Below, piece after piece: positions 1 through 64,000 of a DNA stretch of 64,000 nt. Origin of the DNA: Ordospora colligata OC4. Lineage: Eukaryota > Microsporidia > Ordosporidae. Position numbers and translations under genes: made by a program. Position 1 is the first letter of the stretch, and each line of letters opens with the position of its first letter. Where the stretch lies: positions 124,001-188,000 of the forward strand of contig NW_014575403.1 of the NCBI RefSeq assembly GCF_000803265.1. The letters are read 5' to 3'. A model generated the notes under the pieces. It saw only the letters and a list, made by a program, of their open reading frames with translations. It was not told the DNA's origin and did no database searches.

Positions 1-1064
1 TGAATCCACATGCAAGGACGTATCCTGAGGAAATGATTGAAACAGGGGTTTCATCGATCGATGTGATGAATTCTATTGCAAGAGGGCAAAAGATCCCGAT
101 ATTCAGTGCTTCAGGGCTTCCACACAATGAAATAGCAGCGCAGATCTGCAGACAGGCCGGACTTGTGAAGAAGAAGGATGCACTTGATGGAAGCAAAGAG
201 AACTTTGCGATTGTGTTTGCAGCAATGGGAGCAAATGTGGAGACAGCAAACTTTTTCAAAAACAGCTTTGAGGCATCTGGGTCGATTGGAAGGACCGCAT
301 TGTTCCTAAACCTTGCGAATGATCCAACAATAGAAAGGATAATAACACCCAGACTTGCACTTACAGCTGCTGAGTATCTTGCGTATGAGACGGAAAGACA
401 TGTGCTTGTGATTATGACAGATATGAGTTCGTATGCAGATGCATTGAGAGAAGTGAGTGCAGCAAGAGAAGAGGTTCCAGGACGAAGAGGATACCCGGGA
501 TACATGTATACTGACTTGAGTACGATATATGAGCGGGCAGGAAGACTAGAAGGAAGGAATGGATCTATAACACAAATTCCAATACTGACAATGCCTAATG
601 ATGACATTACACATCCGATTCCTGATCTTACAGGATACATAACGGAAGGACAGATTTATGTTGATAGACAGATGCACAACAGACAGATATATCCGCCGAT
701 CAATGTGCTTCCATCACTTTCTAGGCTTATGAAGAGTGCGATTGGAGAGGGAATGACACGTAAGGATCATGGAGATGTGTCTAACCAGCTGTATGCAAAG
801 TATGCGATTGGAAGAGATGCGCAGGCAATGAAGGCCGTAGTTGGTGAAGAATCGCTTTCTACCGAAGATAAAGTCTCGATTGAATTTCTTGAGCGGTTTG
901 AGAAGGAGTTTATCAGTCAAGGACACAATGAGAGCAGAACTATAGGAGAGTCACTTGACATTGCATGGAGTTTGTTGAGGACGTTTCCAAGGGAGATGCT
1001 TAATAGGATTCCTGGAGAAATACTAGACGAGTATCATTCCAGTATATCCAGGGAGGTTGATTGA
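1..1064 (+). CDS. VMA2: V-type ATPase subunit B, 3' part (5' end outside window)
   Basis: Non-catalytic nucleotide-binding B subunit of the V1 sector of the vacuolar proton pump, cytosolic face of acidic compartments. The frame is open from base 3, and its first residues ([11 protein letters not shown]) already match the middle of the family, so the true start lies upstream and the ATG at 33 is internal. Diagnostic stretches are [35 protein letters not shown], the segment around [17 protein letters not shown] and [20 protein letters not shown]. The C-terminal helical domain is present and ends at a TGA just before RPB12. About 354 codons are visible out of a usual total near 490-500. Identity is essentially certain. 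Confidence 0.97.
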
Positions 1065-1104
1065 ACTATTAAAAGACATAAAATGGAAAGTGAGGAAGAC
1101 CCTG

Positions 1105-1260
1105 ATGAATCAAGAACAGAAGTCATTTGTTTATGTGTGTATCCAATGCACGTCTTTGAGGGAAATAAAGCTTAAGGATCCTATAAGATGTACGGATTGT
1201 GGGAACCGAGTTCTCAGGAAGAAGAGAACTGACGAGGTGGTTCAGATGGATGCGGTCTGA
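1105..1260 (+). CDS. RPB12: RNA polymerases I/II/III shared zinc subunit RPB12 (ABC10-alpha)
   Basis: Small zinc-ribbon subunit common to the three nuclear RNA polymerases, 51 aa. It shows the family pattern: CIQC, then 14 residues, then CTDC (four zinc ligands), followed by the basic GNRVLRKKRT segment and a hydrophobic end with VQMDAV, like yeast VQFEAR. The open frame continues upstream to overlap VMA2 but with no ATG there (only a TTG at 1057). The ATG at 1105 is preceded by the CCC start signal (gaccctgATG). The gap to VMA2 is about 40 bp on the same strand. The N-terminal extension of the yeast protein is missing, as expected for a compacted genome. Confidence 0.93.
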   Translation: MNQEQKSFVYVCIQCTSLREIKLKDPIRCTDCGNRVLRKKRTDEVVQMDAV

Positions 1261-1428
1261 ATGTTAAGATGAATAAATGGTTAGTTGATAACTGTGTATT
1301 GTATAGTGTTTGATTTGATTGAAAATTTTCTTGTAGAGTGTATTTTATGAGATGGAGTGATAAAGCAAGTGTGTGATGCTGCTGCAAGCGATAGAAGATG
1401 ATATATTTAGTACGGATAGATAACCCCA

Positions 1429-1785
1429 ATGGAGGATAGAAAGAAACGAAAGGCAAAGGATCAGCTATCGCCATACTCTGCACCAGTTGATGCGAACGAG
1501 GATGAAGTGCCTGTGATGGAGACTGTTGACGGATCAAGTAGGAAGCGTGCAAAGGCAAGAGTGGGTGGAGGAATGGAGATAGGAAATGCAGAACCGTTGA
1601 AGGGTGTTTTGAGTTCGTTGAATCTTTCCAAGCCTGTGGTTATGGATGATAAGATAAGTGGATTGAACAGATGCTTTGTAAGGGCGATACAAACAGTGAT
1701 AGAGACTGAGTCTAATAAGGACTTGTCGTATCTGTTCAGGCAGTATGAAAGGTATTATGAGGAACTGAGTAAAACAAACGGATGA
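1429..1785 (+). CDS. Minimal Nup50/Nup2-like nucleoporin (N-terminal region only)
   Basis: 118 aa. The N-terminus has basic clusters resembling nuclear-localisation or importin-alpha-binding segments (DRKKRKAKDQ at the start, SSRKRAKARVGGG near residue 37). The C-terminal 40 residues, LNRCFVRAIQTVIE..DLSYLFRQYERYYEEL, match by eye the pattern in Nup50 (LNCSVRDWI..DLTPIFKDYEKYL) and yeast Nup2 (LNLQFKAKV..DLRPLFTRYELYI). There are no FG repeats and no Ran-binding domain, so it would be a stripped-down version that could still bind importin-alpha and chromatin or basket partners. Start: ATG directly after aacccca. The assignment rests on pattern memory, not an alignment score. Confidence 0.6.
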   Translation: MEDRKKRKAKDQLSPYSAPVDANEDEVPVMETVDGSSRKRAKARVGGGMEIGNAEPLKGVLSSLNLSKPVVMDDKISGLNRCFVRAIQTVIETESNKDLSYLFRQYERYYEELSKTNG

Positions 1786-1853
1786 GAAGATGAATGAAGT
1801 AAATAGTAATAAATGAGTGATTTTTATTAGGTGTTTGTGAAGGGCTGTGTGAG

Positions 1854-3326
1854 ATGAGGAAGGTGTGTTTGGTGGTAATTGATGGATGGGGACATGATGA
1901 GAATAATATGGAAGGGAATGCGGTAGATGGATCTAAATGCTATTGGATGAGGAGATTGAGTTTGATGTATGATAGTTTTTTGCTTTATGCGCATGGATGC
2001 CATGTAGGATTGCCTGATGGACAGATGGGAAATTCAGAAGTTGGGCATTTGACTATAGGAAGTGGCAGGGTGATTGAACAGGACATAGTGAGGATAGACA
2101 ATGCGATTATAAATGGAGAGATGCGTAATGCTATAAAAGAAGCAATAGAGGGGACGATAGGACGGATACATGTTGTTGGGATGGTGAGTCAAGGAGGAGT
2201 TCATTCGCATGTTCGCCATCTCAAGGCGATTCTGAATGAGTTGAGGGAAAGTGGTAAGGAAGTGTTTGTTCATTGCATAAGTGACGGGAGAGATACGGCA
2301 CCTCAAGTGTTTCTGGACGACCTGAATGATCTTGAATTATGGTGTAAAGAATCAGGGACTGGAAAGATTGTGTCAGTGGCAGGAAGGTTTTATGGAATGG
2401 ATAGGGCAGGTAACGAGGATAGAACAGATACTAGCTTCAAGATGATGACTGAAGGTGAGAATATTGGTGAAAGTATGCATGAGTATGTGCATAGGATGTA
2501 TAATGAGGGAATATATGATGAGATGATCAAGCCGGCACTAATTGATGTATATGGAAAAGTGTATAAAAGAGATAGTGTGTGTATGTTTAACTTCCGGGCA
2601 GATAGGATGCGACAGATTACTCGAAAGTTTATTGAGAATGGAAACAATGTGATTACAATGACGGAATATGATGAAGGATTCCAAGTAAAGGTTCTTTTCC
2701 GTAGGGCTGACGTGATTAACACATTAGCTGAAGTGCTGGATACAAATGGAATTGAACATGTGCATGTATCTGAGAAGGAGAAGGAGGCGCATGTGACTTA
2801 TTTTTTGAATGGAGGTAGGGAACAGCCTTTTGAGAAGCAGAGGACTGTGATTGTGCCAAGCCCTGATGTTGAATCTTTTGATGTGGTTCCTGAGATGTCA
2901 TCTGCGAAAGTCACTGAGGTGGCAATTGATGAAATATGTAAAGGAACTCCATTTGTTGTGCTTAACCTTGCACCACCTGACATGATTGGACATACTGGGA
3001 ATCTTGATGCTGCGAAGGAAGCTGTTGAGGCAGTTGATGTATGCATTGGAAGGCTGTACAATACATGTGTTAAGAATGAGTGTGTCCTTGTGATTACTGC
3101 GGACCATGGGAATGCAGAGAAGATGAAAGATGATCGAGGGATGTGTTGTAAAACACACACCACAAACAAGGTACCATTAATTGTGTGTGATAAGAAGAGA
3201 GAATATGAAAGCAAGTCATGGGGATATGTGGATACAGAATACTCGATCAGAGATATAGCGCCTACTGTTCTGAATTTAATGGGAATTGAGAAGCCTTCAT
3301 GCATGACGGGACATTCGATGATTTAG
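1854..3326 (+). CDS. 2,3-bisphosphoglycerate-independent phosphoglycerate mutase
   Basis: Glycolytic interconversion of 3- and 2-phosphoglycerate through a phosphoserine intermediate, metal-dependent, cytosolic. 490 aa, close to the family norm of about 510. Signature blocks in order: VVIDGWGHDENNMEGNA (metal ligand Asp), GQMGNSEVGHLTIGSGR (catalytic Ser), HCISDGRDTAP, FNFRADRMRQ, PPDMIGHTGNLDAAKEAVEAVD and ITADHGNAE (metal ligands). This is the alkaline-phosphatase-superfamily type, unrelated to the cofactor-dependent enzyme of baker's yeast. The start follows a GGG-type rather than CCC-type signal (gaagggctgtgtgagATG). Confidence 0.96.
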   Translation: MRKVCLVVIDGWGHDENNMEGNAVDGSKCYWMRRLSLMYDSFLLYAHGCHVGLPDGQMGNSEVGHLTIGSGRVIEQDIVRIDNAIINGEMRNAIKEAIEGTIGRIHVVGMVSQGGVHSHVRHLKAILNELRESGKEVFVHCISDGRDTAPQVFLDDLNDLELWCKESGTGKIVSVAGRFYGMDRAGNEDRTDTSFKMMTEGENIGESMHEYVHRMYNEGIYDEMIKPALIDVYGKVYKRDSVCMFNFRADRMRQITRKFIENGNNVITMTEYDEGFQVKVLFRRADVINTLAEVLDTNGIEHVHVSEKEKEAHVTYFLNGGREQPFEKQRTVIVPSPDVESFDVVPEMSSAKVTEVAIDEICKGTPFVVLNLAPPDMIGHTGNLDAAKEAVEAVDVCIGRLYNTCVKNECVLVITADHGNAEKMKDDRGMCCKTHTTNKVPLIVCDKKREYESKSWGYVDTEYSIRDIAPTVLNLMGIEKPSCMTGHSMI

Positions 3327-3542
3327 TTCAGCTGTTGATTAAAATGCGTAATGATGATTTACAAGATTATTTGAGAATTCAAACTTAAATCTATAGTGAT
3401 GATCCTAGGATTATTCAGCCAGTGATCAATCAACTTCAGTTCACTAAAAATAAATTAATTTTCTTGAATATGTGCATCAAAGTCTCTCTATGGCTTAACA
3501 ATAAAGTTGATATTAAAACAATTCAAAGAAACGTCTTTTTAA
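3327..3542. other. Convergent intergenic spacer
   Basis: Between the convergent phosphoglycerate mutase and ribosomal P-protein genes. AT-rich. I looked for a tRNA, snRNA or box C/D snoRNA and saw none I could support. Confidence 0.4.
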
Positions 3543-3860
3543 TCAGAAAAAGCTGAAATCAATCTCAGCATCCTCTTCTGGCGCTTCTTCCTTCTTTGCA
3601 GCCACTGCTGCACCAGCGGTGCTTGCAGCTGCCTGTCCTCCTCCCACACTCATTGGCGCGGCACCTTGTCCTCCGCCCATCAATAGCTCCTTGATCTTCA
3701 GCGCATCCATTTCAAAATATTCACATATCTTAGGATTGCTTTCCACACCAAGCGCTCTCATAACACTTGCAATTTTTTCCTTTGTCACTTCCTGGTTTGT
3801 TGCATGCACAAAAAGTGCAACCAACGGGTACAATTCACTTATCATATTCTCCTTACACAT
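3543..3860 (-). CDS. Acidic ribosomal stalk protein P1/P2
   Basis: Stalk phosphoprotein of the 60S subunit that recruits translation GTPases. It has the usual layout: a helical N-terminal dimerisation domain (ELYPLVALFVHATNQEVTKEKI..RALGV), an Ala/Gly-rich hinge (GGGQAAASTAGAAVAAKKEEAPEED) and a short acidic-hydrophobic tail ending DFSFF, where other eukaryotes end (D)DMGFGLFD. Two starts are possible: ATG at 3860 (105 aa) or ATG at 3845 (100 aa). The frame stays open upstream to about 3974 without an ATG, while a CCC-containing gggccc lies near 3890. The helical domain looks more P1-like than P2-like, but I do not separate them firmly. Confidence 0.88.
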   Translation of the reverse strand: MCKENMISELYPLVALFVHATNQEVTKEKIASVMRALGVESNPKICEYFEMDALKIKELLMGGGQGAAPMSVGGGQAAASTAGAAVAAKKEEAPEEDAEIDFSFF

Positions 3861-4090
3861 TTCTACTTCAAGCAATTTAACGATATCCGGGCCCGAAAGT
3901 TTGGTACCCCTGCTGTTCTTTATGATTTTATACTTTTCAGGTGAAAAATTTGCAATATTACTCGATTTATGCAAATTTGGCTTGTTTTATACCACTGTAT
4001 TCCCATTGAATATATTTAAAATAATTCACAATGCAATCATGCGCATGTCTACAATGCATCGATAGTTTGTATGACAACACATCCCCAGAA

Positions 4091-5353
4091 ATGGATTTTG
4101 ATCAGCAGGTTCTGCGGACACTGTGCGTAAGACCTGCTCCAAAAACAGAAATACGCACATTCCGTGAGGCAAAGGTATCGAATTTCTACATAAAGAAAAA
4201 CGAAAAGTACGATTATGTCAAGCATAGACTGGAATGCATGCGACCGTACTTCCTAGAGCTGCTGCAAATCAAGCGATTTGAGTCTGTCAACCATATATCT
4301 GAATCTTCATTTTACACATATGGGACAATAGTCAACCCTACAGGACTAAAGCTTGATTCATCGAATATATGCATTGCATCTAATGTTGATGAAAGCAACG
4401 ATGTTGTTGTTAGACTCAATATGGAGCATTTACATAGATACTCGGTATTTCCTGGCCAAGTTGTTGCAGTAAAGGGAAAAAATGTTGGTGGAGACGAGAT
4501 AATTGTTGAGAGACTCGATTGTATTCCAGTTGTGGATGTAAACACGACAGAAGCAAGCAGTTCTGATAATACATTCAATAATCTAAGGATAGTTGCATTT
4601 CAAGGACCTTATTGCTGTGAACTTGGAGGATGTGAAGTTGATGTGTTTGAGAAGGTTCTTGCGATGGAGGCAGACATTTTGGTTTTGATAGGTCCATTTG
4701 TAAAGCCAATAAATGAACTTGATGGGAAGTCTCCGTATGGTGTGCTGAATGATGTTTTTATGCCAAAGGTTCGAAGGTGGCTAGGAAAGCATTTGTGGCG
4801 GAAAGTGATTCTGGTGCCATCGATAGGAGATCCTACATGCCTGAGTGTGTATCCACAGGAAGCGATTGATTTTGAAGAGGAGCGTGTATACTGTGTTAGT
4901 AATCCCTGTGAAATTTTTGTGAATGAGTGCCTGATTGCAATCTCATCATTAGATATGCCTCTTGAAATATGCTCTGAGGAATATTTTTATAACTCTGGAA
5001 AAGCAGATGTGGCAGATGTGTGTGGAGAGCTTCTTTTCAAGGGAGACAGAATGGATAGGTTGGCACATCATCTGGTGTTTCAGAGGAGCTTTGTGCCTGT
5101 ATTTCCATCGAGAAGCGCAGTGTCATATTCTTCACCAGAAGGATTGATGATGGGAATGGCACCGGACATATACATTGTTGTGTCGAGATTGAAAGGATTT
5201 TGTAGACGAGCAGGACCAAGCCTGGTGGTTAACCTTGGATTTGTAGCCAGAGGAGGAAGTGCATGTGTAATAAAGCCTGGTACTAATAGAGAAGCAGATG
5301 CAGAGTTTATTGACTTGTGTAATGAGGAGACTGATGGAATGGATGATAAATAG
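4091..5353 (+). CDS. POL12: DNA polymerase alpha-primase subunit B
   Basis: Non-catalytic B subunit of the polymerase alpha-primase complex. Its OB fold and inactive phosphoesterase domain tether primase and polymerase at replication initiation. Family features: an OB-like region (FYTYGTIVNPTGLKLDSSNI), MEADILVLIGPFVKPIN, KVILVPSIGDPTCLSVYPQ, CVSNPCEIFVNECLIAISSLD, LAHHLVFQRSFVPVFPS, MAPDIYIVVSRL and a final VVNLGFVARGGSACVI. 420 aa versus about 600-700 in yeast and human, missing the N-terminal extension. An ATG at 4031 would add 20 residues, but the ATG at 4091 is preceded by atccccagaa, the usual start signal, and is preferred. The 5' end lies head-to-head with the P-protein gene. Confidence 0.9.
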   Translation: MDFDQQVLRTLCVRPAPKTEIRTFREAKVSNFYIKKNEKYDYVKHRLECMRPYFLELLQIKRFESVNHISESSFYTYGTIVNPTGLKLDSSNICIASNVDESNDVVVRLNMEHLHRYSVFPGQVVAVKGKNVGGDEIIVERLDCIPVVDVNTTEASSSDNTFNNLRIVAFQGPYCCELGGCEVDVFEKVLAMEADILVLIGPFVKPINELDGKSPYGVLNDVFMPKVRRWLGKHLWRKVILVPSIGDPTCLSVYPQEAIDFEEERVYCVSNPCEIFVNECLIAISSLDMPLEICSEEYFYNSGKADVADVCGELLFKGDRMDRLAHHLVFQRSFVPVFPSRSAVSYSSPEGLMMGMAPDIYIVVSRLKGFCRRAGPSLVVNLGFVARGGSACVIKPGTNREADAEFIDLCNEETDGMDDK

Positions 5354-5373
5354 ATTATGAGAACCCATTGTAA

Positions 5374-5925
5374 ATGGTGAAGTCGCATTTTGAGGTATTT
5401 GATGCAATGCTGGATGAGATACAACAACTACGTCTGGATGCAATATACTTTTCAAGATCGACGCTGAGGGCAGAACAGAGGATTGAGAGATTGAGGAAGA
5501 AAAGAAAGGAGTATGAGGATCAGTTTCTGCACACACCGACTGAAAAGTACGTCAAGAAGATTGGAAGATGCTGCAGGATGATCAAGCGATTATTAGATGA
5601 GAGCTGCGAAAACTCAAGGATGTTAGAAAATGCAGTGAGTGAGTTGAAGTGTAAGTGTGAGGTACTTTGTGCTGATGTGGAGGTTCCATTTGATTTAGAT
5701 GTGCCTTCTGTCACAAGTGTCAACTGTACAATAAATGTAGGGGAGATGAGCATGGATGGAAAGTTGTATTGCAAGTGCAACAGACCTGCATTCAAGAGCA
5801 TGATAATGTGTGGAAGTCATGAATGTAGCAATAGGTGGTTCCATTATGAGTGTATAGGGATATCCAGCGTACCAAAGACAGAGTGGATATGCTCTGAGTG
5901 TAAAAAAGCATTATGCAAGTCGTGA
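5374..5925 (+). CDS. ING-family PHD-finger protein (Yng1/Yng2-like)
   Basis: 183 aa. The N-terminal two-thirds are helical and charged (ING-type coiled coil, e.g. QLRLDAIYFSRSTLRAEQRIERLR). The C-terminus is a PHD finger starting YCKCNRPAF with CGSHEC..WFHYECIG and WICSECKKAL, the Cys4-His-Cys3 ligand set typical of ING proteins that read H3K4 methylation. Inferred role: the histone-binding subunit of a NuA4- or NuA3-type acetyltransferase. The gene starts 20 bp after the Pol alpha B stop with gaacccattgtaaATG upstream. Confidence 0.88.
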   Translation: MVKSHFEVFDAMLDEIQQLRLDAIYFSRSTLRAEQRIERLRKKRKEYEDQFLHTPTEKYVKKIGRCCRMIKRLLDESCENSRMLENAVSELKCKCEVLCADVEVPFDLDVPSVTSVNCTINVGEMSMDGKLYCKCNRPAFKSMIMCGSHECSNRWFHYECIGISSVPKTEWICSECKKALCKS

Positions 5926-6171
5926 TATAAGATTTGATTGTACAGCATTATATATGGTGTTTGTCATATGCATTGTATTATATTATAAATACTTATTTAT
6001 GCTATAGAATTGAGTTATAAATGGTATAGATACTTAGTTATGCCATATGCATCGATTTATGGATATGAGAAATCTTTTAATAAAAGTAAATACACAGTAA
6101 TGCATATTCATGTAGAATATTTTGTTTTAGATTGTATGGTGAGTCATTTGATGCATGTGATAGTTTTTGAT

Positions 6172-6822
6172 TTACTGCAGCATGATGAAGAGTAGAATTA
6201 TGAGCACCATTGCCACAATTACCTTTGGATCTGTAGGCTCCTGTGATTGCATATTAGGAGCTCTATATCCTCTTGTGTATCTTCTGTTCATATTAGAATA
6301 CAGGTGCTGATAAAGATCCTGTGTGGAGTAAAATATGGTACTTCTTTGAGCATGCTGGTTGAATGCACTGAAGAATATGTTCGACATGATATCCTCTGGA
6401 TGGTTGTGTCTGAATGTAGTGTGTGAAAATGCTGAGTGACTGGTCTGTTTATTGTCGTATGCTTTTCGTTTTTCAGGATTGCTGAGTGTTGTGTAAGCTT
6501 TCTGGATGATTGCAGTGACATCATTCGACTCGCTCATCTTTGTCCTATCCGGATGGAACTTCATTACAAGAGCATTGAATGCACGTCGTATCTCATCCTG
6601 AGAGGCTGATTTCTGGACACCAAGGATTGTGTAGTAATCTGAGTTTTTCCTCCTTATCAATTCTTGGATTTCTTTGTGGAGAGCGAGTGTTCGCTGTGCC
6701 TTGTCCATTTCGCACTTGTCGTCTGCAGAGTGTGTTCGTTCGTACTGCTTCTTTGTGTTTTCGAAGTATCCTTGGTAATCCTTGTTATCGAAGCATGACT
6801 TGGCTGCATCGGAGTATGGCAT
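6172..6822 (-). CDS. Tail-anchored ER-type J-protein (DNAJB12/Hlj1-like)
   Basis: 216 aa Hsp70 co-chaperone. A helical N-terminal region (residues 1-60) precedes a J domain at about 62-125 (DYYTILGVQKSASQDEIRRAF..HPDRTK) with the essential HPD loop intact. It ends in a strongly hydrophobic segment, VIVAMVLIILLFIMLQ, a C-terminal membrane anchor. N-terminal helices, J domain, then anchor is the DNAJB12/14 and Hlj1 layout used in ER-associated degradation, so the J domain should face the cytosol. Start: ATG directly after acccccaa on the minus strand. Confidence 0.88.
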   Translation of the reverse strand: MPYSDAAKSCFDNKDYQGYFENTKKQYERTHSADDKCEMDKAQRTLALHKEIQELIRRKNSDYYTILGVQKSASQDEIRRAFNALVMKFHPDRTKMSESNDVTAIIQKAYTTLSNPEKRKAYDNKQTSHSAFSHTTFRHNHPEDIMSNIFFSAFNQHAQRSTIFYSTQDLYQHLYSNMNRRYTRGYRAPNMQSQEPTDPKVIVAMVLIILLFIMLQ

Positions 6823-7011
6823 TTGGGGGTTGCGATGTGTATGCTTGTATGATAGATAGAATGCCGGTAGAGAGCAGTTGTCAATGAGTCGGCATGCAGG
6901 ATGTGTAATACAGAAGGATTAGCAAGGACAGAAGCGATTGAGTGAAGATAAAGGATGCAGAGAAGGCATGTATACAAAAATGGCAAAAAATTACCCTTCG
7001 AGAAGCATTCC

Positions 7012-8523
7012 ATGGAGATGAACGATGGAAATAAAGCGAGTGGCAATGCACTGACGATATATGTGGGCGAGCTGTCGACCCAAACGCTTGAGTCTGATCT
7101 TTATCGGATTTTCTCTACGGTTGGGAAGGTGTTGGATATCAAGCTGACGAAGAAGCTTGAATCGTCTTTTGCATTTGTTACTCTTGGGAGTGAAGAAGAA
7201 GTGGAAAGGGCCATCAAGGAGTACAAGCACTACGAGCTGCACAATCGACAGATAAGACTGCTGAAGGTGATAAGTAAAGAGAAGATGCCACCCGAAGCAG
7301 GTAATATTGTTGTGAAGAATCTTCCGGAGGAGTTCACGGGGAAAGATCTTGAGGATGCATTTTCGATGTTTGGGGAGATAACGAGTTGCAAGGTAGCACT
7401 TACTACAAATGGAAAGTCGAAGGGGTATGGATTTGTGCAGTTTAAAGAGAAGAAGGCAGCTAAGAAGGTGATTAAGAACTTCAGCAATCTGGATGGGTTG
7501 ATGTTGAAGGGAAAGATGATTAGTGTTGAGCCATATAACTCCGAGATGAGGACTAAGGAGATTCAGAATGCATCTACAGTTTTTACAAATTGTTTTATTA
7601 AGAATTTCCCAGTAGATGCGAGCGAGGTGGATTTGGTTGAGATGTTGGAGAAGCATGGAAAAGTGACTTCGTTTTTTTTCCCATTGAAGGAGGATGGGAA
7701 GCCGAAGGGGTTTGCATTTGCGAACTTTGAGTCGCATAATGCAGCGCTGAACGCAATAAATAATTTGCATGGAAAGGTTGTGTTTGAGAATGTGAGCGAG
7801 CCATTCTATATACAGAAGGCACAGAAGAAGGAAGACAGAGTGGAAGAGCTGAGGAAGACATTTGAGCAGCTGAGCATGCATGGACAGAATTACAAGAAGA
7901 ACCTGTATGTGACTAATATACCTGAGGGATTTGGAGTTGAAGAGCTGCAAAACATATTTAAGGAGTTTGGGATGATTACATCGATTCTTGTTGGAGCTGA
8001 TGCAATCAATGCACAGAAGAAGTATGCGTATGTGTGCTACCTGACGCCTGAGGAAGCAAGCATTGCAGTAGAGCGTGGGAATGAGATATACATTGATGGA
8101 GAGCGATTGCAGGTTACTTACTTTAAGAACAAGACGGAGAGGGCTAAAGACAAGGATTTTGCAGATATAGGATATAAGCCTATGATGCCTTATATGTACC
8201 AGGGAATAGGATTTCCATCTGGAGGGTTTAAGCGTGAGAGGGCACATGTGATGTCGTCGAAGCTTTATGGAAATGAGTCTGAAAAGCTATATGGACTTGT
8301 ACTTGCAGCAGCACCTGGATTTAAGAATGACTGGAAGACACTTCGAGTGAGCAACGAGGCTGAGTTTGCAAGCAAGGTGTCTGAGATTCTGCTGAGCAGA
8401 CCTGATGAGGAAATACGAAGCATGATTGGATTGAATTTTACGCTGTCTAGCAGCATAGCATCGGTGATTGAGAGCATTGATGTTGAGAATGACCGTGCGG
8501 GAGAGAATATTATTAAGGATTAA
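7012..8523 (+). CDS. PAB1: Cytoplasmic poly(A)-binding protein
   Basis: About 503 aa with the full PABP architecture: RRM1 (LTIYVGELSTQTLESDLYRIF), RRM2 (NIVVKNLPEEF..KSKGYGFVQF), RRM3 (NCFIKNFPVDASEVDLVEML..KPKGFAFANF), RRM4 (NLYVTNIPEGFGVEELQNIF..YAYVCYL) and a C-terminal MLLE/PABC domain (SEKLYGLVLAAAPGFKNDW). It binds mRNA poly(A) tails, with MLLE recruiting PAM2 partners. The linker between RRM4 and MLLE is very short. ATGs at 7012 and 7018 are equally plausible. Both follow ttacccttcgagaagcattcc, so I do not use the ATG at 6955. Confidence 0.95.
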   Translation: MEMNDGNKASGNALTIYVGELSTQTLESDLYRIFSTVGKVLDIKLTKKLESSFAFVTLGSEEEVERAIKEYKHYELHNRQIRLLKVISKEKMPPEAGNIVVKNLPEEFTGKDLEDAFSMFGEITSCKVALTTNGKSKGYGFVQFKEKKAAKKVIKNFSNLDGLMLKGKMISVEPYNSEMRTKEIQNASTVFTNCFIKNFPVDASEVDLVEMLEKHGKVTSFFFPLKEDGKPKGFAFANFESHNAALNAINNLHGKVVFENVSEPFYIQKAQKKEDRVEELRKTFEQLSMHGQNYKKNLYVTNIPEGFGVEELQNIFKEFGMITSILVGADAINAQKKYAYVCYLTPEEASIAVERGNEIYIDGERLQVTYFKNKTERAKDKDFADIGYKPMMPYMYQGIGFPSGGFKRERAHVMSSKLYGNESEKLYGLVLAAAPGFKNDWKTLRVSNEAEFASKVSEILLSRPDEEIRSMIGLNFTLSSSIASVIESIDVENDRAGENIIKD

Positions 8524-8692
8524 AGTTTTTAGTTATTACGAATGAGGTAGAAGTAGATGTATTTGAGTAGATCCTGAGTTAGAATGAATAAATGAAGAGT
8601 GCGAAGGATAAAGAATCAATTATTGAATTTGAGCGAATAAATGAGTGAAATGCGTGGAGGATACTGTTGGAGTGGGAGGTTTTTTGATGTGA

Positions 8693-8763
8693 GGGGGATT
8701 GTCTCAGTGGTAGAGGGTTCGCTTCGCATGTGAAAGGCCCGGGTTCGATTCCCGGATCCTCCA
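8693..8763 (+). tRNA. tRNA-Ala (anticodon CGC)
   Basis: 71 nt, intronless, and folds as a complete cloverleaf. The acceptor GGGGGAT pairs with ATCCTCC and includes a G3-U70 wobble, the classic alanine identity element, with discriminator A at 8763. The anticodon stem is TTCGC/GTGAA with loop TTCGCAT, giving CGC at 8725-8727 (reads GCG). The T arm is CCGGG-TTCGATT-CCCGG. The internal B box GGTTCGATTCC lies at 8742-8752. No CCA is encoded. It sits between PAB1 and TAF6. Confidence 0.96.
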
Positions 8764-8767
8764 TTTT
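8764..8767 (+). terminator. RNA polymerase III terminator of tRNA-Ala
   Basis: A TTTT run immediately follows the discriminator base of the tRNA, the normal pol III stop signal. Confidence 0.75.
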
Positions 8768-8915
8768 GGAAGCTTTGATGGATACGAAGAGTTGTGTTTT
8801 ACTTGACTGTTTTTATGGATGCCTGTGTGTTATTGATTGCTGAGTGTGCGTCCCAAGTATCTTTCTTGGCAATTTTTGGGCTTGATTGCATAAATTTTGG
8901 ACAGATGCATTGGGC

Positions 8916-9977
8916 ATGCTGTTTTCAAAGGACACGCTCAAATCGTTTGCACAGTCAAAGGGAATAACAAACATCGATGATGATGCATTCAGAGTACTGT
9001 CCCAGGACCTGGAGTATCGTATTAAAGAGGTATGCCAAGAGGGAGGGAAGTTTATGCTTGCATCTAAAAGATCAAAACTGTCAATCGAAGACATCAACTA
9101 TGCACTGATCAGCAGGAATGTTGATCCACTCTTTGGATATGATCCACAGGAGAGCCTTGTGTTCAGAGGCTTGCCATCAAACGCATACTATGTGCCTGAT
9201 GAGGAGATTGATCTTGAGGAATATCTTGACCGTCCACTACCAAAGATTCCTCTGAGGCCATCGATCCAATCGCACTGGTTGGCAATTGAAGGCGTACAGC
9301 CACAGACTCCACACAACCCAATTCTACTTGAAAAGCCTACTGTCAAAAAGGATACACTTGGCATGTACCAAGAGGAGCTTGAGCTGAAGTCACAAAACAA
9401 GCACATGCTTACAAAGGAGTTGAGTATGTACTTCGACAAGATCATTCAGGCAATGGAGACCGATGAGGACACTGCTATCAACTGTCTACACAATGAAAGT
9501 GGCATTCAACAGCTTGTCCCGTACTTTGTACATCACTTCAACGAGCAGATTGTTAAGAACATAAAAAGTAAGGAGAAACTCCGAACAATCACAATGATGT
9601 ACTACTCATTGTTAAGAAACAAATACATATTTATTGATCCGTATCTCCATCAGATCCTACCTTCACTTATTACATGTGTGATTGGAAAGAGTGTGGATGA
9701 TGAAGTCAGAAAGATTGCTTCTGAGGTAGTCAAGCATGTGTTTAGCAGCTTTTCGTGTTCTTACAAAACACTTGCGCCACGCATCATCAACACACTGAGC
9801 AAGGCATGGCTTGACAAGCAAAAAACAGAATCTACACAGTGGGGCGCGCTGTTTTGCTTGAGCATACTCTCAGAACATGCTGTAGAGACAGTCATAAAGC
9901 CAAAGGCAGACTACTATCGACAAGAAATTAACAATCCACAAGTGTCTGATCTATTGAGCAAAATTTTGGATAAATAA
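8916..9977 (+). CDS. TAF6: TFIID subunit TAF6
   Basis: 353 aa. N-terminal histone fold with the TAF6 signature: LSQDLEYRIKEVCQEGGKFM, ASKRSKLSIEDINYAL and SRNVDPLFGYDPQES, followed by the PLPKIPLRPSIQSHWLAIEGVQP segment and a helical C-terminal HEAT domain (about 170-350). It pairs with TAF9 in TFIID and in SAGA-type complexes. The upstream in-frame codon at 8886 is TTG, so the first ATG (8916, preceded by ttgggc) is the likely start. Confidence 0.92.
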   Translation: MLFSKDTLKSFAQSKGITNIDDDAFRVLSQDLEYRIKEVCQEGGKFMLASKRSKLSIEDINYALISRNVDPLFGYDPQESLVFRGLPSNAYYVPDEEIDLEEYLDRPLPKIPLRPSIQSHWLAIEGVQPQTPHNPILLEKPTVKKDTLGMYQEELELKSQNKHMLTKELSMYFDKIIQAMETDEDTAINCLHNESGIQQLVPYFVHHFNEQIVKNIKSKEKLRTITMMYYSLLRNKYIFIDPYLHQILPSLITCVIGKSVDDEVRKIASEVVKHVFSSFSCSYKTLAPRIINTLSKAWLDKQKTESTQWGALFCLSILSEHAVETVIKPKADYYRQEINNPQVSDLLSKILDK

Positions 9978-10116
9978 TGAATTTAATGTTCGTTTTCTTT
10001 ATCACATACCACCAATTTATTCATATAAAACAGATTCGGTATAACTTGTAATTTGCAGTAAATTCATTTAAGTATACATCTTGCTGATTGAATGATCCAT
10101 CATGTCAATAATGTCA

Positions 10117-10875
10117 TTACAATGTGTTATTCAGCAACTCCACAATTTCCTTCCTTTCTACAGATGGAATGTCTATAACTATCTCTGAATTGTTTCTAAT
10201 TCTCAGCATTCTGTGATCAATGAATTCAGCAATCATTGGAACTATTGAAGATCTGGATGCCAGAAACAGCTTTTTCTTTATTCGTTCAAACAGTTCGTTC
10301 ATATCGGTCTTATCTGCTCCAATTGTCAGGATTTCACGTAGAACCATCATTGAATTCCTAGGAACGTTCTTCACGACATTTATTGACATTCCTGTTCTTA
10401 ACGTTTTTATTTCAATATCAGCAGCCTCCTCGTATGGCTCAAATGTTGTAAGGTCTCTGAAAACAAAGTTGAATCTCTCTATTTCATCCATACCAAACCT
10501 TATATTCACATTCTCCATAGTTGCAAGCACAACAAAGTTCTTGAGGTTCAGAAACTCTGCAAAACTAAAATCAAAGTTGATCATCACCAACTTATACTTT
10601 TCTCTTCTATTGCGTATTGTGTCATCTATCTCCTTGATTGATACAGGAGCTTGTTTGTAATCGTCAAACGAACGACATCCGATCTTCTTTACAATCTGCT
10701 TCATTATCTCACTCTTTTTGGTTGATCTGCAGTCGAGATGAATTGCACAAGGAAACATCTTATGCAGTAACCCTCTCTTGGATCCATAGCCATAGAACAT
10801 GATGTTGAATGACTTTGAAATCGCATTGAACTCATTTTTACAACTTAGGTGAAAGTCTATAAGTTTTGTGTTCAT
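10117..10875 (-). CDS. ORC2: Origin recognition complex subunit 2
   Basis: 252 aa. It carries the ORC2 Walker-like block FNIMFYGYGSKRGLLHKMF and the later block FNFVFRDLTTFEPYEEAAD, corresponding to FxWxxYxTTTFxPYxxE in the family. The C-terminus is a winged-helix region (SSIVPMIAEFIDHRMLRIR..EIVELL). It is far shorter than yeast ORC2 (620 aa) because the disordered N-terminus is gone. ATG at 10875 is chosen: it follows atcacccatcgaccga, while the upstream extension overlaps the divergent Sec7-domain gene. Confidence 0.9.
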   Translation of the reverse strand: MNTKLIDFHLSCKNEFNAISKSFNIMFYGYGSKRGLLHKMFPCAIHLDCRSTKKSEIMKQIVKKIGCRSFDDYKQAPVSIKEIDDTIRNRREKYKLVMINFDFSFAEFLNLKNFVVLATMENVNIRFGMDEIERFNFVFRDLTTFEPYEEAADIEIKTLRTGMSINVVKNVPRNSMMVLREILTIGADKTDMNELFERIKKKLFLASRSSIVPMIAEFIDHRMLRIRNNSEIVIDIPSVERKEIVELLNNTL

Positions 10876-10921
10876 TCGGTCGATGGGTGATATAAGATTC
10901 CACATGCATAAACATAAGCCC
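10876..10921. promoter_or_regulatory. 46-bp bidirectional start region, ORC2 / Sec7-domain GEF
   Basis: The two divergent ATGs (10875 minus, 10922 plus) are separated by only 46 bp. Each has its own C-run: cccatcgaccga before ORC2 on the minus strand, and ccc directly abutting the plus-strand ATG. Both initiation signals therefore fit in this interval. Any TATA-like element must overlap the neighbouring coding region. Confidence 0.5.
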
Positions 10922-13900
10922 ATGCAATCGAATAAACAAAAGCTTAGAGAAATCCAAGTTCTTCTTCACAGGCATTCAGGATCATCGAACAAGGATATAA
11001 GACGTATACTGACCGATATGAGTGCATTTCCAACGCCACAGTCGGTGTTGAGTATATTTGGCCGTTTGTTTAGCTTGGTAAAATACAGCAACAAAGAGAT
11101 GTTGTGGTTTCTGGATGTATTTTTACAATTCAGCGCAATGGATGGAGTAGATTTAAATGCCATTGGAAGTAGGATAGTTGATCTGAAGTTTGCACCGGCT
11201 GAGAAAGATACTGATTCTGTGATTCTGAAATACTTTGAGGTTGCAAATGCAATAAGAAAAAATCTTTCGTTTGAAGAGTCTAAATGCATACTTAGCAGAT
11301 ACATGTTTATTCTTGGGGATGATGTTGTTAGCAGGGGTGCTATACTGTGCATTCTGCAGATGCTTAAAGTGTTTCTTGGCCATGGGCAGATACGTACATT
11401 GTTTGTCAATAGGAAGATGTACAGAAGCATTGACTGGATGAGAGGAGGAATGGGAGATTTTTGCAAAGTACTTGGAGACGAGGAGATTGTTGACATTACA
11501 CTAGAGCATGAACATTTCAGAACGATTGGGATTGACATGACAAGAAGCAGATATCTATTTCAAGTGTTTTATGCATCAATGCCTAAATGGTACCTTGTAG
11601 GAATGCATCAATCCTTAATTCCATATCTGTATTATGCATTTGATGGGATTGGCATATACAAGAATGTATGTGAAGAGATCTGTAACAGACTTCCTATTGA
11701 TGAAATAGTGCAGATGATTAATGAAGATACGGAAACAGGTGATGTAGAAAGTGATTGTCAAGTATTTTGGCATAGTGAATGTGAACGATTGGAAGCACAT
11801 GTAGAACAGAAAGTTATAAGCATGGAAGAAGATATAAGAAGGTTTAATGAAGATGGAGATATGCAGCACATGTTTGATAAGTATGGAAAATCTGTGAGTT
11901 TTGAGATTTTAAGATACTCTGCAGAAACAGATCTTAAGAAGTTAGGCCATTATGTGTGCAAACTGAAGAATGAAGTAGACTTAAAGATATTCACCAGTAC
12001 GTTTGATTTTCATGACATGGAGGTTCTTGAAGGCTTGAGAATGTATTTGCTTTCTTTTTACTTGTTGGGAGAGGGACAAATAATACACAGGGTTGTGGAA
12101 GCATATGCACAAAAGTATTATGCAGATAATGCAGGGAAAAGCACGTTTATGCGCATGGATTCAGATGATAAAACAAGAGAGTTTGTGTTTAATCTGTCGT
12201 TTTCTTTTCTTGCATTGAACACGAAGTTCCACAATCCGAATGTGAAGCTAAAGCCAACATTCAAAGACTACATAAGTGATTTCAGCGCTGATGAGATTCC
12301 AGATGGGTTTGGAGAGGAGTACCTTGAAGCGATGTATACATCTATTAAGAGGAATCCTCTTGAGTTTGCAGTGAAGAACCAGATGGGTAAAGAACACTAC
12401 AAGATGTACAAGAGAATGTGTGAGAAGCTGGCAGATGAGAATGATGTAAATCAGAGATTAGCGCTTGATGTATATCTGCCTGATGCAATGAAGATGTGTG
12501 TGCAATGTAAGAAAGAAGCATATAGAAGGATGTTTTCTAAGAGCTTTAAGCGGTTTTTTTCAATGGATGCGAAGCAGTTTTACCTAGTATGCAATAAGCT
12601 GGAGATGATTTGTGTGTTTGAAGAGTACATGATGTATTTGGTGAGGAGCAAAGATGATCTACAGTCGTTTGCGGACTCTTTTGTATTCTACCTGAAAATA
12701 GGGGGAGCGAATGTTGATATGTATGTGCTGCTGCTTGAAGCTCTTACAAGGATTGAGAGACAGAAAGGACATAATGTATTTTCTGATCTTGGGATTTCGT
12801 TTTTGAAGGTTAGTGCAGCAAAGGAGCGAGGAATAAGTGTAAGCAAGGAGATTTGGAAGCAGATGGCTGAAGCAGATGAATGGGACCTGGATGTGTTGTG
12901 TGATGCATTTAAAGTGTTTGTGGAGAATGGAGAACGAGGGATACATGGGGAAGATAAGCAAGGGATTGGGTATAGAAAGCAAAGTGAAATAAGGTTTGTA
13001 AGGGAGTTTGTGGTTGAGGTGCTTGGAAGAAGCAGTAAAGATGGAGGAGACTTATCTATGCTTGATGAAGAGGACGTGGTCTGTTTGATGAAGAAGTGTG
13101 TGGAAGGGAATGAGAAAGAGAAGTTTTGTAGGATTGCAAAGCATGTATGCTATGAAAGTCTTTTGAAACTGTACAAGAATATTTTAGAGAAAGAGCCTGA
13201 ATTTGTAAGTGGAAGTGTTTTTCAGATGTTTAAAGAAATTACTGTGTATAATGAGGATGGATTCTGTTGCATAGTGCTTTTGCAGAGCAACGGAGTGGAT
13301 ATGTTTGATTTTGTTGTTGATGTCAAAAGTGAGAGTGTGGTGTGCAGGGCAATCAATGCAGGCAGTGATAAGATTGAAGGGGGACTGAAGATGGAAGAGC
13401 AGACATGTGAGGATATGTTGAGTTGTTATAGTGTTGAGGAGAAGTATGCAAAGAACCTGACTAATCCATCGAACTTGTTTAATTTTTATGGAACGTCGAA
13501 TTCTGTAATGAATCAATCAAAGGCTCGAATGATACATAAGTCTGGATGTCCTCTTGATGAAAATATGTTTGATGCTGATGAGATGGATAAGAGGTTGATA
13601 TACATGATAAAGAAGGCAGATATGATGGGGAGTAGGGATGTGACGAACTACACGCTCTGGATAGTGAATTTGTTATCTTCCAGTCTTCCGCTGTTTACAA
13701 GATTTTTTATACGAAGCTTTGGGATTCTTCTTACTCTTCGGGATCAAATGATGACGAATGGGTTTATCAAGATATTCTGTTCGAGGGTAAGTAAGGCATT
13801 GAATGGATCTGGCCTATGCTGTGATTGCGGATACGCATCATTTGAAGAGGTTGAACAGTTGATGGAGATGCTTGTGAAGTATGACTTTGCAACTAATGAA

Positions 13901-14134
13901 GACTTTTTGTTCTACTTCAATAAGAAGAGCGCAAATGAGTCAGATTGTTTGATTGGATCAGGTAATGAAAGTGAAAGCAAGGATGTGAAGGAAGGAAGTA
14001 TTGTGGATGATGGAGATGTAATGAGTGATAAATTGAATGCTGAAGAAGATAAAGGAGCAGATGGGCGATTGGATGTTTATGCTGATGAAGATGTTCAGAT
14101 AGATGTGGATGATAGGTCTGGAGTGGAGTTGTAA
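10922..14134 (+). CDS. Sec7-domain Arf guanine-nucleotide exchange factor
   Basis: 1070 aa. The Sec7 domain (about residues 320-510) includes YLLGEGQIIHRVVEAYAQKY, with the catalytic glutamic-finger Glu in GEGQ, and FSFLALNTKFHNPNVKLKPT, matching MLNTDLHNPNVK of Sec7 and Gea proteins, then GFGEEYLEAMYTSI. The flanking regions are long and helical like the DCB/HUS and HDS regions of large Arf GEFs but much shortened. Inferred role: activates Arf at the Golgi for coat recruitment. I cannot decide between GBF/Gea and BIG/Sec7 classes. The start is the ATG abutting CCC at 10919-10921; an ATG at 10868 lies further upstream in frame. Confidence 0.85.
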   Translation: MQSNKQKLREIQVLLHRHSGSSNKDIRRILTDMSAFPTPQSVLSIFGRLFSLVKYSNKEMLWFLDVFLQFSAMDGVDLNAIGSRIVDLKFAPAEKDTDSVILKYFEVANAIRKNLSFEESKCILSRYMFILGDDVVSRGAILCILQMLKVFLGHGQIRTLFVNRKMYRSIDWMRGGMGDFCKVLGDEEIVDITLEHEHFRTIGIDMTRSRYLFQVFYASMPKWYLVGMHQSLIPYLYYAFDGIGIYKNVCEEICNRLPIDEIVQMINEDTETGDVESDCQVFWHSECERLEAHVEQKVISMEEDIRRFNEDGDMQHMFDKYGKSVSFEILRYSAETDLKKLGHYVCKLKNEVDLKIFTSTFDFHDMEVLEGLRMYLLSFYLLGEGQIIHRVVEAYAQKYYADNAGKSTFMRMDSDDKTREFVFNLSFSFLALNTKFHNPNVKLKPTFKDYISDFSADEIPDGFGEEYLEAMYTSIKRNPLEFAVKNQMGKEHYKMYKRMCEKLADENDVNQRLALDVYLPDAMKMCVQCKKEAYRRMFSKSFKRFFSMDAKQFYLVCNKLEMICVFEEYMMYLVRSKDDLQSFADSFVFYLKIGGANVDMYVLLLEALTRIERQKGHNVFSDLGISFLKVSAAKERGISVSKEIWKQMAEADEWDLDVLCDAFKVFVENGERGIHGEDKQGIGYRKQSEIRFVREFVVEVLGRSSKDGGDLSMLDEEDVVCLMKKCVEGNEKEKFCRIAKHVCYESLLKLYKNILEKEPEFVSGSVFQMFKEITVYNEDGFCCIVLLQSNGVDMFDFVVDVKSESVVCRAINAGSDKIEGGLKMEEQTCEDMLSCYSVEEKYAKNLTNPSNLFNFYGTSNSVMNQSKARMIHKSGCPLDENMFDADEMDKRLIYMIKKADMMGSRDVTNYTLWIVNLLSSSLPLFTRFFIRSFGILLTLRDQMMTNGFIKIFCSRVSKALNGSGLCCDCGYASFEEVEQLMEMLVKYDFATNEDFLFYFNKKSANESDCLIGSGNESESKDVKEGSIVDDGDVMSDKLNAEEDKGADGRLDVYADEDVQIDVDDRSGVEL

Positions 14135-14229
14135 GAGATGAATAAATTGAATTTATATACGATATGAATTGAAGTAATTCACGAGTGTAAGGATATCAAC
14201 AAATCGCATGATTTTGCCAACCCTGAGTG

Positions 14230-16830
14230 ATGGAGAAAGCTGTGGATAGCTTTGTCCACAAGGAGGATAATATGGCAATGAATACAATGGCAGGGATGTT
14301 TGGAAGATATTACAAGAGATCGAGAAGCTTTATAGCGGATGTTGTACATGTTGGACCTATTCTTTTATCAGTGCAAATTGAGAAGAGAATTACGAAGGTG
14401 CTGGTCAGGTCTTTGATAGGATTTAGGGAGTATATGTACTACAACAGCCATATTTCTGAATGTAAGTATTTTTATGGAGTGCGGATGAGTCTTGACAGGT
14501 ACTTCAATGACTGCATTGAAGGATGGGGGAATGCTGAGGCAGTCTTTGCAAAGAAGGCGAATGTGACAATGGCAGGGATGTTTAAGTCGTTGTTTTTATT
14601 TGGAGGATGGTCATTGAAGAATGATCATGGGAGGTCGAGTGAAAGGATGTATGATGTGATAACTACGGGAATGATGAGTGAATGCAAGGAGTTTTGTGCA
14701 CACAAGATAATGGAGAGGATGGCAGAGATAGGATATGATGATGTGGAGAGCATTGACAATGAGATTATGGGCACGAGGATTTATGTAGATGTTGTTCTGA
14801 AGCGTGAGCAAACAGTGTCTGAGATAGTATTTGGGAAGAGGTTTCACGGGTATGGAATGAATATGTGCAAGCAATTTGGGATGGAATGCATGAATGAAAA
14901 TAGAAAAGGACTTCGTTTGGCATTACTTGGGTTTATTCTGAACGAAGTTGAGTATTTTAACCAACTGAATGAGTTTTACAGTCACAATGATTTGAAGATG
15001 GAAGGGAAGTTTGCAGATGTTTTTAGAATGCTTACAAAGGTGTATTTGTTTGAAGTAAAGCTTATGAGATCGTTGAGAAATGTTCTTATGATGATAGGTG
15101 CAAATGTAGAAATGGTTATTACGGATTTAGGCTATTTTGAAGCTATAATGAGAGGAGTATGTATTGATGAGCTTGAGTTTGATGAGTATATGGCGCTTGA
15201 GAATATTTTGAATGCGTTTGATATGAATTTTGAAGGGTTTGAATGTTATATGAATCTGATGTTATCGCAGGAGGATGAGATTGAATGGATGTATGCATAT
15301 AAAGGCAAAATGTGGATACCTGATGAAAGAAGTGTTAGAGATTGCATTTGTAAGTGTCTGCAAAGGATTGTGAGGTATCCAATATTGCTTGAGGATATTC
15401 TGAAGAAGGTTGGAGAAGAAAAGTATGCAATAGTAGGGCTAGAGGTGTATACTCGGATAGTAGAGTTGATTGGGAAGATTGATAAGAGGAAAGAGGAGTA
15501 CGATAGCATGAAGTATGCATTGATTGTGAACAAGAATGTTGAAGGATTGAAAGGCAAGTGTATTGAGAAGGGATTTTTGTATGAGTTGAATTGCATGGAT
15601 GTGGATGACAAGTCTGTGACACTATTTTTGTTTAGTGATGTTGTTATTATATCGGACAGACACGGATCTTCTTTGTCGATATGTGATGTAAATGATGGAA
15701 GATATGTGCTGCGATGCATATTGAAACGAGAGGACGTGGAAATTGTTGCAATTGGAAAGTGTGGTCTTAAGGTAATTACTGGAGCAGTTGATGCAGGAGA
15801 GTTTTGTCAGATACAGGAGAGTTATGAGGATGTCTTTGTTGGAGCAATGTATTTCAAAGGGTGCTCTGAATATTCTCGCAAGTGTTTCATCGATGAATAC
15901 ATCAGATCTGATATTGGATCTATGGAGGATGTGTATTCAGCAGATGGAGAAGTGTTTTTTAGAATGAAGAGAAGTGTCGATGAAGTTGAAGGAAGAGGAG
16001 AGCTACTGGTGTGCATGGATGTAAATGACTTCAGAAGTGTTGATAGGACGGTTATCCATCTTGATGCTGATGAAGGAGTTGTTAAGATGAAGAATATCGA
16101 GGAGTTGGAGGTGTGCCAAGATAAGGAGGAGATATTGAATGGATTTGTTATGTTTGTGAAGGAGATGACTGTTTGTATAAGAGCACGAGCAGTTTGCAAA
16201 GGAGGTGCTAGAGAATATCCAGATGTATTTGCAAGGTACAGGATGAAGCTTCGAGAGATTGTTGAGAAGTACAGTGATAGCGGAATTGTTGAATTTGAGG
16301 GAGATAAATGCACAGATGAAGTGCCTGAAAGCCTTAAGACGAGAATAGCAAAGGCAATGATGGGATACTTGAGCAGACAGATGTCGTACTTTGTAGGTGC
16401 TTTGAAGCATAAGAGTCGATGTGAATGGAGAGAGGATAAAGAAGTGTGTTGTGAGATGAAAGATGTAGTGAAAGTAGTTATGAAGAGATGGGAGGTTGAT
16501 GATATGGTGTTCAGCAAGTATGATGCAGAAGAGGTTCTTTGTTTGCTGATGTACTTTATCAAGACGAATGTGTATTCGTTTTTAAGATTAAGGGATATAC
16601 AACACTTGTACAGAATGCTATTTGTTGAGAATGTGTATTCACTGACGACAGTAGTTGATGGAATTGGATCGAAACAGTTTGTTTGCTCTTTGTTTGATGT
16701 TATACTGTATGCAAGAGGCAGGATACCTATGATACATGTATTGAAGACATTTAGCGTGATTTTCTATGAGTTTGAATTATCTGATGATGAATTATCTGAG
16801 ATGCTTTGCAAGATATACTGGGATGAATAA
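14230..16830 (+). CDS. RhoGEF with DH and PH domains
   Basis: 866 aa. CICKCLQRIVRYPILLEDIL (about residues 372-390) is the diagnostic helix of a Dbl-homology domain (LQRIPRYPLLLKELL). The preceding helical segment from about 190 fits the rest of DH. A PH-like domain follows at about 450-540 (GFLYELNCMDVDDKSVTLFLFSDVVIISD). The C-terminal 200 residues are helical. One stretch (SKYDAEEVLCLLMYFIKTN) faintly recalls a RhoGAP domain but lacks a convincing arginine finger. Inferred role: activates a Rho/Cdc42 GTPase for polarity or actin control, perhaps upstream of the formin at 33-36 kb. The codon at 14227 is GTG; the ATG at 14230 follows caaccctgagtg. Confidence 0.78.
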   Translation: MEKAVDSFVHKEDNMAMNTMAGMFGRYYKRSRSFIADVVHVGPILLSVQIEKRITKVLVRSLIGFREYMYYNSHISECKYFYGVRMSLDRYFNDCIEGWGNAEAVFAKKANVTMAGMFKSLFLFGGWSLKNDHGRSSERMYDVITTGMMSECKEFCAHKIMERMAEIGYDDVESIDNEIMGTRIYVDVVLKREQTVSEIVFGKRFHGYGMNMCKQFGMECMNENRKGLRLALLGFILNEVEYFNQLNEFYSHNDLKMEGKFADVFRMLTKVYLFEVKLMRSLRNVLMMIGANVEMVITDLGYFEAIMRGVCIDELEFDEYMALENILNAFDMNFEGFECYMNLMLSQEDEIEWMYAYKGKMWIPDERSVRDCICKCLQRIVRYPILLEDILKKVGEEKYAIVGLEVYTRIVELIGKIDKRKEEYDSMKYALIVNKNVEGLKGKCIEKGFLYELNCMDVDDKSVTLFLFSDVVIISDRHGSSLSICDVNDGRYVLRCILKREDVEIVAIGKCGLKVITGAVDAGEFCQIQESYEDVFVGAMYFKGCSEYSRKCFIDEYIRSDIGSMEDVYSADGEVFFRMKRSVDEVEGRGELLVCMDVNDFRSVDRTVIHLDADEGVVKMKNIEELEVCQDKEEILNGFVMFVKEMTVCIRARAVCKGGAREYPDVFARYRMKLREIVEKYSDSGIVEFEGDKCTDEVPESLKTRIAKAMMGYLSRQMSYFVGALKHKSRCEWREDKEVCCEMKDVVKVVMKRWEVDDMVFSKYDAEEVLCLLMYFIKTNVYSFLRLRDIQHLYRMLFVENVYSLTTVVDGIGSKQFVCSLFDVILYARGRIPMIHVLKTFSVIFYEFELSDDELSEMLCKIYWDE

Positions 16831-16939
16831 TGAGGCATACCAATACAAGTTCATGACTCAATTGGAATACTGGTGTGAATGTAGAGTAGGTATTCATGTT
16901 TCATGTTGTAATGAATAATAGCGATATGTTTCGAATCGA

Positions 16940-17203
16940 ATGAGCAATGAGGAGGAAAGGATGCTTAGTGAGACGTCAAGAAACATGAAAGCAACAGTAC
17001 AGATCATACAAGAAAAGATCAATCAGCAAGACCTGCTCTATGAATCAATAGAAGCAGAGACTGAAAAGGCAGATAGAATTCTAATGGCAAATATCGATAG
17101 ATTTGGAGATGCGATCAAAAGGATGAACAACGACCCAAGAAACAAAGTAATCTTTATTCTAGCATTAATACTCATCATATGCATCTCATACTTGATCATT
17201 TAA
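16940..17203 (+). CDS. Short tail-anchored SNARE-like protein
   Basis: 87 aa. One heptad-rich coiled coil (about 10-66, containing IIQEKINQQDLLYESIEAET) is followed by a 20-residue hydrophobic tail anchor (VIFILALILIICISYLII). A single SNARE helix with a C-terminal anchor and no N-terminal domain fits small Qc-type SNAREs such as Bet1 or Sft1. A glutamine lies where a zero-layer residue could be, but the register is not certain. It would work in ER-Golgi or intra-Golgi fusion. No clear C-run precedes the start. Subfamily unresolved. Confidence 0.6.
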   Translation: MSNEEERMLSETSRNMKATVQIIQEKINQQDLLYESIEAETEKADRILMANIDRFGDAIKRMNNDPRNKVIFILALILIICISYLII

Positions 17204-17340
17204 TCGTTTTGATCAATACCAGTGCAACATTACATCCAAACAGGTTACATATACAATCTATCTATAATAAAAATAAATGCTATTACAGCACAATATCTAA
17301 GTGTAATTCTATTACAACACACCTAACAATGAGGAATGTA

Positions 17341-20300
17341 TCATATCATCCTACATGCCATTTTCTTTAGCATTTCTACAGATAATAGCTTGCCATTTGC
17401 ACCATGCACCTCATAGAAGTCTGTTAATACATCAATTGTAAACTTTTTGTCTGCATCTGATGCTTCTGCATACTGTTTGGCAAACATTTCATTGATTGCT
17501 GACATATCGGCCATTTCCTTTTTTCTGCTTCCTTTGTTGCATAACTTTGTATAGTTTGCCGTGTGCTTGAATCCACTTAAGCTTTCTTTCATAGATAGTA
17601 GTAAAAAATACCTTGTCATCCAGAAATATTCCTGATCAGTTGTAGTTATTGGAAAGTTAATGAAAAATGTCGAAATAGCATAAAACACTGCATAATGTGT
17701 ACCAGATATCTTGCATGATCCTAATCCGCATGTTACTATACCTAGACATAGCTTATATAGTTCTATATCGCCATATCTAATCAAAAACTGCTTCTCTTGC
17801 TTCAATCCGCTTGAGCTGAAGAAAAAGTCCTTTCTTTCATACATTCTGTCCGCCTTCTCCATCATCTTGATTCGTCGGCGGATTATCCTAATAATCTCGA
17901 GATTGCAAGATGAATTGGCTATCAAAGACAGTGACACAACACAAAAGTCAAACACCACCTTCATCTCCACATTCCTTTTCATATCATCTTCGACTCTTAA
18001 ACATAATACAATCAATCTCTCAAACACTTCTTCATTGCATTCACATTCATTTCTATAAAGCATGTTCAGAGCCACATAGAACACCTTTCCTGCTATTCTA
18101 TATAACTGATGAATACTAAAAACACACTTCTTATCTGCAAGGCGTCTCTCAATATCCTCAACAACCTTATCTATTTCATCCTCCATCATCAGTCCAAGAG
18201 AAAATACCTCAGAATATAACACCTCTTCAGGTTTACATATATCCGATCGTTCCAATCTCTTTGCAAATCGTCGCTGTTTGCTTCCAAAAAGAACTATTCC
18301 ATTTGCAAGCAGCTCACATAACTTATCTTCGAGCTTTACATACCTGAACATTTCTGTCTCTGCATTTAAGCTCACCATTGCAATCCCAAACGATGCCAAC
18401 ACTCGATATGCATAATCATACCAAACCTTATTCCCCTTGTTGTACTGCTCATGTTCAAAAACTCCATATCTGTTTGCTTCAGCAACCAATGTGTCTCTCA
18501 CAAGCACATTTCCACTCCCTGCATAAATCATCCCGAGACCTACAATACATCCTGCATGAATGCATAATGGCTGCGGTGTTCTTAGATAATGCAAATACAT
18601 CCTTCCATACGAATCATCTTTCTTACCCATGCAGCTAATTCCAACACCTGCAAGAATCGCCATAGACAGTATGGCATATTTAGGCATAACAAACTCCATG
18701 ATTCTTTGCACTGTCATATCCTTCAATCTTCCACATACTCCATGTCCAAAAGCCTCCCCTGCAAACACAAACTCATTTGTAGTACATACAGATTCACTCT
18801 CTTGTGAGTTCACAAATCGATCTATTCTTGACTCAAAATAATCACCTATCTCCGCTTCAAGTATGACATATCCACAGGCTCTGTAAACTGAATAACCAAA
18901 TTGTGGCCAATCTATCCATCCTGTATCCTTGATATCTATCGTTCCTAACTCATCATTTCTGTATATTGGGAAGCATAGATGTCTGCTTATATCTCTACGA
19001 TCTGTCATGCCACTTCCATAGGACATATATGCTCTTCCAGCGCTTGATGCCATCCTAATTGTATATCCCTTCTCTCCGCACCCTTCAATCCCATCGCTGT
19101 CGATCTCAAAAACTTTAGGTTTTTCATTAAATAACAGGAGTACTTCATCTATCCTTGGATCGCCAAAGAACTTGCGCATCCCATATACCATTCTCATTAC
19201 ATTTTTCATGTAAATGCCTCTCTGCCTTTCCTCATTCTTCTTCTCCAGAAATATAATCCTGTATGCAAGATTCATCACCTCCGAATAATTCATAGACTCA
19301 ATCAATCCAATATCACATTCTACTATCCTCTTATACGATATCTCCATCACATCCCGTCTGGCCATATCCAGGCATCCCTGAGAATATTCAATCAACTCCT
19401 TACACTTCTGTAGAGCCAAAGATTTCTCAAAACATGGCACTCCTGCATTCATAAACTCCCACACACTCTTACATTTAATCATAAATCTCCACAAAACTCT
19501 GTCTACTCGATCTAGCACCTCTCCACTTGGCACAAGCTGCTCGAATATTTTCTTTTTACATTCAAAAAACACCTCAAAAAACTCTCGTTGAATATGCCGT
19601 GGAAAACACATCACAATACACATTTCTAATTCACTTATTTCGCTCCAAAATGGCATATGATATTCTTGCTTCCATTCATCTTCATCTTTCAGCACAGACA
19701 TCGGCCACATCTCACTGTTAATTGCCTTACAAACTACCTCATTCCCAAGAAACAGCATCTCATTCATTCTAAGAAACATAATTTCACCAAAACCACTCAC
19801 ACACATCCTATACTTCATTACACATGTTATATCCTTATCAAACCTGACACTTACTTCACTTTTATGTTTGCTTCTCTTGATTCCTCCGCAATACCATCCT
19901 GGTTTTATAAACATTGCATGATTCATGCATATTCCAACTAAAAAATCAATATATTCAATCATACTAACCAAATGTCCCTTAGTACTATGATGCTCGTCGT
20001 AGCGCTCAATACTGCTGCTCATCACATCCTCACAAATATCTATCACCATCACTTCTGTGCTTTGATCATCATCAAATTGGTTAGATTCTATACTTCGATC
20101 ATATTCACATGATTCTAAATTACCTTGATCTGCACAATCATCACTATAAGCTGTATTCCGAATATGTTTCAATAGGTACTTTCCATCACCCTCAAGAACT
20201 AACACACCAGAAACAACTTCCTTCAAGGTATATCCATGCTGGAAAAATACATGTTTTTCTGGCTCCAAAGGATGTACAAGCAGCATTATCCGTCCACTTC

Positions 20301-20511
20301 CATGCTCTTGGTAGTAAATACCTTCAGGCTTTACAACTGCTTTTCTCACTCTCCTTGATAGAGCCATTTCATCCTTACCATGGAAGAATATTCTACTTGG
20401 CGTGCAAACAACAATCCACTTCTTCATCCTCCCTACTGCAATAATCGTATTATTAAGCTTCAGCTCATTTACATTCCAGATCAGCACTTTGTCATTCCAT
20501 TTCAATGCCAT
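17341..20511 (-). CDS. APC1: Anaphase-promoting complex subunit 1
   Basis: 1056 aa scaffold of the APC/C ubiquitin ligase. The N-terminal half is beta-rich (propeller-like). The C-terminal half contains the PC-repeat region characteristic of APC1 and proteasome RPN1/RPN2, best seen in CIHAGCIVGLGMIYAGSGN and YRVLASFGIAMVSLNAETE near residues 650-740; the IDWPQFGYSVYRACGYVI block lies in the region preceding it. It is about 60 percent of the length of yeast or human APC1. The start ATG at 20511 follows aaccctctc on the minus strand. The 3' end converges with the SNARE-like gene. Confidence 0.85.
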   Translation of the reverse strand: MALKWNDKVLIWNVNELKLNNTIIAVGRMKKWIVVCTPSRIFFHGKDEMALSRRVRKAVVKPEGIYYQEHGSGRIMLLVHPLEPEKHVFFQHGYTLKEVVSGVLVLEGDGKYLLKHIRNTAYSDDCADQGNLESCEYDRSIESNQFDDDQSTEVMVIDICEDVMSSSIERYDEHHSTKGHLVSMIEYIDFLVGICMNHAMFIKPGWYCGGIKRSKHKSEVSVRFDKDITCVMKYRMCVSGFGEIMFLRMNEMLFLGNEVVCKAINSEMWPMSVLKDEDEWKQEYHMPFWSEISELEMCIVMCFPRHIQREFFEVFFECKKKIFEQLVPSGEVLDRVDRVLWRFMIKCKSVWEFMNAGVPCFEKSLALQKCKELIEYSQGCLDMARRDVMEISYKRIVECDIGLIESMNYSEVMNLAYRIIFLEKKNEERQRGIYMKNVMRMVYGMRKFFGDPRIDEVLLLFNEKPKVFEIDSDGIEGCGEKGYTIRMASSAGRAYMSYGSGMTDRRDISRHLCFPIYRNDELGTIDIKDTGWIDWPQFGYSVYRACGYVILEAEIGDYFESRIDRFVNSQESESVCTTNEFVFAGEAFGHGVCGRLKDMTVQRIMEFVMPKYAILSMAILAGVGISCMGKKDDSYGRMYLHYLRTPQPLCIHAGCIVGLGMIYAGSGNVLVRDTLVAEANRYGVFEHEQYNKGNKVWYDYAYRVLASFGIAMVSLNAETEMFRYVKLEDKLCELLANGIVLFGSKQRRFAKRLERSDICKPEEVLYSEVFSLGLMMEDEIDKVVEDIERRLADKKCVFSIHQLYRIAGKVFYVALNMLYRNECECNEEVFERLIVLCLRVEDDMKRNVEMKVVFDFCVVSLSLIANSSCNLEIIRIIRRRIKMMEKADRMYERKDFFFSSSGLKQEKQFLIRYGDIELYKLCLGIVTCGLGSCKISGTHYAVFYAISTFFINFPITTTDQEYFWMTRYFLLLSMKESLSGFKHTANYTKLCNKGSRKKEMADMSAINEMFAKQYAEASDADKKFTIDVLTDFYEVHGANGKLLSVEMLKKMACRMI

Positions 20512-20658
20512 GAGAGGGTTTATGCACTTAAGATTTATCCACTGCCATGCATATCCAAATGCACCTCATATCCTCTATCTCTTGACTTTTATGTACTAAT
20601 GATTTACTCAAATGTATTTAATGCATTTCAAGACTCTACCAAGTACATCTGTTCAGCA

Positions 20659-21285
20659 TTAGATTTCTTCCTGCTCAACAGTCAATCCGCATGAACACTT
20701 AGAGACTGCACCATCATTAGAAAACACATGCACGTGTTTTTTGTTGTCTACAATTGGTATTCTAGTCATTCTTCTCAAATTACCTATTTTTGCCTTTAAT
20801 CTTTTTGTCTTTCTCTCCTCAATTTTCCTACCTTTCCTTATCTTTTCTATTTCTATCTCATCCAGAGATCCCCACTTCGATATTGCTGCTTGTTCTATCT
20901 GTTCCTGCAAATACAGGTACATCCTTGACCATGTGCCCTTACGAGGATTAGGCCTTTCAAGATACTTGAACGTCTTTATATCCTCCTCTGCAAGAAGATA
21001 GTCGTCAAGACACGCTGTCTTTGTAACAAGCTTCAGCATTTTATGTCTGCATGGGATGCACACAGGTATCTCGAAAGTCTTCCATATCTCAGTGTCAATA
21101 GGCATATTATTGCAATACATGCACCTGTTATTGAGGAAAAGCGGTAGCTGCAGAAGATCGTCCTCGAGTACGTGTTTAGTGAAAACATTGTTTTCTTTAG
21201 GTTCTTCTGCAAAAAATCCTCCATCTTGCTGCTCACTCATATCAACCGATGATTGCAAACTTGCATCATGCAGTGCATTATCCAT
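20659..21285 (-). CDS. RAD14: Nucleotide-excision-repair protein Rad14/XPA
   Basis: 208 aa DNA-damage verification and scaffold protein of nucleotide excision repair. Zinc finger: CMYCNNMPIDTEIWKTFEIPVCIPC, with CxxC..CxxC spacing as in XPA. It continues with LVTKTACLDDYLLAEEDI, NPRKGTWSRMYLYLQEQIEQAA and KWGSLDEIEIEKIRK, the DNA-binding domain blocks of XPA. The C-terminus HVHVFSNDGAVSKCSCGLTVEQEE matches the family end HEYGPE..CTMCGHELTYEKM. XPA recruits ERCC1/Rad10, which is also in this window at 55.1 kb. Confidence 0.92.
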   Translation of the reverse strand: MDNALHDASLQSSVDMSEQQDGGFFAEEPKENNVFTKHVLEDDLLQLPLFLNNRCMYCNNMPIDTEIWKTFEIPVCIPCRHKMLKLVTKTACLDDYLLAEEDIKTFKYLERPNPRKGTWSRMYLYLQEQIEQAAISKWGSLDEIEIEKIRKGRKIEERKTKRLKAKIGNLRRMTRIPIVDNKKHVHVFSNDGAVSKCSCGLTVEQEEI

Positions 21286-21401
21286 CAGTGTATTTAATGG
21301 GCCACAAAGATTCCTTGTGATACATGAGAATAAGATATTTCACAAACACATCATAATGCCGTGCATAAAAGTTAGATCACAAAGATATGCAGCACAAACC
21401 C

Positions 21402-22094
21402 ATGCTATTTGATTTGTTTAGCTTGTTTGGAGAACGTCCATCGTGGGCATTGCATCCAAGAAGATTTGAAGAGTCAAGTACAAACAACTTTGGAGGAAAA
21501 GTGATTGCTCCTCAATCGATGCTTGTTGATCTGGTGTCGTTCCAAATCCAGCCGCCATTTACATTTGAAATTTCTCATTCGAACGGCATTTACAAGACGC
21601 ATTGCGGGGTAATTGAGTTTACAGGCACAGAAGGAGAAGTGCTTGTACCTTCATGGATGTATCAGCAATTATCGATGGAAGATTCGGGTCAGGTTGTTCT
21701 GAGACACAAAGTTTTTCCTGTTGGAAGGTTTGCAAAGCTGCTTCCGCACTCTACAGATTTCTTGGAGGTGGAGAATCCAAAGATTGAGCTAGAGTCATGC
21801 CTAAGACATTACCAAGTGCTGTCTGAAGGAGATGAAATTCTCTGTTTGTTTGATGAGATTGGGCCCATTAGATTCACTGTTGCATGCATAAAGCCAACAA
21901 GCAGTGGAATATACATTGTTGATACAGACCTTGCAGTAGACTTCCTGGAGCCAATTGGATTTAAAGACAAGATCGAGCGAGAAAAGTCAGTCAAGAAATA
22001 CATCGAGATCATGGGTACAGATCATAAGGTAAAGCCAATCAGAATGACAAGACTTGGACTATACTTGCATAAACCAGTGCAGGATGGTAATTAA
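21402..22094 (+). CDS. UFD1: UFD1, Cdc48 ubiquitin-recognition cofactor
   Basis: 230 aa. The UFD1 double-psi-barrel N domain is clear: NNFGGKVIAPQSMLVDLVSF, YKTHCGVIEFTGTEGEVLVPSWM, LRHKVFPVGRFAKLLPHSTDFLEVENPKIELESCLRHY and LSEGDEILCLFDEIGPIRFTV. It works with Npl4 and Cdc48/p97 to extract ubiquitinated proteins. The C-terminal Cdc48- and Npl4-binding tail is shorter than in yeast (361 aa). The ATG at 21402 directly follows acaaaccc and is preferred to the ATG at 21387. Convergent with the next gene, 70 bp apart. Confidence 0.93.
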   Translation: MLFDLFSLFGERPSWALHPRRFEESSTNNFGGKVIAPQSMLVDLVSFQIQPPFTFEISHSNGIYKTHCGVIEFTGTEGEVLVPSWMYQQLSMEDSGQVVLRHKVFPVGRFAKLLPHSTDFLEVENPKIELESCLRHYQVLSEGDEILCLFDEIGPIRFTVACIKPTSSGIYIVDTDLAVDFLEPIGFKDKIEREKSVKKYIEIMGTDHKVKPIRMTRLGLYLHKPVQDGN

Positions 22095-22164
22095 GGATTT
22101 AGCTGTATAATATACTAATTGAAAGTGTTAGCTTCTTAAATGCAGCAGACATGTTTATGGCACC

Positions 22165-23754
22165 TTAGGTATGTAAGGAAGTAAGATCTGAGCTTTTTGG
22201 AATGCTTGATACTGAGGTAGAAGTATGCCTTTGATATGCAGACCAAAGGCTTCTTCTTTTTTCCTTGCATTGCACACAACTGATGATTTGCTCAAAGGAA
22301 AAAATGTCTTCTGACATGAATATGAAGTTATTCACAAAGCAGTCCTCGTTATCGTATGAACAGAGGAAGACCTTCAGGTACTTTTCCAAGACATCTATCA
22401 TTGGAATGACACTTACCTTTGGCTTGAGATGCTTTTTAACTTCAGCCACCTCAAGAAGAAGAGCTTCAGATGTATCTGGAGTGATTCTAATCGAGTATAC
22501 TCTTGAGAGCATCTGTGAAACCATGGATTCGAGCAGCACCATTGTGGTTTCTTCTCCAATACCTTTTGTGGCATCACTTATGATTTCTGCATCTATGAGC
22601 CTGATAATTTCTTTTGCCAAGCCATTGGGCGATTCAAAGTTGATCTTTGCAAAGCAGACCGAGAGTTGAATGTCTAAGATGCTGCTGTGGAAAGCTTCCA
22701 TTTTCCTTATTTCTTCAGATGCATTTGGAGTATCATCCAGGATTCCTGCTTGTCCAAAAATCCTGGTCATGAAGTCTGACATTGTTTCTCGTGCAAATAA
22801 AAGTGTGTTCAATACAACAATAGACTTATATATGGTATTTCCAAGACTGATCTTGCTTATCAGTATTGCAAGGTATCTATCAAAGTATCTAACCAAGCAT
22901 TTGTATGCTGACAAATCATCAAGATACTCAATCTTTTTCAAGATCTTCTCTACTCCATGAAAGAAATCAAGGACAGTAGAAACAACACATAATTTGACAT
23001 TGTCCTGCTCAAACTCACCACTGATCAGTTCATTAAACGATACCTTTAGATAAATTGTAATATTTGGGATAAATTGTGACGATAGCATTCTCATATGGAT
23101 GCATGAATGATTAATTGTAGAAACCAGATCTTGTGTGAAGACTTCTTCAGAACTACTCTGATACCTACACATGCATAAACTGCATTTGCTAACATCAACC
23201 AGCTTTGCAAACCTTTTTTCATACCTAAGTACTATTTCGAATGCCTGTACAAAGTCTTCCTCTTCAACATCATTGTGAAAGAAGTAGTCGCATACTTTAT
23301 GCTTTGTCATGACATAGTATCTAAGTAGTACTTCTAATGCCAGGTTCCAGTCGCTTACAAGAGCGTATCTCAACATTACCTTTGCCAAGCTTTCTTCAAC
23401 CCACATCAAGCATATGCCAAGCGATGACAACTTGTGAAAGCTGCGTTTCAGGACATCCTGATAATCTACCGAGCACAGAATAGTCATGTGAGAAGCCATT
23501 GATGCTTTTACCTTTGACTCAAATTCATTGCCCAACAATAGTGTTATGCTAACAACAGGTTTTGGTATGCTTTTATGCGCATATACGCATTTCTTTATCT
23601 CATCTTCAATGCACAGCTTCAATCCGTCAAGATCATCGGTTGAAAGCTTCTGCCTGAAATCCAGTTTTTTCATCTCTTGCCTGATTCTGCTGTATATCTC
23701 CTCGTGATTCCTTGAGTTGTGTAGTGCTCTGAGCTCTGATGATTGCATGTGCAT
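22165..23754 (-). CDS. Helical tethering-complex-like protein (possibly Vps53)
   Basis: About 529 aa, almost entirely helical. The order and spacing of the segments FVQAFEIVLRYEKRFAKLV and YKSIVVLNTLLFARETMSDF recall the CATCHR tethering subunits, particularly Vps53 of GARP (its QLVAFE..FE and NTADYC blocks). This is a weak resemblance. If right, it would tether endosome-derived vesicles at the Golgi. The first in-frame candidate at 23796 is GTG, not ATG; the first ATGs are at 23754 and 23748. Unlike most neighbours it lacks a C-run near the start. Confidence 0.45.
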   Translation of the reverse strand: MHMQSSELRALHNSRNHEEIYSRIRQEMKKLDFRQKLSTDDLDGLKLCIEDEIKKCVYAHKSIPKPVVSITLLLGNEFESKVKASMASHMTILCSVDYQDVLKRSFHKLSSLGICLMWVEESLAKVMLRYALVSDWNLALEVLLRYYVMTKHKVCDYFFHNDVEEEDFVQAFEIVLRYEKRFAKLVDVSKCSLCMCRYQSSSEEVFTQDLVSTINHSCIHMRMLSSQFIPNITIYLKVSFNELISGEFEQDNVKLCVVSTVLDFFHGVEKILKKIEYLDDLSAYKCLVRYFDRYLAILISKISLGNTIYKSIVVLNTLLFARETMSDFMTRIFGQAGILDDTPNASEEIRKMEAFHSSILDIQLSVCFAKINFESPNGLAKEIIRLIDAEIISDATKGIGEETTMVLLESMVSQMLSRVYSIRITPDTSEALLLEVAEVKKHLKPKVSVIPMIDVLEKYLKVFLCSYDNEDCFVNNFIFMSEDIFSFEQIISCVQCKEKRRSLWSAYQRHTSTSVSSIPKSSDLTSLHT

Positions 23755-23854
23755 GATGCAGAGTGCATTTTTGATCGACTGTGGAACATGTTTCACATGC
23801 CAGTATAAATCAAATATTCAACTTTTCTAACCTTGTAAAACCAAAGCCATTTAA

Positions 23855-24472
23855 ATGAAGATTCCATCTGATGGCTGCTCAAGCGACCTGGATCACATGG
23901 CAGCTGAAGAGTACTGGATAGGTGACTTCATGCACAGAAAAGAAAATTATGGCATTATTCGGGTTCCTGATGAGTTTTTGGAAGACAGGTTCAACCTTGT
24001 TGGACTAGAGAGGCGGATATTCAATCTTGAAGATGCATACAACTCAATCCTAGACAGAGGACCCAGAGGAGACTTTCTGGAAGAGTCTTGCTTGTATTAT
24101 TTAATACACCAGAGATACATATTTACTAAGCCTGGATTAGAGGCAGTCCTAGACAGAGTCATGAATAAAGAGTATGGCGTATGCCCAAGAGTGGGATGCA
24201 AAGCATCTGCAGTGATTCCTATTGGAATGAGCGACTTTCCAGGCAAAAAAGCAACAAAGGTCTATTGCCATTCTTGTACAGCAGTGTATGAGCCTGGCAG
24301 CAAGCTGCGCATGCTTGATGGATGTGCATGGGGAAGATCCTTCCCTCACTTTTTGATTCTTACATATCCGTATCACTTTCCATCATCAACAGGCAAGGAA
24401 TATATTCCCAGGATATATGGAATCAGGATATGCAAGCATGATGATAACGACTCCCATTCGGAGGATAACTAG
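23855..24472 (+). CDS. CKB1: Casein kinase II regulatory subunit beta
   Basis: 205 aa regulatory dimer of protein kinase CK2. Recognisable blocks: VPDEFLEDRFNLVGLERR, LYYLIHQRYIFTKPGLEAVL, then the zinc finger CPRVGCK..VIPIGMSDFPGKK..VYCHSCTAVYEP (four cysteines), DGCAWGRSFPHFLILTYP and YIPRIYGIRI. The N-terminal Ser-Glu autophosphorylation stretch of metazoan CK2 beta is replaced by SDGCSSDLDHMAAEEYW. It starts 100 bp from the divergent upstream gene. Confidence 0.95.
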   Translation: MKIPSDGCSSDLDHMAAEEYWIGDFMHRKENYGIIRVPDEFLEDRFNLVGLERRIFNLEDAYNSILDRGPRGDFLEESCLYYLIHQRYIFTKPGLEAVLDRVMNKEYGVCPRVGCKASAVIPIGMSDFPGKKATKVYCHSCTAVYEPGSKLRMLDGCAWGRSFPHFLILTYPYHFPSSTGKEYIPRIYGIRICKHDDNDSHSEDN

Positions 24473-24498
24473 AATAAATCCATATTTGGAAGTTGTGT

Positions 24499-27400
24499 AT
24501 GGCAGTTATTTATGACAAGCGGTGGGTTATGCAGATGATAAAGGACGATGCATTGGAGGAGCAGTATGGGTTTAAGCCATACTACTGCGATGCACGCAGA
24601 GATGGGTGGCTGTTGAATTATGATGTTGTTTGTGGAGATGATGGAAGGATGGGTGCAAGGTTGTATTTGATTGATGATCAAGGTGTTGAATTCCTTGCGG
24701 AGATGAGATATTTTCCATCGTTTCTAGTGAAGGCGGTTGACTATGAGGCAGTAGAGGATTATTTGAGAAGGAAGTATGGCGGAGATGTGCATATGGCCCG
24801 AGTAGTGGGAAGGATTGATTTTAAGGAGTATAACCACTTGAATAAAGCTCCTACTGAATACCTAGAAGTGCAGGTACGAACTGAGACTGGGTTTAATACT
24901 ATGGTAAGGGAGTTGAAGAGGATTGCAGCCAGAAACAAAGTTAGGAGCAATGGAAGTGAAGGATTTGATTTTGATGTAAAACGAGTGATGAGTGCTGAGG
25001 AGGGGATTGTGTCTATATGTGAATATGACATTCCTGCAGAGGTTCGTGTTGCAAATGTGCTTGGAATAAGATGTGGGAAGTGGTATGTATTCTGGTATGA
25101 TGGAGAAAAGTATATGATTGAGAGGAGCGAAAGAATTGTGTTTCCGGACCTACGGATTCTTGCATTTGATATTGAGACATCCAAGAAGCCTCTGAAATTT
25201 CCAAGTGCAGACTATGATGAGGTGATGATGATATCTGTAAAGACTGAATCAAAGGGGTATTTGATTGTCAACAGGCAGCTGGTTTCTAAGGACATTAAAA
25301 GGTTTGAATACAGCCCGAAGGATGACATGCAGTGTGTGTTTGAAGCAGTAAATGAGCATAATGAAGAAGGAGTGCTGGTAGCATTTGCTGAGATAGTGCA
25401 AAAGCATAGACCACACTTGATGTCCACATTCAATGGATCTGGATTTGACTTTCCATTTGTTGAGAAGCGAATGCAAAAGTATGGGATTTGCTTGAAGGAG
25501 ACAATGGGATTTGAATGCAAGGACGGATATTACACTTCACCTTTTATTGTGCATCTTGACTGTTACAAATGGGTTAAAAGAGACTCGTACTTGCCAGCAG
25601 GAAGCCAAGGTCTTAAGGCTGTTACTAAAGCAAAGCTAGGATACTTCCCTGATGAGGTTGATCCTGAGGAGATGGTAGACCTTGCGATTGCTGATCCTGA
25701 TCGGATGGCGTCGTACTCGGTTTCTGATGCGGTTGCCACGTATTTTCTGTATGTTAAGTATGTGCAGCCACATGTTTTTTCGCTGTGTTCGCTTATTCCA
25801 CTCAGCCCAACATCTGCAATATGCCAAGGATCGGGGACTTTATGCGAAGCATTGCTTATCTCTGAGGCTGTTGAGTATGGAGTGATTGTCCCGGATAAAA
25901 GAGTTGAAAGCAAGTACCAAGAGTATGAAGGATACATTGCGGAGAATGTGACGTATGTTGGTGGACATGTTGAGTGTGTGAGAGCTGGACTGTTCAGGTC
26001 TGACTTTTCGTATGACTTTGATGTAAATAAGAAATTTATTGAGGATGTTGGAAGAAGCATTGATGAGATGCTAGCAGAATATAAGGATGAGGAGGACTTT
26101 GAGGTGATGAAGATGAATGTGATGAAGAATCTTGAGGAAAACACAGGCAAGATACGAAGAGAAGGAAGGATATACCATCTTGATGTTGGAGCGATGTATC
26201 CAAACATAATACTTACGAACAAGCTGCAGCCGGTGTCGATTGTGAATGACGATGTTTGCATAAGGTGTGATTTTTCTGACGAGGCGAATGGATGCAGGAA
26301 GAAAATGGAGTGGACATTGAAAGCAGAATACATTCCAGTGAGGAAGGATGAAGTAGAACGAATCAGGATACAATGTATTAAAGATGGAAAGAATGATGAG
26401 GAGGAGCTTGTGCGCAGAGTGAAGGAGTATAGTAAGAAATCATACAAGAGATCTAAAGTTAAGGTATGTGACACTAGAAGTTCTGTTGTATGTCAACGAG
26501 AGATACCTTTTTATGTGGAAACAGTAAGGAAGTTTCGGGATAGAAGATATACATACAAGAAGCTGCATTCTAAGGCATTGAGAGATGCGGAGGGAGCTAT
26601 GACAGAAGAGGAAAGAAGACATGCGCTGAAGTCTGCAGTTGTGTATTCATCACTTCAAGTAGCGCATAAGTGTGTGTTGAACTCGTTCTATGGATATGTG
26701 ATGAGAAAAGGATCGAGATGGTATAGCATGGAGATGGCTGCAATAGTGTGTAATGTTGGAGGTAATGTGATAAGAAAGGCTAAGGAGGTTGTTGAAATGA
26801 TTGGAATGTCTTTGGAGCTTGATACTGATGGGATATGGTGTGTAGTACCTAGCACGTTAATGTCAACGTATGTATTCCGATCAGGAAGAAAGATGTCTTT
26901 GCTTTCGAGTGTTTTGAACTACTTTGTGTGCAAGGGATTTACTAATGAGATGTATCAGGAGTTGAGAGACGGGGAATATGTTAGAAGGAGTGAGAATTCG
27001 ATTTTTTTTGAGATTGATGGACCTTACAGGGCGATGCTGCTGCCTGCATCTACAGAGGAAAGTAAAGTACTGAAGAAGCGGTATGCAATAATCAACGATG
27101 ATAACAGTGTGGCCGAGCTGAAAGGATTTGAAGTGAAAAGACGAGGAGAGCTTGAGATAGTGAAGAAGTTTCAAGAGGAGCTATTTCTGCATTTTTTAGA
27201 TGGAAGTACGCTTACAGAGTGTTATGGATCGCTTGCAGAAGTGTGTGGATATTGGCTTGACATTCTGAAAAGCAGAGGAGAGTACCTTGATGATGAGACT
27301 ATTCTTGAACTACTATCTGAGAGCAGAAGCATGTCCAAGGAGTATGAGGAGTATGAAGGAAAGAAGTCAAATATTACCACGACTGCATTGAGGATGTCTG

Positions 27401-29871
27401 AGATGCTGGGCAAGAATGTTCTTGAAGAGAAGCTGAAGTGCGAGTATGTTATTGCAGTGTATCCTGAGGGGAAGAGTGTAGCGGAGCGGACGATTCCAGT
27501 GATTGTTTTCCGCTCTTGTGAGAAGGAGAAGTATCTAGGACGGTGGTTGGGAAGAAGATATGGAGGAAATATCCGTGCAATAATTGACTGGGGATATTAT
27601 AAACAGAGATTGGAGAGTGTAATTCTTAGAATGGTTGTTCTTCCAGCCATATCACAGGGAATCAAGAATCCATTGAGCGATGTAAATGTGCCTGAATGGG
27701 CTGTGAAGAAGGGAGTACTCTTTGATTTTGATTTTGTGAAGGTACGGGACATTGAGGATATTGGCAGTAAGAAGAGTGTTGTTGAGTGTATGAATGATGT
27801 AGTTAATGGAAATGTAGTTAAGGAAAATGAAGGATATAAACAAATAGCTAATGACGGAGAACGATATACAGAGATAGTGACAGCGAATAATTCCAAATGT
27901 GAAGGTGTTATTGAGTATTTTCAAAGGATGAGAGCAGAATGGATGGATGGTGTACGGAGCTTTCTACATAAGGGCGATATTGTTAGAGTTAATGCAACAA
28001 ATGATGGCTTTCTAGATGTTTTTTATGCTAATAAGCATGAAGCAGAAAGAAAAGAGCTTGTGAGATACATATATATAGAGATAAATGGTAAGCAGTTTTT
28101 TGAGGGATCTGAGCGGGTTAAGATAGTAAAGCGGTTTTTGAGTGATGGAGAGCAGATGGATGTGGGGATGCTGATGCTAAATGAGAATGAGTTTAGAAAT
28201 AACTATGCATTGTACAAGAAGTTCCTGAGTCATTTTTCAATTAAGAGGGTTTTTGAAGAGGAAGTGCCTGTATTGTATGGAAACATGAAGGAGTGCGATG
28301 GAGGGAAGATGAGATATACTTTACTGAGTGGATTTATGCATGATGGACGAGTGGTGTATCTTATTGGAAAGGAAGAAGATAATTTTATGATACTTAATGG
28401 AGATGATGCACTGAAGAAGTATTTGCTTGGATGTGTTGGAAGATGGCAGGTATTTGTTATTGGATCTGATGATGTGTGCAAGGTTGGACTGAGAAAGATG
28501 CTTGTGAAGCGACATGTTGTGGAAAGAGTATTTGGATTTGGTCTGTGCATTGGAGGATATGAGAGGAAGTGTGAGGAAAGAAAGAAGAAGCATCTAGAGA
28601 TTGGAGTGGAGATGGATATGATATTTGCAGCAAGCGAATATACAAAGGTGCCTGTTATGAATGTTGATGAGGAGCTTTTGGAGCTACTTTTTTACAAGGA
28701 GTTGAAGAATGAAGAAGTGATATGTGATGGATATGGGACTGAGGAGAATGTGATGGAGAATGCTTTGAATGAAAAATTCAAGGCTGGATTGTATAGAGAA
28801 TATGTGGTTGAGATGGAGTGTGTTGGAGCGATGGTTCTTGCAATACTTGAGCATAATGAGTATCTTGGAGAGGAGGGCCTGTATGATGGAGTGAAGAGAA
28901 AGGATTTTGTTGTGCTTCAGAGGCTCCTGAAGAAGATTGTGTTAGACTGTGCACGAGGTGATCAAGGAGCGAAGGTTATTGTGCAGGGAATTGAGATATG
29001 GATCAGCAGGCGATCGAAGATAATAAGTGGAGACCTTCGAGGAGTTTGTAAGCTGTTGAAGAGAAGATATGTGATGAATCTTGTGAAGAGATTGTGTGAC
29101 GATGAGTATGGGGTAGTTCTCGTGGCTGGACAGACGATTTTTGTGAATACTGGAAAGACGAGCCAGAAATCTGCAATTGATTTTTTTGAGCATATGCGTA
29201 ATAAGGTGACGAGCATTGAAGGATATGAAATGATGAAGATAAAGATATGCAGAATGTTTGAGAGACTAATCCTTGTGAATCCAAACATGTATTTTTTTGT
29301 CTCGGAAGGAGAATATGTTGGATTCAGCGAAAGCAATGTGCCCAAGAGCTTTTTGAAGATGATTTTTGGAGATCAGGAGATTGACAGTGAGATGGTGTAC
29401 AGGCTTGTGACAAGGGTGCCAGCTGAAAGCAGCAGAGTGATGATTGAGATATTGGCTCATATACAGGGTATGCAGTGGATGATAACGAACTGTTGCAAGT
29501 TGTTGAGAATAAGTGAGTTTGAAGAGAAGATGCAAACTCGAGCAAGGATTATGGTGATATGCCCTGTATGTGGATTTGAAAGCACGATGAAGTCCAGATG
29601 TGTTCGGTGCTATAGAGCATACGCGCCTGATGTTATTTTAGAGGAGTGCATGAGATATGCAAAGAATCTGTTAAAACTAGAGCTGTGTGGAGATTCATAT
29701 TGTGCAAGGTGTGGAGCAGTGAAAGAGAGAAGGTTGAGCGATGCATGTAAATGCGGAGGGAGTTTTAGGAAAGAAAAGAACATAGAGAGACTTGATGAGG
29801 TGCGCAAGATAGCAAATAGCAAAGTGATTGATGAGATGTATGATGGAATAGTGAAACATTTTGCAAAGTGA
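24499..29871 (+). CDS. POL2: DNA polymerase epsilon catalytic subunit
   Basis: 1790 aa leading-strand replicase. The proofreading exonuclease is intact: ExoI AFDIETSK (about residue 223), ExoII STFNGSGFDFPFVEKRM and ExoIII YSVSDAVATYFLY. Polymerase motifs: A HLDVGAMYPNIIL (about 562), B KCVLNSFYGYVMRKGSRW (about 727) and C LELDTDGIWC (about 773). A large inactive second polymerase module follows. The end carries two zinc-binding clusters (CPVCGFES..CVRCYRAY, then CARCGAV..CKCGGSF). Shorter than yeast Pol2 (2222 aa). The upstream in-frame codon is TTG, so the ATG at 24499 is chosen. The family holds a 4Fe-4S cluster in the catalytic domain, linking it to CIA2 in this window. Confidence 0.96.
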   Translation: MAVIYDKRWVMQMIKDDALEEQYGFKPYYCDARRDGWLLNYDVVCGDDGRMGARLYLIDDQGVEFLAEMRYFPSFLVKAVDYEAVEDYLRRKYGGDVHMARVVGRIDFKEYNHLNKAPTEYLEVQVRTETGFNTMVRELKRIAARNKVRSNGSEGFDFDVKRVMSAEEGIVSICEYDIPAEVRVANVLGIRCGKWYVFWYDGEKYMIERSERIVFPDLRILAFDIETSKKPLKFPSADYDEVMMISVKTESKGYLIVNRQLVSKDIKRFEYSPKDDMQCVFEAVNEHNEEGVLVAFAEIVQKHRPHLMSTFNGSGFDFPFVEKRMQKYGICLKETMGFECKDGYYTSPFIVHLDCYKWVKRDSYLPAGSQGLKAVTKAKLGYFPDEVDPEEMVDLAIADPDRMASYSVSDAVATYFLYVKYVQPHVFSLCSLIPLSPTSAICQGSGTLCEALLISEAVEYGVIVPDKRVESKYQEYEGYIAENVTYVGGHVECVRAGLFRSDFSYDFDVNKKFIEDVGRSIDEMLAEYKDEEDFEVMKMNVMKNLEENTGKIRREGRIYHLDVGAMYPNIILTNKLQPVSIVNDDVCIRCDFSDEANGCRKKMEWTLKAEYIPVRKDEVERIRIQCIKDGKNDEEELVRRVKEYSKKSYKRSKVKVCDTRSSVVCQREIPFYVETVRKFRDRRYTYKKLHSKALRDAEGAMTEEERRHALKSAVVYSSLQVAHKCVLNSFYGYVMRKGSRWYSMEMAAIVCNVGGNVIRKAKEVVEMIGMSLELDTDGIWCVVPSTLMSTYVFRSGRKMSLLSSVLNYFVCKGFTNEMYQELRDGEYVRRSENSIFFEIDGPYRAMLLPASTEESKVLKKRYAIINDDNSVAELKGFEVKRRGELEIVKKFQEELFLHFLDGSTLTECYGSLAEVCGYWLDILKSRGEYLDDETILELLSESRSMSKEYEEYEGKKSNITTTALRMSEMLGKNVLEEKLKCEYVIAVYPEGKSVAERTIPVIVFRSCEKEKYLGRWLGRRYGGNIRAIIDWGYYKQRLESVILRMVVLPAISQGIKNPLSDVNVPEWAVKKGVLFDFDFVKVRDIEDIGSKKSVVECMNDVVNGNVVKENEGYKQIANDGERYTEIVTANNSKCEGVIEYFQRMRAEWMDGVRSFLHKGDIVRVNATNDGFLDVFYANKHEAERKELVRYIYIEINGKQFFEGSERVKIVKRFLSDGEQMDVGMLMLNENEFRNNYALYKKFLSHFSIKRVFEEEVPVLYGNMKECDGGKMRYTLLSGFMHDGRVVYLIGKEEDNFMILNGDDALKKYLLGCVGRWQVFVIGSDDVCKVGLRKMLVKRHVVERVFGFGLCIGGYERKCEERKKKHLEIGVEMDMIFAASEYTKVPVMNVDEELLELLFYKELKNEEVICDGYGTEENVMENALNEKFKAGLYREYVVEMECVGAMVLAILEHNEYLGEEGLYDGVKRKDFVVLQRLLKKIVLDCARGDQGAKVIVQGIEIWISRRSKIISGDLRGVCKLLKRRYVMNLVKRLCDDEYGVVLVAGQTIFVNTGKTSQKSAIDFFEHMRNKVTSIEGYEMMKIKICRMFERLILVNPNMYFFVSEGEYVGFSESNVPKSFLKMIFGDQEIDSEMVYRLVTRVPAESSRVMIEILAHIQGMQWMITNCCKLLRISEFEEKMQTRARIMVICPVCGFESTMKSRCVRCYRAYAPDVILEECMRYAKNLLKLELCGDSYCARCGAVKERRLSDACKCGGSFRKEKNIERLDEVRKIANSKVIDEMYDGIVKHFAK

Positions 29872-29924
29872 ATATGAAGGAACACATGAGGATTAATAGA
29901 TAGAGTGTACCCCTGTGGAATTGA

Positions 29925-30341
29925 ATGTGTAAGAAAGTAGATATTATTGAGAGAGGAGAAGCAGGATGTGTGGATGCAGTTGTGCATGGATGCAGCTGCA
30001 TGCATGTTGTTTTTGAAAGGATATGTGAATCGAAGAGGATTGAAGATATGCGATTTGAATGTATGAGAGGGATGCATGAAAGATCAGTTAAGGTTTTTGA
30101 GGCAGGAAGGAGGATAGAGTTTGGATATGAGTTTTTAGTTGAGTATGTTTTGATGTGTGCAGGGATTATTGAGTATGAATGCAAGGTTGATGTTTTTGAG
30201 GAAATTGATGGAGCGTGCCTGCTGAAAGGAGTTTTATATGCGATAGATGATGAGTACAAGTTAGGAGTGAATGTGCAGCTGAATGGAAATGATGTGAAGG
30301 TTGAGGTTGGGGAGAAGGTTGTATATGAGATGAAGGAGTGA
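29925..30341 (+). CDS. Hypothetical protein, 138 aa
   Basis: Not recognised. It is supported as a gene by tgtacccctgtggaattga just before the ATG, by codon use like POL2, and by its position 53 bp downstream of POL2 on the same strand. The sequence is soluble-looking with no signal peptide or membrane span, has eight cysteines with no obvious zinc spacing, and a beta-rich C-terminus (YKLGVNVQLNGNDVKVEVGE). No function proposed. Confidence 0.65.
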   Translation: MCKKVDIIERGEAGCVDAVVHGCSCMHVVFERICESKRIEDMRFECMRGMHERSVKVFEAGRRIEFGYEFLVEYVLMCAGIIEYECKVDVFEEIDGACLLKGVLYAIDDEYKLGVNVQLNGNDVKVEVGEKVVYEMKE

Positions 30342-30538
30342 TAATGAACAAGTAGTGCATTATGAGGGTAGAGATTGTGCTATGTGAGTAATAGAGTCAA
30401 TGAATATGTTTTGTGTTTATGGTTTGTGCTATTTTGTTATGCTTATGGCTTAATAGCTTATAGAGTTGAGCATAGTTAAAGGTATCTGTGAAGTAGTAGA
30501 AGTGAAGATGTATGGACAAAAAATATCACCCTCATAAG

Positions 30539-33028
30539 ATGGATAGAAGGGAATTGGAGGCATGTCTTTATGATGTGTTGAGATCTGATGCACAAACAGG
30601 AAAGCAATCGGAGGCACGGATTTTGGACTTGCAAGCAAATGATTTTGGCAGATTCGTGCCGGTTCTTGCGGAGGTTTTCTGCGATGTGAATACAAATGAT
30701 CAGGTGAAGATGGTTGCAGGGATTATTTTCAAGAATACGGTGCATGCGAATGATGTGGAACTTCAAAGGATGTGTTTGAACCGATGGTTAAGCCTTGATG
30801 GAGGGGTGCGTGAGTATATCAAAGGAATGCTAAAGGAGGCGCTTGAAGGATATGTACCGAGGTTCTGTGTGATGGCGGGAGCGATTCTTGGATACATTGC
30901 AAGGATTGAGGTTGAGAATGGGATTGATCCAAGGTTTTTTGAAGAGATGCGGATGAAGGTGAATGAAGATGACAAGATAGAGGGAGTGTGTGAAGCAGTT
31001 GGAGTGAGCACAAGTTATATTGCAAAGGAAGCGCCAGGTGTATTTGAAGAGCGGATAGTAAGGATGGTGTTTGAGACGTGCATATATGCATTGATTAATG
31101 GAACGAATAGCAGAAGGAAGTTAGCAGGGTTGAAGTGCTTAATGAACAGCATGGAAGCGCCGAGAATGTTCTGTAGAGCCGAGGATATGAGAGTGTTTCT
31201 TGATGCAACGATGGGGATATGGAATGGATCTGATGACGAACTGATTCATAAGTCGATGATATGCTTCAATAGGATGGTGATGTTGTATTACAATTATACT
31301 GAGAAGGGAATGCTTGAGGATATGCTATCTCAGTATCTAGGAAGATTTTTCAAATCTAATTCTGATGAAATTAAGGTTCAGGCAATTGAATACTGGTGTA
31401 TATTTGCAGAGAAAAAGGATGATTGGATAATTGATAAGTATCTACCGGTGGTGTTACCTGAGATTCTGAGACTTCTTTCGAAGGGAGAAGAATATAATGC
31501 CGATGGATGGACCTCTCACAAGGCAGCGTCTTCATGCCTTGAAATGTATACAGAAATAAAGGGCAACAAGCTGATGAAGAGCGAAGTGGTGTGGGGATTT
31601 ATAGAGTCGTCCCTAAGATCGAGTGTAAGACTTGATGTGGATATTGGAGCAATAGCATTAGGGAGTATTATGTGTGAGGAGTGTGAAGATTACCTGGTGA
31701 TGGTGATGCCTCAGCTTGTGGGCGGAGTAAATTTTGAAGAATCGAAGGAATCATGCCTGTGGGCCTTATCAAAGGCAGCGGAATGCAACTTTTATGCATT
31801 GGTTGAGTATCTGCCTGCGATCATCAGCAAGTGTGGAGGGATTGTTCTTGAGGGTTCGAAGCCATCTATGGGAGCAGCATGGGTGATGAACTGTGTGTTT
31901 GATTCGGTCTATAAATTGAGGAAAAACGAGACGTATGCAAAGCATTTGCCAAAAGACATTAAGAGAAATGCTGATGGATTTGTGGAGATTTTTCTCGTGA
32001 AGCAGTATCTTGATGTGGTGAATATGTTGGTGAAAGGAACAGAGATGGTTAGTCTAAATGACTCTGGGCTGAGAATAGCGCTGTTTTCTGCACTGAACTC
32101 GCTGATTTCTGTATGTCCGCCGATGCTTCAGAGCATATTGAGTGGATTTTATGAATACACAGCTAGGAAGATAGATGAGTGTGTTGGGGTGCTTGGTCAT
32201 GCAACTCAGGATCAGATATTAGTTGTTGAGGATGTTTTGTCGAACTACATAGGTCTTATTGAGGCGATTACAATGTCTAGGAAGACTGATGGAGTTGAGG
32301 ATGTGATGGGAGTGTTTTTGAAGATTCTTGAGTCTACACCAACGATAGCGTTTGGAGAAGTTTACATCAGTGTGTCTAATTTATCAACAAAATTTGTACC
32401 ACATGTATCGATCCTGTTGCCATACATCATACGTGATATGAAATGCACAGACAAGTTTGTGCTGAATTCTGTGATAAATCTTGTTGGAAGGCTTGCAAGC
32501 ACCATGGGAACTGACTTTAGTATAATAGCAAGCGTCATTATGCCGTTATTGGGACAGTGCCTTGGATCTGAGTCTACGCCAAAGGAGTTGAAGCCCGTGA
32601 TTCTATCTGTGTTTGGAGACATAGCATTGGCATTGGAGAAGGGATTTGAACCACATGTTGAGATGGTTGCAATGTTGTTCTCGCAGATAGCTGAGCTTGA
32701 CTTTCGTTATGATAAGGATTATGTTGAGGAGCTGCGCAAGAATTCGCTTCAGCTTGTGAACTGCTCATTGGTTGCTGTTGGAGACTGTATGAAAGTAAGG
32801 AGTGCAGTGCCAAGGATATTGAGCATAGCACATGTAATTAATGCAAGTGATGAAAATGGACGGGTGCATGAGCAAATGCTTGGACTGATTGATGACCTTG
32901 TTATGATGTATGGAAAGAACTTTGGATTGGATGATCCATGGATCAAGGAGTTTTTGCATAATGTGATGAAGCATGGCAATGACAAGAATAGAAACAGAGC
33001 CGGACATATTCTGGAAGTGCTTAGATAA
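30539..33028 (+). CDS. KAP95: Importin beta-1 (karyopherin beta)
   Basis: 829 aa, all-helical HEAT-repeat nuclear import receptor that carries importin-alpha/cargo through the pore and is released by Ran-GTP. The N-terminus matches importin beta-1: DRRELEACLYDVLRSD, then ILDLQANDFGRFVPVLAEVF and AGIIFKNTVHAND. KVQAIEYWCIFAEKKDDW lies in the acidic-loop region. ATG at 30539 follows atcaccctcataag; a first ATG at 30512 is less likely. Close in length to yeast Kap95 (861 aa). Confidence 0.9.
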   Translation: MDRRELEACLYDVLRSDAQTGKQSEARILDLQANDFGRFVPVLAEVFCDVNTNDQVKMVAGIIFKNTVHANDVELQRMCLNRWLSLDGGVREYIKGMLKEALEGYVPRFCVMAGAILGYIARIEVENGIDPRFFEEMRMKVNEDDKIEGVCEAVGVSTSYIAKEAPGVFEERIVRMVFETCIYALINGTNSRRKLAGLKCLMNSMEAPRMFCRAEDMRVFLDATMGIWNGSDDELIHKSMICFNRMVMLYYNYTEKGMLEDMLSQYLGRFFKSNSDEIKVQAIEYWCIFAEKKDDWIIDKYLPVVLPEILRLLSKGEEYNADGWTSHKAASSCLEMYTEIKGNKLMKSEVVWGFIESSLRSSVRLDVDIGAIALGSIMCEECEDYLVMVMPQLVGGVNFEESKESCLWALSKAAECNFYALVEYLPAIISKCGGIVLEGSKPSMGAAWVMNCVFDSVYKLRKNETYAKHLPKDIKRNADGFVEIFLVKQYLDVVNMLVKGTEMVSLNDSGLRIALFSALNSLISVCPPMLQSILSGFYEYTARKIDECVGVLGHATQDQILVVEDVLSNYIGLIEAITMSRKTDGVEDVMGVFLKILESTPTIAFGEVYISVSNLSTKFVPHVSILLPYIIRDMKCTDKFVLNSVINLVGRLASTMGTDFSIIASVIMPLLGQCLGSESTPKELKPVILSVFGDIALALEKGFEPHVEMVAMLFSQIAELDFRYDKDYVEELRKNSLQLVNCSLVAVGDCMKVRSAVPRILSIAHVINASDENGRVHEQMLGLIDDLVMMYGKNFGLDDPWIKEFLHNVMKHGNDKNRNRAGHILEVLR

Positions 33029-33423
33029 GCTGTTACATGGATTAAATATATTTATCTAACGATTTATTATGGTTTCAAGAATGAAGTGAAATCTAATTAA
33101 ATTTATTTGATGGTTTTAGTTGAATCATTCACATTTATTGTGTTCTGGTTGGCTCATTCACTCTTTTTTCTAATTAGCTTATATCTCTGCTGTTTGAGTT
33201 ATACAATCTTATATTCTGATTGACTTATGTTACTGCACTTTGCCATTTAAGTTGAATTATTCACTCTTATATATTCCTGATTTTTGAATCATACACATAT
33301 ACATTTATTGTTTTGGTTGAATTATCATCTACTTATAATCTTACTTTTTGAATCATCAATTTTATGTTTTGACTGAATCATCCACTTTTACCTTATTGAC
33401 TCAAACACTTTACTTTCTTGATT
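33029..33423. repeat. Intergenic AT-rich degenerate repeat tract
   Basis: 395 bp between convergent KAP95 and the formin, with no credible gene. From about 33115 onward the sequence keeps returning to a degenerate element of the type TTGAATCATTCACTTTTA spaced roughly 30-45 bp (near 33118, 33150, 33253, 33285, 33317, 33345, 33373 and 33397). It looks like an old, decayed tandem array. Confidence 0.5.
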
Positions 33424-36153
33424 TCAAACATTCTTACTTTTACTGTAAATTTCAAAATGCATCTTCATATTATGCAGAAACTCAGATAGAGCAACTAGAA
33501 CGGTACTTGTGCATTTGCCATCGTCATGGTCTCCAAATTTGTGTTTGATTATGCCTGATTTCAGGTTACATTCTTTATACATATTCACTACACATTCTAA
33601 CTTATTACATGCAAATAAGAAAAATCCAGAATATGCCTTCTGATGCTTTGAATCAATAACATTCAGCGCACAGAGATTATTTGTGTACATCTCAATAAAC
33701 AAATTGATTTTCTCACGGATTCTAGGCAATTCTTCAGCTTTAAGTTCATGTATGGTTGCAAACTCATCAAGTAGATCGCCAATCCCAACTCCATTCGCTT
33801 CCATCACATGGAATAGAAAAGGAAACAGCGACATATTGTTTTTTCCTTTGTATCCACTGAATACACACAGGCTAGAAATACGAAATCCAGGTATTTTCTT
33901 TCGGGTCATTGAGTACTTGAAGTTTATGGCATTGCATATTTCAAGAACAGCTTTCATGAGAATTTTTAGTCCATGGCTATCAATAATACGGTTGTACAGC
34001 ATCAGAAGCTCAATCAAGGCATCCTCCATCAGGAATATCTCATTGAAAAGCTTTCTCTCAAATATCAAGATATCCAATAACTTGAGCGCATCTACATAGC
34101 GCGAGTACCTGAGCATTGACTCTTCAACTTCATTGAGCATCTCTGGAGGTGCTAATGACAGACTCAATGCCTCCGTACTATTTGGATATATCTTTTCTAT
34201 GTTCAACAAATCTTGAAGTTCTAGAGGGCTAGATGGAGACTCTAAGAACACATAAATGTTTTCAGGTGTGATTCCTTTAAGCTCAAGGTGTCTCAATGCC
34301 AATGAAGCTAAAAATAATCTATTACTGTCTATAACGCTTGTTGCTATTGCTTGATTGCTAATTGTATTGTTCATATTTTCAACAGGTTCACAAAGCATAT
34401 CTTCAAACATATTCAGATCCATTATGATATCAATGTTGGAGCACTCACTAAATATCGTTCCATCTACTCTTGCTAATGGAACCATGTGCAGTGATTTTCT
34501 AACTACCATCTCCATGCTACTGATGGCTTTATCTTCACAATTAGTTTTTTTTCGAATGATCTGTTTCTTTGATATAACCTTTCTTGTACTTATAATTGGA
34601 ATTTCGCAGTTGATTTGCTCTATTAAACGTAGTTTACTGCATTCCACTTCTACTGAATATAATTCTTTTCGCACATCAATATCTGTATTGCTGCTAATAC
34701 AAGATGATTTGATGTTGCTGTCATCCGTGCAGTTGTTATTTTCATCTTGTTTTCTATCTGTATCCTCAACATCATGTCCATTAGTACTGTTCTGCCTACA
34801 AAATAACATCATTCCTACATGACCAGAGACACAAGAATCGTTTCGATTGGTACATACTCCTCTTGACTCTAGATCTTGTGTGAATTCTGAACATCTGTGT
34901 GTATCATATCTCATATATGCACAGATCTTTGATACAACTTCATTGATTCCCTGGGAAACAAGTCGCTCATAAATCTTTCTGTCATAATCCCTCCAGAATC
35001 CATCATTCAGCATCTTGATGCCTTGTATTTGGTCAATCTTGTCAAAACACAGGCTCTTTTTTTCCATCCTTCCTGACTCAACTAGCACTAAATCAACAGA
35101 AAAATCATCCTGGAACCTGCTTCTTGGTAATATAAGCTCCATGTCATCGAGAGTAAATCTGTAGACACCTTGTCTGTAGAAAAGCGGATTGACTCTAAGG
35201 CTCAGCACCTTCTCCTGTTTCTCATTCGAATAGTACCACATTTCTATTTGAATATCTTCCGATACATTGCATCCGATCTCACTAAACACCACATAATCTT
35301 CATCTCTGTAAACATCATAATCATAGCCAGCAGCATCTTCATCACAAGTAGCCTCCTGAGCAATGTACAACATTCTGCCTTTTCCATTAATTGAAATACC
35401 AACCTGAAAGTCAGTAGAATGTGCAACTGGAATTGTAGTAATTATCAACTGCTTCAAAACAATGTTGTGATTTCCTTCATATTTCATATTGCTTGCTGAT
35501 TCAAAATACTTAATGTACCTCCTAACTGTATTTACATTCATCAAAGAAGACTGAAAAGAATCAAAGCAGGTATCATCCATACAAGTATCATCTCCATCTA
35601 TTCCACAGTACTTCATTATACATCCAATCACAAACTTGAACCTGCCATTATCTCCATGCTTAAGCTCGAATGCTGCCACATTATTCGAATTGAAGTCCAG
35701 CCAGCATTTGACTGCACAACACATTCTATATGCAACTCCAAGATCAAAATCAAGCAAAGGCATCTTCTGGATATTATATGAGCCTGAGAATATGTCCTCA
35801 AAACACCATATCATGCATCTGTCTCCGTACTTGGAATTCATGAACGTAATCAGCTCATCCTTATTATTTCTTTTAGTAATGTTCTCAGTGCTGTTGTTCC
35901 AGCATTGCCCAAAAACGACTATCTGAGTCGAAATTCTCCACAGATTCAATCGACTACATCCAATATCAACAACTGGATCTTCACTAGATGTATCCGTGTA
36001 TTGTTTAGCTGTATTGGTTGTTAATGCATCACTCTTCTTTGATGTACATGGATTAACAAACCTGAAGTCTCCATCTTCAGAGTTCCTTACAAGCGCCTGG
36101 ATCCTTTCAAAAATACCAGTCTCAACTAAGCCATCTGTTTGTATTCCTTCCAT
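33424..36153 (-). CDS. Formin with PTEN-like, C2-like and FH2 domains
   Basis: 909 aa. Residues about 70-190 resemble a PTEN/tensin phosphatase fold (LITFMNSKYGDRCMIW, LLDFDLGVAYRMCCAVKCWL, VAAFELKHGDNGRFKFVIG). The HCxxGxxR P-loop is replaced at about 163-171 by ELKHGDNGR, so the catalytic Cys is gone. A C2-like beta region follows (about 225-370). The C-terminus from about 560 is an FH2 domain: IIMDLNMFEDMLCEPVE, ALSLSLAPPEMLNEVEESML, FNEIFLMEDALIELLMLYNRI and SLFPFLFHVMEANG. No FH1 proline tract was seen. PTEN-C2-FH2 order is that of plant class II formins. Inferred role: actin nucleation at membranes. ATG at 36153 is used because the codon at 36159 is TTG. Confidence 0.82.
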   Translation of the reverse strand: MEGIQTDGLVETGIFERIQALVRNSEDGDFRFVNPCTSKKSDALTTNTAKQYTDTSSEDPVVDIGCSRLNLWRISTQIVVFGQCWNNSTENITKRNNKDELITFMNSKYGDRCMIWCFEDIFSGSYNIQKMPLLDFDLGVAYRMCCAVKCWLDFNSNNVAAFELKHGDNGRFKFVIGCIMKYCGIDGDDTCMDDTCFDSFQSSLMNVNTVRRYIKYFESASNMKYEGNHNIVLKQLIITTIPVAHSTDFQVGISINGKGRMLYIAQEATCDEDAAGYDYDVYRDEDYVVFSEIGCNVSEDIQIEMWYYSNEKQEKVLSLRVNPLFYRQGVYRFTLDDMELILPRSRFQDDFSVDLVLVESGRMEKKSLCFDKIDQIQGIKMLNDGFWRDYDRKIYERLVSQGINEVVSKICAYMRYDTHRCSEFTQDLESRGVCTNRNDSCVSGHVGMMLFCRQNSTNGHDVEDTDRKQDENNNCTDDSNIKSSCISSNTDIDVRKELYSVEVECSKLRLIEQINCEIPIISTRKVISKKQIIRKKTNCEDKAISSMEMVVRKSLHMVPLARVDGTIFSECSNIDIIMDLNMFEDMLCEPVENMNNTISNQAIATSVIDSNRLFLASLALRHLELKGITPENIYVFLESPSSPLELQDLLNIEKIYPNSTEALSLSLAPPEMLNEVEESMLRYSRYVDALKLLDILIFERKLFNEIFLMEDALIELLMLYNRIIDSHGLKILMKAVLEICNAINFKYSMTRKKIPGFRISSLCVFSGYKGKNNMSLFPFLFHVMEANGVGIGDLLDEFATIHELKAEELPRIREKINLFIEMYTNNLCALNVIDSKHQKAYSGFFLFACNKLECVVNMYKECNLKSGIIKHKFGDHDDGKCTSTVLVALSEFLHNMKMHFEIYSKSKNV

Positions 36154-36303
36154 ATCCAATCTACTGTTCGTATGTAATTATAAACCACATGAAACAGAAC
36201 CTTACCATCCAGATCCTTCTATTCCGCTACAGATGTAAGAACTAACAGCATTGACAATTCTATATTTAACACATTCTCATTCTAATGCATACACAAAATA
36301 AAT

Positions 36304-37389
36304 TTATTTCCAAATCCACTTGGCAAGCCATCCTGCAATCATCATCCACACAAATACAAACATCGCATAGAACAAAGGGCCCCATCGAGATGATAAGTCA
36401 ATTTCAATATCTTTGTATTCTACTCGTGTATCACACAACATATCAGCAATTTTGCGGAACTCATCCATACTTTCTATCCTATCACACCCTTTTATTTCTT
36501 TGTACTGTGTAATCATCTTCTCTTTTCTTTCAAATCTTTTCAACAAAAATTCTTTCGAATCCATATCATCATTGTTTGGAATGTAATCAAGGAAGAACAC
36601 AAAGTTCACCATGCATGATTTATTCACCAAAACCTCTGTGTATGAATACACATCGTTTGGATATTTTGCATAAGGATTTCCAATAATCGTTATATCAAGA
36701 ATCCCATTCATATCGTCCTTCATACCTGCTCTGAGAATATCAAATCCAGTTGTCCTTGGTAATATCACCTCCTCAGGATCAAATGCATGCCCATCAACTG
36801 TTGTACTGCCTTTCTGTGCCCACTTGTGCGACTTTTCATGCGAGACTTTGTCTATGTACGTTCCTTCAGGGAACAGCAGAAGATCATATCTTGTCTTCTT
36901 CTTCAGGTTCGATGCTCCAGACATAATCAACTCCTTGTCCTTGCTCAACCTTCTATTCAGAAAAATAAACTCAAAGAATCTCATTCCATATCCTAACAGT
37001 GGAATGTCCTTTAAAGACATCTTCAGTATAATGTACATATCGCCAAACCTTTCGAAATAATGCATAACACACGAAATAAACAGCCAATCATACTCAGTCA
37101 GATGGTTTGAGATCACAACATTCCTTTTATTATCAAGAATTGCAGTGTCGTACCTTATAAACACCTTTCCTGGGAAATATCCATGCAGAGCAGTCTTTGT
37201 AAGGCTTAGCCATGCTACTTTTGCAGTTTTTACAATAGCATCTCTGCTCAGACACCGAGGCATCACTAGATCAATCACAAAAATCAATCCACAAGTTGCA
37301 GTAATGTATGAAAAGTAAACAGTCATGATTGCCACAAGACTCAGAATATTCCAGAGTTTTCTTATCATTCCCCTTATTTCCTCATGCAT
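36304..37389 (-). CDS. Membrane acyltransferase (LPLAT/AGPAT-like, LCLAT1/Cst26 type)
   Basis: 361 aa. Acyltransferase motif I NHLTEYDW (NHx4D) lies near residue 95, with VVISNH before it; motif III FPEGTYIDKVSHEKSHKWA follows, the latter typical of the LCLAT1/AGPAT5 branch. Hydrophobic segments at the N-terminus (LVAIMTVYFSYITATCGLIFVIDLV) and C-terminus (PLFYAMFVFVWMMIAGWLAKW) anchor it in the ER membrane. Expected reaction: acyl-CoA-dependent acylation of lysophosphatidate, lysocardiolipin or a lysophospholipid; the substrate is not decidable here. No C-run near the start. Confidence 0.88.
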   Translation of the reverse strand: MHEEIRGMIRKLWNILSLVAIMTVYFSYITATCGLIFVIDLVMPRCLSRDAIVKTAKVAWLSLTKTALHGYFPGKVFIRYDTAILDNKRNVVISNHLTEYDWLFISCVMHYFERFGDMYIILKMSLKDIPLLGYGMRFFEFIFLNRRLSKDKELIMSGASNLKKKTRYDLLLFPEGTYIDKVSHEKSHKWAQKGSTTVDGHAFDPEEVILPRTTGFDILRAGMKDDMNGILDITIIGNPYAKYPNDVYSYTEVLVNKSCMVNFVFFLDYIPNNDDMDSKEFLLKRFERKEKMITQYKEIKGCDRIESMDEFRKIADMLCDTRVEYKDIEIDLSSRWGPLFYAMFVFVWMMIAGWLAKWIWK

Positions 37390-37508
37390 CTAAATATTTT
37401 TCTCAAAACTTGTTTCAATTTCAATAGGTTTCAATCTTAGCCAACTGTTTACATTGAGTATAAATAGCCACACATTCATCAATATTGATTGCGTTCCACC
37501 CATCGTCA

Positions 37509-38417
37509 ATGCATTCCAAGCATGAAAGCCCATGTTACTTAAAAATCCTCAGGTCCATCCAGAACTCAGTATTGCCTACACGAAGCGAGGCCATGATGCT
37601 GATAAATGATGTAAAGATAGTTTTTGCTTCAGAACCAAATGTTATTCAAATACAAGCACAGGTCAATGTTGTAGGTGATGTTCATGGCCAGTTCTACGAT
37701 CTCTTGAACATGTTGGATCTCATGGGCGATCCTTCTATTCAACAGTATCTGTTTCTTGGAGACTACGTAGACAGAGGATATGACTCAGTGGATCTTATAT
37801 TGTTGCTGTTTACATATAAAATTCTCTATCCGGATAAAATTCACCTTCTTAGAAGAAACCACGAAACACGCATGCTATCTGCTGTATATGGATTCAGGGA
37901 CGAATGCATAAGGAAATATGACATTACAACATACTGGAGATTCTGTGATGCATTTCAATACCTTCCAATCGCTGCAGTTGTTTCTGGAAAATACTTCTGT
38001 GTTCATGGAGGACTTGTGCCTGGAATAACATTAGACTTCATCACGAGTATTGATAGAGTTGGTGAAATTACTGAGTTGAGTAATCTATTGTGGAGTGATC
38101 CTGATGAAGAGCCAGGATATAGGAAAAATCCAAGAGGCGCAGGCTATCTGTTTGGAGAAGACACAATCGATGACTTTCTTGAATCAAACAGGTTTTCCCA
38201 TGTTGTACGATCACATCAGTTGGTGAACGACGGGTACAAGTCATTCTTTAGAGACAAGCTATTCACAATATGGGGTGCTCCGAACTATTGTTACTCATCA
38301 GGTAATGTTGCATGTGTCATGGCAATCAGTGAAAACGGCCATGAGTTCAGGATATTTGATAAATGCAAACAGCAGTTCAGAGACTCTTCTATGCAATCAG
38401 ACTTCTTTGATGGCTAA
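37509..38417 (+). CDS. PP2A-class (PP4/PP6/Sit4-like) serine/threonine phosphatase
   Basis: 302 aa catalytic subunit. Metal-binding blocks are present: VVGDVHGQFYDLL, FLGDYVDRGYDSVDLI, RNHETR, FCVHGGLVPG, LLWSDPDEEPG, NPRGAGYLFG, VRSHQLVNDGYK and WGAPNYCYSSGN. Two oddities: the normally invariant RGNHE reads RRNHE (codons aga aga aac cac gaa), and the C-terminus ends FFDG instead of the methylated YFL tail, so regulation by carboxymethylation is unlikely. The codon at 37485 is TTG; the ATG at 37509 follows ccacccatcgtca. The stop is 14 bp from the convergent CIA2 gene. Confidence 0.9.
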   Translation: MHSKHESPCYLKILRSIQNSVLPTRSEAMMLINDVKIVFASEPNVIQIQAQVNVVGDVHGQFYDLLNMLDLMGDPSIQQYLFLGDYVDRGYDSVDLILLLFTYKILYPDKIHLLRRNHETRMLSAVYGFRDECIRKYDITTYWRFCDAFQYLPIAAVVSGKYFCVHGGLVPGITLDFITSIDRVGEITELSNLLWSDPDEEPGYRKNPRGAGYLFGEDTIDDFLESNRFSHVVRSHQLVNDGYKSFFRDKLFTIWGAPNYCYSSGNVACVMAISENGHEFRIFDKCKQQFRDSSMQSDFFDG

Positions 38418-38431
38418 TGCAGCTGTATACT

Positions 38432-38953
38432 TCACTTTGTTACTTTTACATGTGATTCACCATTCGATAGATTCAACACATCTGGAAGACACTCTTTCAT
38501 CAAATCAATCAATACCTCGTTTTCTAATGCAGCCATGACTCTGTCCTTGTCATTGAGCTGTTTATTGAGTGCTTTGTAATTCACATGTGCACCATCTGCA
38601 ATCTTAACGCTTATTGCATGATTTCGTATGAAACGATCAAGATGTGTTTTTATGCAAAGTCCTATTATTGCTGCCATGGAGCAATGCGGAATAGTTGGCT
38701 TGAACTCTACGCAGACACATAATATAGGCAGCCCAACATCAGGTGTAATTCCATCGCACTCAAAAGTTTCGATGTGAATGTCTTCTTTCGATATAACACC
38801 TAATTGTTCCAGTGTATATGGATGCTCGGGATCTTTTATATCTCTGATAAGCTCAAAAATACCATATGGCGTAACATTCCTTAACAATCCGTTGCAAATA
38901 TCAATTGGATATCTCTCCTCAAGCATTGCAGAAACTGTTGGAGACATGTTCAT
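38432..38953 (-). CDS. CIA2: Cytosolic Fe-S assembly targeting factor CIA2 (MIP18 family)
   Basis: 173 aa. Contains IFELIRDIKDPEHPYTLEQL, the DUF59/MIP18 signature, and FKPTIPHCSMAAIIGLCIK with the conserved reactive Cys, then GAHVNYKALNKQLNDKDRVMAALEN. It belongs to the CIA targeting complex that inserts Fe-S clusters into nuclear proteins such as DNA polymerases and helicases, downstream of the mitosome. Start: ATG after aaccccttgaaag on the minus strand. Confidence 0.94.
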   Translation of the reverse strand: MNMSPTVSAMLEERYPIDICNGLLRNVTPYGIFELIRDIKDPEHPYTLEQLGVISKEDIHIETFECDGITPDVGLPILCVCVEFKPTIPHCSMAAIIGLCIKTHLDRFIRNHAISVKIADGAHVNYKALNKQLNDKDRVMAALENEVLIDLMKECLPDVLNLSNGESHVKVTK

Positions 38954-39082
38954 CTTTCAAGGGGTTAAACATGCTCAATATCACACAGATTTTCAAAAGA
39001 TATGTATTTCAAAGCGCTGTTGCTTCGCATATTATTACACAGCCTTTGTTCAAGGCATTACAAAATTCAAAAGAAGTTGTCT

Positions 39083-39397
39083 TTAATAAATCAATGCTTC
39101 TCCTTTTGTTTTCTTCTCTCCTCCCAGTATCACATGCTTGGCTCTCTTAAGAGGTTTCTGATGTGCAAACTTGCAGGTGGTGCATTCCAGCTTCAGTACA
39201 AACTTCTTTGTAACTTTTGCCTTTCTTCTCAGGACAGGCCTTGTTTGTCCTCCGTATCCTCTCTGCTTTATTGCGTATCTCCTTTCTCCTTGCGCATTTG
39301 GATTACGCTTCGATGCCTTTGACTGTGAAACCTTGTGATTGGAGTATCCATTGCACTTCTTACAGTACGTATTCCTTGTCTTTGGAATGTTCACCAT
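39083..39397 (-). CDS. RPL42: 60S ribosomal protein eL42 (L44/L36a)
   Basis: 104 aa, normal length. Starts [20 protein letters not shown], with the zinc pair CKKC matched by CTTC near the C-terminus ([21 protein letters not shown]) and the [18 protein letters not shown] core. It sits near the E site of the large subunit. The start is preceded by ggccctgagag on the minus strand. No intron is needed. Confidence 0.97.
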
Positions 39398-39576
39398 CTC
39401 TCAGGGCCTCTGCACAAAGCAATTTTTTCAAGTTTTGTCTTGGCATTCAGCATTGCACTGTCTTCTCAGCATTTGTAGCATATCATATCATTCAATATGT
39501 AAGAGAGTTTAACATACAAAGTCAGCATAACATGCGATAGATCTTTATGCAAATGCATCGCATACAACACCCCCAA

Positions 39577-40101
39577 ATGTCTACGCCTGCAAAAAGAAGA
39601 CTCATGAAAGACTTGAGAACAGTCAGAACGAGTCTAGATAAGACAATATTTGCAGAACCACTCGAGGATGATCTCATGACATGGGTAGCCGTTGTGTTTG
39701 GTCCAGAAGAAACTCCATTTGAGTCAGGAACATTCAGTTTGGTGCTCAAGTTTCCAGAGTCATATCCTCAAGATCCGCCAAATGTAAAATTCATTTCTGA
39801 AATGTTCCATCCAAACATCTATCCAAGCGGTGATCTTTGCTTAGACATACTAAGCAACCGCTGGAATCCAAGCTATGATGTAATGGGTGTTCTCATCTCT
39901 ATACAATCGTTGCTCAACGATCCGAACACAAAGTCACCTGCAAATCTGGATGCTGCCTCTCTTTTCTCATCAGATCCTGATGCATATGCAAAAAGAGTCA
40001 AGCAATTAGTAATGAAAAGTTGGGTCGATGTGGAATTACAGGCGCAGAAAGACGAGTCTAAAAGTTGTATGCCAATTAATACATCAAATAATGATCCATA
40101 A
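39577..40101 (+). CDS. RAD6: Ubiquitin-conjugating enzyme E2 Rad6/Ubc2
   Basis: 174 aa. Begins MSTPAKRRLMKDLRTV, almost identical in pattern to yeast Rad6 (MSTPARRRLMRDF), and carries VKFISEMFHPNIYPSGDLCLDIL with the active-site Cys, NRWNPSYDVMGVLISIQSLL and SPANLDAASLF. It ubiquitinates PCNA and histone H2B with Rad18 or Bre1 partners. The yeast poly-Asp tail is replaced by a Ser/Asn-rich end. An ATG at 39547 would add ten residues, but acaacacccccaa directly precedes the 39577 ATG and the family N-terminus agrees. Confidence 0.95.
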   Translation: MSTPAKRRLMKDLRTVRTSLDKTIFAEPLEDDLMTWVAVVFGPEETPFESGTFSLVLKFPESYPQDPPNVKFISEMFHPNIYPSGDLCLDILSNRWNPSYDVMGVLISIQSLLNDPNTKSPANLDAASLFSSDPDAYAKRVKQLVMKSWVDVELQAQKDESKSCMPINTSNNDP

Positions 40102-40207
40102 ACACACAGCGCATTACATACATCAAATAAATAGATACTCATATTCATGTTTTATTTAAGATTCATTTGTTTTGACTGCTTCTAGACAACTGCTTATCCA
40201 GTAACAA

Positions 40208-42652
40208 TCATGTTTTATTATTTTCATTAAATGACCTAATCAGTGCAGATACCAAGTGATTGACATGCTTGAAAATATCGGATGCCGTTCTAGATAAAAC
40301 ATAGTAATCAAACTGGAATTCAGGTGCTTTCAGCACATCCATGGCAACACATTCCTGCCACATCGGCTCATCAATGTATTTCTTGTACAATTTCAATAAA
40401 AACTTATCATATTCGCTCATATTGGGCTTCATCCGCATCTCAATCACATCCATGCCTTCCTCTAGGATTTGCCTAATCCTTGCTTTCTTCTTGATTCTAC
40501 GAATCGATCTTTCAATCATCACCTTTATCTTTTCTGCATCATTCAGCTCATCTATTCTCTCGCAAAACACTTTGTGGTATTCCTTCACATCACTTCTGCT
40601 TCCTACCAATGCAGCAATCGCCTCAACATCATCCTTGCCAACAACTTCCATGGCCTTCAAGTATGCCTGGAAATCTTTCTTTGTCCAATCAAATCCCTGA
40701 TGCAAAAGCTGCTTCCTTAGATTCTGTTCATCTTCATTGAGTTCCTTACCCTCCTTGTACAACCGAAGTTCCTTCTCATTCAGTTCTTTCAGCTCCTTTG
40801 GATAAAACTGATAATCTTGGTATTCAATAATCTTTGGCTTCTGTGCAAACAATAAATTCACTCTTGACATTCTTCCATAGCTCTCAGCATTGCTTGAAAC
40901 AAACCTATCAATCTTCTTGATATTGTAATCCTCACCCTCCCACTTGTAGCAATCAAGTCCTGCTTCAGATGCATCTCCAATCTTAAACTCATCAAGCTTC
41001 ATGTCCATTTCCCTGGTCTTTTCCTCTCCTTTCTTTATTACTTCCTCAATCTCTTCATCCTTCACAAACGAATCTGTAATCTCTATCCCACTCGCAAGAA
41101 TGTCAATCAGCTCTGACTGGCTCGGTGCACCTTTCTTACTCTTGCCCTGCAGTAGTATATCATCCAAGCGTAGTTTCTGCAATGATCTGTACACAATCTG
41201 CTCCTCAATCGTACCTTCAGATATAAATCTGAACACCATAACCTGCTTTTTCTGTCCTATTCTATGTGCTCTATCTTGTGCCTGTAAATCCATCTGCGGA
41301 TTCCAATCTGAATCAAACAAAATCACAGTGTCTGCCGTGCACAGGTTTATCCCCAATCCTCCTGCTCTTGTAGTCAGTAGAAACACAAACTTCTTACTTC
41401 CCTCAGCATTAAATTCATCTATGAATTGAACACGCTCCTCATAAGGAGTAGATCCATCAATCCGGCAATACTCATAGTCTCTTAACACCAAATAATCCTC
41501 AAGAATATCCAACATCATTGACATCTGGCTAAATATAAGCACTCTCGAGCCTTTGTTTGCTAGATTTGTTAGCAATTTATCAAGAAGCTGCATCTTTCCA
41601 GAATTCTCAACAATATGCTCTTCATTCGTGTAAGGTTCAGGCTCTGCACCTGGAAACAAGTAAGGATGATTGCAACATTTCCTTAACTGCATTACAACAT
41701 TCATAAGCATCCCTTTGATGTCTCTACTTCCTCCAAGTGGTGATAAATCTCTCTTCAGCAACATCTTATACCATTCATGTTGCATAGGACACAACTTAGA
41801 ATATAGATTCACCACCTTCTTTGGAAGCAGAGTTCGTTCCACATCAATCTTTTCTCTTCGTAGAAAAAACAACTGCAGCACACTCCTGATCTTTGCAATT
41901 CCTTCGCTTTCTCCAGAATCACTACGTACAACATATGCTTCAAATTTCTCAGAATCATTGAAAATCTCAGGAACAATGAAATTCAACAATGCCCACAGTT
42001 CATGCACATTGTTCTGAAGAGGCGTACCTGTAATCAACAATCTGTGCTCACAAGGAAAGACTCGAACTATCTTACTCAAAAGACTATGCTCGTTCTTTAT
42101 TCTATGTGCCTCATCAATCACTATATAAGACCATTCTATTTTACTCAGCATACTCTTGGCTCCTATACACATTTCATAAGTTGTAAGACACACGTCCCAT
42201 TTAGAATTCTTGAGTTCTTTCATCAACTGCTTGAGCTCCTTTCGTGATGAGTAGAACACTCGCACTTTGTACTTCGGCATAAACCTCTTAAATTCTCTTT
42301 TCCAGTTATTCAGTGTAGATTTAGGCACAATCACTAAATGTCTGTTTTCTTCCTTCTTCACATACTTGATGTATCCAAGAAATGAAATTGTTTGTAATGT
42401 CTTTCCAAGACCCATCTCATCTGCAAGTATACAATTGATCGAATTCTCGTGCATATTAACAAGCCAGTTCAGTCCCTCAATTTGATAATCTCTCAACTCT
42501 ACCTGAATGTATTTTGGGTTGCTTTCAAACACATAAGGCTCTGCAAGTTCTGCTTCTCCGGTTTCCATCTCTTTATAGCCTGGTATGAACGTTCTGAAAA
42601 ACTCATTATCTCCAATAAAACTCCTGTACTTCTTGAACACATCCAGGTTCAT
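40208..42652 (-). CDS. ISW1: ISWI-type SNF2 chromatin-remodelling ATPase
   Basis: 814 aa. SNF2 helicase motifs: RDYQIEGLNWLVNMHENSIN, ILADEMGLGKTLQTISF (Walker A), VIDEAHRIKNEHS (DEAH), LITGTPLQNNVHELWALLNF, LIFSQMSMMLDILEDYL and QAQDRAHRIGQKKQV. The C-terminal half has the ISWI HAND-SANT-SLIDE region, including YPKELKELNEKELRLYKEG and GFDWTKKDFQAYLKAMEVVG. It slides and spaces nucleosomes. Start: ATG after gcccttgg on the minus strand, which truncates the N-terminus relative to yeast Isw1. This is the last conserved gene before the island. Confidence 0.94.
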   Translation of the reverse strand: MNLDVFKKYRSFIGDNEFFRTFIPGYKEMETGEAELAEPYVFESNPKYIQVELRDYQIEGLNWLVNMHENSINCILADEMGLGKTLQTISFLGYIKYVKKEENRHLVIVPKSTLNNWKREFKRFMPKYKVRVFYSSRKELKQLMKELKNSKWDVCLTTYEMCIGAKSMLSKIEWSYIVIDEAHRIKNEHSLLSKIVRVFPCEHRLLITGTPLQNNVHELWALLNFIVPEIFNDSEKFEAYVVRSDSGESEGIAKIRSVLQLFFLRREKIDVERTLLPKKVVNLYSKLCPMQHEWYKMLLKRDLSPLGGSRDIKGMLMNVVMQLRKCCNHPYLFPGAEPEPYTNEEHIVENSGKMQLLDKLLTNLANKGSRVLIFSQMSMMLDILEDYLVLRDYEYCRIDGSTPYEERVQFIDEFNAEGSKKFVFLLTTRAGGLGINLCTADTVILFDSDWNPQMDLQAQDRAHRIGQKKQVMVFRFISEGTIEEQIVYRSLQKLRLDDILLQGKSKKGAPSQSELIDILASGIEITDSFVKDEEIEEVIKKGEEKTREMDMKLDEFKIGDASEAGLDCYKWEGEDYNIKKIDRFVSSNAESYGRMSRVNLLFAQKPKIIEYQDYQFYPKELKELNEKELRLYKEGKELNEDEQNLRKQLLHQGFDWTKKDFQAYLKAMEVVGKDDVEAIAALVGSRSDVKEYHKVFCERIDELNDAEKIKVMIERSIRRIKKKARIRQILEEGMDVIEMRMKPNMSEYDKFLLKLYKKYIDEPMWQECVAMDVLKAPEFQFDYYVLSRTASDIFKHVNHLVSALIRSFNENNKT

Positions 42653-43154
42653 CCAAGGGCTGCTCCACTGTAATTTGTCATATCTACAAAATTCAATAAC
42701 AATATCATAGTAATCAGCAAGATTACAATATCCATTTTATTTGCTTGCTCAGTAAATCATAAAACAGCATTCTCATAAATGTACAAACAATCATAACACA
42801 ATATTACAACACATTAAACTAAATTAGATTCCGATTCCACCAAACATACTCACAATCTAATAATCATTTTATTACTTATCACTTACAGTGCTTATCATAC
42901 TCTTAGTTTCATGCTTTTTGATCTACTGGGTTTAGTCACATTTATTTACAAAACTTCATTTTACATCTGTGATTATCAAAGCTATGATCTAGAACACAAT
43001 CATTTAGTGGTAGTCGAGTAAATGCAATATATCAATGTTTAATCACAATCACTCATTGATGTTATCACATTATACTCACTTACATATACACATTATACAT
43101 AAACTATTCATTATCTATTTATTTTATATATTATATCTAACTATTAACCTTACT
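42653..43154. other. AT-rich spacer at the left edge of the island
   Basis: 502 bp without a gene. The part from about 42962 to 43160 closely resembles 51097-51365 (shared runs such as ACATCTGTGATTATCA and AATCACAATCACTCAT). A short block near 42866 (TCATTTTATTACTTATCAC) recurs near 53710. It is thus the 3' flank of a duplicated unit. Confidence 0.6.
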
Positions 43155-44882
43155 TTACTCTTGCAATATTTCATTGTTAATTTCACTATTCTTAACCATA
43201 TTCATAATCTGTGTTGACCATCCTGTTATTGCTACACAAAATGTAAAGAAAATCACGGACGCATTCTTAGCCATTATAGCTTTACCATTCTCATTATTTT
43301 TATCAATCTTCTTATTCTCAGTATTCTTATTCTTAGAACCTATAAACGCTAGTACACTTCCTATTAACATTGCTACACTCATTGCTATTATTATTATGCT
43401 AATTATATTCACATAATTACTCATAGCTATTGTACAAATTCTCATTATTGCTAGTAATGCACTGCATCCTATCATGACTGCATCGTACCATATAGTAGTC
43501 CTTTTCTCATTCATTAAATACATAACCACACTTATAATCATTAACACAATTGATGTAGCCATAATCATCTTGTTAATAACCACTCTATCAAATATTTCAT
43601 TTCCATTCTTCAATGCATTCATTATACTCATTCCTGTAATCACTGCTTCAGCAACTATCAGTAACACTGCTGCAACTATTGGTATTATATTCTTCATTTG
43701 TCCATTTACCTTCGCTATAATTTTTGCTACTTCTTCATGTTTTTCTTTTGATACTTTTATAGTGACATTATCATTCAAGATCTCTTCGATCATGCTCTTC
43801 CTGATATATACAAGATAATACCCAGAATATTCACGCATTATATCTTTATACGGATGCTTGCCTCCAAAGTTCCCCTCCATCACTTCCTCCTTTCTGCTCT
43901 TTGTGACAACTCCATCGTTGAATTTCAACCACTCTCCTCCATGCTTCAGGTATGCATAGAAATGACCTTCCTCAACATCTCCTCTGTGCACAATAACCGA
44001 ATACAGTTCATATTCATTCATATTAGCTCTATTCTCATTCTTTGATTCTTCTAAACCATCAATTCTCTGCTCATCCACAAATTGCTTCATATCCAATACA
44101 TCAGGATACTCAAAATAATCATTTAATTTATATCTCGTTTCAGTATTAAGATTAAAATAGAACCGCTTAAGTAATACAAAAATCACTGGAGGAAGCTCTC
44201 CAAACATCACTCCCTTTTCTGCATTAACAAGTCCATGCTTCTCACAACTGTATTGATTGCTCCCCTCTAACCGCTCAGTTTTCACATATCTCTTCAGTGA
44301 TTCAATCAGACTCAAGTCCAACTTATTGTTCATAAAGTCCTTAATCTCTACCTGGATGTCTTGGAACTTCTCCTCTTTCCTTCGGAAACATCCACAATCT
44401 GCCTTGATGTAGGTTATCTGTTCTCCTTGTATAAGCTTCTCAATAAACTCTTTGTTTCCACTATCTTTCTGAAGCGAATTAAATAAAATCTTCGAAAATT
44501 CATGGACGTCTTGTTGCACATGCATGTTATCAAACCATGCATTATTGACAACAAAATCCGTCGTGTCAACCATCTTCCTATTCTCTTGCATCGCCTTGAA
44601 CAACCTTTGCAAAGACAACATTATTCCCTTTGGCTCCTGTGCATAAACGTAATTCCTAAACTTTCTTATTCCAAATAGCGTCTGCATCACCGAGTTCATG
44701 TAGCATGTTGTTCCAAGGTGGTTCTTCAGTCCAACATATCCTGTCGACTCCTTCGAATCATATTCCCCACTCACTACATCCACTCTAATATTATCCTCGT
44801 CACTGTCTTCAACATAAACTCCAGTACCTGCCTTCGAAAACTGTTTGGATTCTATCTTCGATCCATTCGATGTTGTATCCAT
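43155..44882 (-). CDS. USP7-like deubiquitinase fused to a five-helix membrane module
   Basis: 575 aa. Residues about 46-362 form a ubiquitin-specific protease domain closest by eye to USP7/Ubp15: GYVGLKNHLGTTCYMNSVMQ (nucleophile Cys60, oxyanion Asn54), HVQQDVHEFSKIL, EKGVMFGELPPVIFVLLKRF and RGDVEEGHFYAYLKHGGEWLKFND (His307, Asp323). The catalytic set is complete. The MATH and UBL domains of USP7 are absent. Residues about 398-560 instead hold five hydrophobic helices (398-422, 434-457, 466-486, 490-514, 540-560) ending INNEILQE. No N-terminal signal peptide, so the protease should face the cytosol of an internal or surface membrane. Start: ATG after gatccccag on the minus strand. Confidence 0.88.
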   Translation of the reverse strand: MDTTSNGSKIESKQFSKAGTGVYVEDSDEDNIRVDVVSGEYDSKESTGYVGLKNHLGTTCYMNSVMQTLFGIRKFRNYVYAQEPKGIMLSLQRLFKAMQENRKMVDTTDFVVNNAWFDNMHVQQDVHEFSKILFNSLQKDSGNKEFIEKLIQGEQITYIKADCGCFRRKEEKFQDIQVEIKDFMNNKLDLSLIESLKRYVKTERLEGSNQYSCEKHGLVNAEKGVMFGELPPVIFVLLKRFYFNLNTETRYKLNDYFEYPDVLDMKQFVDEQRIDGLEESKNENRANMNEYELYSVIVHRGDVEEGHFYAYLKHGGEWLKFNDGVVTKSRKEEVMEGNFGGKHPYKDIMREYSGYYLVYIRKSMIEEILNDNVTIKVSKEKHEEVAKIIAKVNGQMKNIIPIVAAVLLIVAEAVITGMSIMNALKNGNEIFDRVVINKMIMATSIVLMIISVVMYLMNEKRTTIWYDAVMIGCSALLAIMRICTIAMSNYVNIISIIIIAMSVAMLIGSVLAFIGSKNKNTENKKIDKNNENGKAIMAKNASVIFFTFCVAITGWSTQIMNMVKNSEINNEILQE

Positions 44883-45102
44883 CTGGGGATCTTCTCAAAG
44901 CATTTAACACACTCTACTCATCATGTGCAGCATTATCAGTAAACAACCAATTATATAATATGAAAGATATACATATGACATAGAGAAAGTTTGTATTTGT
45001 TCATAGATATTGGAATATTGATGTAAAAGTATAAAGTGATTGAGATACATAAACATAAGTGAAATAAACAGATTGATAACACTCAAGACATTTGCAATAT
45101 GC

Positions 45103-45887
45103 ATGCAGATGTACATGGTATGCGTAGGTTGTATTTGGATGAATAAATTGGATATGATAGATAACGTTATGATCGATCAAGATTCGTTCAAAAATAAANA
45201 GGGAACTATAAAATTACTACATCAAGATATCAAAAATAATCACATTTTTCCGTTTAAAAATTGTATAATCAGATCATTGAATCATTTAGAGAAGTACAAA
45301 AAACTACTTTTGCTTTATTTAAAGGATTGTGAACTTATTCTTGATACTCGATTTAATACAACACTTATTATTCCAGAGAAGTTTACAAATCTTCAGTATC
45401 TGGAAATCTAAAATGTATGGAAATATTACAGATGCTATATAAACTTAACTCTGAACCAGATAAAAGCATTGAAGATGGGGTAGTCGATATTAATGTTACA
45501 AAGTGTTCCTATTTAAAGTCAGTTCAATTACCAGATGAAAAAAACTAACATTGCTTAAACTCAGTGATAACCCAAAACTTAATAAAATAGAAAAATTCAA
45601 GGTACTAAGTGGTATGAACAATTGAAGATAATTGATTTCAGTAACATAGATATAGATATGACATCACTGCCGCGGCGAATACCGAAACTAGCAAAGAATA
45701 AAAGTATACAAAAATCGATATTACTGGTTGTAAGTTTATTAAAAGAGGCAATAAGGTAAATAATACAGCAGGATACCAGGACTTGGAAAAGGCTTTTTGT
45801 AAATGTAAAAATAAATTTGGTAAAGATATAGTTGTTGGATTAGAGAAGAATCAATTAAAAACTAATAAGCATAATGGAGATGAATAA
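45103..45887 (+). pseudogene. Frameshifted leucine-rich-repeat-like gene
   Basis: The only plus-strand coding remnant in the island. LRR-like text runs through several frames: one to the stop at 45411 (KLLLLYLKDCELI, FTNLQYLEI), a second from 45417 to 45548 (CSYLKSVQLPDEK), a third soon after (LTLLKLSDNPKLNKIEKF), a fourth (QLKIIDFSNIDIDMTSLP) and a fifth ending with a TAA at 45887 (KIDITGCKFIKRGNKVNN). Breaks fall at A-runs, and an n occurs at 45199. Either a decayed gene or a mixture of decay and sequencing errors. LRR protein families are known in microsporidia. The start is uncertain; several ATGs lie between 45103 and 45142. Confidence 0.6.
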
Positions 45888-46256
45888 AATATATCACCAA
45901 ATAACAGGCCAAGTTTTGATGATGGTTTAAGTGGATAGAGGTGATGATATACCAATGTAAGTTGATCAAAATCAGATCAGTCAATAATAAAACAATAAAG
46001 TTGATATATGACTAATTACGCACACTAACACAATGCTATTAATAAATAATAAATATCTTTATCTCACTAACTAAATCATCTCACATCTATTTATATTCAT
46101 GATCTCACATTATTCTACTATGCTAATAATTACCTGAACTTCACTGAATATCATCATTACTCAATAATATCCACACATCTCTCAAATACACTATAATCAA
46201 TTATTCGATACTTATTTATTATTAACTAATACTTTTATATACATTCTCATATCACT
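45888..46256. other. AT-rich intergenic DNA
   Basis: 369 bp between the LRR-like remnant and the broken family member to its right. Very AT-rich, no open frame of note and no RNA gene recognised. Confidence 0.5.
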
Positions 46257-47399
46257 TTACTCTTGCATTATTTCATTGCTCGTTTCATTATTCTTATTCA
46301 TATCCATAACCTGTGCTATCCATCCACTCAATATCATTACACATGTAAATCCAATCAATATCGCATTCTTAGTCATTATACCTTTACCATTCCCATTCTT
46401 TTCACCACTCTTCTTACTCTCGTTATTCTTACCTTTATTAATCTTAGGATCTATAATCACCACTATACTTGTTATTAGCATTCCTACACTTATTACTATC
46501 ATCACTATGCTAATTACATTCACATAATTACTCATGAATACTGTACAAATCCTCATTACCATTAATAATGCATTACATCCTATCATCACTACATCATACC
46601 ATAATCATTAAAAATCCAATTTGCTTTGCTTTAGTTATATCAATCTTACTTATAAACTTTATAATATCATCAGGTTGTATATCATTTATCTTTTGAGTAT
46701 TATAGTCATCTATATTATGTAAACCCCAAAAATCCTTCGTTTTATCTTCCGATATGTGTGCATTTATAAGTTTATCAATGATCTCTTCAGTTAGCTTTTG
46801 ATTTTCACTTGGATCAATCGTGCTAATTACTTTTACCCATGCATTCAAATATTTAGTATCTTTATAATCATTTACAAGATAATTCACAATGTCTTACTTA
46901 CATTATGTTTAATTAATTTATGTTTTTCAACAGACAAAATACACCATGCATCTTTATTTATTATCGATTCAACATTTTCAGCATCTTTATCTTTCTCCAA
47001 CCTTTCTATTTCTTTACCCACAAATGAATCAAAGATATTGATGCCATATTCATAAATCTTATTAAACTTAGGTTTAAGTTCAGAATAAAGATTAGGATCT
47101 GCAATACATTTAAAAAGAATATTTAGTGCATTATAGTTGTCGTTTTCTATATATTTATCTGATTCAATCCACTCTTTATTAATGTCTACAATAATCTTTT
47201 CAGAATCAATCTCAAAGAATTTCTTAAAAAATACCTTTTTTATATCTTCAAATTTATCATGCTTCAAAACTTCCATGAAAATTTCGGTTGTTATGGTTGC
47301 CATCAATCTTGTTTGGTCTACATCTTTTTGTTTATCATCTCCATTCGTAAACGCATTAATTATCTCACTTACCTTGTTTCCACCATTATTATTCACCAT
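46257..47399 (-). pseudogene. Broken island-family gene with partial membrane module
   Basis: Reads from ATG 47399 (MVNNNGGNKVSEIINAF) for 171 codons to a stop at 46884. It continues in another frame (NYLVNDYKDTKYLNAWVKVI) to about 46594, and in a third frame from about 46616 (WYDVVMIGCNALLMVMRICT) to the stop at 46257, ending SNEIMQE. The third piece is a copy of the last three helices of the USP7-like gene's C-terminal module (WYDAVMIGCSALLAIMRICT there); the first two helices are missing, so an internal deletion is likely. The 5' leader is the one shared by the other island genes. No USP domain. Function unknown. Confidence 0.7.
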
Positions 47400-47440
47400 G
47401 ACAAGGGTAGCCCGTTTCTGATATCATATCATATTCATAT
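47400..47440 (-). promoter_or_regulatory. Shared island 5' leader, copy 1
   Basis: Read on the minus strand it contains GATATCAGAAACGGGC then TACCCTTGTC before ATG. It corresponds closely to the leader at 50906-50945 and more loosely to that at 53531-53575. Confidence 0.55.
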
Positions 47441-47704
47441 AATCTCATTCTCCATATTCATACAATTACATCTCCATCCAATAAAATTGCACAATACTAC
47501 ACAATCACATGTATACATGTTATTGCTAGTGAATTCATCAATCCAACTATATTCGTAAAGAAATAAGAATCTCAGGTCCAATAATAAGCCTAGATTATTT
47601 CTCATCATCATATATGCACTATTTCATTAGATACAATCACACTCAATACATTACAACTACATAATAGTAATTAATTGTTTTATTTATATACTCTTATCAT
47701 ACTC
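47441..47704. other. AT-rich intergenic DNA
   Basis: No gene seen between the leader of the broken family member and the end of the next gene. Together with the leader this makes a gap of about 305 bp. Confidence 0.5.
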
Positions 47705-48997
47705 TCAAGCTGCAGATATTGCTTCCAATACTTCACCTGCAGGTGACGCTTGTCTATCTTCTATCTCTTTATCAACAATAATTTTATAAGCACATGTTAG
47801 TACAAATAGTATATAAAATATCATTCCAGTTCTTACATTGGCTTTGATCAGCACAGTATTTCTATTTTTATCTTCATTACCAACTTTTATAATATCATCA
47901 AAATATGATATATTGGGATTAATCTGTTCATTTATAATCTTCTTATTTTCTTCCTTAATATTACCAATCTGTTCGTCATTAATATTATCAAGTTTAGTAA
48001 ATATCTTTTGATAAATGATTAACGCAACATTTTCTATGATGTTCTTATATTCATCATCTGTGATTGTATTCACTACGGCAGTGGCACCATTGCCTTGTTT
48101 CTTACCTTTTCCTTTTTTAATTTCAATACTTTTATTACCATTGCCAATACTATTCATTTGTTCATCAATATTGTTCTCAATTTCTTTGAAAATTTTGAAC
48201 TCTCTAATACTTAAAATACTTTTCTTCATATTACTGCATATAATATCTTTGCTTTCATCATACAATTTTTTTCCTTCATCATATACGTCATCATATACGC
48301 CAGGGCGGTTCTTCTTTAATTTCTGAAGACTAATAACACACTCTATAAATTGGTACAGGTATCGCTCATTATTATTAATATGATCTCTAATTGCAAGCAA
48401 TCGATTAATTATTTTATCTAGATCATCACTATCACTATGATTATTCTCATGTTCATCTTTTATTGATCCAAGATTGTCTATTATTTTACTAATTGTATTA
48501 GTATCCAATTTTCCATCTGATTTACTTGGTTTAGCTGCTTCATCTGATTTAACCGTCTTGCCTGATTTAACCGTCTTGCCTGATAGACGGTGTTTATTTA
48601 GTTTACCTGATTCATTTGCCTCTTTACTACAATCACTAGCTCCATTAAATATTTCCGATATCTTTTCCTTTTCTATAAATTCATTTTTTGCAATCAATAA
48701 TAAAAATATCCTCAGCATATCAATCCATTCTTTTATACATTCTTGCAGGTCTATCAAGGTATCATAGTTTTTGTTACTTAAAGGCGTATAATATATTTCT
48801 TCCATATAATTTACATGCCTATCTGACTTCTTCGTAGGAATTTCTTTTTCTGTTGATGTAGTTGGCTGTACTTGTGGCACTTTTTCTTGTTTTTCTTTTG
48901 ACGCTACTTGGATTGAAAAAGTTGATACAGAGTTTAATTTATCATTTGAGATATGAAGGTCTAGAATCCCGACTATTCCTGCTTGCTGCTTGTCTTT
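47705..48997 (-). pseudogene. Downstream half of a split island-family gene
   Basis: An open frame from just after a TGA at 48998 to a stop at 47705, about 430 codons. There is no ATG near its beginning (the nominal start at 48880 is GTG, the first ATG is at 48805) and no C-run leader. It is Lys/Asn/Asp-rich, with an internal repeat (GKTVKSGKTVKS), a long helical region and a single hydrophobic segment near the end (MIFYILFVLTCAYKIIV) before a short tail. Best read as the C-terminal half of the gene starting at 50905, separated by small deletions in a coding repeat. Function unknown. Confidence 0.6.
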
Positions 48998-49135
48998 TCA
49001 TCTTTCCTCGTTCTTTCATTCTTTCCTCGTTCTTTTCATTCTTTCCTCTTCCTTTCTTTTCATTCTTTCCTCTTCCTTTCTTTTCATTCTTTTCATTCTT
49101 TTCTCTTCCATTCTTTTCTCTTCTTTAGCTGTTTC
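48998..49135 (-). repeat. Coding repeat tract with unit MKRKEEER, decayed at its 3' end
   Basis: On the minus strand two intact 24-bp units encode MKRKEEER. The following units have lost a few bases each (20, then about 18-19, then a partial one), shifting the frame and creating the stop at 49016. The homopurine sequence is prone to slippage. Confidence 0.7.
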
Positions 49136-50905
49136 AATTATATATTTTACCTTTTTATCAAACAAATCCTCAGACTGTTTATCCTTATTCACTTTTTTAT
49201 CCTCAATAGGCAAAATGCCTACATTACTAAAAAAAATACTTATTATCGTTTTATCTGTACCAGTAAAATCCAAATCATGTTTTTTTTTAATATGTTTAGA
49301 TATGCATTCTATTACTGCTTTTGTAAAATTTATATTTGTATTATAAACCATATCATAAATTTCATCCATATATGTTTGTATAAACTCATGATCCTTTTTT
49401 GATCCACATAAAGCACATAATATGCATTCTAACAAGTATTTGATTGATTCGCCAATCCCTTGTTTCATATACTTTAATATCATTTCATTACAGATTTCAT
49501 CTGGTATTTTAAATTTCTCTGTATATGATGGGTTTCGTATTAGGATTTTTAAAATTGTGGTTGGTAGATTGCGAATAAGATTAAATTTCTTCCCACTATT
49601 TGTATTATTAATATTCTTCATAAAATATATTTCATATTCTTTAAATATATCGTTCAAATCTTTTACATCCCATTCAGAAATATTTTCAGATCCGATCAAT
49701 TCAGACGTATATAATAGTAACTTCCAATACATACAATCATTGTCCTTTTTTATTAATTCAATGGTATCACTAAACTTATCTTTTATGGTTTCAGTTAGTT
49801 TTTTTGTGCCTTTTCTTTCTTGCTTTTCTATGTTTTTAATAGTATCCCATAAAATATTCATCTGGTTTATTATTAATATATCTTTAGATAGACAAGATTC
49901 AAACCACTCAATATATCTTTGAACATTGTCATTCCCAATCAAGTCCAAAAAAAATCTTTTATCAGATCCTTTGATCATCCATAATATACAATCTACTGAA
50001 AACTCTTCTTTTAAAGTTTCGCTAATTTTAGAATGACATGCTTTAAATCCCGATAATAATTCTATTCTATTTTGACTTATATGCGTATTCATTAGGTGTT
50101 CATTGAGTTCTATAGGAATTATTGATCTTAAATACCGGTTGTTAATATTATCAACAAACATTCCAAGTTGATCATGATATTTATGAACAAATTCTTTATC
50201 CTTATTACCAAATCTAGCTGAAAATATGATATCAATAAATTCATTACCATCCTTTATGCATTTTCCGTCTTTTATCTTTTCTAAGAACACTGGCACCATC
50301 ACTTCCTGGTAGAATTTTTTGTGTTCTTTAGTATACGGCTTAATAATATACCACATCAAAATTTCCAAAATATCGCTAGATTTTAAAGCCTTTTCCAATT
50401 GGATTTCCTTAATAGACTCATCATTATATTGTTGTAGGCATCCAGTGAGTCTGTAAACCAAGTACATTTGATTTTTGTGATCAATATTATCAACTTTGTT
50501 CTTATAAACATATGAGTTATCAACGTTTTCGTGACAACTGATAAACTCATAGAAAAGCCTTAATAATTTATAAGAATCGATTTCTTTTGTTTGACGATAG
50601 CACATGTCAAACCATAAAGAAACTTTTTCGGTTTTTTCTGTATTACTACTACTTTGTTCTTCCTTCAGGTTAGCCATATAAATAGCATGTTCTGCCATGG
50701 TTGTATTAAAAATATGAAGTAAGTATAAATAAATACGGTTTATACACTCTTCGACTGGTAGATCATTCTTAATTTTTTGTAATTCATTAGGAAATGTTAT
50801 AAGGTTTTCGTTTTCCAGACGTTCTAAATGTTGCAGAATTTCCAATTGTATCTTCACACATTTTTTTTTATTACTAATATTTTGAGATTTATCATTATTC
50901 GTCAT
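49016..50905 (-). CDS. Large Lys-rich island-family protein (N-terminal half of split gene)
   Basis: 629 aa, not recognised. Begins MTNNDKSQNISNKKKCVKIQ; the M(V/T)NN start and the 5' leader are shared with the genes at 47399 and 53530. Helical throughout, rich in Lys, Ile, Asn and Glu, with no signal peptide, zinc motif or known catalytic motif; it looks like a helical-repeat scaffold. The C-terminus is the MKRKEEER low-complexity tract, where a frameshift ends the frame. The continuing frame at 47705-48997 supplies a membrane anchor, so the original protein was probably about 1,060 residues. It may be a pseudogene or affected by an assembly error. Confidence 0.65.
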   Translation of the reverse strand: MTNNDKSQNISNKKKCVKIQLEILQHLERLENENLITFPNELQKIKNDLPVEECINRIYLYLLHIFNTTMAEHAIYMANLKEEQSSSNTEKTEKVSLWFDMCYRQTKEIDSYKLLRLFYEFISCHENVDNSYVYKNKVDNIDHKNQMYLVYRLTGCLQQYNDESIKEIQLEKALKSSDILEILMWYIIKPYTKEHKKFYQEVMVPVFLEKIKDGKCIKDGNEFIDIIFSARFGNKDKEFVHKYHDQLGMFVDNINNRYLRSIIPIELNEHLMNTHISQNRIELLSGFKACHSKISETLKEEFSVDCILWMIKGSDKRFFLDLIGNDNVQRYIEWFESCLSKDILIINQMNILWDTIKNIEKQERKGTKKLTETIKDKFSDTIELIKKDNDCMYWKLLLYTSELIGSENISEWDVKDLNDIFKEYEIYFMKNINNTNSGKKFNLIRNLPTTILKILIRNPSYTEKFKIPDEICNEMILKYMKQGIGESIKYLLECILCALCGSKKDHEFIQTYMDEIYDMVYNTNINFTKAVIECISKHIKKKHDLDFTGTDKTIISIFFSNVGILPIEDKKVNKDKQSEDLFDKKVKYIIETAKEEKRMEEKRMKRMKRKEEERMKRKEEERMKRTRKE

Positions 50906-50945
50906 TATGAGGGTAATTTGTTTCTGATATTATATCGATTCACTA
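50906..50945 (-). promoter_or_regulatory. Shared island 5' leader, copy 2
   Basis: On the minus strand ATAATATCAGAAACAAA then TTACCCTCATA precedes ATG. Matches the leader at 47400-47440 at most positions, including spacing from the C-run to the ATG. Confidence 0.55.
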
Positions 50946-51358
50946 GCATTTGCAATATCTATAAAATATCATTCTCATCAAACAAATTTATCACACATAT
51001 TGTATGTTACTGCACATTGCATAGATATTCTCATCATATCAACTTAATCATCATTCATTATATCTGCGGTTGAGAGACTTTTGAAACAATTCATTTCACA
51101 TCTGTGATTATCACAGTTACAACCTACAACTCAATCTAGAATACAATCATTCTATAATAACTCAATATATGTAATATATATCAATGTGTAATTCACAATC
51201 ACTCATCCATGTTATCACATATTTACTAACATTATGTACATCTCATTCACATATACTCTACTCTACATCATACACAAACTATTCATTATTCATTATCATT
51301 TATTTTACATCTTATATATCATATTACTACATTAACATTACTTTATACCATTTCTACT
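50946..51358. other. Intergenic DNA including a duplicated 3' flank
   Basis: No gene. From about 51097 rightwards it is a diverged copy of 42962-43160, lying in the same position relative to the end of the membrane module in both places. Confidence 0.55.
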
Positions 51359-51719
51359 TTACTCTTACAACATTCCATTATTACCACAGAAAATGAACAA
51401 ATTGCCACTAAAAATACCACATTCTTAGCTATTACATCTTTGTCACTCTCATTCTTTTCATTACTCTTCTTAATCTTATTTCTATTAAAAAAGCTACTAC
51501 AATCGTTATTGCCATAATAAAACTTATTAGCATCATCATTATACTAATTATATTCACATAGTTACTCATAAAACATTGTAAAAATTCTCATCAATGCTAC
51601 ACATACACTTCATCCTATCATCACTACATCATACAACACAGATCTGTTTCTACTCATCACATATGCAATCACACTCAGCATTACCATCACACTCGCTATT
51701 GTTGTTATAACCTTGTTAA
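51359..51719 (-). pseudogene. Decayed copy of the USP-linked membrane module
   Basis: Directly downstream of the stop of the 51716-53530 gene, the minus strand still encodes the rest of the membrane module in broken frames. VVINKVITTIASVMVML and LYDVVMIG run to a TGA where the USP copy has a Cys codon; SVCVALMRIFTM follows and, after a frame change, MSNYVNIISIMMM. Each block aligns with helices 2-4 of the USP-linked module in the same order. About five residues between helices 1 and 2 are missing, which explains the frameshift. Confidence 0.75.
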
Positions 51720-53530
51720 TCACTACATTTATTCCCATTCATCAATGCACTTATTACACTAATCACACTCATCAATACTTCAACAATCATCATAACAACT
51801 ACTGTCGTTATTATTGATACATTTATCATATTCATCTTCTGTTCTCGTTTATTTTTATTCAATAATTTCTGTTGTTCTTCATATGCATTCTTATTTGCTT
51901 CTTTATCTTTGATTGCATCAATTATCTTCTTACGCAACTGTTCATTCTTAACATTCCCTAGTATCTTTTTCTGCTCTTCAATTGATTTACTCATCAACGC
52001 ATCAATAATCATATCATCAATATTAACCTTATTCAACAATACATTCATCTTCTTTACATTATTCAACAATACATTCATCTTATTTACCTTATCATAAATA
52101 CAGCTCACCAACATATCCAAATCTTCTATGCTAATCATCTTTATCTTATTCAACACCGTTATTATCTCATCTTCATTCATATCAGGTATCATCTCCCCAA
52201 TAACATACGGATTAAAAAATACACACAATCCTGCAATCATTTCATATCCAATACACCAAGGATTTCCATACTCATCATTCACATCATCGATACTTATCTC
52301 TTCCAATTTCTTCATTACTTTCTGTCCTTCAATCTCTTTCGGCATCCTATAAATAAACTCCCTAAGCTTATCTACATCCTTAATTCCAAAAAGTATTTTT
52401 GTAATCAGGATCATATCGCTCTCCTTAATCTTACAAATCATTTTTTTGAACTCTATATCTTTATCATCTCTACTATTTCCATTCTTTCCATTCTTTCCAC
52501 TTTCTCTATCCTTATCTTTAATACTCAACAATACATCTCCTACATAACCATATCCAGTATGAATTCCCATCAAAGTAATCAAATTGTATGTCGAATCCTT
52601 ACTTTCTATCCCAACTAGCATCCTTGCTATCTTATCAAGTCCAACAGATGATTCCTTCAGCATTTTCATCAACTTAATACATTCATCTGTATCAATAGCA
52701 CAACCATCTTTGTTAATAGAGCGATCCTTCAACAACTCTTTAATTGGATCATCTTCAACCGCATAAAATATCTTTTTTGTATCATTCTTTTCTTTTTCTT
52801 TTTCTTTTTCTTTTTCTTTTTCTTTTTCTTTTATTTTATAGTAATAGTAATAGATAACATAAATCAATATATCCGTTCTGTGTATATTCCCTAGTTGCCC
52901 TAATATCATCGTTCTTTTATCATCCTCTATATTTAGCAACAAGTTTACAATATCATTAACTTCATAGATACTCCATATAATTGCTATAGTTTCTTTTGTA
53001 AACGTTTGATCTGGCTTACTTAGTCTATTACTCAGTTCAGTCAAAAATGACTTGTTTTTATAAAAATGTGTTATAATAAGTTGCATAATTTCTTTTATTC
53101 TAGAATATAGTTTTTTTCCTTCAAACTGGTTTTCAGTCATCTTCTGCTTGAATTCATTAAACTCTTTCTCCAATGCTTCTACATTACTCCATGTTATTAC
53201 AAGTTCAATTTCTTTAAATGGGTTATCGATTTTTTGTTTAATCCAATCAGGTACTGTTAGCTTTGCCTTTTCAAAACGCTCCCTAAGTTCTTTCAGAACC
53301 ATAAATTTCACTACTAGATCATCAATGCGATCTATCATTTTTTCCAACTCATTATAATATTCATCTCTCCAAATACCCTCAATTCCATTCAGAAATGCTG
53401 CCATTTCCTCTCCATTCCTTTCTGGTGAATTCGATGCCGTTAGTGATGCATTCACTATAACTTCTTTCAATTTCTCTTGTGCGCTCAACTCTGCCTGTTT
53501 TATAATTTTTTCATTTTTGTTATTAACCAT
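51716..53530 (-). CDS. Large island-family protein with one remaining membrane helix
   Basis: 604 aa, not recognised. Starts MVNNKNEKIIKQAELSAQEK; the ATG at 53530 follows gattgcccttaca, and codons upstream of it lack an ATG. Long helical, Lys/Glu/Ile-rich body with a (KE)n tract near the middle and a local tandem duplication (MNVLLNNVKK/MNVLLNKVN). The C-terminus holds one hydrophobic segment (IITTVVVMMIVEVLMSVISV) equivalent to helix 1 of the USP-linked module, then stops at NGNKCSD where the USP protein continues NGNEIFDR. It could still be expressed as a single-pass protein. Function unknown. Confidence 0.65.
   Translation of the reverse strand: MVNNKNEKIIKQAELSAQEKLKEVIVNASLTASNSPERNGEEMAAFLNGIEGIWRDEYYNELEKMIDRIDDLVVKFMVLKELRERFEKAKLTVPDWIKQKIDNPFKEIELVITWSNVEALEKEFNEFKQKMTENQFEGKKLYSRIKEIMQLIITHFYKNKSFLTELSNRLSKPDQTFTKETIAIIWSIYEVNDIVNLLLNIEDDKRTMILGQLGNIHRTDILIYVIYYYYYKIKEKEKEKEKEKEKEKNDTKKIFYAVEDDPIKELLKDRSINKDGCAIDTDECIKLMKMLKESSVGLDKIARMLVGIESKDSTYNLITLMGIHTGYGYVGDVLLSIKDKDRESGKNGKNGNSRDDKDIEFKKMICKIKESDMILITKILFGIKDVDKLREFIYRMPKEIEGQKVMKKLEEISIDDVNDEYGNPWCIGYEMIAGLCVFFNPYVIGEMIPDMNEDEIITVLNKIKMISIEDLDMLVSCIYDKVNKMNVLLNNVKKMNVLLNKVNIDDMIIDALMSKSIEEQKKILGNVKNEQLRKKIIDAIKDKEANKNAYEEQQKLLNKNKREQKMNMINVSIITTVVVMMIVEVLMSVISVISALMNGNKCSD
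52786..52834 (-). repeat. (TTTTTC)n coding microsatellite encoding Lys-Glu repeats
   Basis: About seven head-to-tail hexamers, plus-strand TTTTTC, read on the minus strand as alternating Lys-Glu. The hexamer length keeps the frame, so copy-number change would alter only linker length. Confidence 0.85.
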
Positions 53531-53575
53531 TGTAAGGGCAATCATTCTTCATTTGATATTTACCTTATATTCTTG
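53531..53575 (-). promoter_or_regulatory. Shared island 5' leader, copy 3 (diverged)
   Basis: On the minus strand AATATCAAATGAAGAATGATT then GCCCTTACA precedes ATG. It keeps the ATATCA element and the CCCT start signal seen in the other two leaders. Confidence 0.45.
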
Positions 53576-53750
53576 TCAGTAATATCAGGTTCTCGAATCC
53601 TCATTTAATTGCTATAATGCATCTAATTACAACATTTAATATCACTGCTCACAATATCACACAAATCACTCTCATATACTATTATACTATACTAAACATA
53701 AAATATAGTCATTTTATTATTTATCACTTACTGTGTCATCTATCAATGAT

Positions 53751-54861
53751 TCATTGTATATCAGATGTTATTTCATCTTCTGGCTGTAGTGGTTTTAAAT
53801 TCGATTCAATACCATTTGCATTTTTATCTTTCTGCGTATATACGAATAGATTCGCTAATATCAACATAATCATCAACATTTTATACGATGCATTCTGCTT
53901 AATATTCTTTTCATCTATGCTTCACTCCAGCTTTGTAAGCTCATATATGGCAACCTTCATGCATATATTTATATCAATATCTTCCTTTATACTCGCTACA
54001 TCCACATCCTTCATCACTTCACCATTAGCATTTTTCATTATCATGCGATTATTCAAATCCTCACATAATTCGTAAATCTTTTCGTTTGTTAAAATTCCGC
54101 TATCCTTTAACTTCTTTATCACAGAATCAACACGTTCAAACGATTGCTTTGTTTCCTCAATGCTATTAGGTCCAGGCACTACACTCACTATATCTGCATT
54201 ATGCAGTTTAACCTCATCAGATTAACTGTGTGTTGATACTGATCCTAATACTATTCACATTCCAGGTACTTCAATTGCGCTACTAGTATATTTTTTCACA
54301 GTTTTTTAATAGTCTTATTATACTTAACAGAACGATTCACTATATCCAACATCACGTACAACATCTTCTGGCGGTTCACATCATCAAGACCAAATAGAAT
54401 GTCTTCCATTTTATGATATCTAACTGATTCATAAAGTATTTTCATAGTCATCTCAAATCCGCTTGCAGGAGAAAGGCTATATTTAATATCTTCATAGTAA
54501 GAATTTAACAAATTAGGGTTATTGTTTAAATATTCATTTAAAAACTTCTTTTTCCTATCTGCTCGAATTAAATCAAATGCCTTCTTCATCGGCTCATATT
54601 TTTAGTAGGATCTGGATATTTATCATAAGCAAAACGATTCAAAAAAGCCATTTCGTGACCAACTGTTAAATTAATTATTTCTGGGTCTTTTAAACATTTA
54701 TATAAAAACTCAATATTGCCTACCATTCTTTTATTTTTTCTCTATAAATCATCTATTACTTTTTTGTTGGTTTCGGATTTATTATTTATTAATTCAATAA
54801 GATTGTCTAAGCTGTTACCAAAATCTTGTCCTTGAATTGGTTTTGGCATTTCTTCATTCAT
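53751..54861 (-). pseudogene. Decayed island-family gene
   Basis: Starts at ATG 54861 after gtcccttttgaa (MNEEMPKPIQGQDFGN). It hits an in-frame TAG after IDDL, continues in the same frame (MVGNIEFLYKCLKDPEI), changes frame near 54595 into MKKAFDLIRADRKKKFLNEY (to 54296), and later resumes at 54188 (MSVVPGPNSIEETKQSFERV). It meets a TGA at 53922 and finishes with a hydrophobic segment (KMLMIMLILANLFVYT) to a stop at 53751. Leader type, composition and C-terminal helix place it with the island proteins. N-terminal similarity to the others is not obvious. Confidence 0.55.
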
Positions 54862-55099
54862 TTCAAAAGGGACTTCTTCTTACTTACAATTTATACACCA
54901 TATATTATCTATACCTACTTATTATTTGCTACAAACTGCCTATGGCATATTCATCTTGCTTTTCATAAACCACTATTAGTCATATCAACCTACTAATAAT
55001 CATATCCTATCAATATAATAATTCTTGATATTCACTATGATCACTTTTCTCAATCTGTTAGTATATAAAAAGTATAATTTGATTACAAATATAATATAT
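54862..55099. other. AT-rich spacer at the right edge of the island
   Basis: About 240 bp between the decayed family gene and RAD10. No gene, repeat or RNA recognised. Confidence 0.5.
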
Positions 55100-55663
55100 T
55101 TATTCAAACCTCATGTCTAGAAATCTAGATATCTCCTCTGCTTTTAACTTTCCTATTCCTGGTATATCCTCCATCTCTGCAGGCGTCTTCGAAATAAACT
55201 CTAGCAGTGTTCTACATTCTCCAGCAATCTGTTGAACATCAGTCTTGTTAATCTTTGGAATTCGCTGCAAAAAGCCTTCGCTATCATTCTGCCCACGTCT
55301 TATTGCATCAACAGATCTACCTCCTGCAATCTCAAACCCACGCACATATCTCGAACACTCCTCAATGCTAAATCCCAGCACCATCGTAAGTGGAACACTG
55401 TCAAACAACTCCCTGACAATCTGCCCATAGTTCGGAATATCAACATGCACAAGAAGAATCCTAACCTTATATGGTCTCATCGCTCGAACTCTCTTCTGTA
55501 TATATTCAGGCTTGCACACATGAAATCTAAGAGATAGAAATAATATACCAACACTATTGTTCACTTCATAATCCGGTGTTATTGCATTGTCATAATGCCA
55601 TGAAGCATTCGAAAGATACTCTAGTAATGCATTTCCTTTCTGCACCGGTGAAACTTTTATCAT
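55100..55663 (-). CDS. RAD10: ERCC1/Rad10 structure-specific endonuclease subunit
   Basis: 187 aa non-catalytic partner of XPF/Rad1, makes the 5' incision in nucleotide excision repair. Central domain: ALLEYLSNASWHYDN, PDYEVNNSVGILFLSLRFHV, PEYIQKRVRAM, VRILLVHVDIPNYGQIVREL and FSIEECSRYVRGFEIA. The C-terminal tandem helix-hairpin-helix (IPKINKTDVQQIAGEC, EMEDIPGIGKLKAEEISRFL) binds XPF and DNA. Starts at ATG 55663 with aacccaggattc upstream. It is the first conserved gene after the island. Confidence 0.93.
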   Translation of the reverse strand: MIKVSPVQKGNALLEYLSNASWHYDNAITPDYEVNNSVGILFLSLRFHVCKPEYIQKRVRAMRPYKVRILLVHVDIPNYGQIVRELFDSVPLTMVLGFSIEECSRYVRGFEIAGGRSVDAIRRGQNDSEGFLQRIPKINKTDVQQIAGECRTLLEFISKTPAEMEDIPGIGKLKAEEISRFLDMRFE

Positions 55664-55816
55664 GAATCCTGGGTTGGCTTCGTCAACTAATTCATCTACA
55701 ATCTCAATTATTCATCTACTAATTCATTCACGCATCCACACTCTCATCCATCCACTTCATTAAGAATTCATTACATCAAATATGCTTAATCTAACTTCAA
55801 AAGCACAGCATTTTAC

Positions 55817-56560
55817 TCAATCATTGCTATACAACAACTTTTCAATATCAATCCTCATCCCAAACTCTACTGCATTCCTTATACTGGATGCCAAACAGCT
55901 TACATCACGGCATGACTTGTACTTGTCTTTCGCACCAATCCATATATAACCATTGCATCCAACTATCACATCAATTCCACTCCTACTCAAAAATCTTGTT
56001 TTTAGTAAATCAAGCAAGAAGTACGGAACTATAACAAGTATTCCATCACTCAGCTTCCCATATTTTTCATTCCTTGCATGCAATGCCACCATTCCTCCTT
56101 TACTAACCTTCTGCACTTCAGAAACAACCAAGTCGCCTACATCAAAAAAACTTCTCATAACAATTTCATCAGACTCAAGCTTCCTTCTCTGCACTGCTCC
56201 AGGCAGATTAATTGCAGAAAGACTAAGGCATACATCACAGGCACTGTTCACCTCCAACTTCCATTTCTTACTCTGGATTACAGACACTCTTCCAATTACC
56301 ACATCCCCAACTTGAGGCAAATACTTCAAAGGTACAATAGGATCCACCGTAACTAACTTATTAGTGACCTTCATATTTCCAAAATACGTCGATGTGATAC
56401 TTTTGCCTCTCATGTGTGTTCCATGCCCTCTTATATATCCATCTGCATCTATCAATTCATCTCCTGGTAAAAACACATTATTTGCTCGTGCTCTATTACC
56501 TTCGCTATTATTAAACTCATTTTTATCTACAAATTCTGCATCAACAGCTATTTCACTCAT
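55817..56560 (-). CDS. RRP4: Exosome cap subunit RRP4
   Basis: 247 aa RNA-binding cap protein of the RNA exosome. N-terminal block FLPGDELIDADGYIRGHGTH (RRP4 motif GFMRGHGT), then an S1 domain (VGDVVIGRVSVIQSKKWKLE, LSAINLPGAVQRRK, FFDVGDLVVSEVQ, LHARNEKYGKLSDG) and a KH-like C-terminus (GIDVIVGCNGYIWIG). ATG at 56560 follows gtaccctgatttg; the open frame extends further upstream through Cys/Tyr-rich codons that look non-coding. Confidence 0.93.
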   Translation of the reverse strand: MSEIAVDAEFVDKNEFNNSEGNRARANNVFLPGDELIDADGYIRGHGTHMRGKSITSTYFGNMKVTNKLVTVDPIVPLKYLPQVGDVVIGRVSVIQSKKWKLEVNSACDVCLSLSAINLPGAVQRRKLESDEIVMRSFFDVGDLVVSEVQKVSKGGMVALHARNEKYGKLSDGILVIVPYFLLDLLKTRFLSRSGIDVIVGCNGYIWIGAKDKYKSCRDVSCLASSIRNAVEFGMRIDIEKLLYSND

Positions 56561-56628
56561 CAAATCAGGGTACATCAAGCAATAGCAAATACACTCATAA
56601 CACATAATCACGTTGCACATGCCCTTAG
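56561..56628. promoter_or_regulatory. 68-bp divergent start region, RRP4 / IntS11-like gene
   Basis: Separates two divergent ATGs. Both sides carry the C-run signal: gtaccctgatttg before RRP4 and tgcccttag before the plus-strand gene. Two RNA-processing genes therefore share one short intergenic interval. Confidence 0.5.
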
Positions 56629-58146
56629 ATGAACATTATTCCACTCGGTGCAGGGCAAGATGTGGGCAGGTCATGCATTATTGCAACCATTGGAGGAAGA
56701 ACAATAATGTTTGACTGCGGAATGCACATGGGCTTTAACGACGAGAGACGGTTTCCAGACTTTTCGTATATCTCTAAAACTCAGAACTTCAACAAGGTCA
56801 TTGACTGTGTGATCATTTCCCATTTCCACTTGGATCACTGCGGAGCACTTCCACATTTTACAGAAATTTGCGGATACGACGGGCCAATATACATGACACA
56901 GCCCACTAAAGAAGTGTGCCCAATCTTGCTGGACGACTTCAGAAAGATTGTTGCAGTCAAAGGCGATGATACCATATTTACATATCAAGATATACTCAAC
57001 TGCATGAAAAAGGTTATTACAATTAACATGAATGAGACATACGAGCATGGAAACGGGATTTACATCACTCCATACTATGCAGGGCATGTCCTTGGGGCAG
57101 CAATGTTCCATGTCGTTGTTGGAGATCAATCTGTGGTTTATACTGGTGACTACAGCACTACGCCTGACAAACATCTTGGGCCTGCATCTATCAAATGTGT
57201 CAAGCCTGATATTCTGATTACTGAGTCAACATATGGATCTGTTGTGAGGGATTGCAGGAAGGTCAAAGAGAGAGAATTCCTTAAAGCTGTGTCTGAGTGT
57301 GTGTTGAAAGGAGGCAAAGTGCTGATCCCGATATTTGCACTTGGTAGGGCACAGGAGCTGTGTCTCCTTCTTGACGGATACTGGGAACGCAGTGGATTGA
57401 ATGTTCCTGTGTACTTTTCAGGAGGATTGACTGAGAAGGCAAACGAAATATACAAAAGATACATCGGATACACAAATGAGACAATTAAGCAGAAGATTTT
57501 CGAAAGGAACCTATTTGACTACAAACACATTAAAGCATTCCAGAAGTACTACTTGGACATGCCTGGACCAATGGTTCTATTTGCATCACCAGGAATGTTA
57601 CACTCAGGGATGTCATTGAAAATATTCAAGGAGTGGTGTGAGGACGAAAAGAACCTTGTGATCATTCCTGGATATTGTGTGAGAGGCACAGTTGGCGAGA
57701 AAGTTCTAAACGGAGCTAAGCGACTCGATATCCTTGGAGAAAGTAAAGAAATAAAAATACAGGTAAGGAATCTTGCATTCAGTGCACATGCTGACTCTGA
57801 AGGCATATTGAGCTTAATTGAGCAATGTAAGCCCAGGAATGTGATGCTTGTACATGGCGAAAAGAGCAGGATGAGGATGCTTAAGAAGAGTATTGAACAG
57901 AGATATGCAATTCCTACGTTTTTTCCATCTAACGGTGTCCTAGTGAACATCCCAAGCAAAAACACAGTTGACCTGAAAATATCTAAAGAAAAGATACATG
58001 GATGTTTTGAACCACATCTTTCGAAAAAGAAGGTGTTTGTAAGAATGAAGCTATCTCGTGAAAAAGAAGAAGGCTGTTGTGGAGTTGTTGAGTGTGATAA
58101 CTATCTTGATGATTACACAGCTAGAGATGCAAGTACAAAAGAATGA
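56629..58146 (+). CDS. IntS11-like metallo-beta-lactamase/beta-CASP RNA endonuclease
   Basis: 505 aa. MBL motifs: MFDCGMHMGFN, ISHFHLDHCGALPHF (HxHxDH, residues 65-70), YAGHVLGAAMF and YTGDYSTTPDKHLG. Beta-CASP motifs: LITESTYGS, IPIFALGRAQELCLLL, SPGMLHSGMSL, GYCVRGTVGEK, FSAHADSEG and MLVHGEKSRM. The stretch GFNDERRFPDFSYISK and YDGPIYMTQPTKEVCPILL follow Integrator subunit 11 (GFNDDRRFPDFSYI) rather than CPSF73 (GLEGMDALPYID). All metal ligands are present, so it should be active. It might be the Integrator nuclease or a substitute for CPSF73. Confidence 0.9.
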   Translation: MNIIPLGAGQDVGRSCIIATIGGRTIMFDCGMHMGFNDERRFPDFSYISKTQNFNKVIDCVIISHFHLDHCGALPHFTEICGYDGPIYMTQPTKEVCPILLDDFRKIVAVKGDDTIFTYQDILNCMKKVITINMNETYEHGNGIYITPYYAGHVLGAAMFHVVVGDQSVVYTGDYSTTPDKHLGPASIKCVKPDILITESTYGSVVRDCRKVKEREFLKAVSECVLKGGKVLIPIFALGRAQELCLLLDGYWERSGLNVPVYFSGGLTEKANEIYKRYIGYTNETIKQKIFERNLFDYKHIKAFQKYYLDMPGPMVLFASPGMLHSGMSLKIFKEWCEDEKNLVIIPGYCVRGTVGEKVLNGAKRLDILGESKEIKIQVRNLAFSAHADSEGILSLIEQCKPRNVMLVHGEKSRMRMLKKSIEQRYAIPTFFPSNGVLVNIPSKNTVDLKISKEKIHGCFEPHLSKKKVFVRMKLSREKEEGCCGVVECDNYLDDYTARDASTKE

Positions 58147-58256
58147 TCAGATACAGGTTATTATGACATATACACAACTATAAAGACATGATACAGATAT
58201 CAAACGATGTTTGAGATCGTATCTTAGACTATATAAACACAACATGAAGATGCAGT

Positions 58257-59909
58257 ATGTCTGAAGATAGCTTCGACTGGCTTGGAGGAGACGTAGATGC
58301 AGATGCAGATGAGTTTATTCCTGCACCTAACCGGAGCTTGCATACAAATTACTTGATAGACATTCTTGGAGGGATGTTCTATTCGATTTTGGGTGTTTCT
58401 TTAGGATTGAGACTGATGCTTTATGCATTTGGAGCAGATCCATATGTACTTGGCCTGAGCTTAAATGTCATACTCATGAGCATCACTGTTGGATCGCTCC
58501 TATTCATAGTGCTTGCAATCCTGAGAGATGCGTTGACACTTATGGTGATCAACATGCGTCTTATTGAGAACTCTGAATCAAATACAAAACTACAAAAGCT
58601 CGCCATGCTTTCTGTGTGGATTCTGTGCTGTATGTATTGGTTGAGATATGTGAAAATTGTTTATGGATATCAGTTTGACATTGCTAGGAGGATTTTTGTT
58701 GCAGCGTTGATAACATCGATTGCATATTCGGTGACTACGCTGGCAATAGCGTACTTTGAAACGTTCTTCATGAAGCGAACACTGCACAGTAAGCTCGATG
58801 ATGTCAAGAAGAGCGAGAGAATCTTGTGTGCAATGAAGAATTACAGATATGACATTTCAGAATCTGTAAGCATGGCAACACCTGAATGTTCATGCAAAGA
58901 CATGTTCTGTTTTAGAATGGCATCGGCTGAAAATGCACCAAGGGGCAGAAGTGGGGAGTGTGAGGAAGGATTCCACAAGTTTGCAGGAGGCCTGAGGATC
59001 AATCCTCCAGAGCTGCACGGAGTGATGGATTCAAAAACACTTGCAAGAGATGTATTTGTGAGGGCAAGTAAGGGAAAGGAAGAGCTTTCATTCGATGACT
59101 TCAGCGTGATTTTTCCAAGTGTGCAAGATGCATTGAATGCATTTGCATTTTTTGACTCAAACAATGACAGAATGATTTCGAAGAAGGAGTTCCAGAGCAC
59201 AATAGTTTACTTCTATATGGAGCGAGTGAATCTGGAGAGAAATGTCAAAAGGGCTGAGGACTTCATTCGTGTTATTGCAAACACATTGATTTCTGTAGTA
59301 TTTGCATGCCTGTGCTTTACATACATGATCGTATTTGGAATTCCACTAAAGGAGTTACTGGCATTGGCACTAAGTGGAGCGCTTGCATTCAACCTGGTTG
59401 CAAGTGGAATTGTTTCTGATGTGTATTACAACTTTATGATGTTGATAAGTCACCAGTTTGATGTTGGAGATGATGTAGTAGTGGATGGAGTTGATTATAA
59501 GGTTTATGAGTTTGGTCTATCTAACACATCATTAGTTGGCGAGAATGGAGGAAAGATAAAGCTTCTTAACAGTGATCTGTGGAAGAAGAATCTGATCAAC
59601 ATGACTCGTGCGCCAGAGAAGATCATTGTGTTCAACTTTGAGCTGGATCCAAACATAGAAGTCGATACGTTTATGCGATTCAAGGTCAAAATACATGAAT
59701 TTGTAAAGTCAAGGCCTTTTGACTATGACGATTCGTTTTCTCTGCAGGCAAAGACAGAAGGATTCACCAGCATTGATGTGCTCAGTTGTCTGATGATTCT
59801 CAAGTGCAAAGGATACAAGAATAAATCCAAGAAGTTTCTACTCAGGGTGGAGATGACTACTTTCTTACGTTCATTAATAGCAGTGATGGGCATTGCTGCG
59901 CCGAAATGA
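58257..59909 (+). CDS. Eukaryotic-type MscS mechanosensitive channel with EF-hand
   Basis: 550 aa. Several membrane spans in the first 190 residues (DILGGMFYSILGVSLGLRLM and others) precede a cytosolic loop with an EF-hand at about 299-312 (FFDSNNDRMISKKEF; Asp, Asn, Asp, Ser, Glu at the liganding positions). The pore-lining MscS helix region (ELLALALSGALAFNLVASGI) and beta domain (FDVGDDVVVDG, NSDLWKKNLINMTRAPEK) follow. This order is that of fungal ER channels Msy1/Msy2, so I infer calcium-sensitive osmotic-stress gating at an internal membrane, and not the bacterial-type MscS also reported in microsporidia. Confidence 0.88.
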   Translation: MSEDSFDWLGGDVDADADEFIPAPNRSLHTNYLIDILGGMFYSILGVSLGLRLMLYAFGADPYVLGLSLNVILMSITVGSLLFIVLAILRDALTLMVINMRLIENSESNTKLQKLAMLSVWILCCMYWLRYVKIVYGYQFDIARRIFVAALITSIAYSVTTLAIAYFETFFMKRTLHSKLDDVKKSERILCAMKNYRYDISESVSMATPECSCKDMFCFRMASAENAPRGRSGECEEGFHKFAGGLRINPPELHGVMDSKTLARDVFVRASKGKEELSFDDFSVIFPSVQDALNAFAFFDSNNDRMISKKEFQSTIVYFYMERVNLERNVKRAEDFIRVIANTLISVVFACLCFTYMIVFGIPLKELLALALSGALAFNLVASGIVSDVYYNFMMLISHQFDVGDDVVVDGVDYKVYEFGLSNTSLVGENGGKIKLLNSDLWKKNLINMTRAPEKIIVFNFELDPNIEVDTFMRFKVKIHEFVKSRPFDYDDSFSLQAKTEGFTSIDVLSCLMILKCKGYKNKSKKFLLRVEMTTFLRSLIAVMGIAAPK

Positions 59910-60010
59910 ATGTGTGCTTTGCTTTAATGTAGCAAGTATGCATAATTTATGGTATTTTATTAAATCCAAAGTTTATTTGATTTGTGAATAATGTATGCTT
60001 GGTGTTTATT

Positions 60011-61075
60011 ATGAACAGTGGAATGGAGATTGCGGTTCTTTCATGGAATATGAATGGAAGAGATGGATTAGAAAGAGTTTCAGTGATTGCAGACTCCCAA
60101 CAGGCGGATATTGTGTTGCTTTCGTTTCAGGAATGCTTCAGTCCTTCCCAAAACAAAGTGAGAAGGATCATGGCAAAGGCATTTCCACATTACAGTGTAG
60201 CAAGCGTTAATAGAGTATGCGGGCTGTGGTCTGTTGTTCTATGCAAGACTTCTGGATGTGCACGTGATGTAGAGGTGAATACAATGAGAATTGGCCTTGG
60301 AGTATTAGGCATGATCAACAAAGGCGCGTGTATTTCTAAGCTGTCGAATGGAGTGGTGTTTGTAAGCTGCCACTTGTCTGCACATTTAGAAAACAATAAG
60401 AGAAGAATGCAGCAGATCAGAACAGTATTTGAATGCATCAATGACAAAGAAACAGTATCAAACACACGCTTGCTTGTTATTGCTGGTGATATGAACTTCC
60501 GCATGACTCAGCGAATGTCCTTTGATACACAAAGTATACATGACACAAATGAATCAGTAATTGGATCATCAATTAATAGAGCTTTATATGAGAATTCAGA
60601 AAGCATATACAAAGCAGAGTATGATCAGTTCAATAAATTCAATAAACTGTATCCGATGTTTCACGAGGATAAAATAACATTCATGCCAACATACAAATAT
60701 GAGATGGGATCGAATTGTTTTAGCAATAAGCAGAATCCGTCTTGGTGCGACCGAGTGCTTGTTTCATCATGCAATGTTATCCAGTTTACCAAATACATCA
60801 CAGATCCAAGCGTTATGTTGAGTGATCACAAGCCGATTGTATGCAAATTCAATGTTGCAGAAAACATGTCTGATGAGTGCCAAAGACAAGCGGTACCTGA
60901 TGTTGGATATAAGAGCCATGTTTTTACACGCATTGCAACGTGGATATATTGCTTTATGCATGAATACTACAGCATTATGCTGATAATTGCCGTAGTTCCT
61001 GTTTTTGTGGTTGTACTTATCAAGGCAATAAATGCAAGACTTAAAAATGATACAAATACAGATGTAAAGATATAG
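60011..61075 (+). CDS. Tail-anchored inositol-polyphosphate 5-phosphatase (Inp54-like)
   Basis: 354 aa. 5-phosphatase motifs: EIAVLSWNMNGRDG, DIVLLSFQECF, FVSCHLSAHLENN, VIAGDMNFRMT (GDLNYR in most relatives), FMPTYKYEMGSN, PSWCDRVLVSS and LSDHKPIVCKF. The C-terminus has one hydrophobic span (SIMLIIAVVPVFVVVLIKAI) and a short tail. A single catalytic domain with a tail anchor is the layout of yeast Inp54, an ER PI(4,5)P2 5-phosphatase. The upstream in-frame codon at 59984 is GTG; the ATG at 60011 (or 60023) is taken. Confidence 0.9.
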   Translation: MNSGMEIAVLSWNMNGRDGLERVSVIADSQQADIVLLSFQECFSPSQNKVRRIMAKAFPHYSVASVNRVCGLWSVVLCKTSGCARDVEVNTMRIGLGVLGMINKGACISKLSNGVVFVSCHLSAHLENNKRRMQQIRTVFECINDKETVSNTRLLVIAGDMNFRMTQRMSFDTQSIHDTNESVIGSSINRALYENSESIYKAEYDQFNKFNKLYPMFHEDKITFMPTYKYEMGSNCFSNKQNPSWCDRVLVSSCNVIQFTKYITDPSVMLSDHKPIVCKFNVAENMSDECQRQAVPDVGYKSHVFTRIATWIYCFMHEYYSIMLIIAVVPVFVVVLIKAINARLKNDTNTDVKI

Positions 61076-61150
61076 ATAAGGATTGATAATTAGGAAGGCA
61101 GTACTAATAAACTCATTGTGTGTATTTTTGGATCTACTAAACAAACCCCG

Positions 61151-64000
61151 ATGGATAATGAAGCCAGCAATTGGAAGTATGCAAACACACCAGTAGAGGA
61201 GGAACTGGACGAGCTTGCATGGCAGATTGCAAAGGAGAATGATACATCTTGCATCTTGGAGAAGATACGCCTGTGTTTGAGTGATGATGTATGGATATTC
61301 AAAGATAGCTCGTTGAAATTATGGAAGAATGCAAGCGACAGAATACTTCTTATTGTTCATGAGATAGGAGAGAGGTATTTTTGTGAAGGAATGCAGATAA
61401 GCAAGATGTGTGATGCAGACAAGATGATGATTGTTGAAATATTCAGGTTTTATCAGAGAATGTATGGGTATTCGAAGCACAAGTATCCATTGGATGTATC
61501 AGAGTATGTGATGAAGTATATATATGCAGTTGATGCAGATGTGGTGATTGAGGCATATAAGGTGCTTAGCTTCAGTCTGCAGTTTTGTATTGGATTGGAG
61601 GAGTATGCTCAGGATCATGAGATGCTTCTGAAATGCATTGAGATTGCACTCGATGAGGATGAAATGGGTGAGCTGAATGTATCTGAAGGTTTTTATGAAA
61701 GGATACCTGATGAGATGCTTGATATTGAAATGTTTACAGATAATGGATGTGATTGCAATGAATTAGATGGTGTAGCAGGGAATGTGCGGTGTAATGTGTG
61801 TGTTAGAAGTGCTCAGCAAACGAAAGAAGCGCTGATAGTAGGAGCAGAGAGGTATGGCAGAGGGAAGTATATTTTTGAGCTGAGAAAGAAGATATACAGC
61901 GATAGAACAGAGAGATTGGATGTTATACGGATTCTTGCAAGATGTGTTTTTCTTGTGCTTGCGAAAGGAGGAGAAATGTTTGATTGTGTTACACGAAAGA
62001 TTGACGCACTTGAGATGAATGAGATGATGAATGGAAGGATGTCTGAAGACATGGAGTTTGCAGTGATGAGTCTGATAGATGTGTTGATTTATTATGGAGT
62101 TGACTTTTTGAAGGTTTCAGTGGCACTTGGATTGGACGATGTGAAAGGTCCATTTTATTGCAGGTATTCAGCAGGGTTGAATGAGAAGGCATTTGAAAGA
62201 CATATGGTTTTTTTTGTGAGCAATGCGCTTGTTTTAAACCAGAAGGCGCGGTATTTGAAGATGGATGTGTTGATGGAATGCGTTGAAGTTTTCAGACAGT
62301 GTAGAGCAGATGTTAGATATCACATTCTAAGATCATTAAAGATGTACTGTAAAGAGCCTAGATCAAGGGGACTTTCTGAGTTTATTTTAAGAGGTGGAAT
62401 TGCGATGTTAGAAGGATATCTGAAAGACAGCTGGCAATATGGGATAAATGAGAATGTGAATGTAAGGTATGCAGTGAAGGTTCTTGGTGAGATATACATG
62501 CAGGATTGGAGAGGCGAGATAGGTGTTAGAGGATTTGAGGAAAGTGAGTTTCTTGACATATTGGTGAGCATGATACGAAGGCTGTATTCTGTGGATATTC
62601 GAACTGTGTGTGTTTGCATGAGGGTTCTATCGTGCTTTGCATTTGGAGATCCTTTGAGCATAGGGAGACTTGTTGAGAGGGGAGTTATGATTGTGTTTGA
62701 GAAGATGTTAATGGCTGAATTGACAATTGAATGTTTTTCTGAGATGGTGTCATGTATGGATGCGTTTTCACTGAACCTTGATGCACAAAGAATGATTTGT
62801 GATTCTGAGTATTTATTTAAGTTGCTGTTTATGCTTAGAGAGGATGAGTTTTTGAAGACTGTGAGTGGAAGTAGTAAGGTAATGTCGCTTTTGAATGTGC
62901 TTATTATGCACCATCCTGTATTCAGAGACGATTTAGTGAAGTTCTATGTGACATACATGCAATGCTTGACAAGTGTATTTGAAATGCAATCTAAGGATGC
63001 ATTTGTGGTTGATGAGTGGAAGGTAAATGTGATGAATAACTTTTTTGGATTTATTGGAAAGATGCAGGTATATCCAGATGCAGAAGAAGCATGTATTCTT
63101 TTCCGTAAGGTCTATGATTTTTTTGTAGATGTAAATTATGCGTGTAGGATGCACAATCCGATGAAGGGGATTGTTGTGGGGATGCTTCGGAATATTTACA
63201 GCATGATTGATGGAGATGTAGGAATGATACAAATGTTCATAAGAGACAGCAAGATGATGGCTGATTTATTGTGCAAACGAATGCATGATGGGGTGATTAA
63301 TGGATATTCATGGACAGATGAAGAAGAAGAAGATGATGTAGTTGACAAATTGATGTTTTCGTATAGCAACCATGCTGCATTGATGTGCATACTGATTGAT
63401 GATGTTTTGCAGAATAAGGATTACATTTTGGCGACTGATCTTGAGATGGTGCCAGAGAGTGTTGGCATGAAAATGCTTTTAGAAATGTTTGATGGAGTTG
63501 AAGAAATGTATATGAGATTGTCTGAACTCTCTGGTGTATTTTTGGATGTACCTGATGCAGATATGTTTGTATTGTTGTGTAAGGCTGTGAGTGTAGATCT
63601 TGATGTTGATATTTCTAAATGCAGTGTGCGCCTGTGTTTAATTAGATCGATTTATTCGTGTGTGACTTATCTTGTACGATCTGTGTGGAAAGTTTTAGTA
63701 GAAGTGGCGCCTGTGCATGGTGTTAAGTTTTTACAGAAAGCAGTGAATACTTGTTTACAGGACAATGGAATGTCTGTGGTGATGATGACACGGCTATTCA
63801 AGAAGCTATGTCCATACTTCAGGCCTGAGCATTGTGAAGTGGTATCTGGGTGTGAATTTGCAAAGCAGTTACTTGGGATTCGTGGAGAGCATTCTAAGGT
63901 TATTGCAATTGTGAATTTTATTATAAGTGAACTTTTGTACACAATGAGAGAGGATAATGAGTTGAGACATAGATTTCTGCAATATTTGCTTGATATTGAT
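61151..64000 (+). CDS. TOM1: Tom1/HUWE1-type HECT ubiquitin ligase, N-terminal part (3' end outside window)
   Basis: Open for 950 codons from the ATG at 61151 (after acaaaccccg) to the window end with no stop. All-helical armadillo-like. One region (DPLSIGRLVERGVMIVFEKM, LNLDAQRMICDSEYLFKLLF, then a loop and VLIMHHPVFRDD) follows block by block the DUF913 part of human HUWE1 ([45 protein letters not shown]). The earlier YIFELRKKIYSDRTERLDVI matches its DUF908 region. The catalytic HECT domain would lie beyond the window, so enzyme activity is inferred. Confidence 0.7.
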   Translation, partial: MDNEASNWKYANTPVEEELDELAWQIAKENDTSCILEKIRLCLSDDVWIFKDSSLKLWKNASDRILLIVHEIGERYFCEGMQISKMCDADKMMIVEIFRFYQRMYGYSKHKYPLDVSEYVMKYIYAVDADVVIEAYKVLSFSLQFCIGLEEYAQDHEMLLKCIEIALDEDEMGELNVSEGFYERIPDEMLDIEMFTDNGCDCNELDGVAGNVRCNVCVRSAQQTKEALIVGAERYGRGKYIFELRKKIYSDRTERLDVIRILARCVFLVLAKGGEMFDCVTRKIDALEMNEMMNGRMSEDMEFAVMSLIDVLIYYGVDFLKVSVALGLDDVKGPFYCRYSAGLNEKAFERHMVFFVSNALVLNQKARYLKMDVLMECVEVFRQCRADVRYHILRSLKMYCKEPRSRGLSEFILRGGIAMLEGYLKDSWQYGINENVNVRYAVKVLGEIYMQDWRGEIGVRGFEESEFLDILVSMIRRLYSVDIRTVCVCMRVLSCFAFGDPLSIGRLVERGVMIVFEKMLMAELTIECFSEMVSCMDAFSLNLDAQRMICDSEYLFKLLFMLREDEFLKTVSGSSKVMSLLNVLIMHHPVFRDDLVKFYVTYMQCLTSVFEMQSKDAFVVDEWKVNVMNNFFGFIGKMQVYPDAEEACILFRKVYDFFVDVNYACRMHNPMKGIVVGMLRNIYSMIDGDVGMIQMFIRDSKMMADLLCKRMHDGVINGYSWTDEEEEDDVVDKLMFSYSNHAALMCILIDDVLQNKDYILATDLEMVPESVGMKMLLEMFDGVEEMYMRLSELSGVFLDVPDADMFVLLCKAVSVDLDVDISKCSVRLCLIRSIYSCVTYLVRSVWKVLVEVAPVHGVKFLQKAVNTCLQDNGMSVVMMTRLFKKLCPYFRPEHCEVVSGCEFAKQLLGIRGEHSKVIAIVNFIISELLYTMREDNELRHRFLQYLLDID

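What the first reader, a model, noticed from the sequence alone, without database searches (positions are those of the whole stretch)
43155..44882. Membrane-anchored USP7-like deubiquitinase: protease fused to a lineage-specific five-helix module
Seen: a complete USP catalytic set (Cys60, His307, Asp323) in a USP7/Ubp15-like domain, followed by five hydrophobic helices in place of the UBL domains, with no MATH domain. Known: USP7 family members are soluble nuclear or peroxisome-linked enzymes. Inference: this fusion would tether deubiquitination to a parasite membrane and has been created or kept inside a fast-evolving gene island.
Basis: partly seen in the sequence, partly recalled or inferred. 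Interest (0 to 1): 0.8.

Follow-up and report, generated by a model that had tools for sequence, protein, structure and literature searches.

The report
Young membrane-anchored deubiquitinase gene chimera
In a tiny-genome parasite of water fleas, half of a housekeeping ubiquitin-removing enzyme gene was recently copied and joined to a membrane-anchor-like tail from a fast-evolving local gene family, giving a young fusion gene whose enzyme part has since changed quickly.

Summary
Window 43155-44882(-) is one open 575-codon frame: a USP7/Ubp15-type protease (UCH E 7e-45) followed by five hydrophobic segments. The genome, taken to be Ordospora colligata OC4, also has the ordinary 943-aa gene without them. 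The window gene is a recent duplicate of that gene, from about 60 bp upstream of its ATG to codon 371, with most of the N-terminal (MATH-position) region deleted, joined to the C-terminal tail of a local gene family (12 tail loci found; one intact member carries an AIG1-like GTPase instead). The 5' breakpoint is visible, because contig C12 shares the flank and then diverges. The copy evolves fast (45 chimera-specific versus 1 native-specific residue changes of 366) and keeps its frame. In OC4 it appears to have converted a central tract of the native gene. Caveat: one extra residue lengthens the oxyanion loop to N-x5-C (32 of 32 relatives that hold the region: N-x4-C), the activating C-terminus is gone, and no purifying selection is shown. 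Best reading: a young tail-captured, cytosol-facing membrane USP of uncertain activity. Main rival: a weak or decaying pseudo-enzyme.

The parts
43155..44882 (-). Chimeric gene, 575 codons plus stop
   Evidence: One open frame. Protein cluster P0001 (90% clusters) also occurs on a 410,041-bp contig, longer than this assembly's C5 (285,325 bp), so another assembly seems to hold a close copy (inference from contig length; the record itself was not seen).
43770..44882 (-). Codons 1-371: duplicate of the native ubp15 5' half (residual N-terminus plus USP domain, Pfam UCH at residues 50-359)
   Evidence: DNA alignment to native gene L016:4885-7716(-), 94% over 1085 columns; GC 38.4%, equal to the native part.
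43155..43769 (-). Codons 372-575: five-helix C-terminal tail of the local gene family
   Evidence: 41% identity over 158 aa to the GTPase-tail protein L017:5027-7411 (E 6e-20); pattern-preserving shuffles z 14; GC 29.9%; hydrophobic segments.
44883..44942 (-). About 60 bp of native ubp15 upstream sequence carried with the duplicate; 5' breakpoint at about 44942, within a short match shared by flank and native gene
   Evidence: Comparison of window, native gene and contig C12, which shares the flank up to 44942 and then diverges.
44703..44705 (-). Codon Cys60, catalytic cysteine
   Evidence: Alignments.
44718..44723 (-). Codons Asn54 (conserved oxyanion Asn) and inserted His55; spacing N-x5-C instead of N-x4-C
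43962..43964 (-). Codon His307, catalytic histidine
43914..43919 (-). Codons Asn322 (aligned with USP7 D481) and Asp323 (aligned with USP7 D482)
   Evidence: alignment; residue roles from PMC10867860.
43861..44470 (-). 610-nt tract identical to the native gene of this assembly apart from one 21-nt in-frame deletion in the chimera; candidate gene-conversion tract (informative part 43992-44405)
   Evidence: the assembly's native protein and P0002 are identical at 922 of 943 residues, and all 21 differences lie at native 220-364 and equal the chimera.
44942..46410 (-). Flanking segment X, 99.3% identical to the start of contig C12 (C12:1-1469), where other sequence follows instead of the USP duplicate
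46257..46604 (-). Neighbouring copy of the tail (115-codon open frame), without USP
   Evidence: 57% aa identity over 112 codons; DNA 74% over 427 columns including 3' flank; stops in the wider match.
51361..51747 (-). Third tail copy in the island, frame broken, downstream of a 609-codon frame (51716-53545) without a significant Pfam match

Best explanation
A young chimeric gene. (1, shown from sequence) A piece of the native ubp15 gene, from about 60 bp upstream of the ATG to codon 371, was duplicated into an AT-rich island that holds several members of a local multigene family. (2, shown from sequence) It is joined in frame to the five-helix C-terminal tail of one member; most of the MATH-position region is missing by in-frame deletion. 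(3, shown from sequence) The copy has changed rapidly, while the native gene has hardly changed. (4, inferred) The gene is read from the carried-over ubp15 start region. The protein inserts through the tail with the USP domain facing the parasite cytosol: no N-terminal hydrophobic segment, and the charge balance favours N-in (about 11 versus 4 K+R). There it trims ubiquitin from parasite membrane cargo, in the manner of ER-anchored USP19. (5, inferred) Having lost the native C-terminal half and with a one-residue-longer oxyanion loop, it is a low-activity or retuned enzyme whose main gain is location. (6, likely but not certain) In strain OC4 it donated a central tract back to the native gene by gene conversion.
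For: Native gene found in the same genome. DNA alignment gives both junctions; C12 shares the 5' flank and diverges at the breakpoint (only this side is seen, and which copy of the flank is older is unknown). GC changes at the 3' junction, 38.4% to 29.9%. Tail family: 12 distinct loci (a lower bound by the tool's own note): 3 in long intact frames, 6 with stops, 3 cut by contig starts; 6 of 12 lie within 7 kb of a contig end. One intact member carries an AIG1-like GTPase (AIG1 E 1.1e-7, above the curated cut-off), also present at 97% over the tail in a second O. colligata record, P0036. Age: 30 positions where chimera equals native (P0002) but not O. pajunii, against 1 the other way, so the duplication postdates the species split. 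Rate: 45 chimera-specific versus 1 native-specific of 366 aligned positions, 6 unresolved; 3 of the 45 sit at the deletion edge where the alignment is uncertain. Frame kept: 5 of 5 indels in the USP part are multiples of three (chance 0.004 if independent). USP fold modelled with high confidence (10-residue means mostly 85-98 from 41 to 370, lower at 111-130 and 271-290). Of 5 USP genes found in the genome, only this one overlaps a tail match.
Against: No transcript, protein, localisation or activity data. Non-patch dN/dS is 1.7 (28 N, 4 S; Fisher p 0.48): not different from 1, so no purifying selection is shown. Absence of stops alone is weak evidence (P 0.05-0.36 under neutral simulation). 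Ten residues invariant among P0002-P0016 are changed (about 16 expected at random). The extra loop residue is seen in no relative that holds the region. The tail is modelled with low confidence (pLDDT below 50 at nearly all residues from 419 on), and recent tail pairs give dN/dS of 0.84-0.92, so constraint on the tail is weak too. MATH and UBL domains of the native gene are inferred from position and the record's name; neither Pfam nor USP7 structures (match only 80-458) detect them.
Confidence: 0.55

Rival explanations
1. Catalytically weak or dead chimera: a pseudo-enzyme that at most binds ubiquitin at a membrane, or a duplicate on its way to decay whose open frame has survived by its youth.
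For: N-x5-C loop seen in none of 32 relatives that hold the region; loss of the C-terminal half, which in human USP7 is needed for full activity (PMC6335408 abstract and passages); dN/dS about 1.7, not below 1; tail relatives are often broken (6 of 12 with stops).
Against: Cys, His, Asn/Asp retained; all 5 indels in frame; USP fold modelled well; substitutions fall somewhat less often in invariant columns than random (10 against about 16).
Confidence: 0.35
2. Assembly artefact: the fusion was made by joining reads of two loci in a short-read draft.
For: The 2015 draft is described as short-read-based (PMC12449221 passages) and OC4 is that assembly (PMC9997559 passages); near-identical copies of nearby sequence sit at contig starts, and one ambiguous base lies nearby (45199).
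Against: The USP copy is about 7% different from the native gene at DNA level outside the shared tract and has no further close copy in the genome; a member of the same 90% cluster lies on a 410,041-bp contig, longer than this assembly's C5; the joined frame is open and the tail ends in frame.
Confidence: 0.04
3. The conversion tract in the native gene is an assembly switch, not gene conversion; the chimera stays real.
For: At both borders the tract runs into sequence shared by all three proteins (about 65 nt and 131 nt; for P0002 known only at protein level), and the draft used short reads.
Against: The tract is flanked on both sides by native-specific sequence, and the ancestral tract would have to be missing from the draft: the genome search returned only these two close USP7-type copies.
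Confidence: 0.35
4. Host-directed effector: the USP faces or enters the host cell and removes host ubiquitin.
For: Fast evolution and location in a rapidly changing island are typical of host-facing genes (general knowledge).
Against: No N-terminal hydrophobic segment; charge balance puts the USP in the parasite cytosol.
Confidence: 0.08

Closest known systems
Native Ordospora Ubp15/USP7 orthologue (P0002; L016:4885-7716)
   Same: Source of the protease part; same USP fold and Cys/His/Asn-Asp set
   Different: Native: full N-terminal region (MATH position), about 500-residue C-terminal half (UBL position), N-x4-C loop, no hydrophobic segment. Chimera: most of the N-terminal region and the whole C-terminal half gone, N-x5-C, five-helix tail
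USP19 (ER-anchored) and USP30 (mitochondrial outer membrane)
   Same: A USP domain and membrane segment in one polypeptide; USP19 likewise has a C-terminal membrane segment with cytosolic catalysis (PMC4755399 passages)
   Different: Different USP subfamily; the chimera's anchor is a five-helix family tail, independently acquired and recent
O. colligata GTPase-tail protein (P0035/P0036, named 'cell division protein' by the source)
   Same: Same five-helix C-terminal tail behind an unrelated soluble domain
   Different: AIG1-like GTPase instead of USP
Chimeric young genes such as Drosophila jingwei (recalled, no call)
   Same: Duplicate of an enzyme gene fused to part of another gene, followed by rapid evolution
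   Different: Here the partner is a membrane-type tail of a gene family, and back-conversion to the parent is likely

Membership tests
USP (peptidase C19) fold, USP7/Ubp15 group | UCH domain with Cys and His boxes | tested here: met
   UCH E 7.3e-45; Cys60, His307
USP (peptidase C19) fold, USP7/Ubp15 group | Closest to USP7 among solved USPs | tested here: met
   phmmer best USP7 5e-57; Foldseek best USP7 2.7e-36
USP7/Ubp15 full architecture | N-terminal MATH/TRAF domain | tested here: not met
   53 residues of this region deleted relative to native. Pfam and USP7 structures do not detect MATH even in the native protein, so the alignment to native is the test
USP7/Ubp15 full architecture | C-terminal UBL domains and activating tail | tested here: not met
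   Homology to native ends at codon 371; the tail does not match native residues 372-943 (z 1.2). That the native C-terminal half is UBL rests on its name and position
Active USP | Oxyanion Asn at N-x4-C spacing | tested here: not met
   N-x5-C; 32 of 33 relatives N-x4-C, the other lacks the region
Active USP | Ubiquitin cleavage | not testable with these tools
   Needs recombinant protein
Membrane-anchored USP (works like USP19/USP30) | Membrane segments in the same polypeptide | tested here: met
   Five hydrophobic segments, predicted only; native gene has none
Membrane-anchored USP (works like USP19/USP30) | Membrane localisation with cytosolic catalytic domain | not testable with these tools
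   Charge balance favours it
O. colligata five-helix tail family | C-terminal homology to family members beyond hydropathy pattern | tested here: met
   z 14 (C8), 8 (C1), 24 (neighbour at 46257) against pattern-preserving shuffles; a further candidate, L021:4987-6636, failed (z 2.3; hhalign probability 1.65) and is not counted

The most novel reading that the evidence does not exclude
The five-helix tail is a portable membrane anchor in a subtelomere-like gene family that repeatedly captures soluble enzymes (a USP, an AIG1-like GTPase, several unknown helical domains) and so keeps making new membrane enzymes in one of the smallest eukaryotic genomes. The captured copy then acts as a mutator of its parent, returning diverged sequence to the housekeeping USP7 gene by gene conversion.
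Probability: 0.35. Interest if true: 0.75.

Novelty: new variant of a known kind. Interest (0 to 1): 0.58.

Why it matters
Ordospora genomes are among the most reduced in eukaryotes, where genes are mostly lost (general knowledge). Here a gene with a new architecture seems to have arisen within one species, with source gene, 5' breakpoint and uninterrupted flank all visible. It shows that reduced parasites can still build new domain combinations, points to AT-rich family islands as a place where this happens, and suggests that a young duplicate may rewrite part of its parent gene. It also gives a natural test of whether the USP fold works without its C-terminal half and with a lengthened oxyanion loop.

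Tried and rejected
Tail in other organisms: the protein search with residues 372-575 returned only the window's own protein among 3,099 candidates. It missed P0035, which one search shows to be in the database with a 41% identical tail, so its silence is weak evidence. The C8 tail returned only two O. colligata records among 525 candidates and in turn not the chimera. Scans of viral and of bacterial/archaeal contigs gave no confirmed relative. No other microsporidian genome was searchable as DNA. PHROGs gave one weak hit (phrog_15576, E 4e-4, unknown function), taken as hydrophobic-composition noise. L021:4987-6636 looked like a further member by eye but failed the tests. An AlphaFold2 model of P0035 from the single sequence is too poor to use (mean pLDDT 39). 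A telomere-repeat pattern was not found in the window. Horizontal transfer of the protease part was rejected: it is a duplicate of the native gene. The original genome paper (Pombert 2015, recalled) was not seen in the listings and not read. Paper searches that could have shown a prior description (listings, five of them capped, plus passages of two O. colligata papers) showed none; supplements were not open to me.

Full report
What was checked. The ORF at 43155-44882(-) is 575 codons. Pfam gives UCH over residues 50-359 (E 7.3e-45); the best solved relatives are human USP7 (E 5e-57). An AlphaFold2 model built on 31 aligned sequences is confident over the USP domain and poor over the tail; Foldseek puts USP7 first. 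Five hydrophobic segments follow the USP domain; of 33 relatives, 30 have none and 3 have one. By the USP7 alignment the third catalytic residue is Asn322, and Asp323 is the fourth critical residue.

Where it lies. The assembly has 13 contigs and 2.28 Mb; the window is contig C5:124001-188000. A protein on contig C8 is recorded as Ordospora colligata OC4 on a contig of 211,630 bp, the length of C8, so the assembly is taken to be OC4. The gene stands at one end of a 12-kb AT-rich island (26-32% GC in 11 of the 12 1-kb bins from 43000 to 55000) between an ISWI-like SNF2 gene (SNF2 and SLIDE above cut-off, HAND just below) and a Rad10 gene.

Source of the protease part. The same assembly has the ordinary gene on C3 (L016:4885-7716, 943 aa), 922 of 943 residues identical to O. 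colligata ubp15 P0002. Its MATH and UBL domains are assumed from name and position: Pfam matches it only by UCH-type models above cut-off, and USP7 structures match only residues 80-458 of P0002. The DNA alignment shows the window gene to be a duplicate from just upstream of the ATG to codon 371. It lacks 6 residues near the start, 53 of the MATH-position region, 2 before the USP domain and 7 within the tract, and has gained 1: all five indels are in frame (probability 0.004 if independent). Contig C12 begins with 1,469 bp that are 99.3% identical to window 44942-46410 and then continues with different sequence. The duplicate therefore starts at about 44942, 60 bp upstream of the ATG, within a short match shared by flank and native gene (ATTGGTTGTT / ATTGATTGTT). 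Only this side of the site is seen.

Age and rate. Over 366 aligned residues, with P0002 as the native protein and O. pajunii (P0003) as outgroup, 30 positions group chimera with native and 1 groups chimera with O. pajunii; 45 changes are chimera-specific, 1 native-specific and 6 unresolved; 3 of the 45 lie at the deletion edge where alignment is uncertain. The duplication is thus younger than the species split, and nearly all change is in the chimera. Outside the shared tract there are 28 nonsynonymous and 4 synonymous differences in 162 codons (dN 0.075, dS 0.044, ratio 1.7; Fisher p 0.48). Relaxed constraint and positive selection cannot be told apart; no purifying selection is shown. Nine consecutive residues (242-250) are replaced.

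Catalytic caveat. The conserved oxyanion asparagine is followed by an extra histidine. Of 33 relatives, 32 have N-x4-C and one (P0024) starts after the region. The chimera alone has N-x5-C. It also lacks the C-terminal half; [quoted passage not shown] Whether microsporidian Ubp15 is regulated in the same way is unknown.

The tail. It does not resemble the native C-terminus (z 1.2) but matches other loci of the genome. Against shuffles that keep the hydropathy pattern, z is 24 for the neighbour at 46257, 14 for C8 and 8 for C1. Searches from the whole chimera and two further tails give 12 distinct loci, a lower bound: 3 in long intact frames (the chimera, C8, C1), 6 with internal stops, 3 cut by contig starts. 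Six lie within 7 kb of contig ends; C2 and one end of C6 carry copies 99.6% identical over 1,672 columns. The C8 protein combines the tail with an AIG1-like GTPase (E 1.1e-7). AIG1 also scores above its cut-off in 8 of 14 bacterial and archaeal control genomes, so read this as 'P-loop GTPase, AIG1-like'; a second O. colligata record has it with a 97% identical tail. The C1 protein has no match at E 0.001 or better in Pfam. Recent tail pairs give dN/dS of 0.84-0.92, older ones 0.36-0.55. No relative outside O. colligata was found, but one search also missed P0035, so the search is not sensitive.

Exchange with the parent. The 21 residues at which this assembly's native protein differs from P0002 all lie between 220 and 364, and all 21 are the chimera's residue; P0002 agrees with O. 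pajunii at 18 of the 21, and neither has the chimera's residue at the other three. At DNA level 610 nt are identical apart from a 21-nt deletion in the chimera, against 7% divergence in the codons just before. The simplest account is conversion from chimera to native in OC4. Because this is a short-read draft and the tract's borders are shared sequence, an assembly switch is the open alternative (I give it 0.35).

How it probably works. There is no N-terminal hydrophobic segment, and lysine/arginine counts favour the N-terminus inside. The likeliest product is a USP held on the cytosolic face of a parasite membrane, acting on ubiquitinated membrane proteins as USP19 is thought to do at the ER (PMC4755399 passages). 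Expression, insertion and catalysis are inferred. A ubiquitin-binding or decaying pseudo-enzyme is the main rival.

Verdict. Its origin is clear: a young duplicate captured by a family tail. Membrane USPs are known, so this is a new variant of a known kind. What is unusual is the visible birth of the gene in a minimal genome, the use of the same tail behind another enzyme-like domain, and the likely back-conversion.

Noticed in passing
L017:5027-7411 (C8:65027-67411): A P-loop/AIG1-like GTPase is fused to the same five-helix tail; the source calls it 'cell division protein'. A second O. colligata record (P0036, 791 aa) has a 97% identical tail.
   Followed up: partly
window 44942-46410 and L023:1-1469; window 46155-46494 and L021:1-340: Starts of contigs C12 and C6 are 99% identical to parts of the island, suggesting subtelomere-like ectopic duplication or repeat-broken assembly.
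   Followed up: partly
L018 about 3.7-5.4 kb (C2) and L022 about 7.3-9.0 kb (end of C6): Same tail-bearing, stop-containing sequence (99.6% over 1,672 columns) at an interior site about 2 kb from an HSP70 gene on C2 and at the end of C6.
   Followed up: partly
window 44133-44159: Nine consecutive residues (242-250) of the chimera all differ from the native type; denser than elsewhere, origin unknown.
   Followed up: no
window 49016-50905: 629-aa protein without any Pfam match has a 71% identical but frame-broken partial relative on C9.
   Followed up: no
window 51716-53545 and 51361-51747: 609-codon frame whose tail continues in other frames: a broken family member or sequencing errors in AT-rich DNA.
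   Followed up: no
window 45103-45411 and L019:7036-7446: Short frames that look leucine-rich by eye lie next to tail-family genes in both places; judged from the letters only.
   Followed up: no
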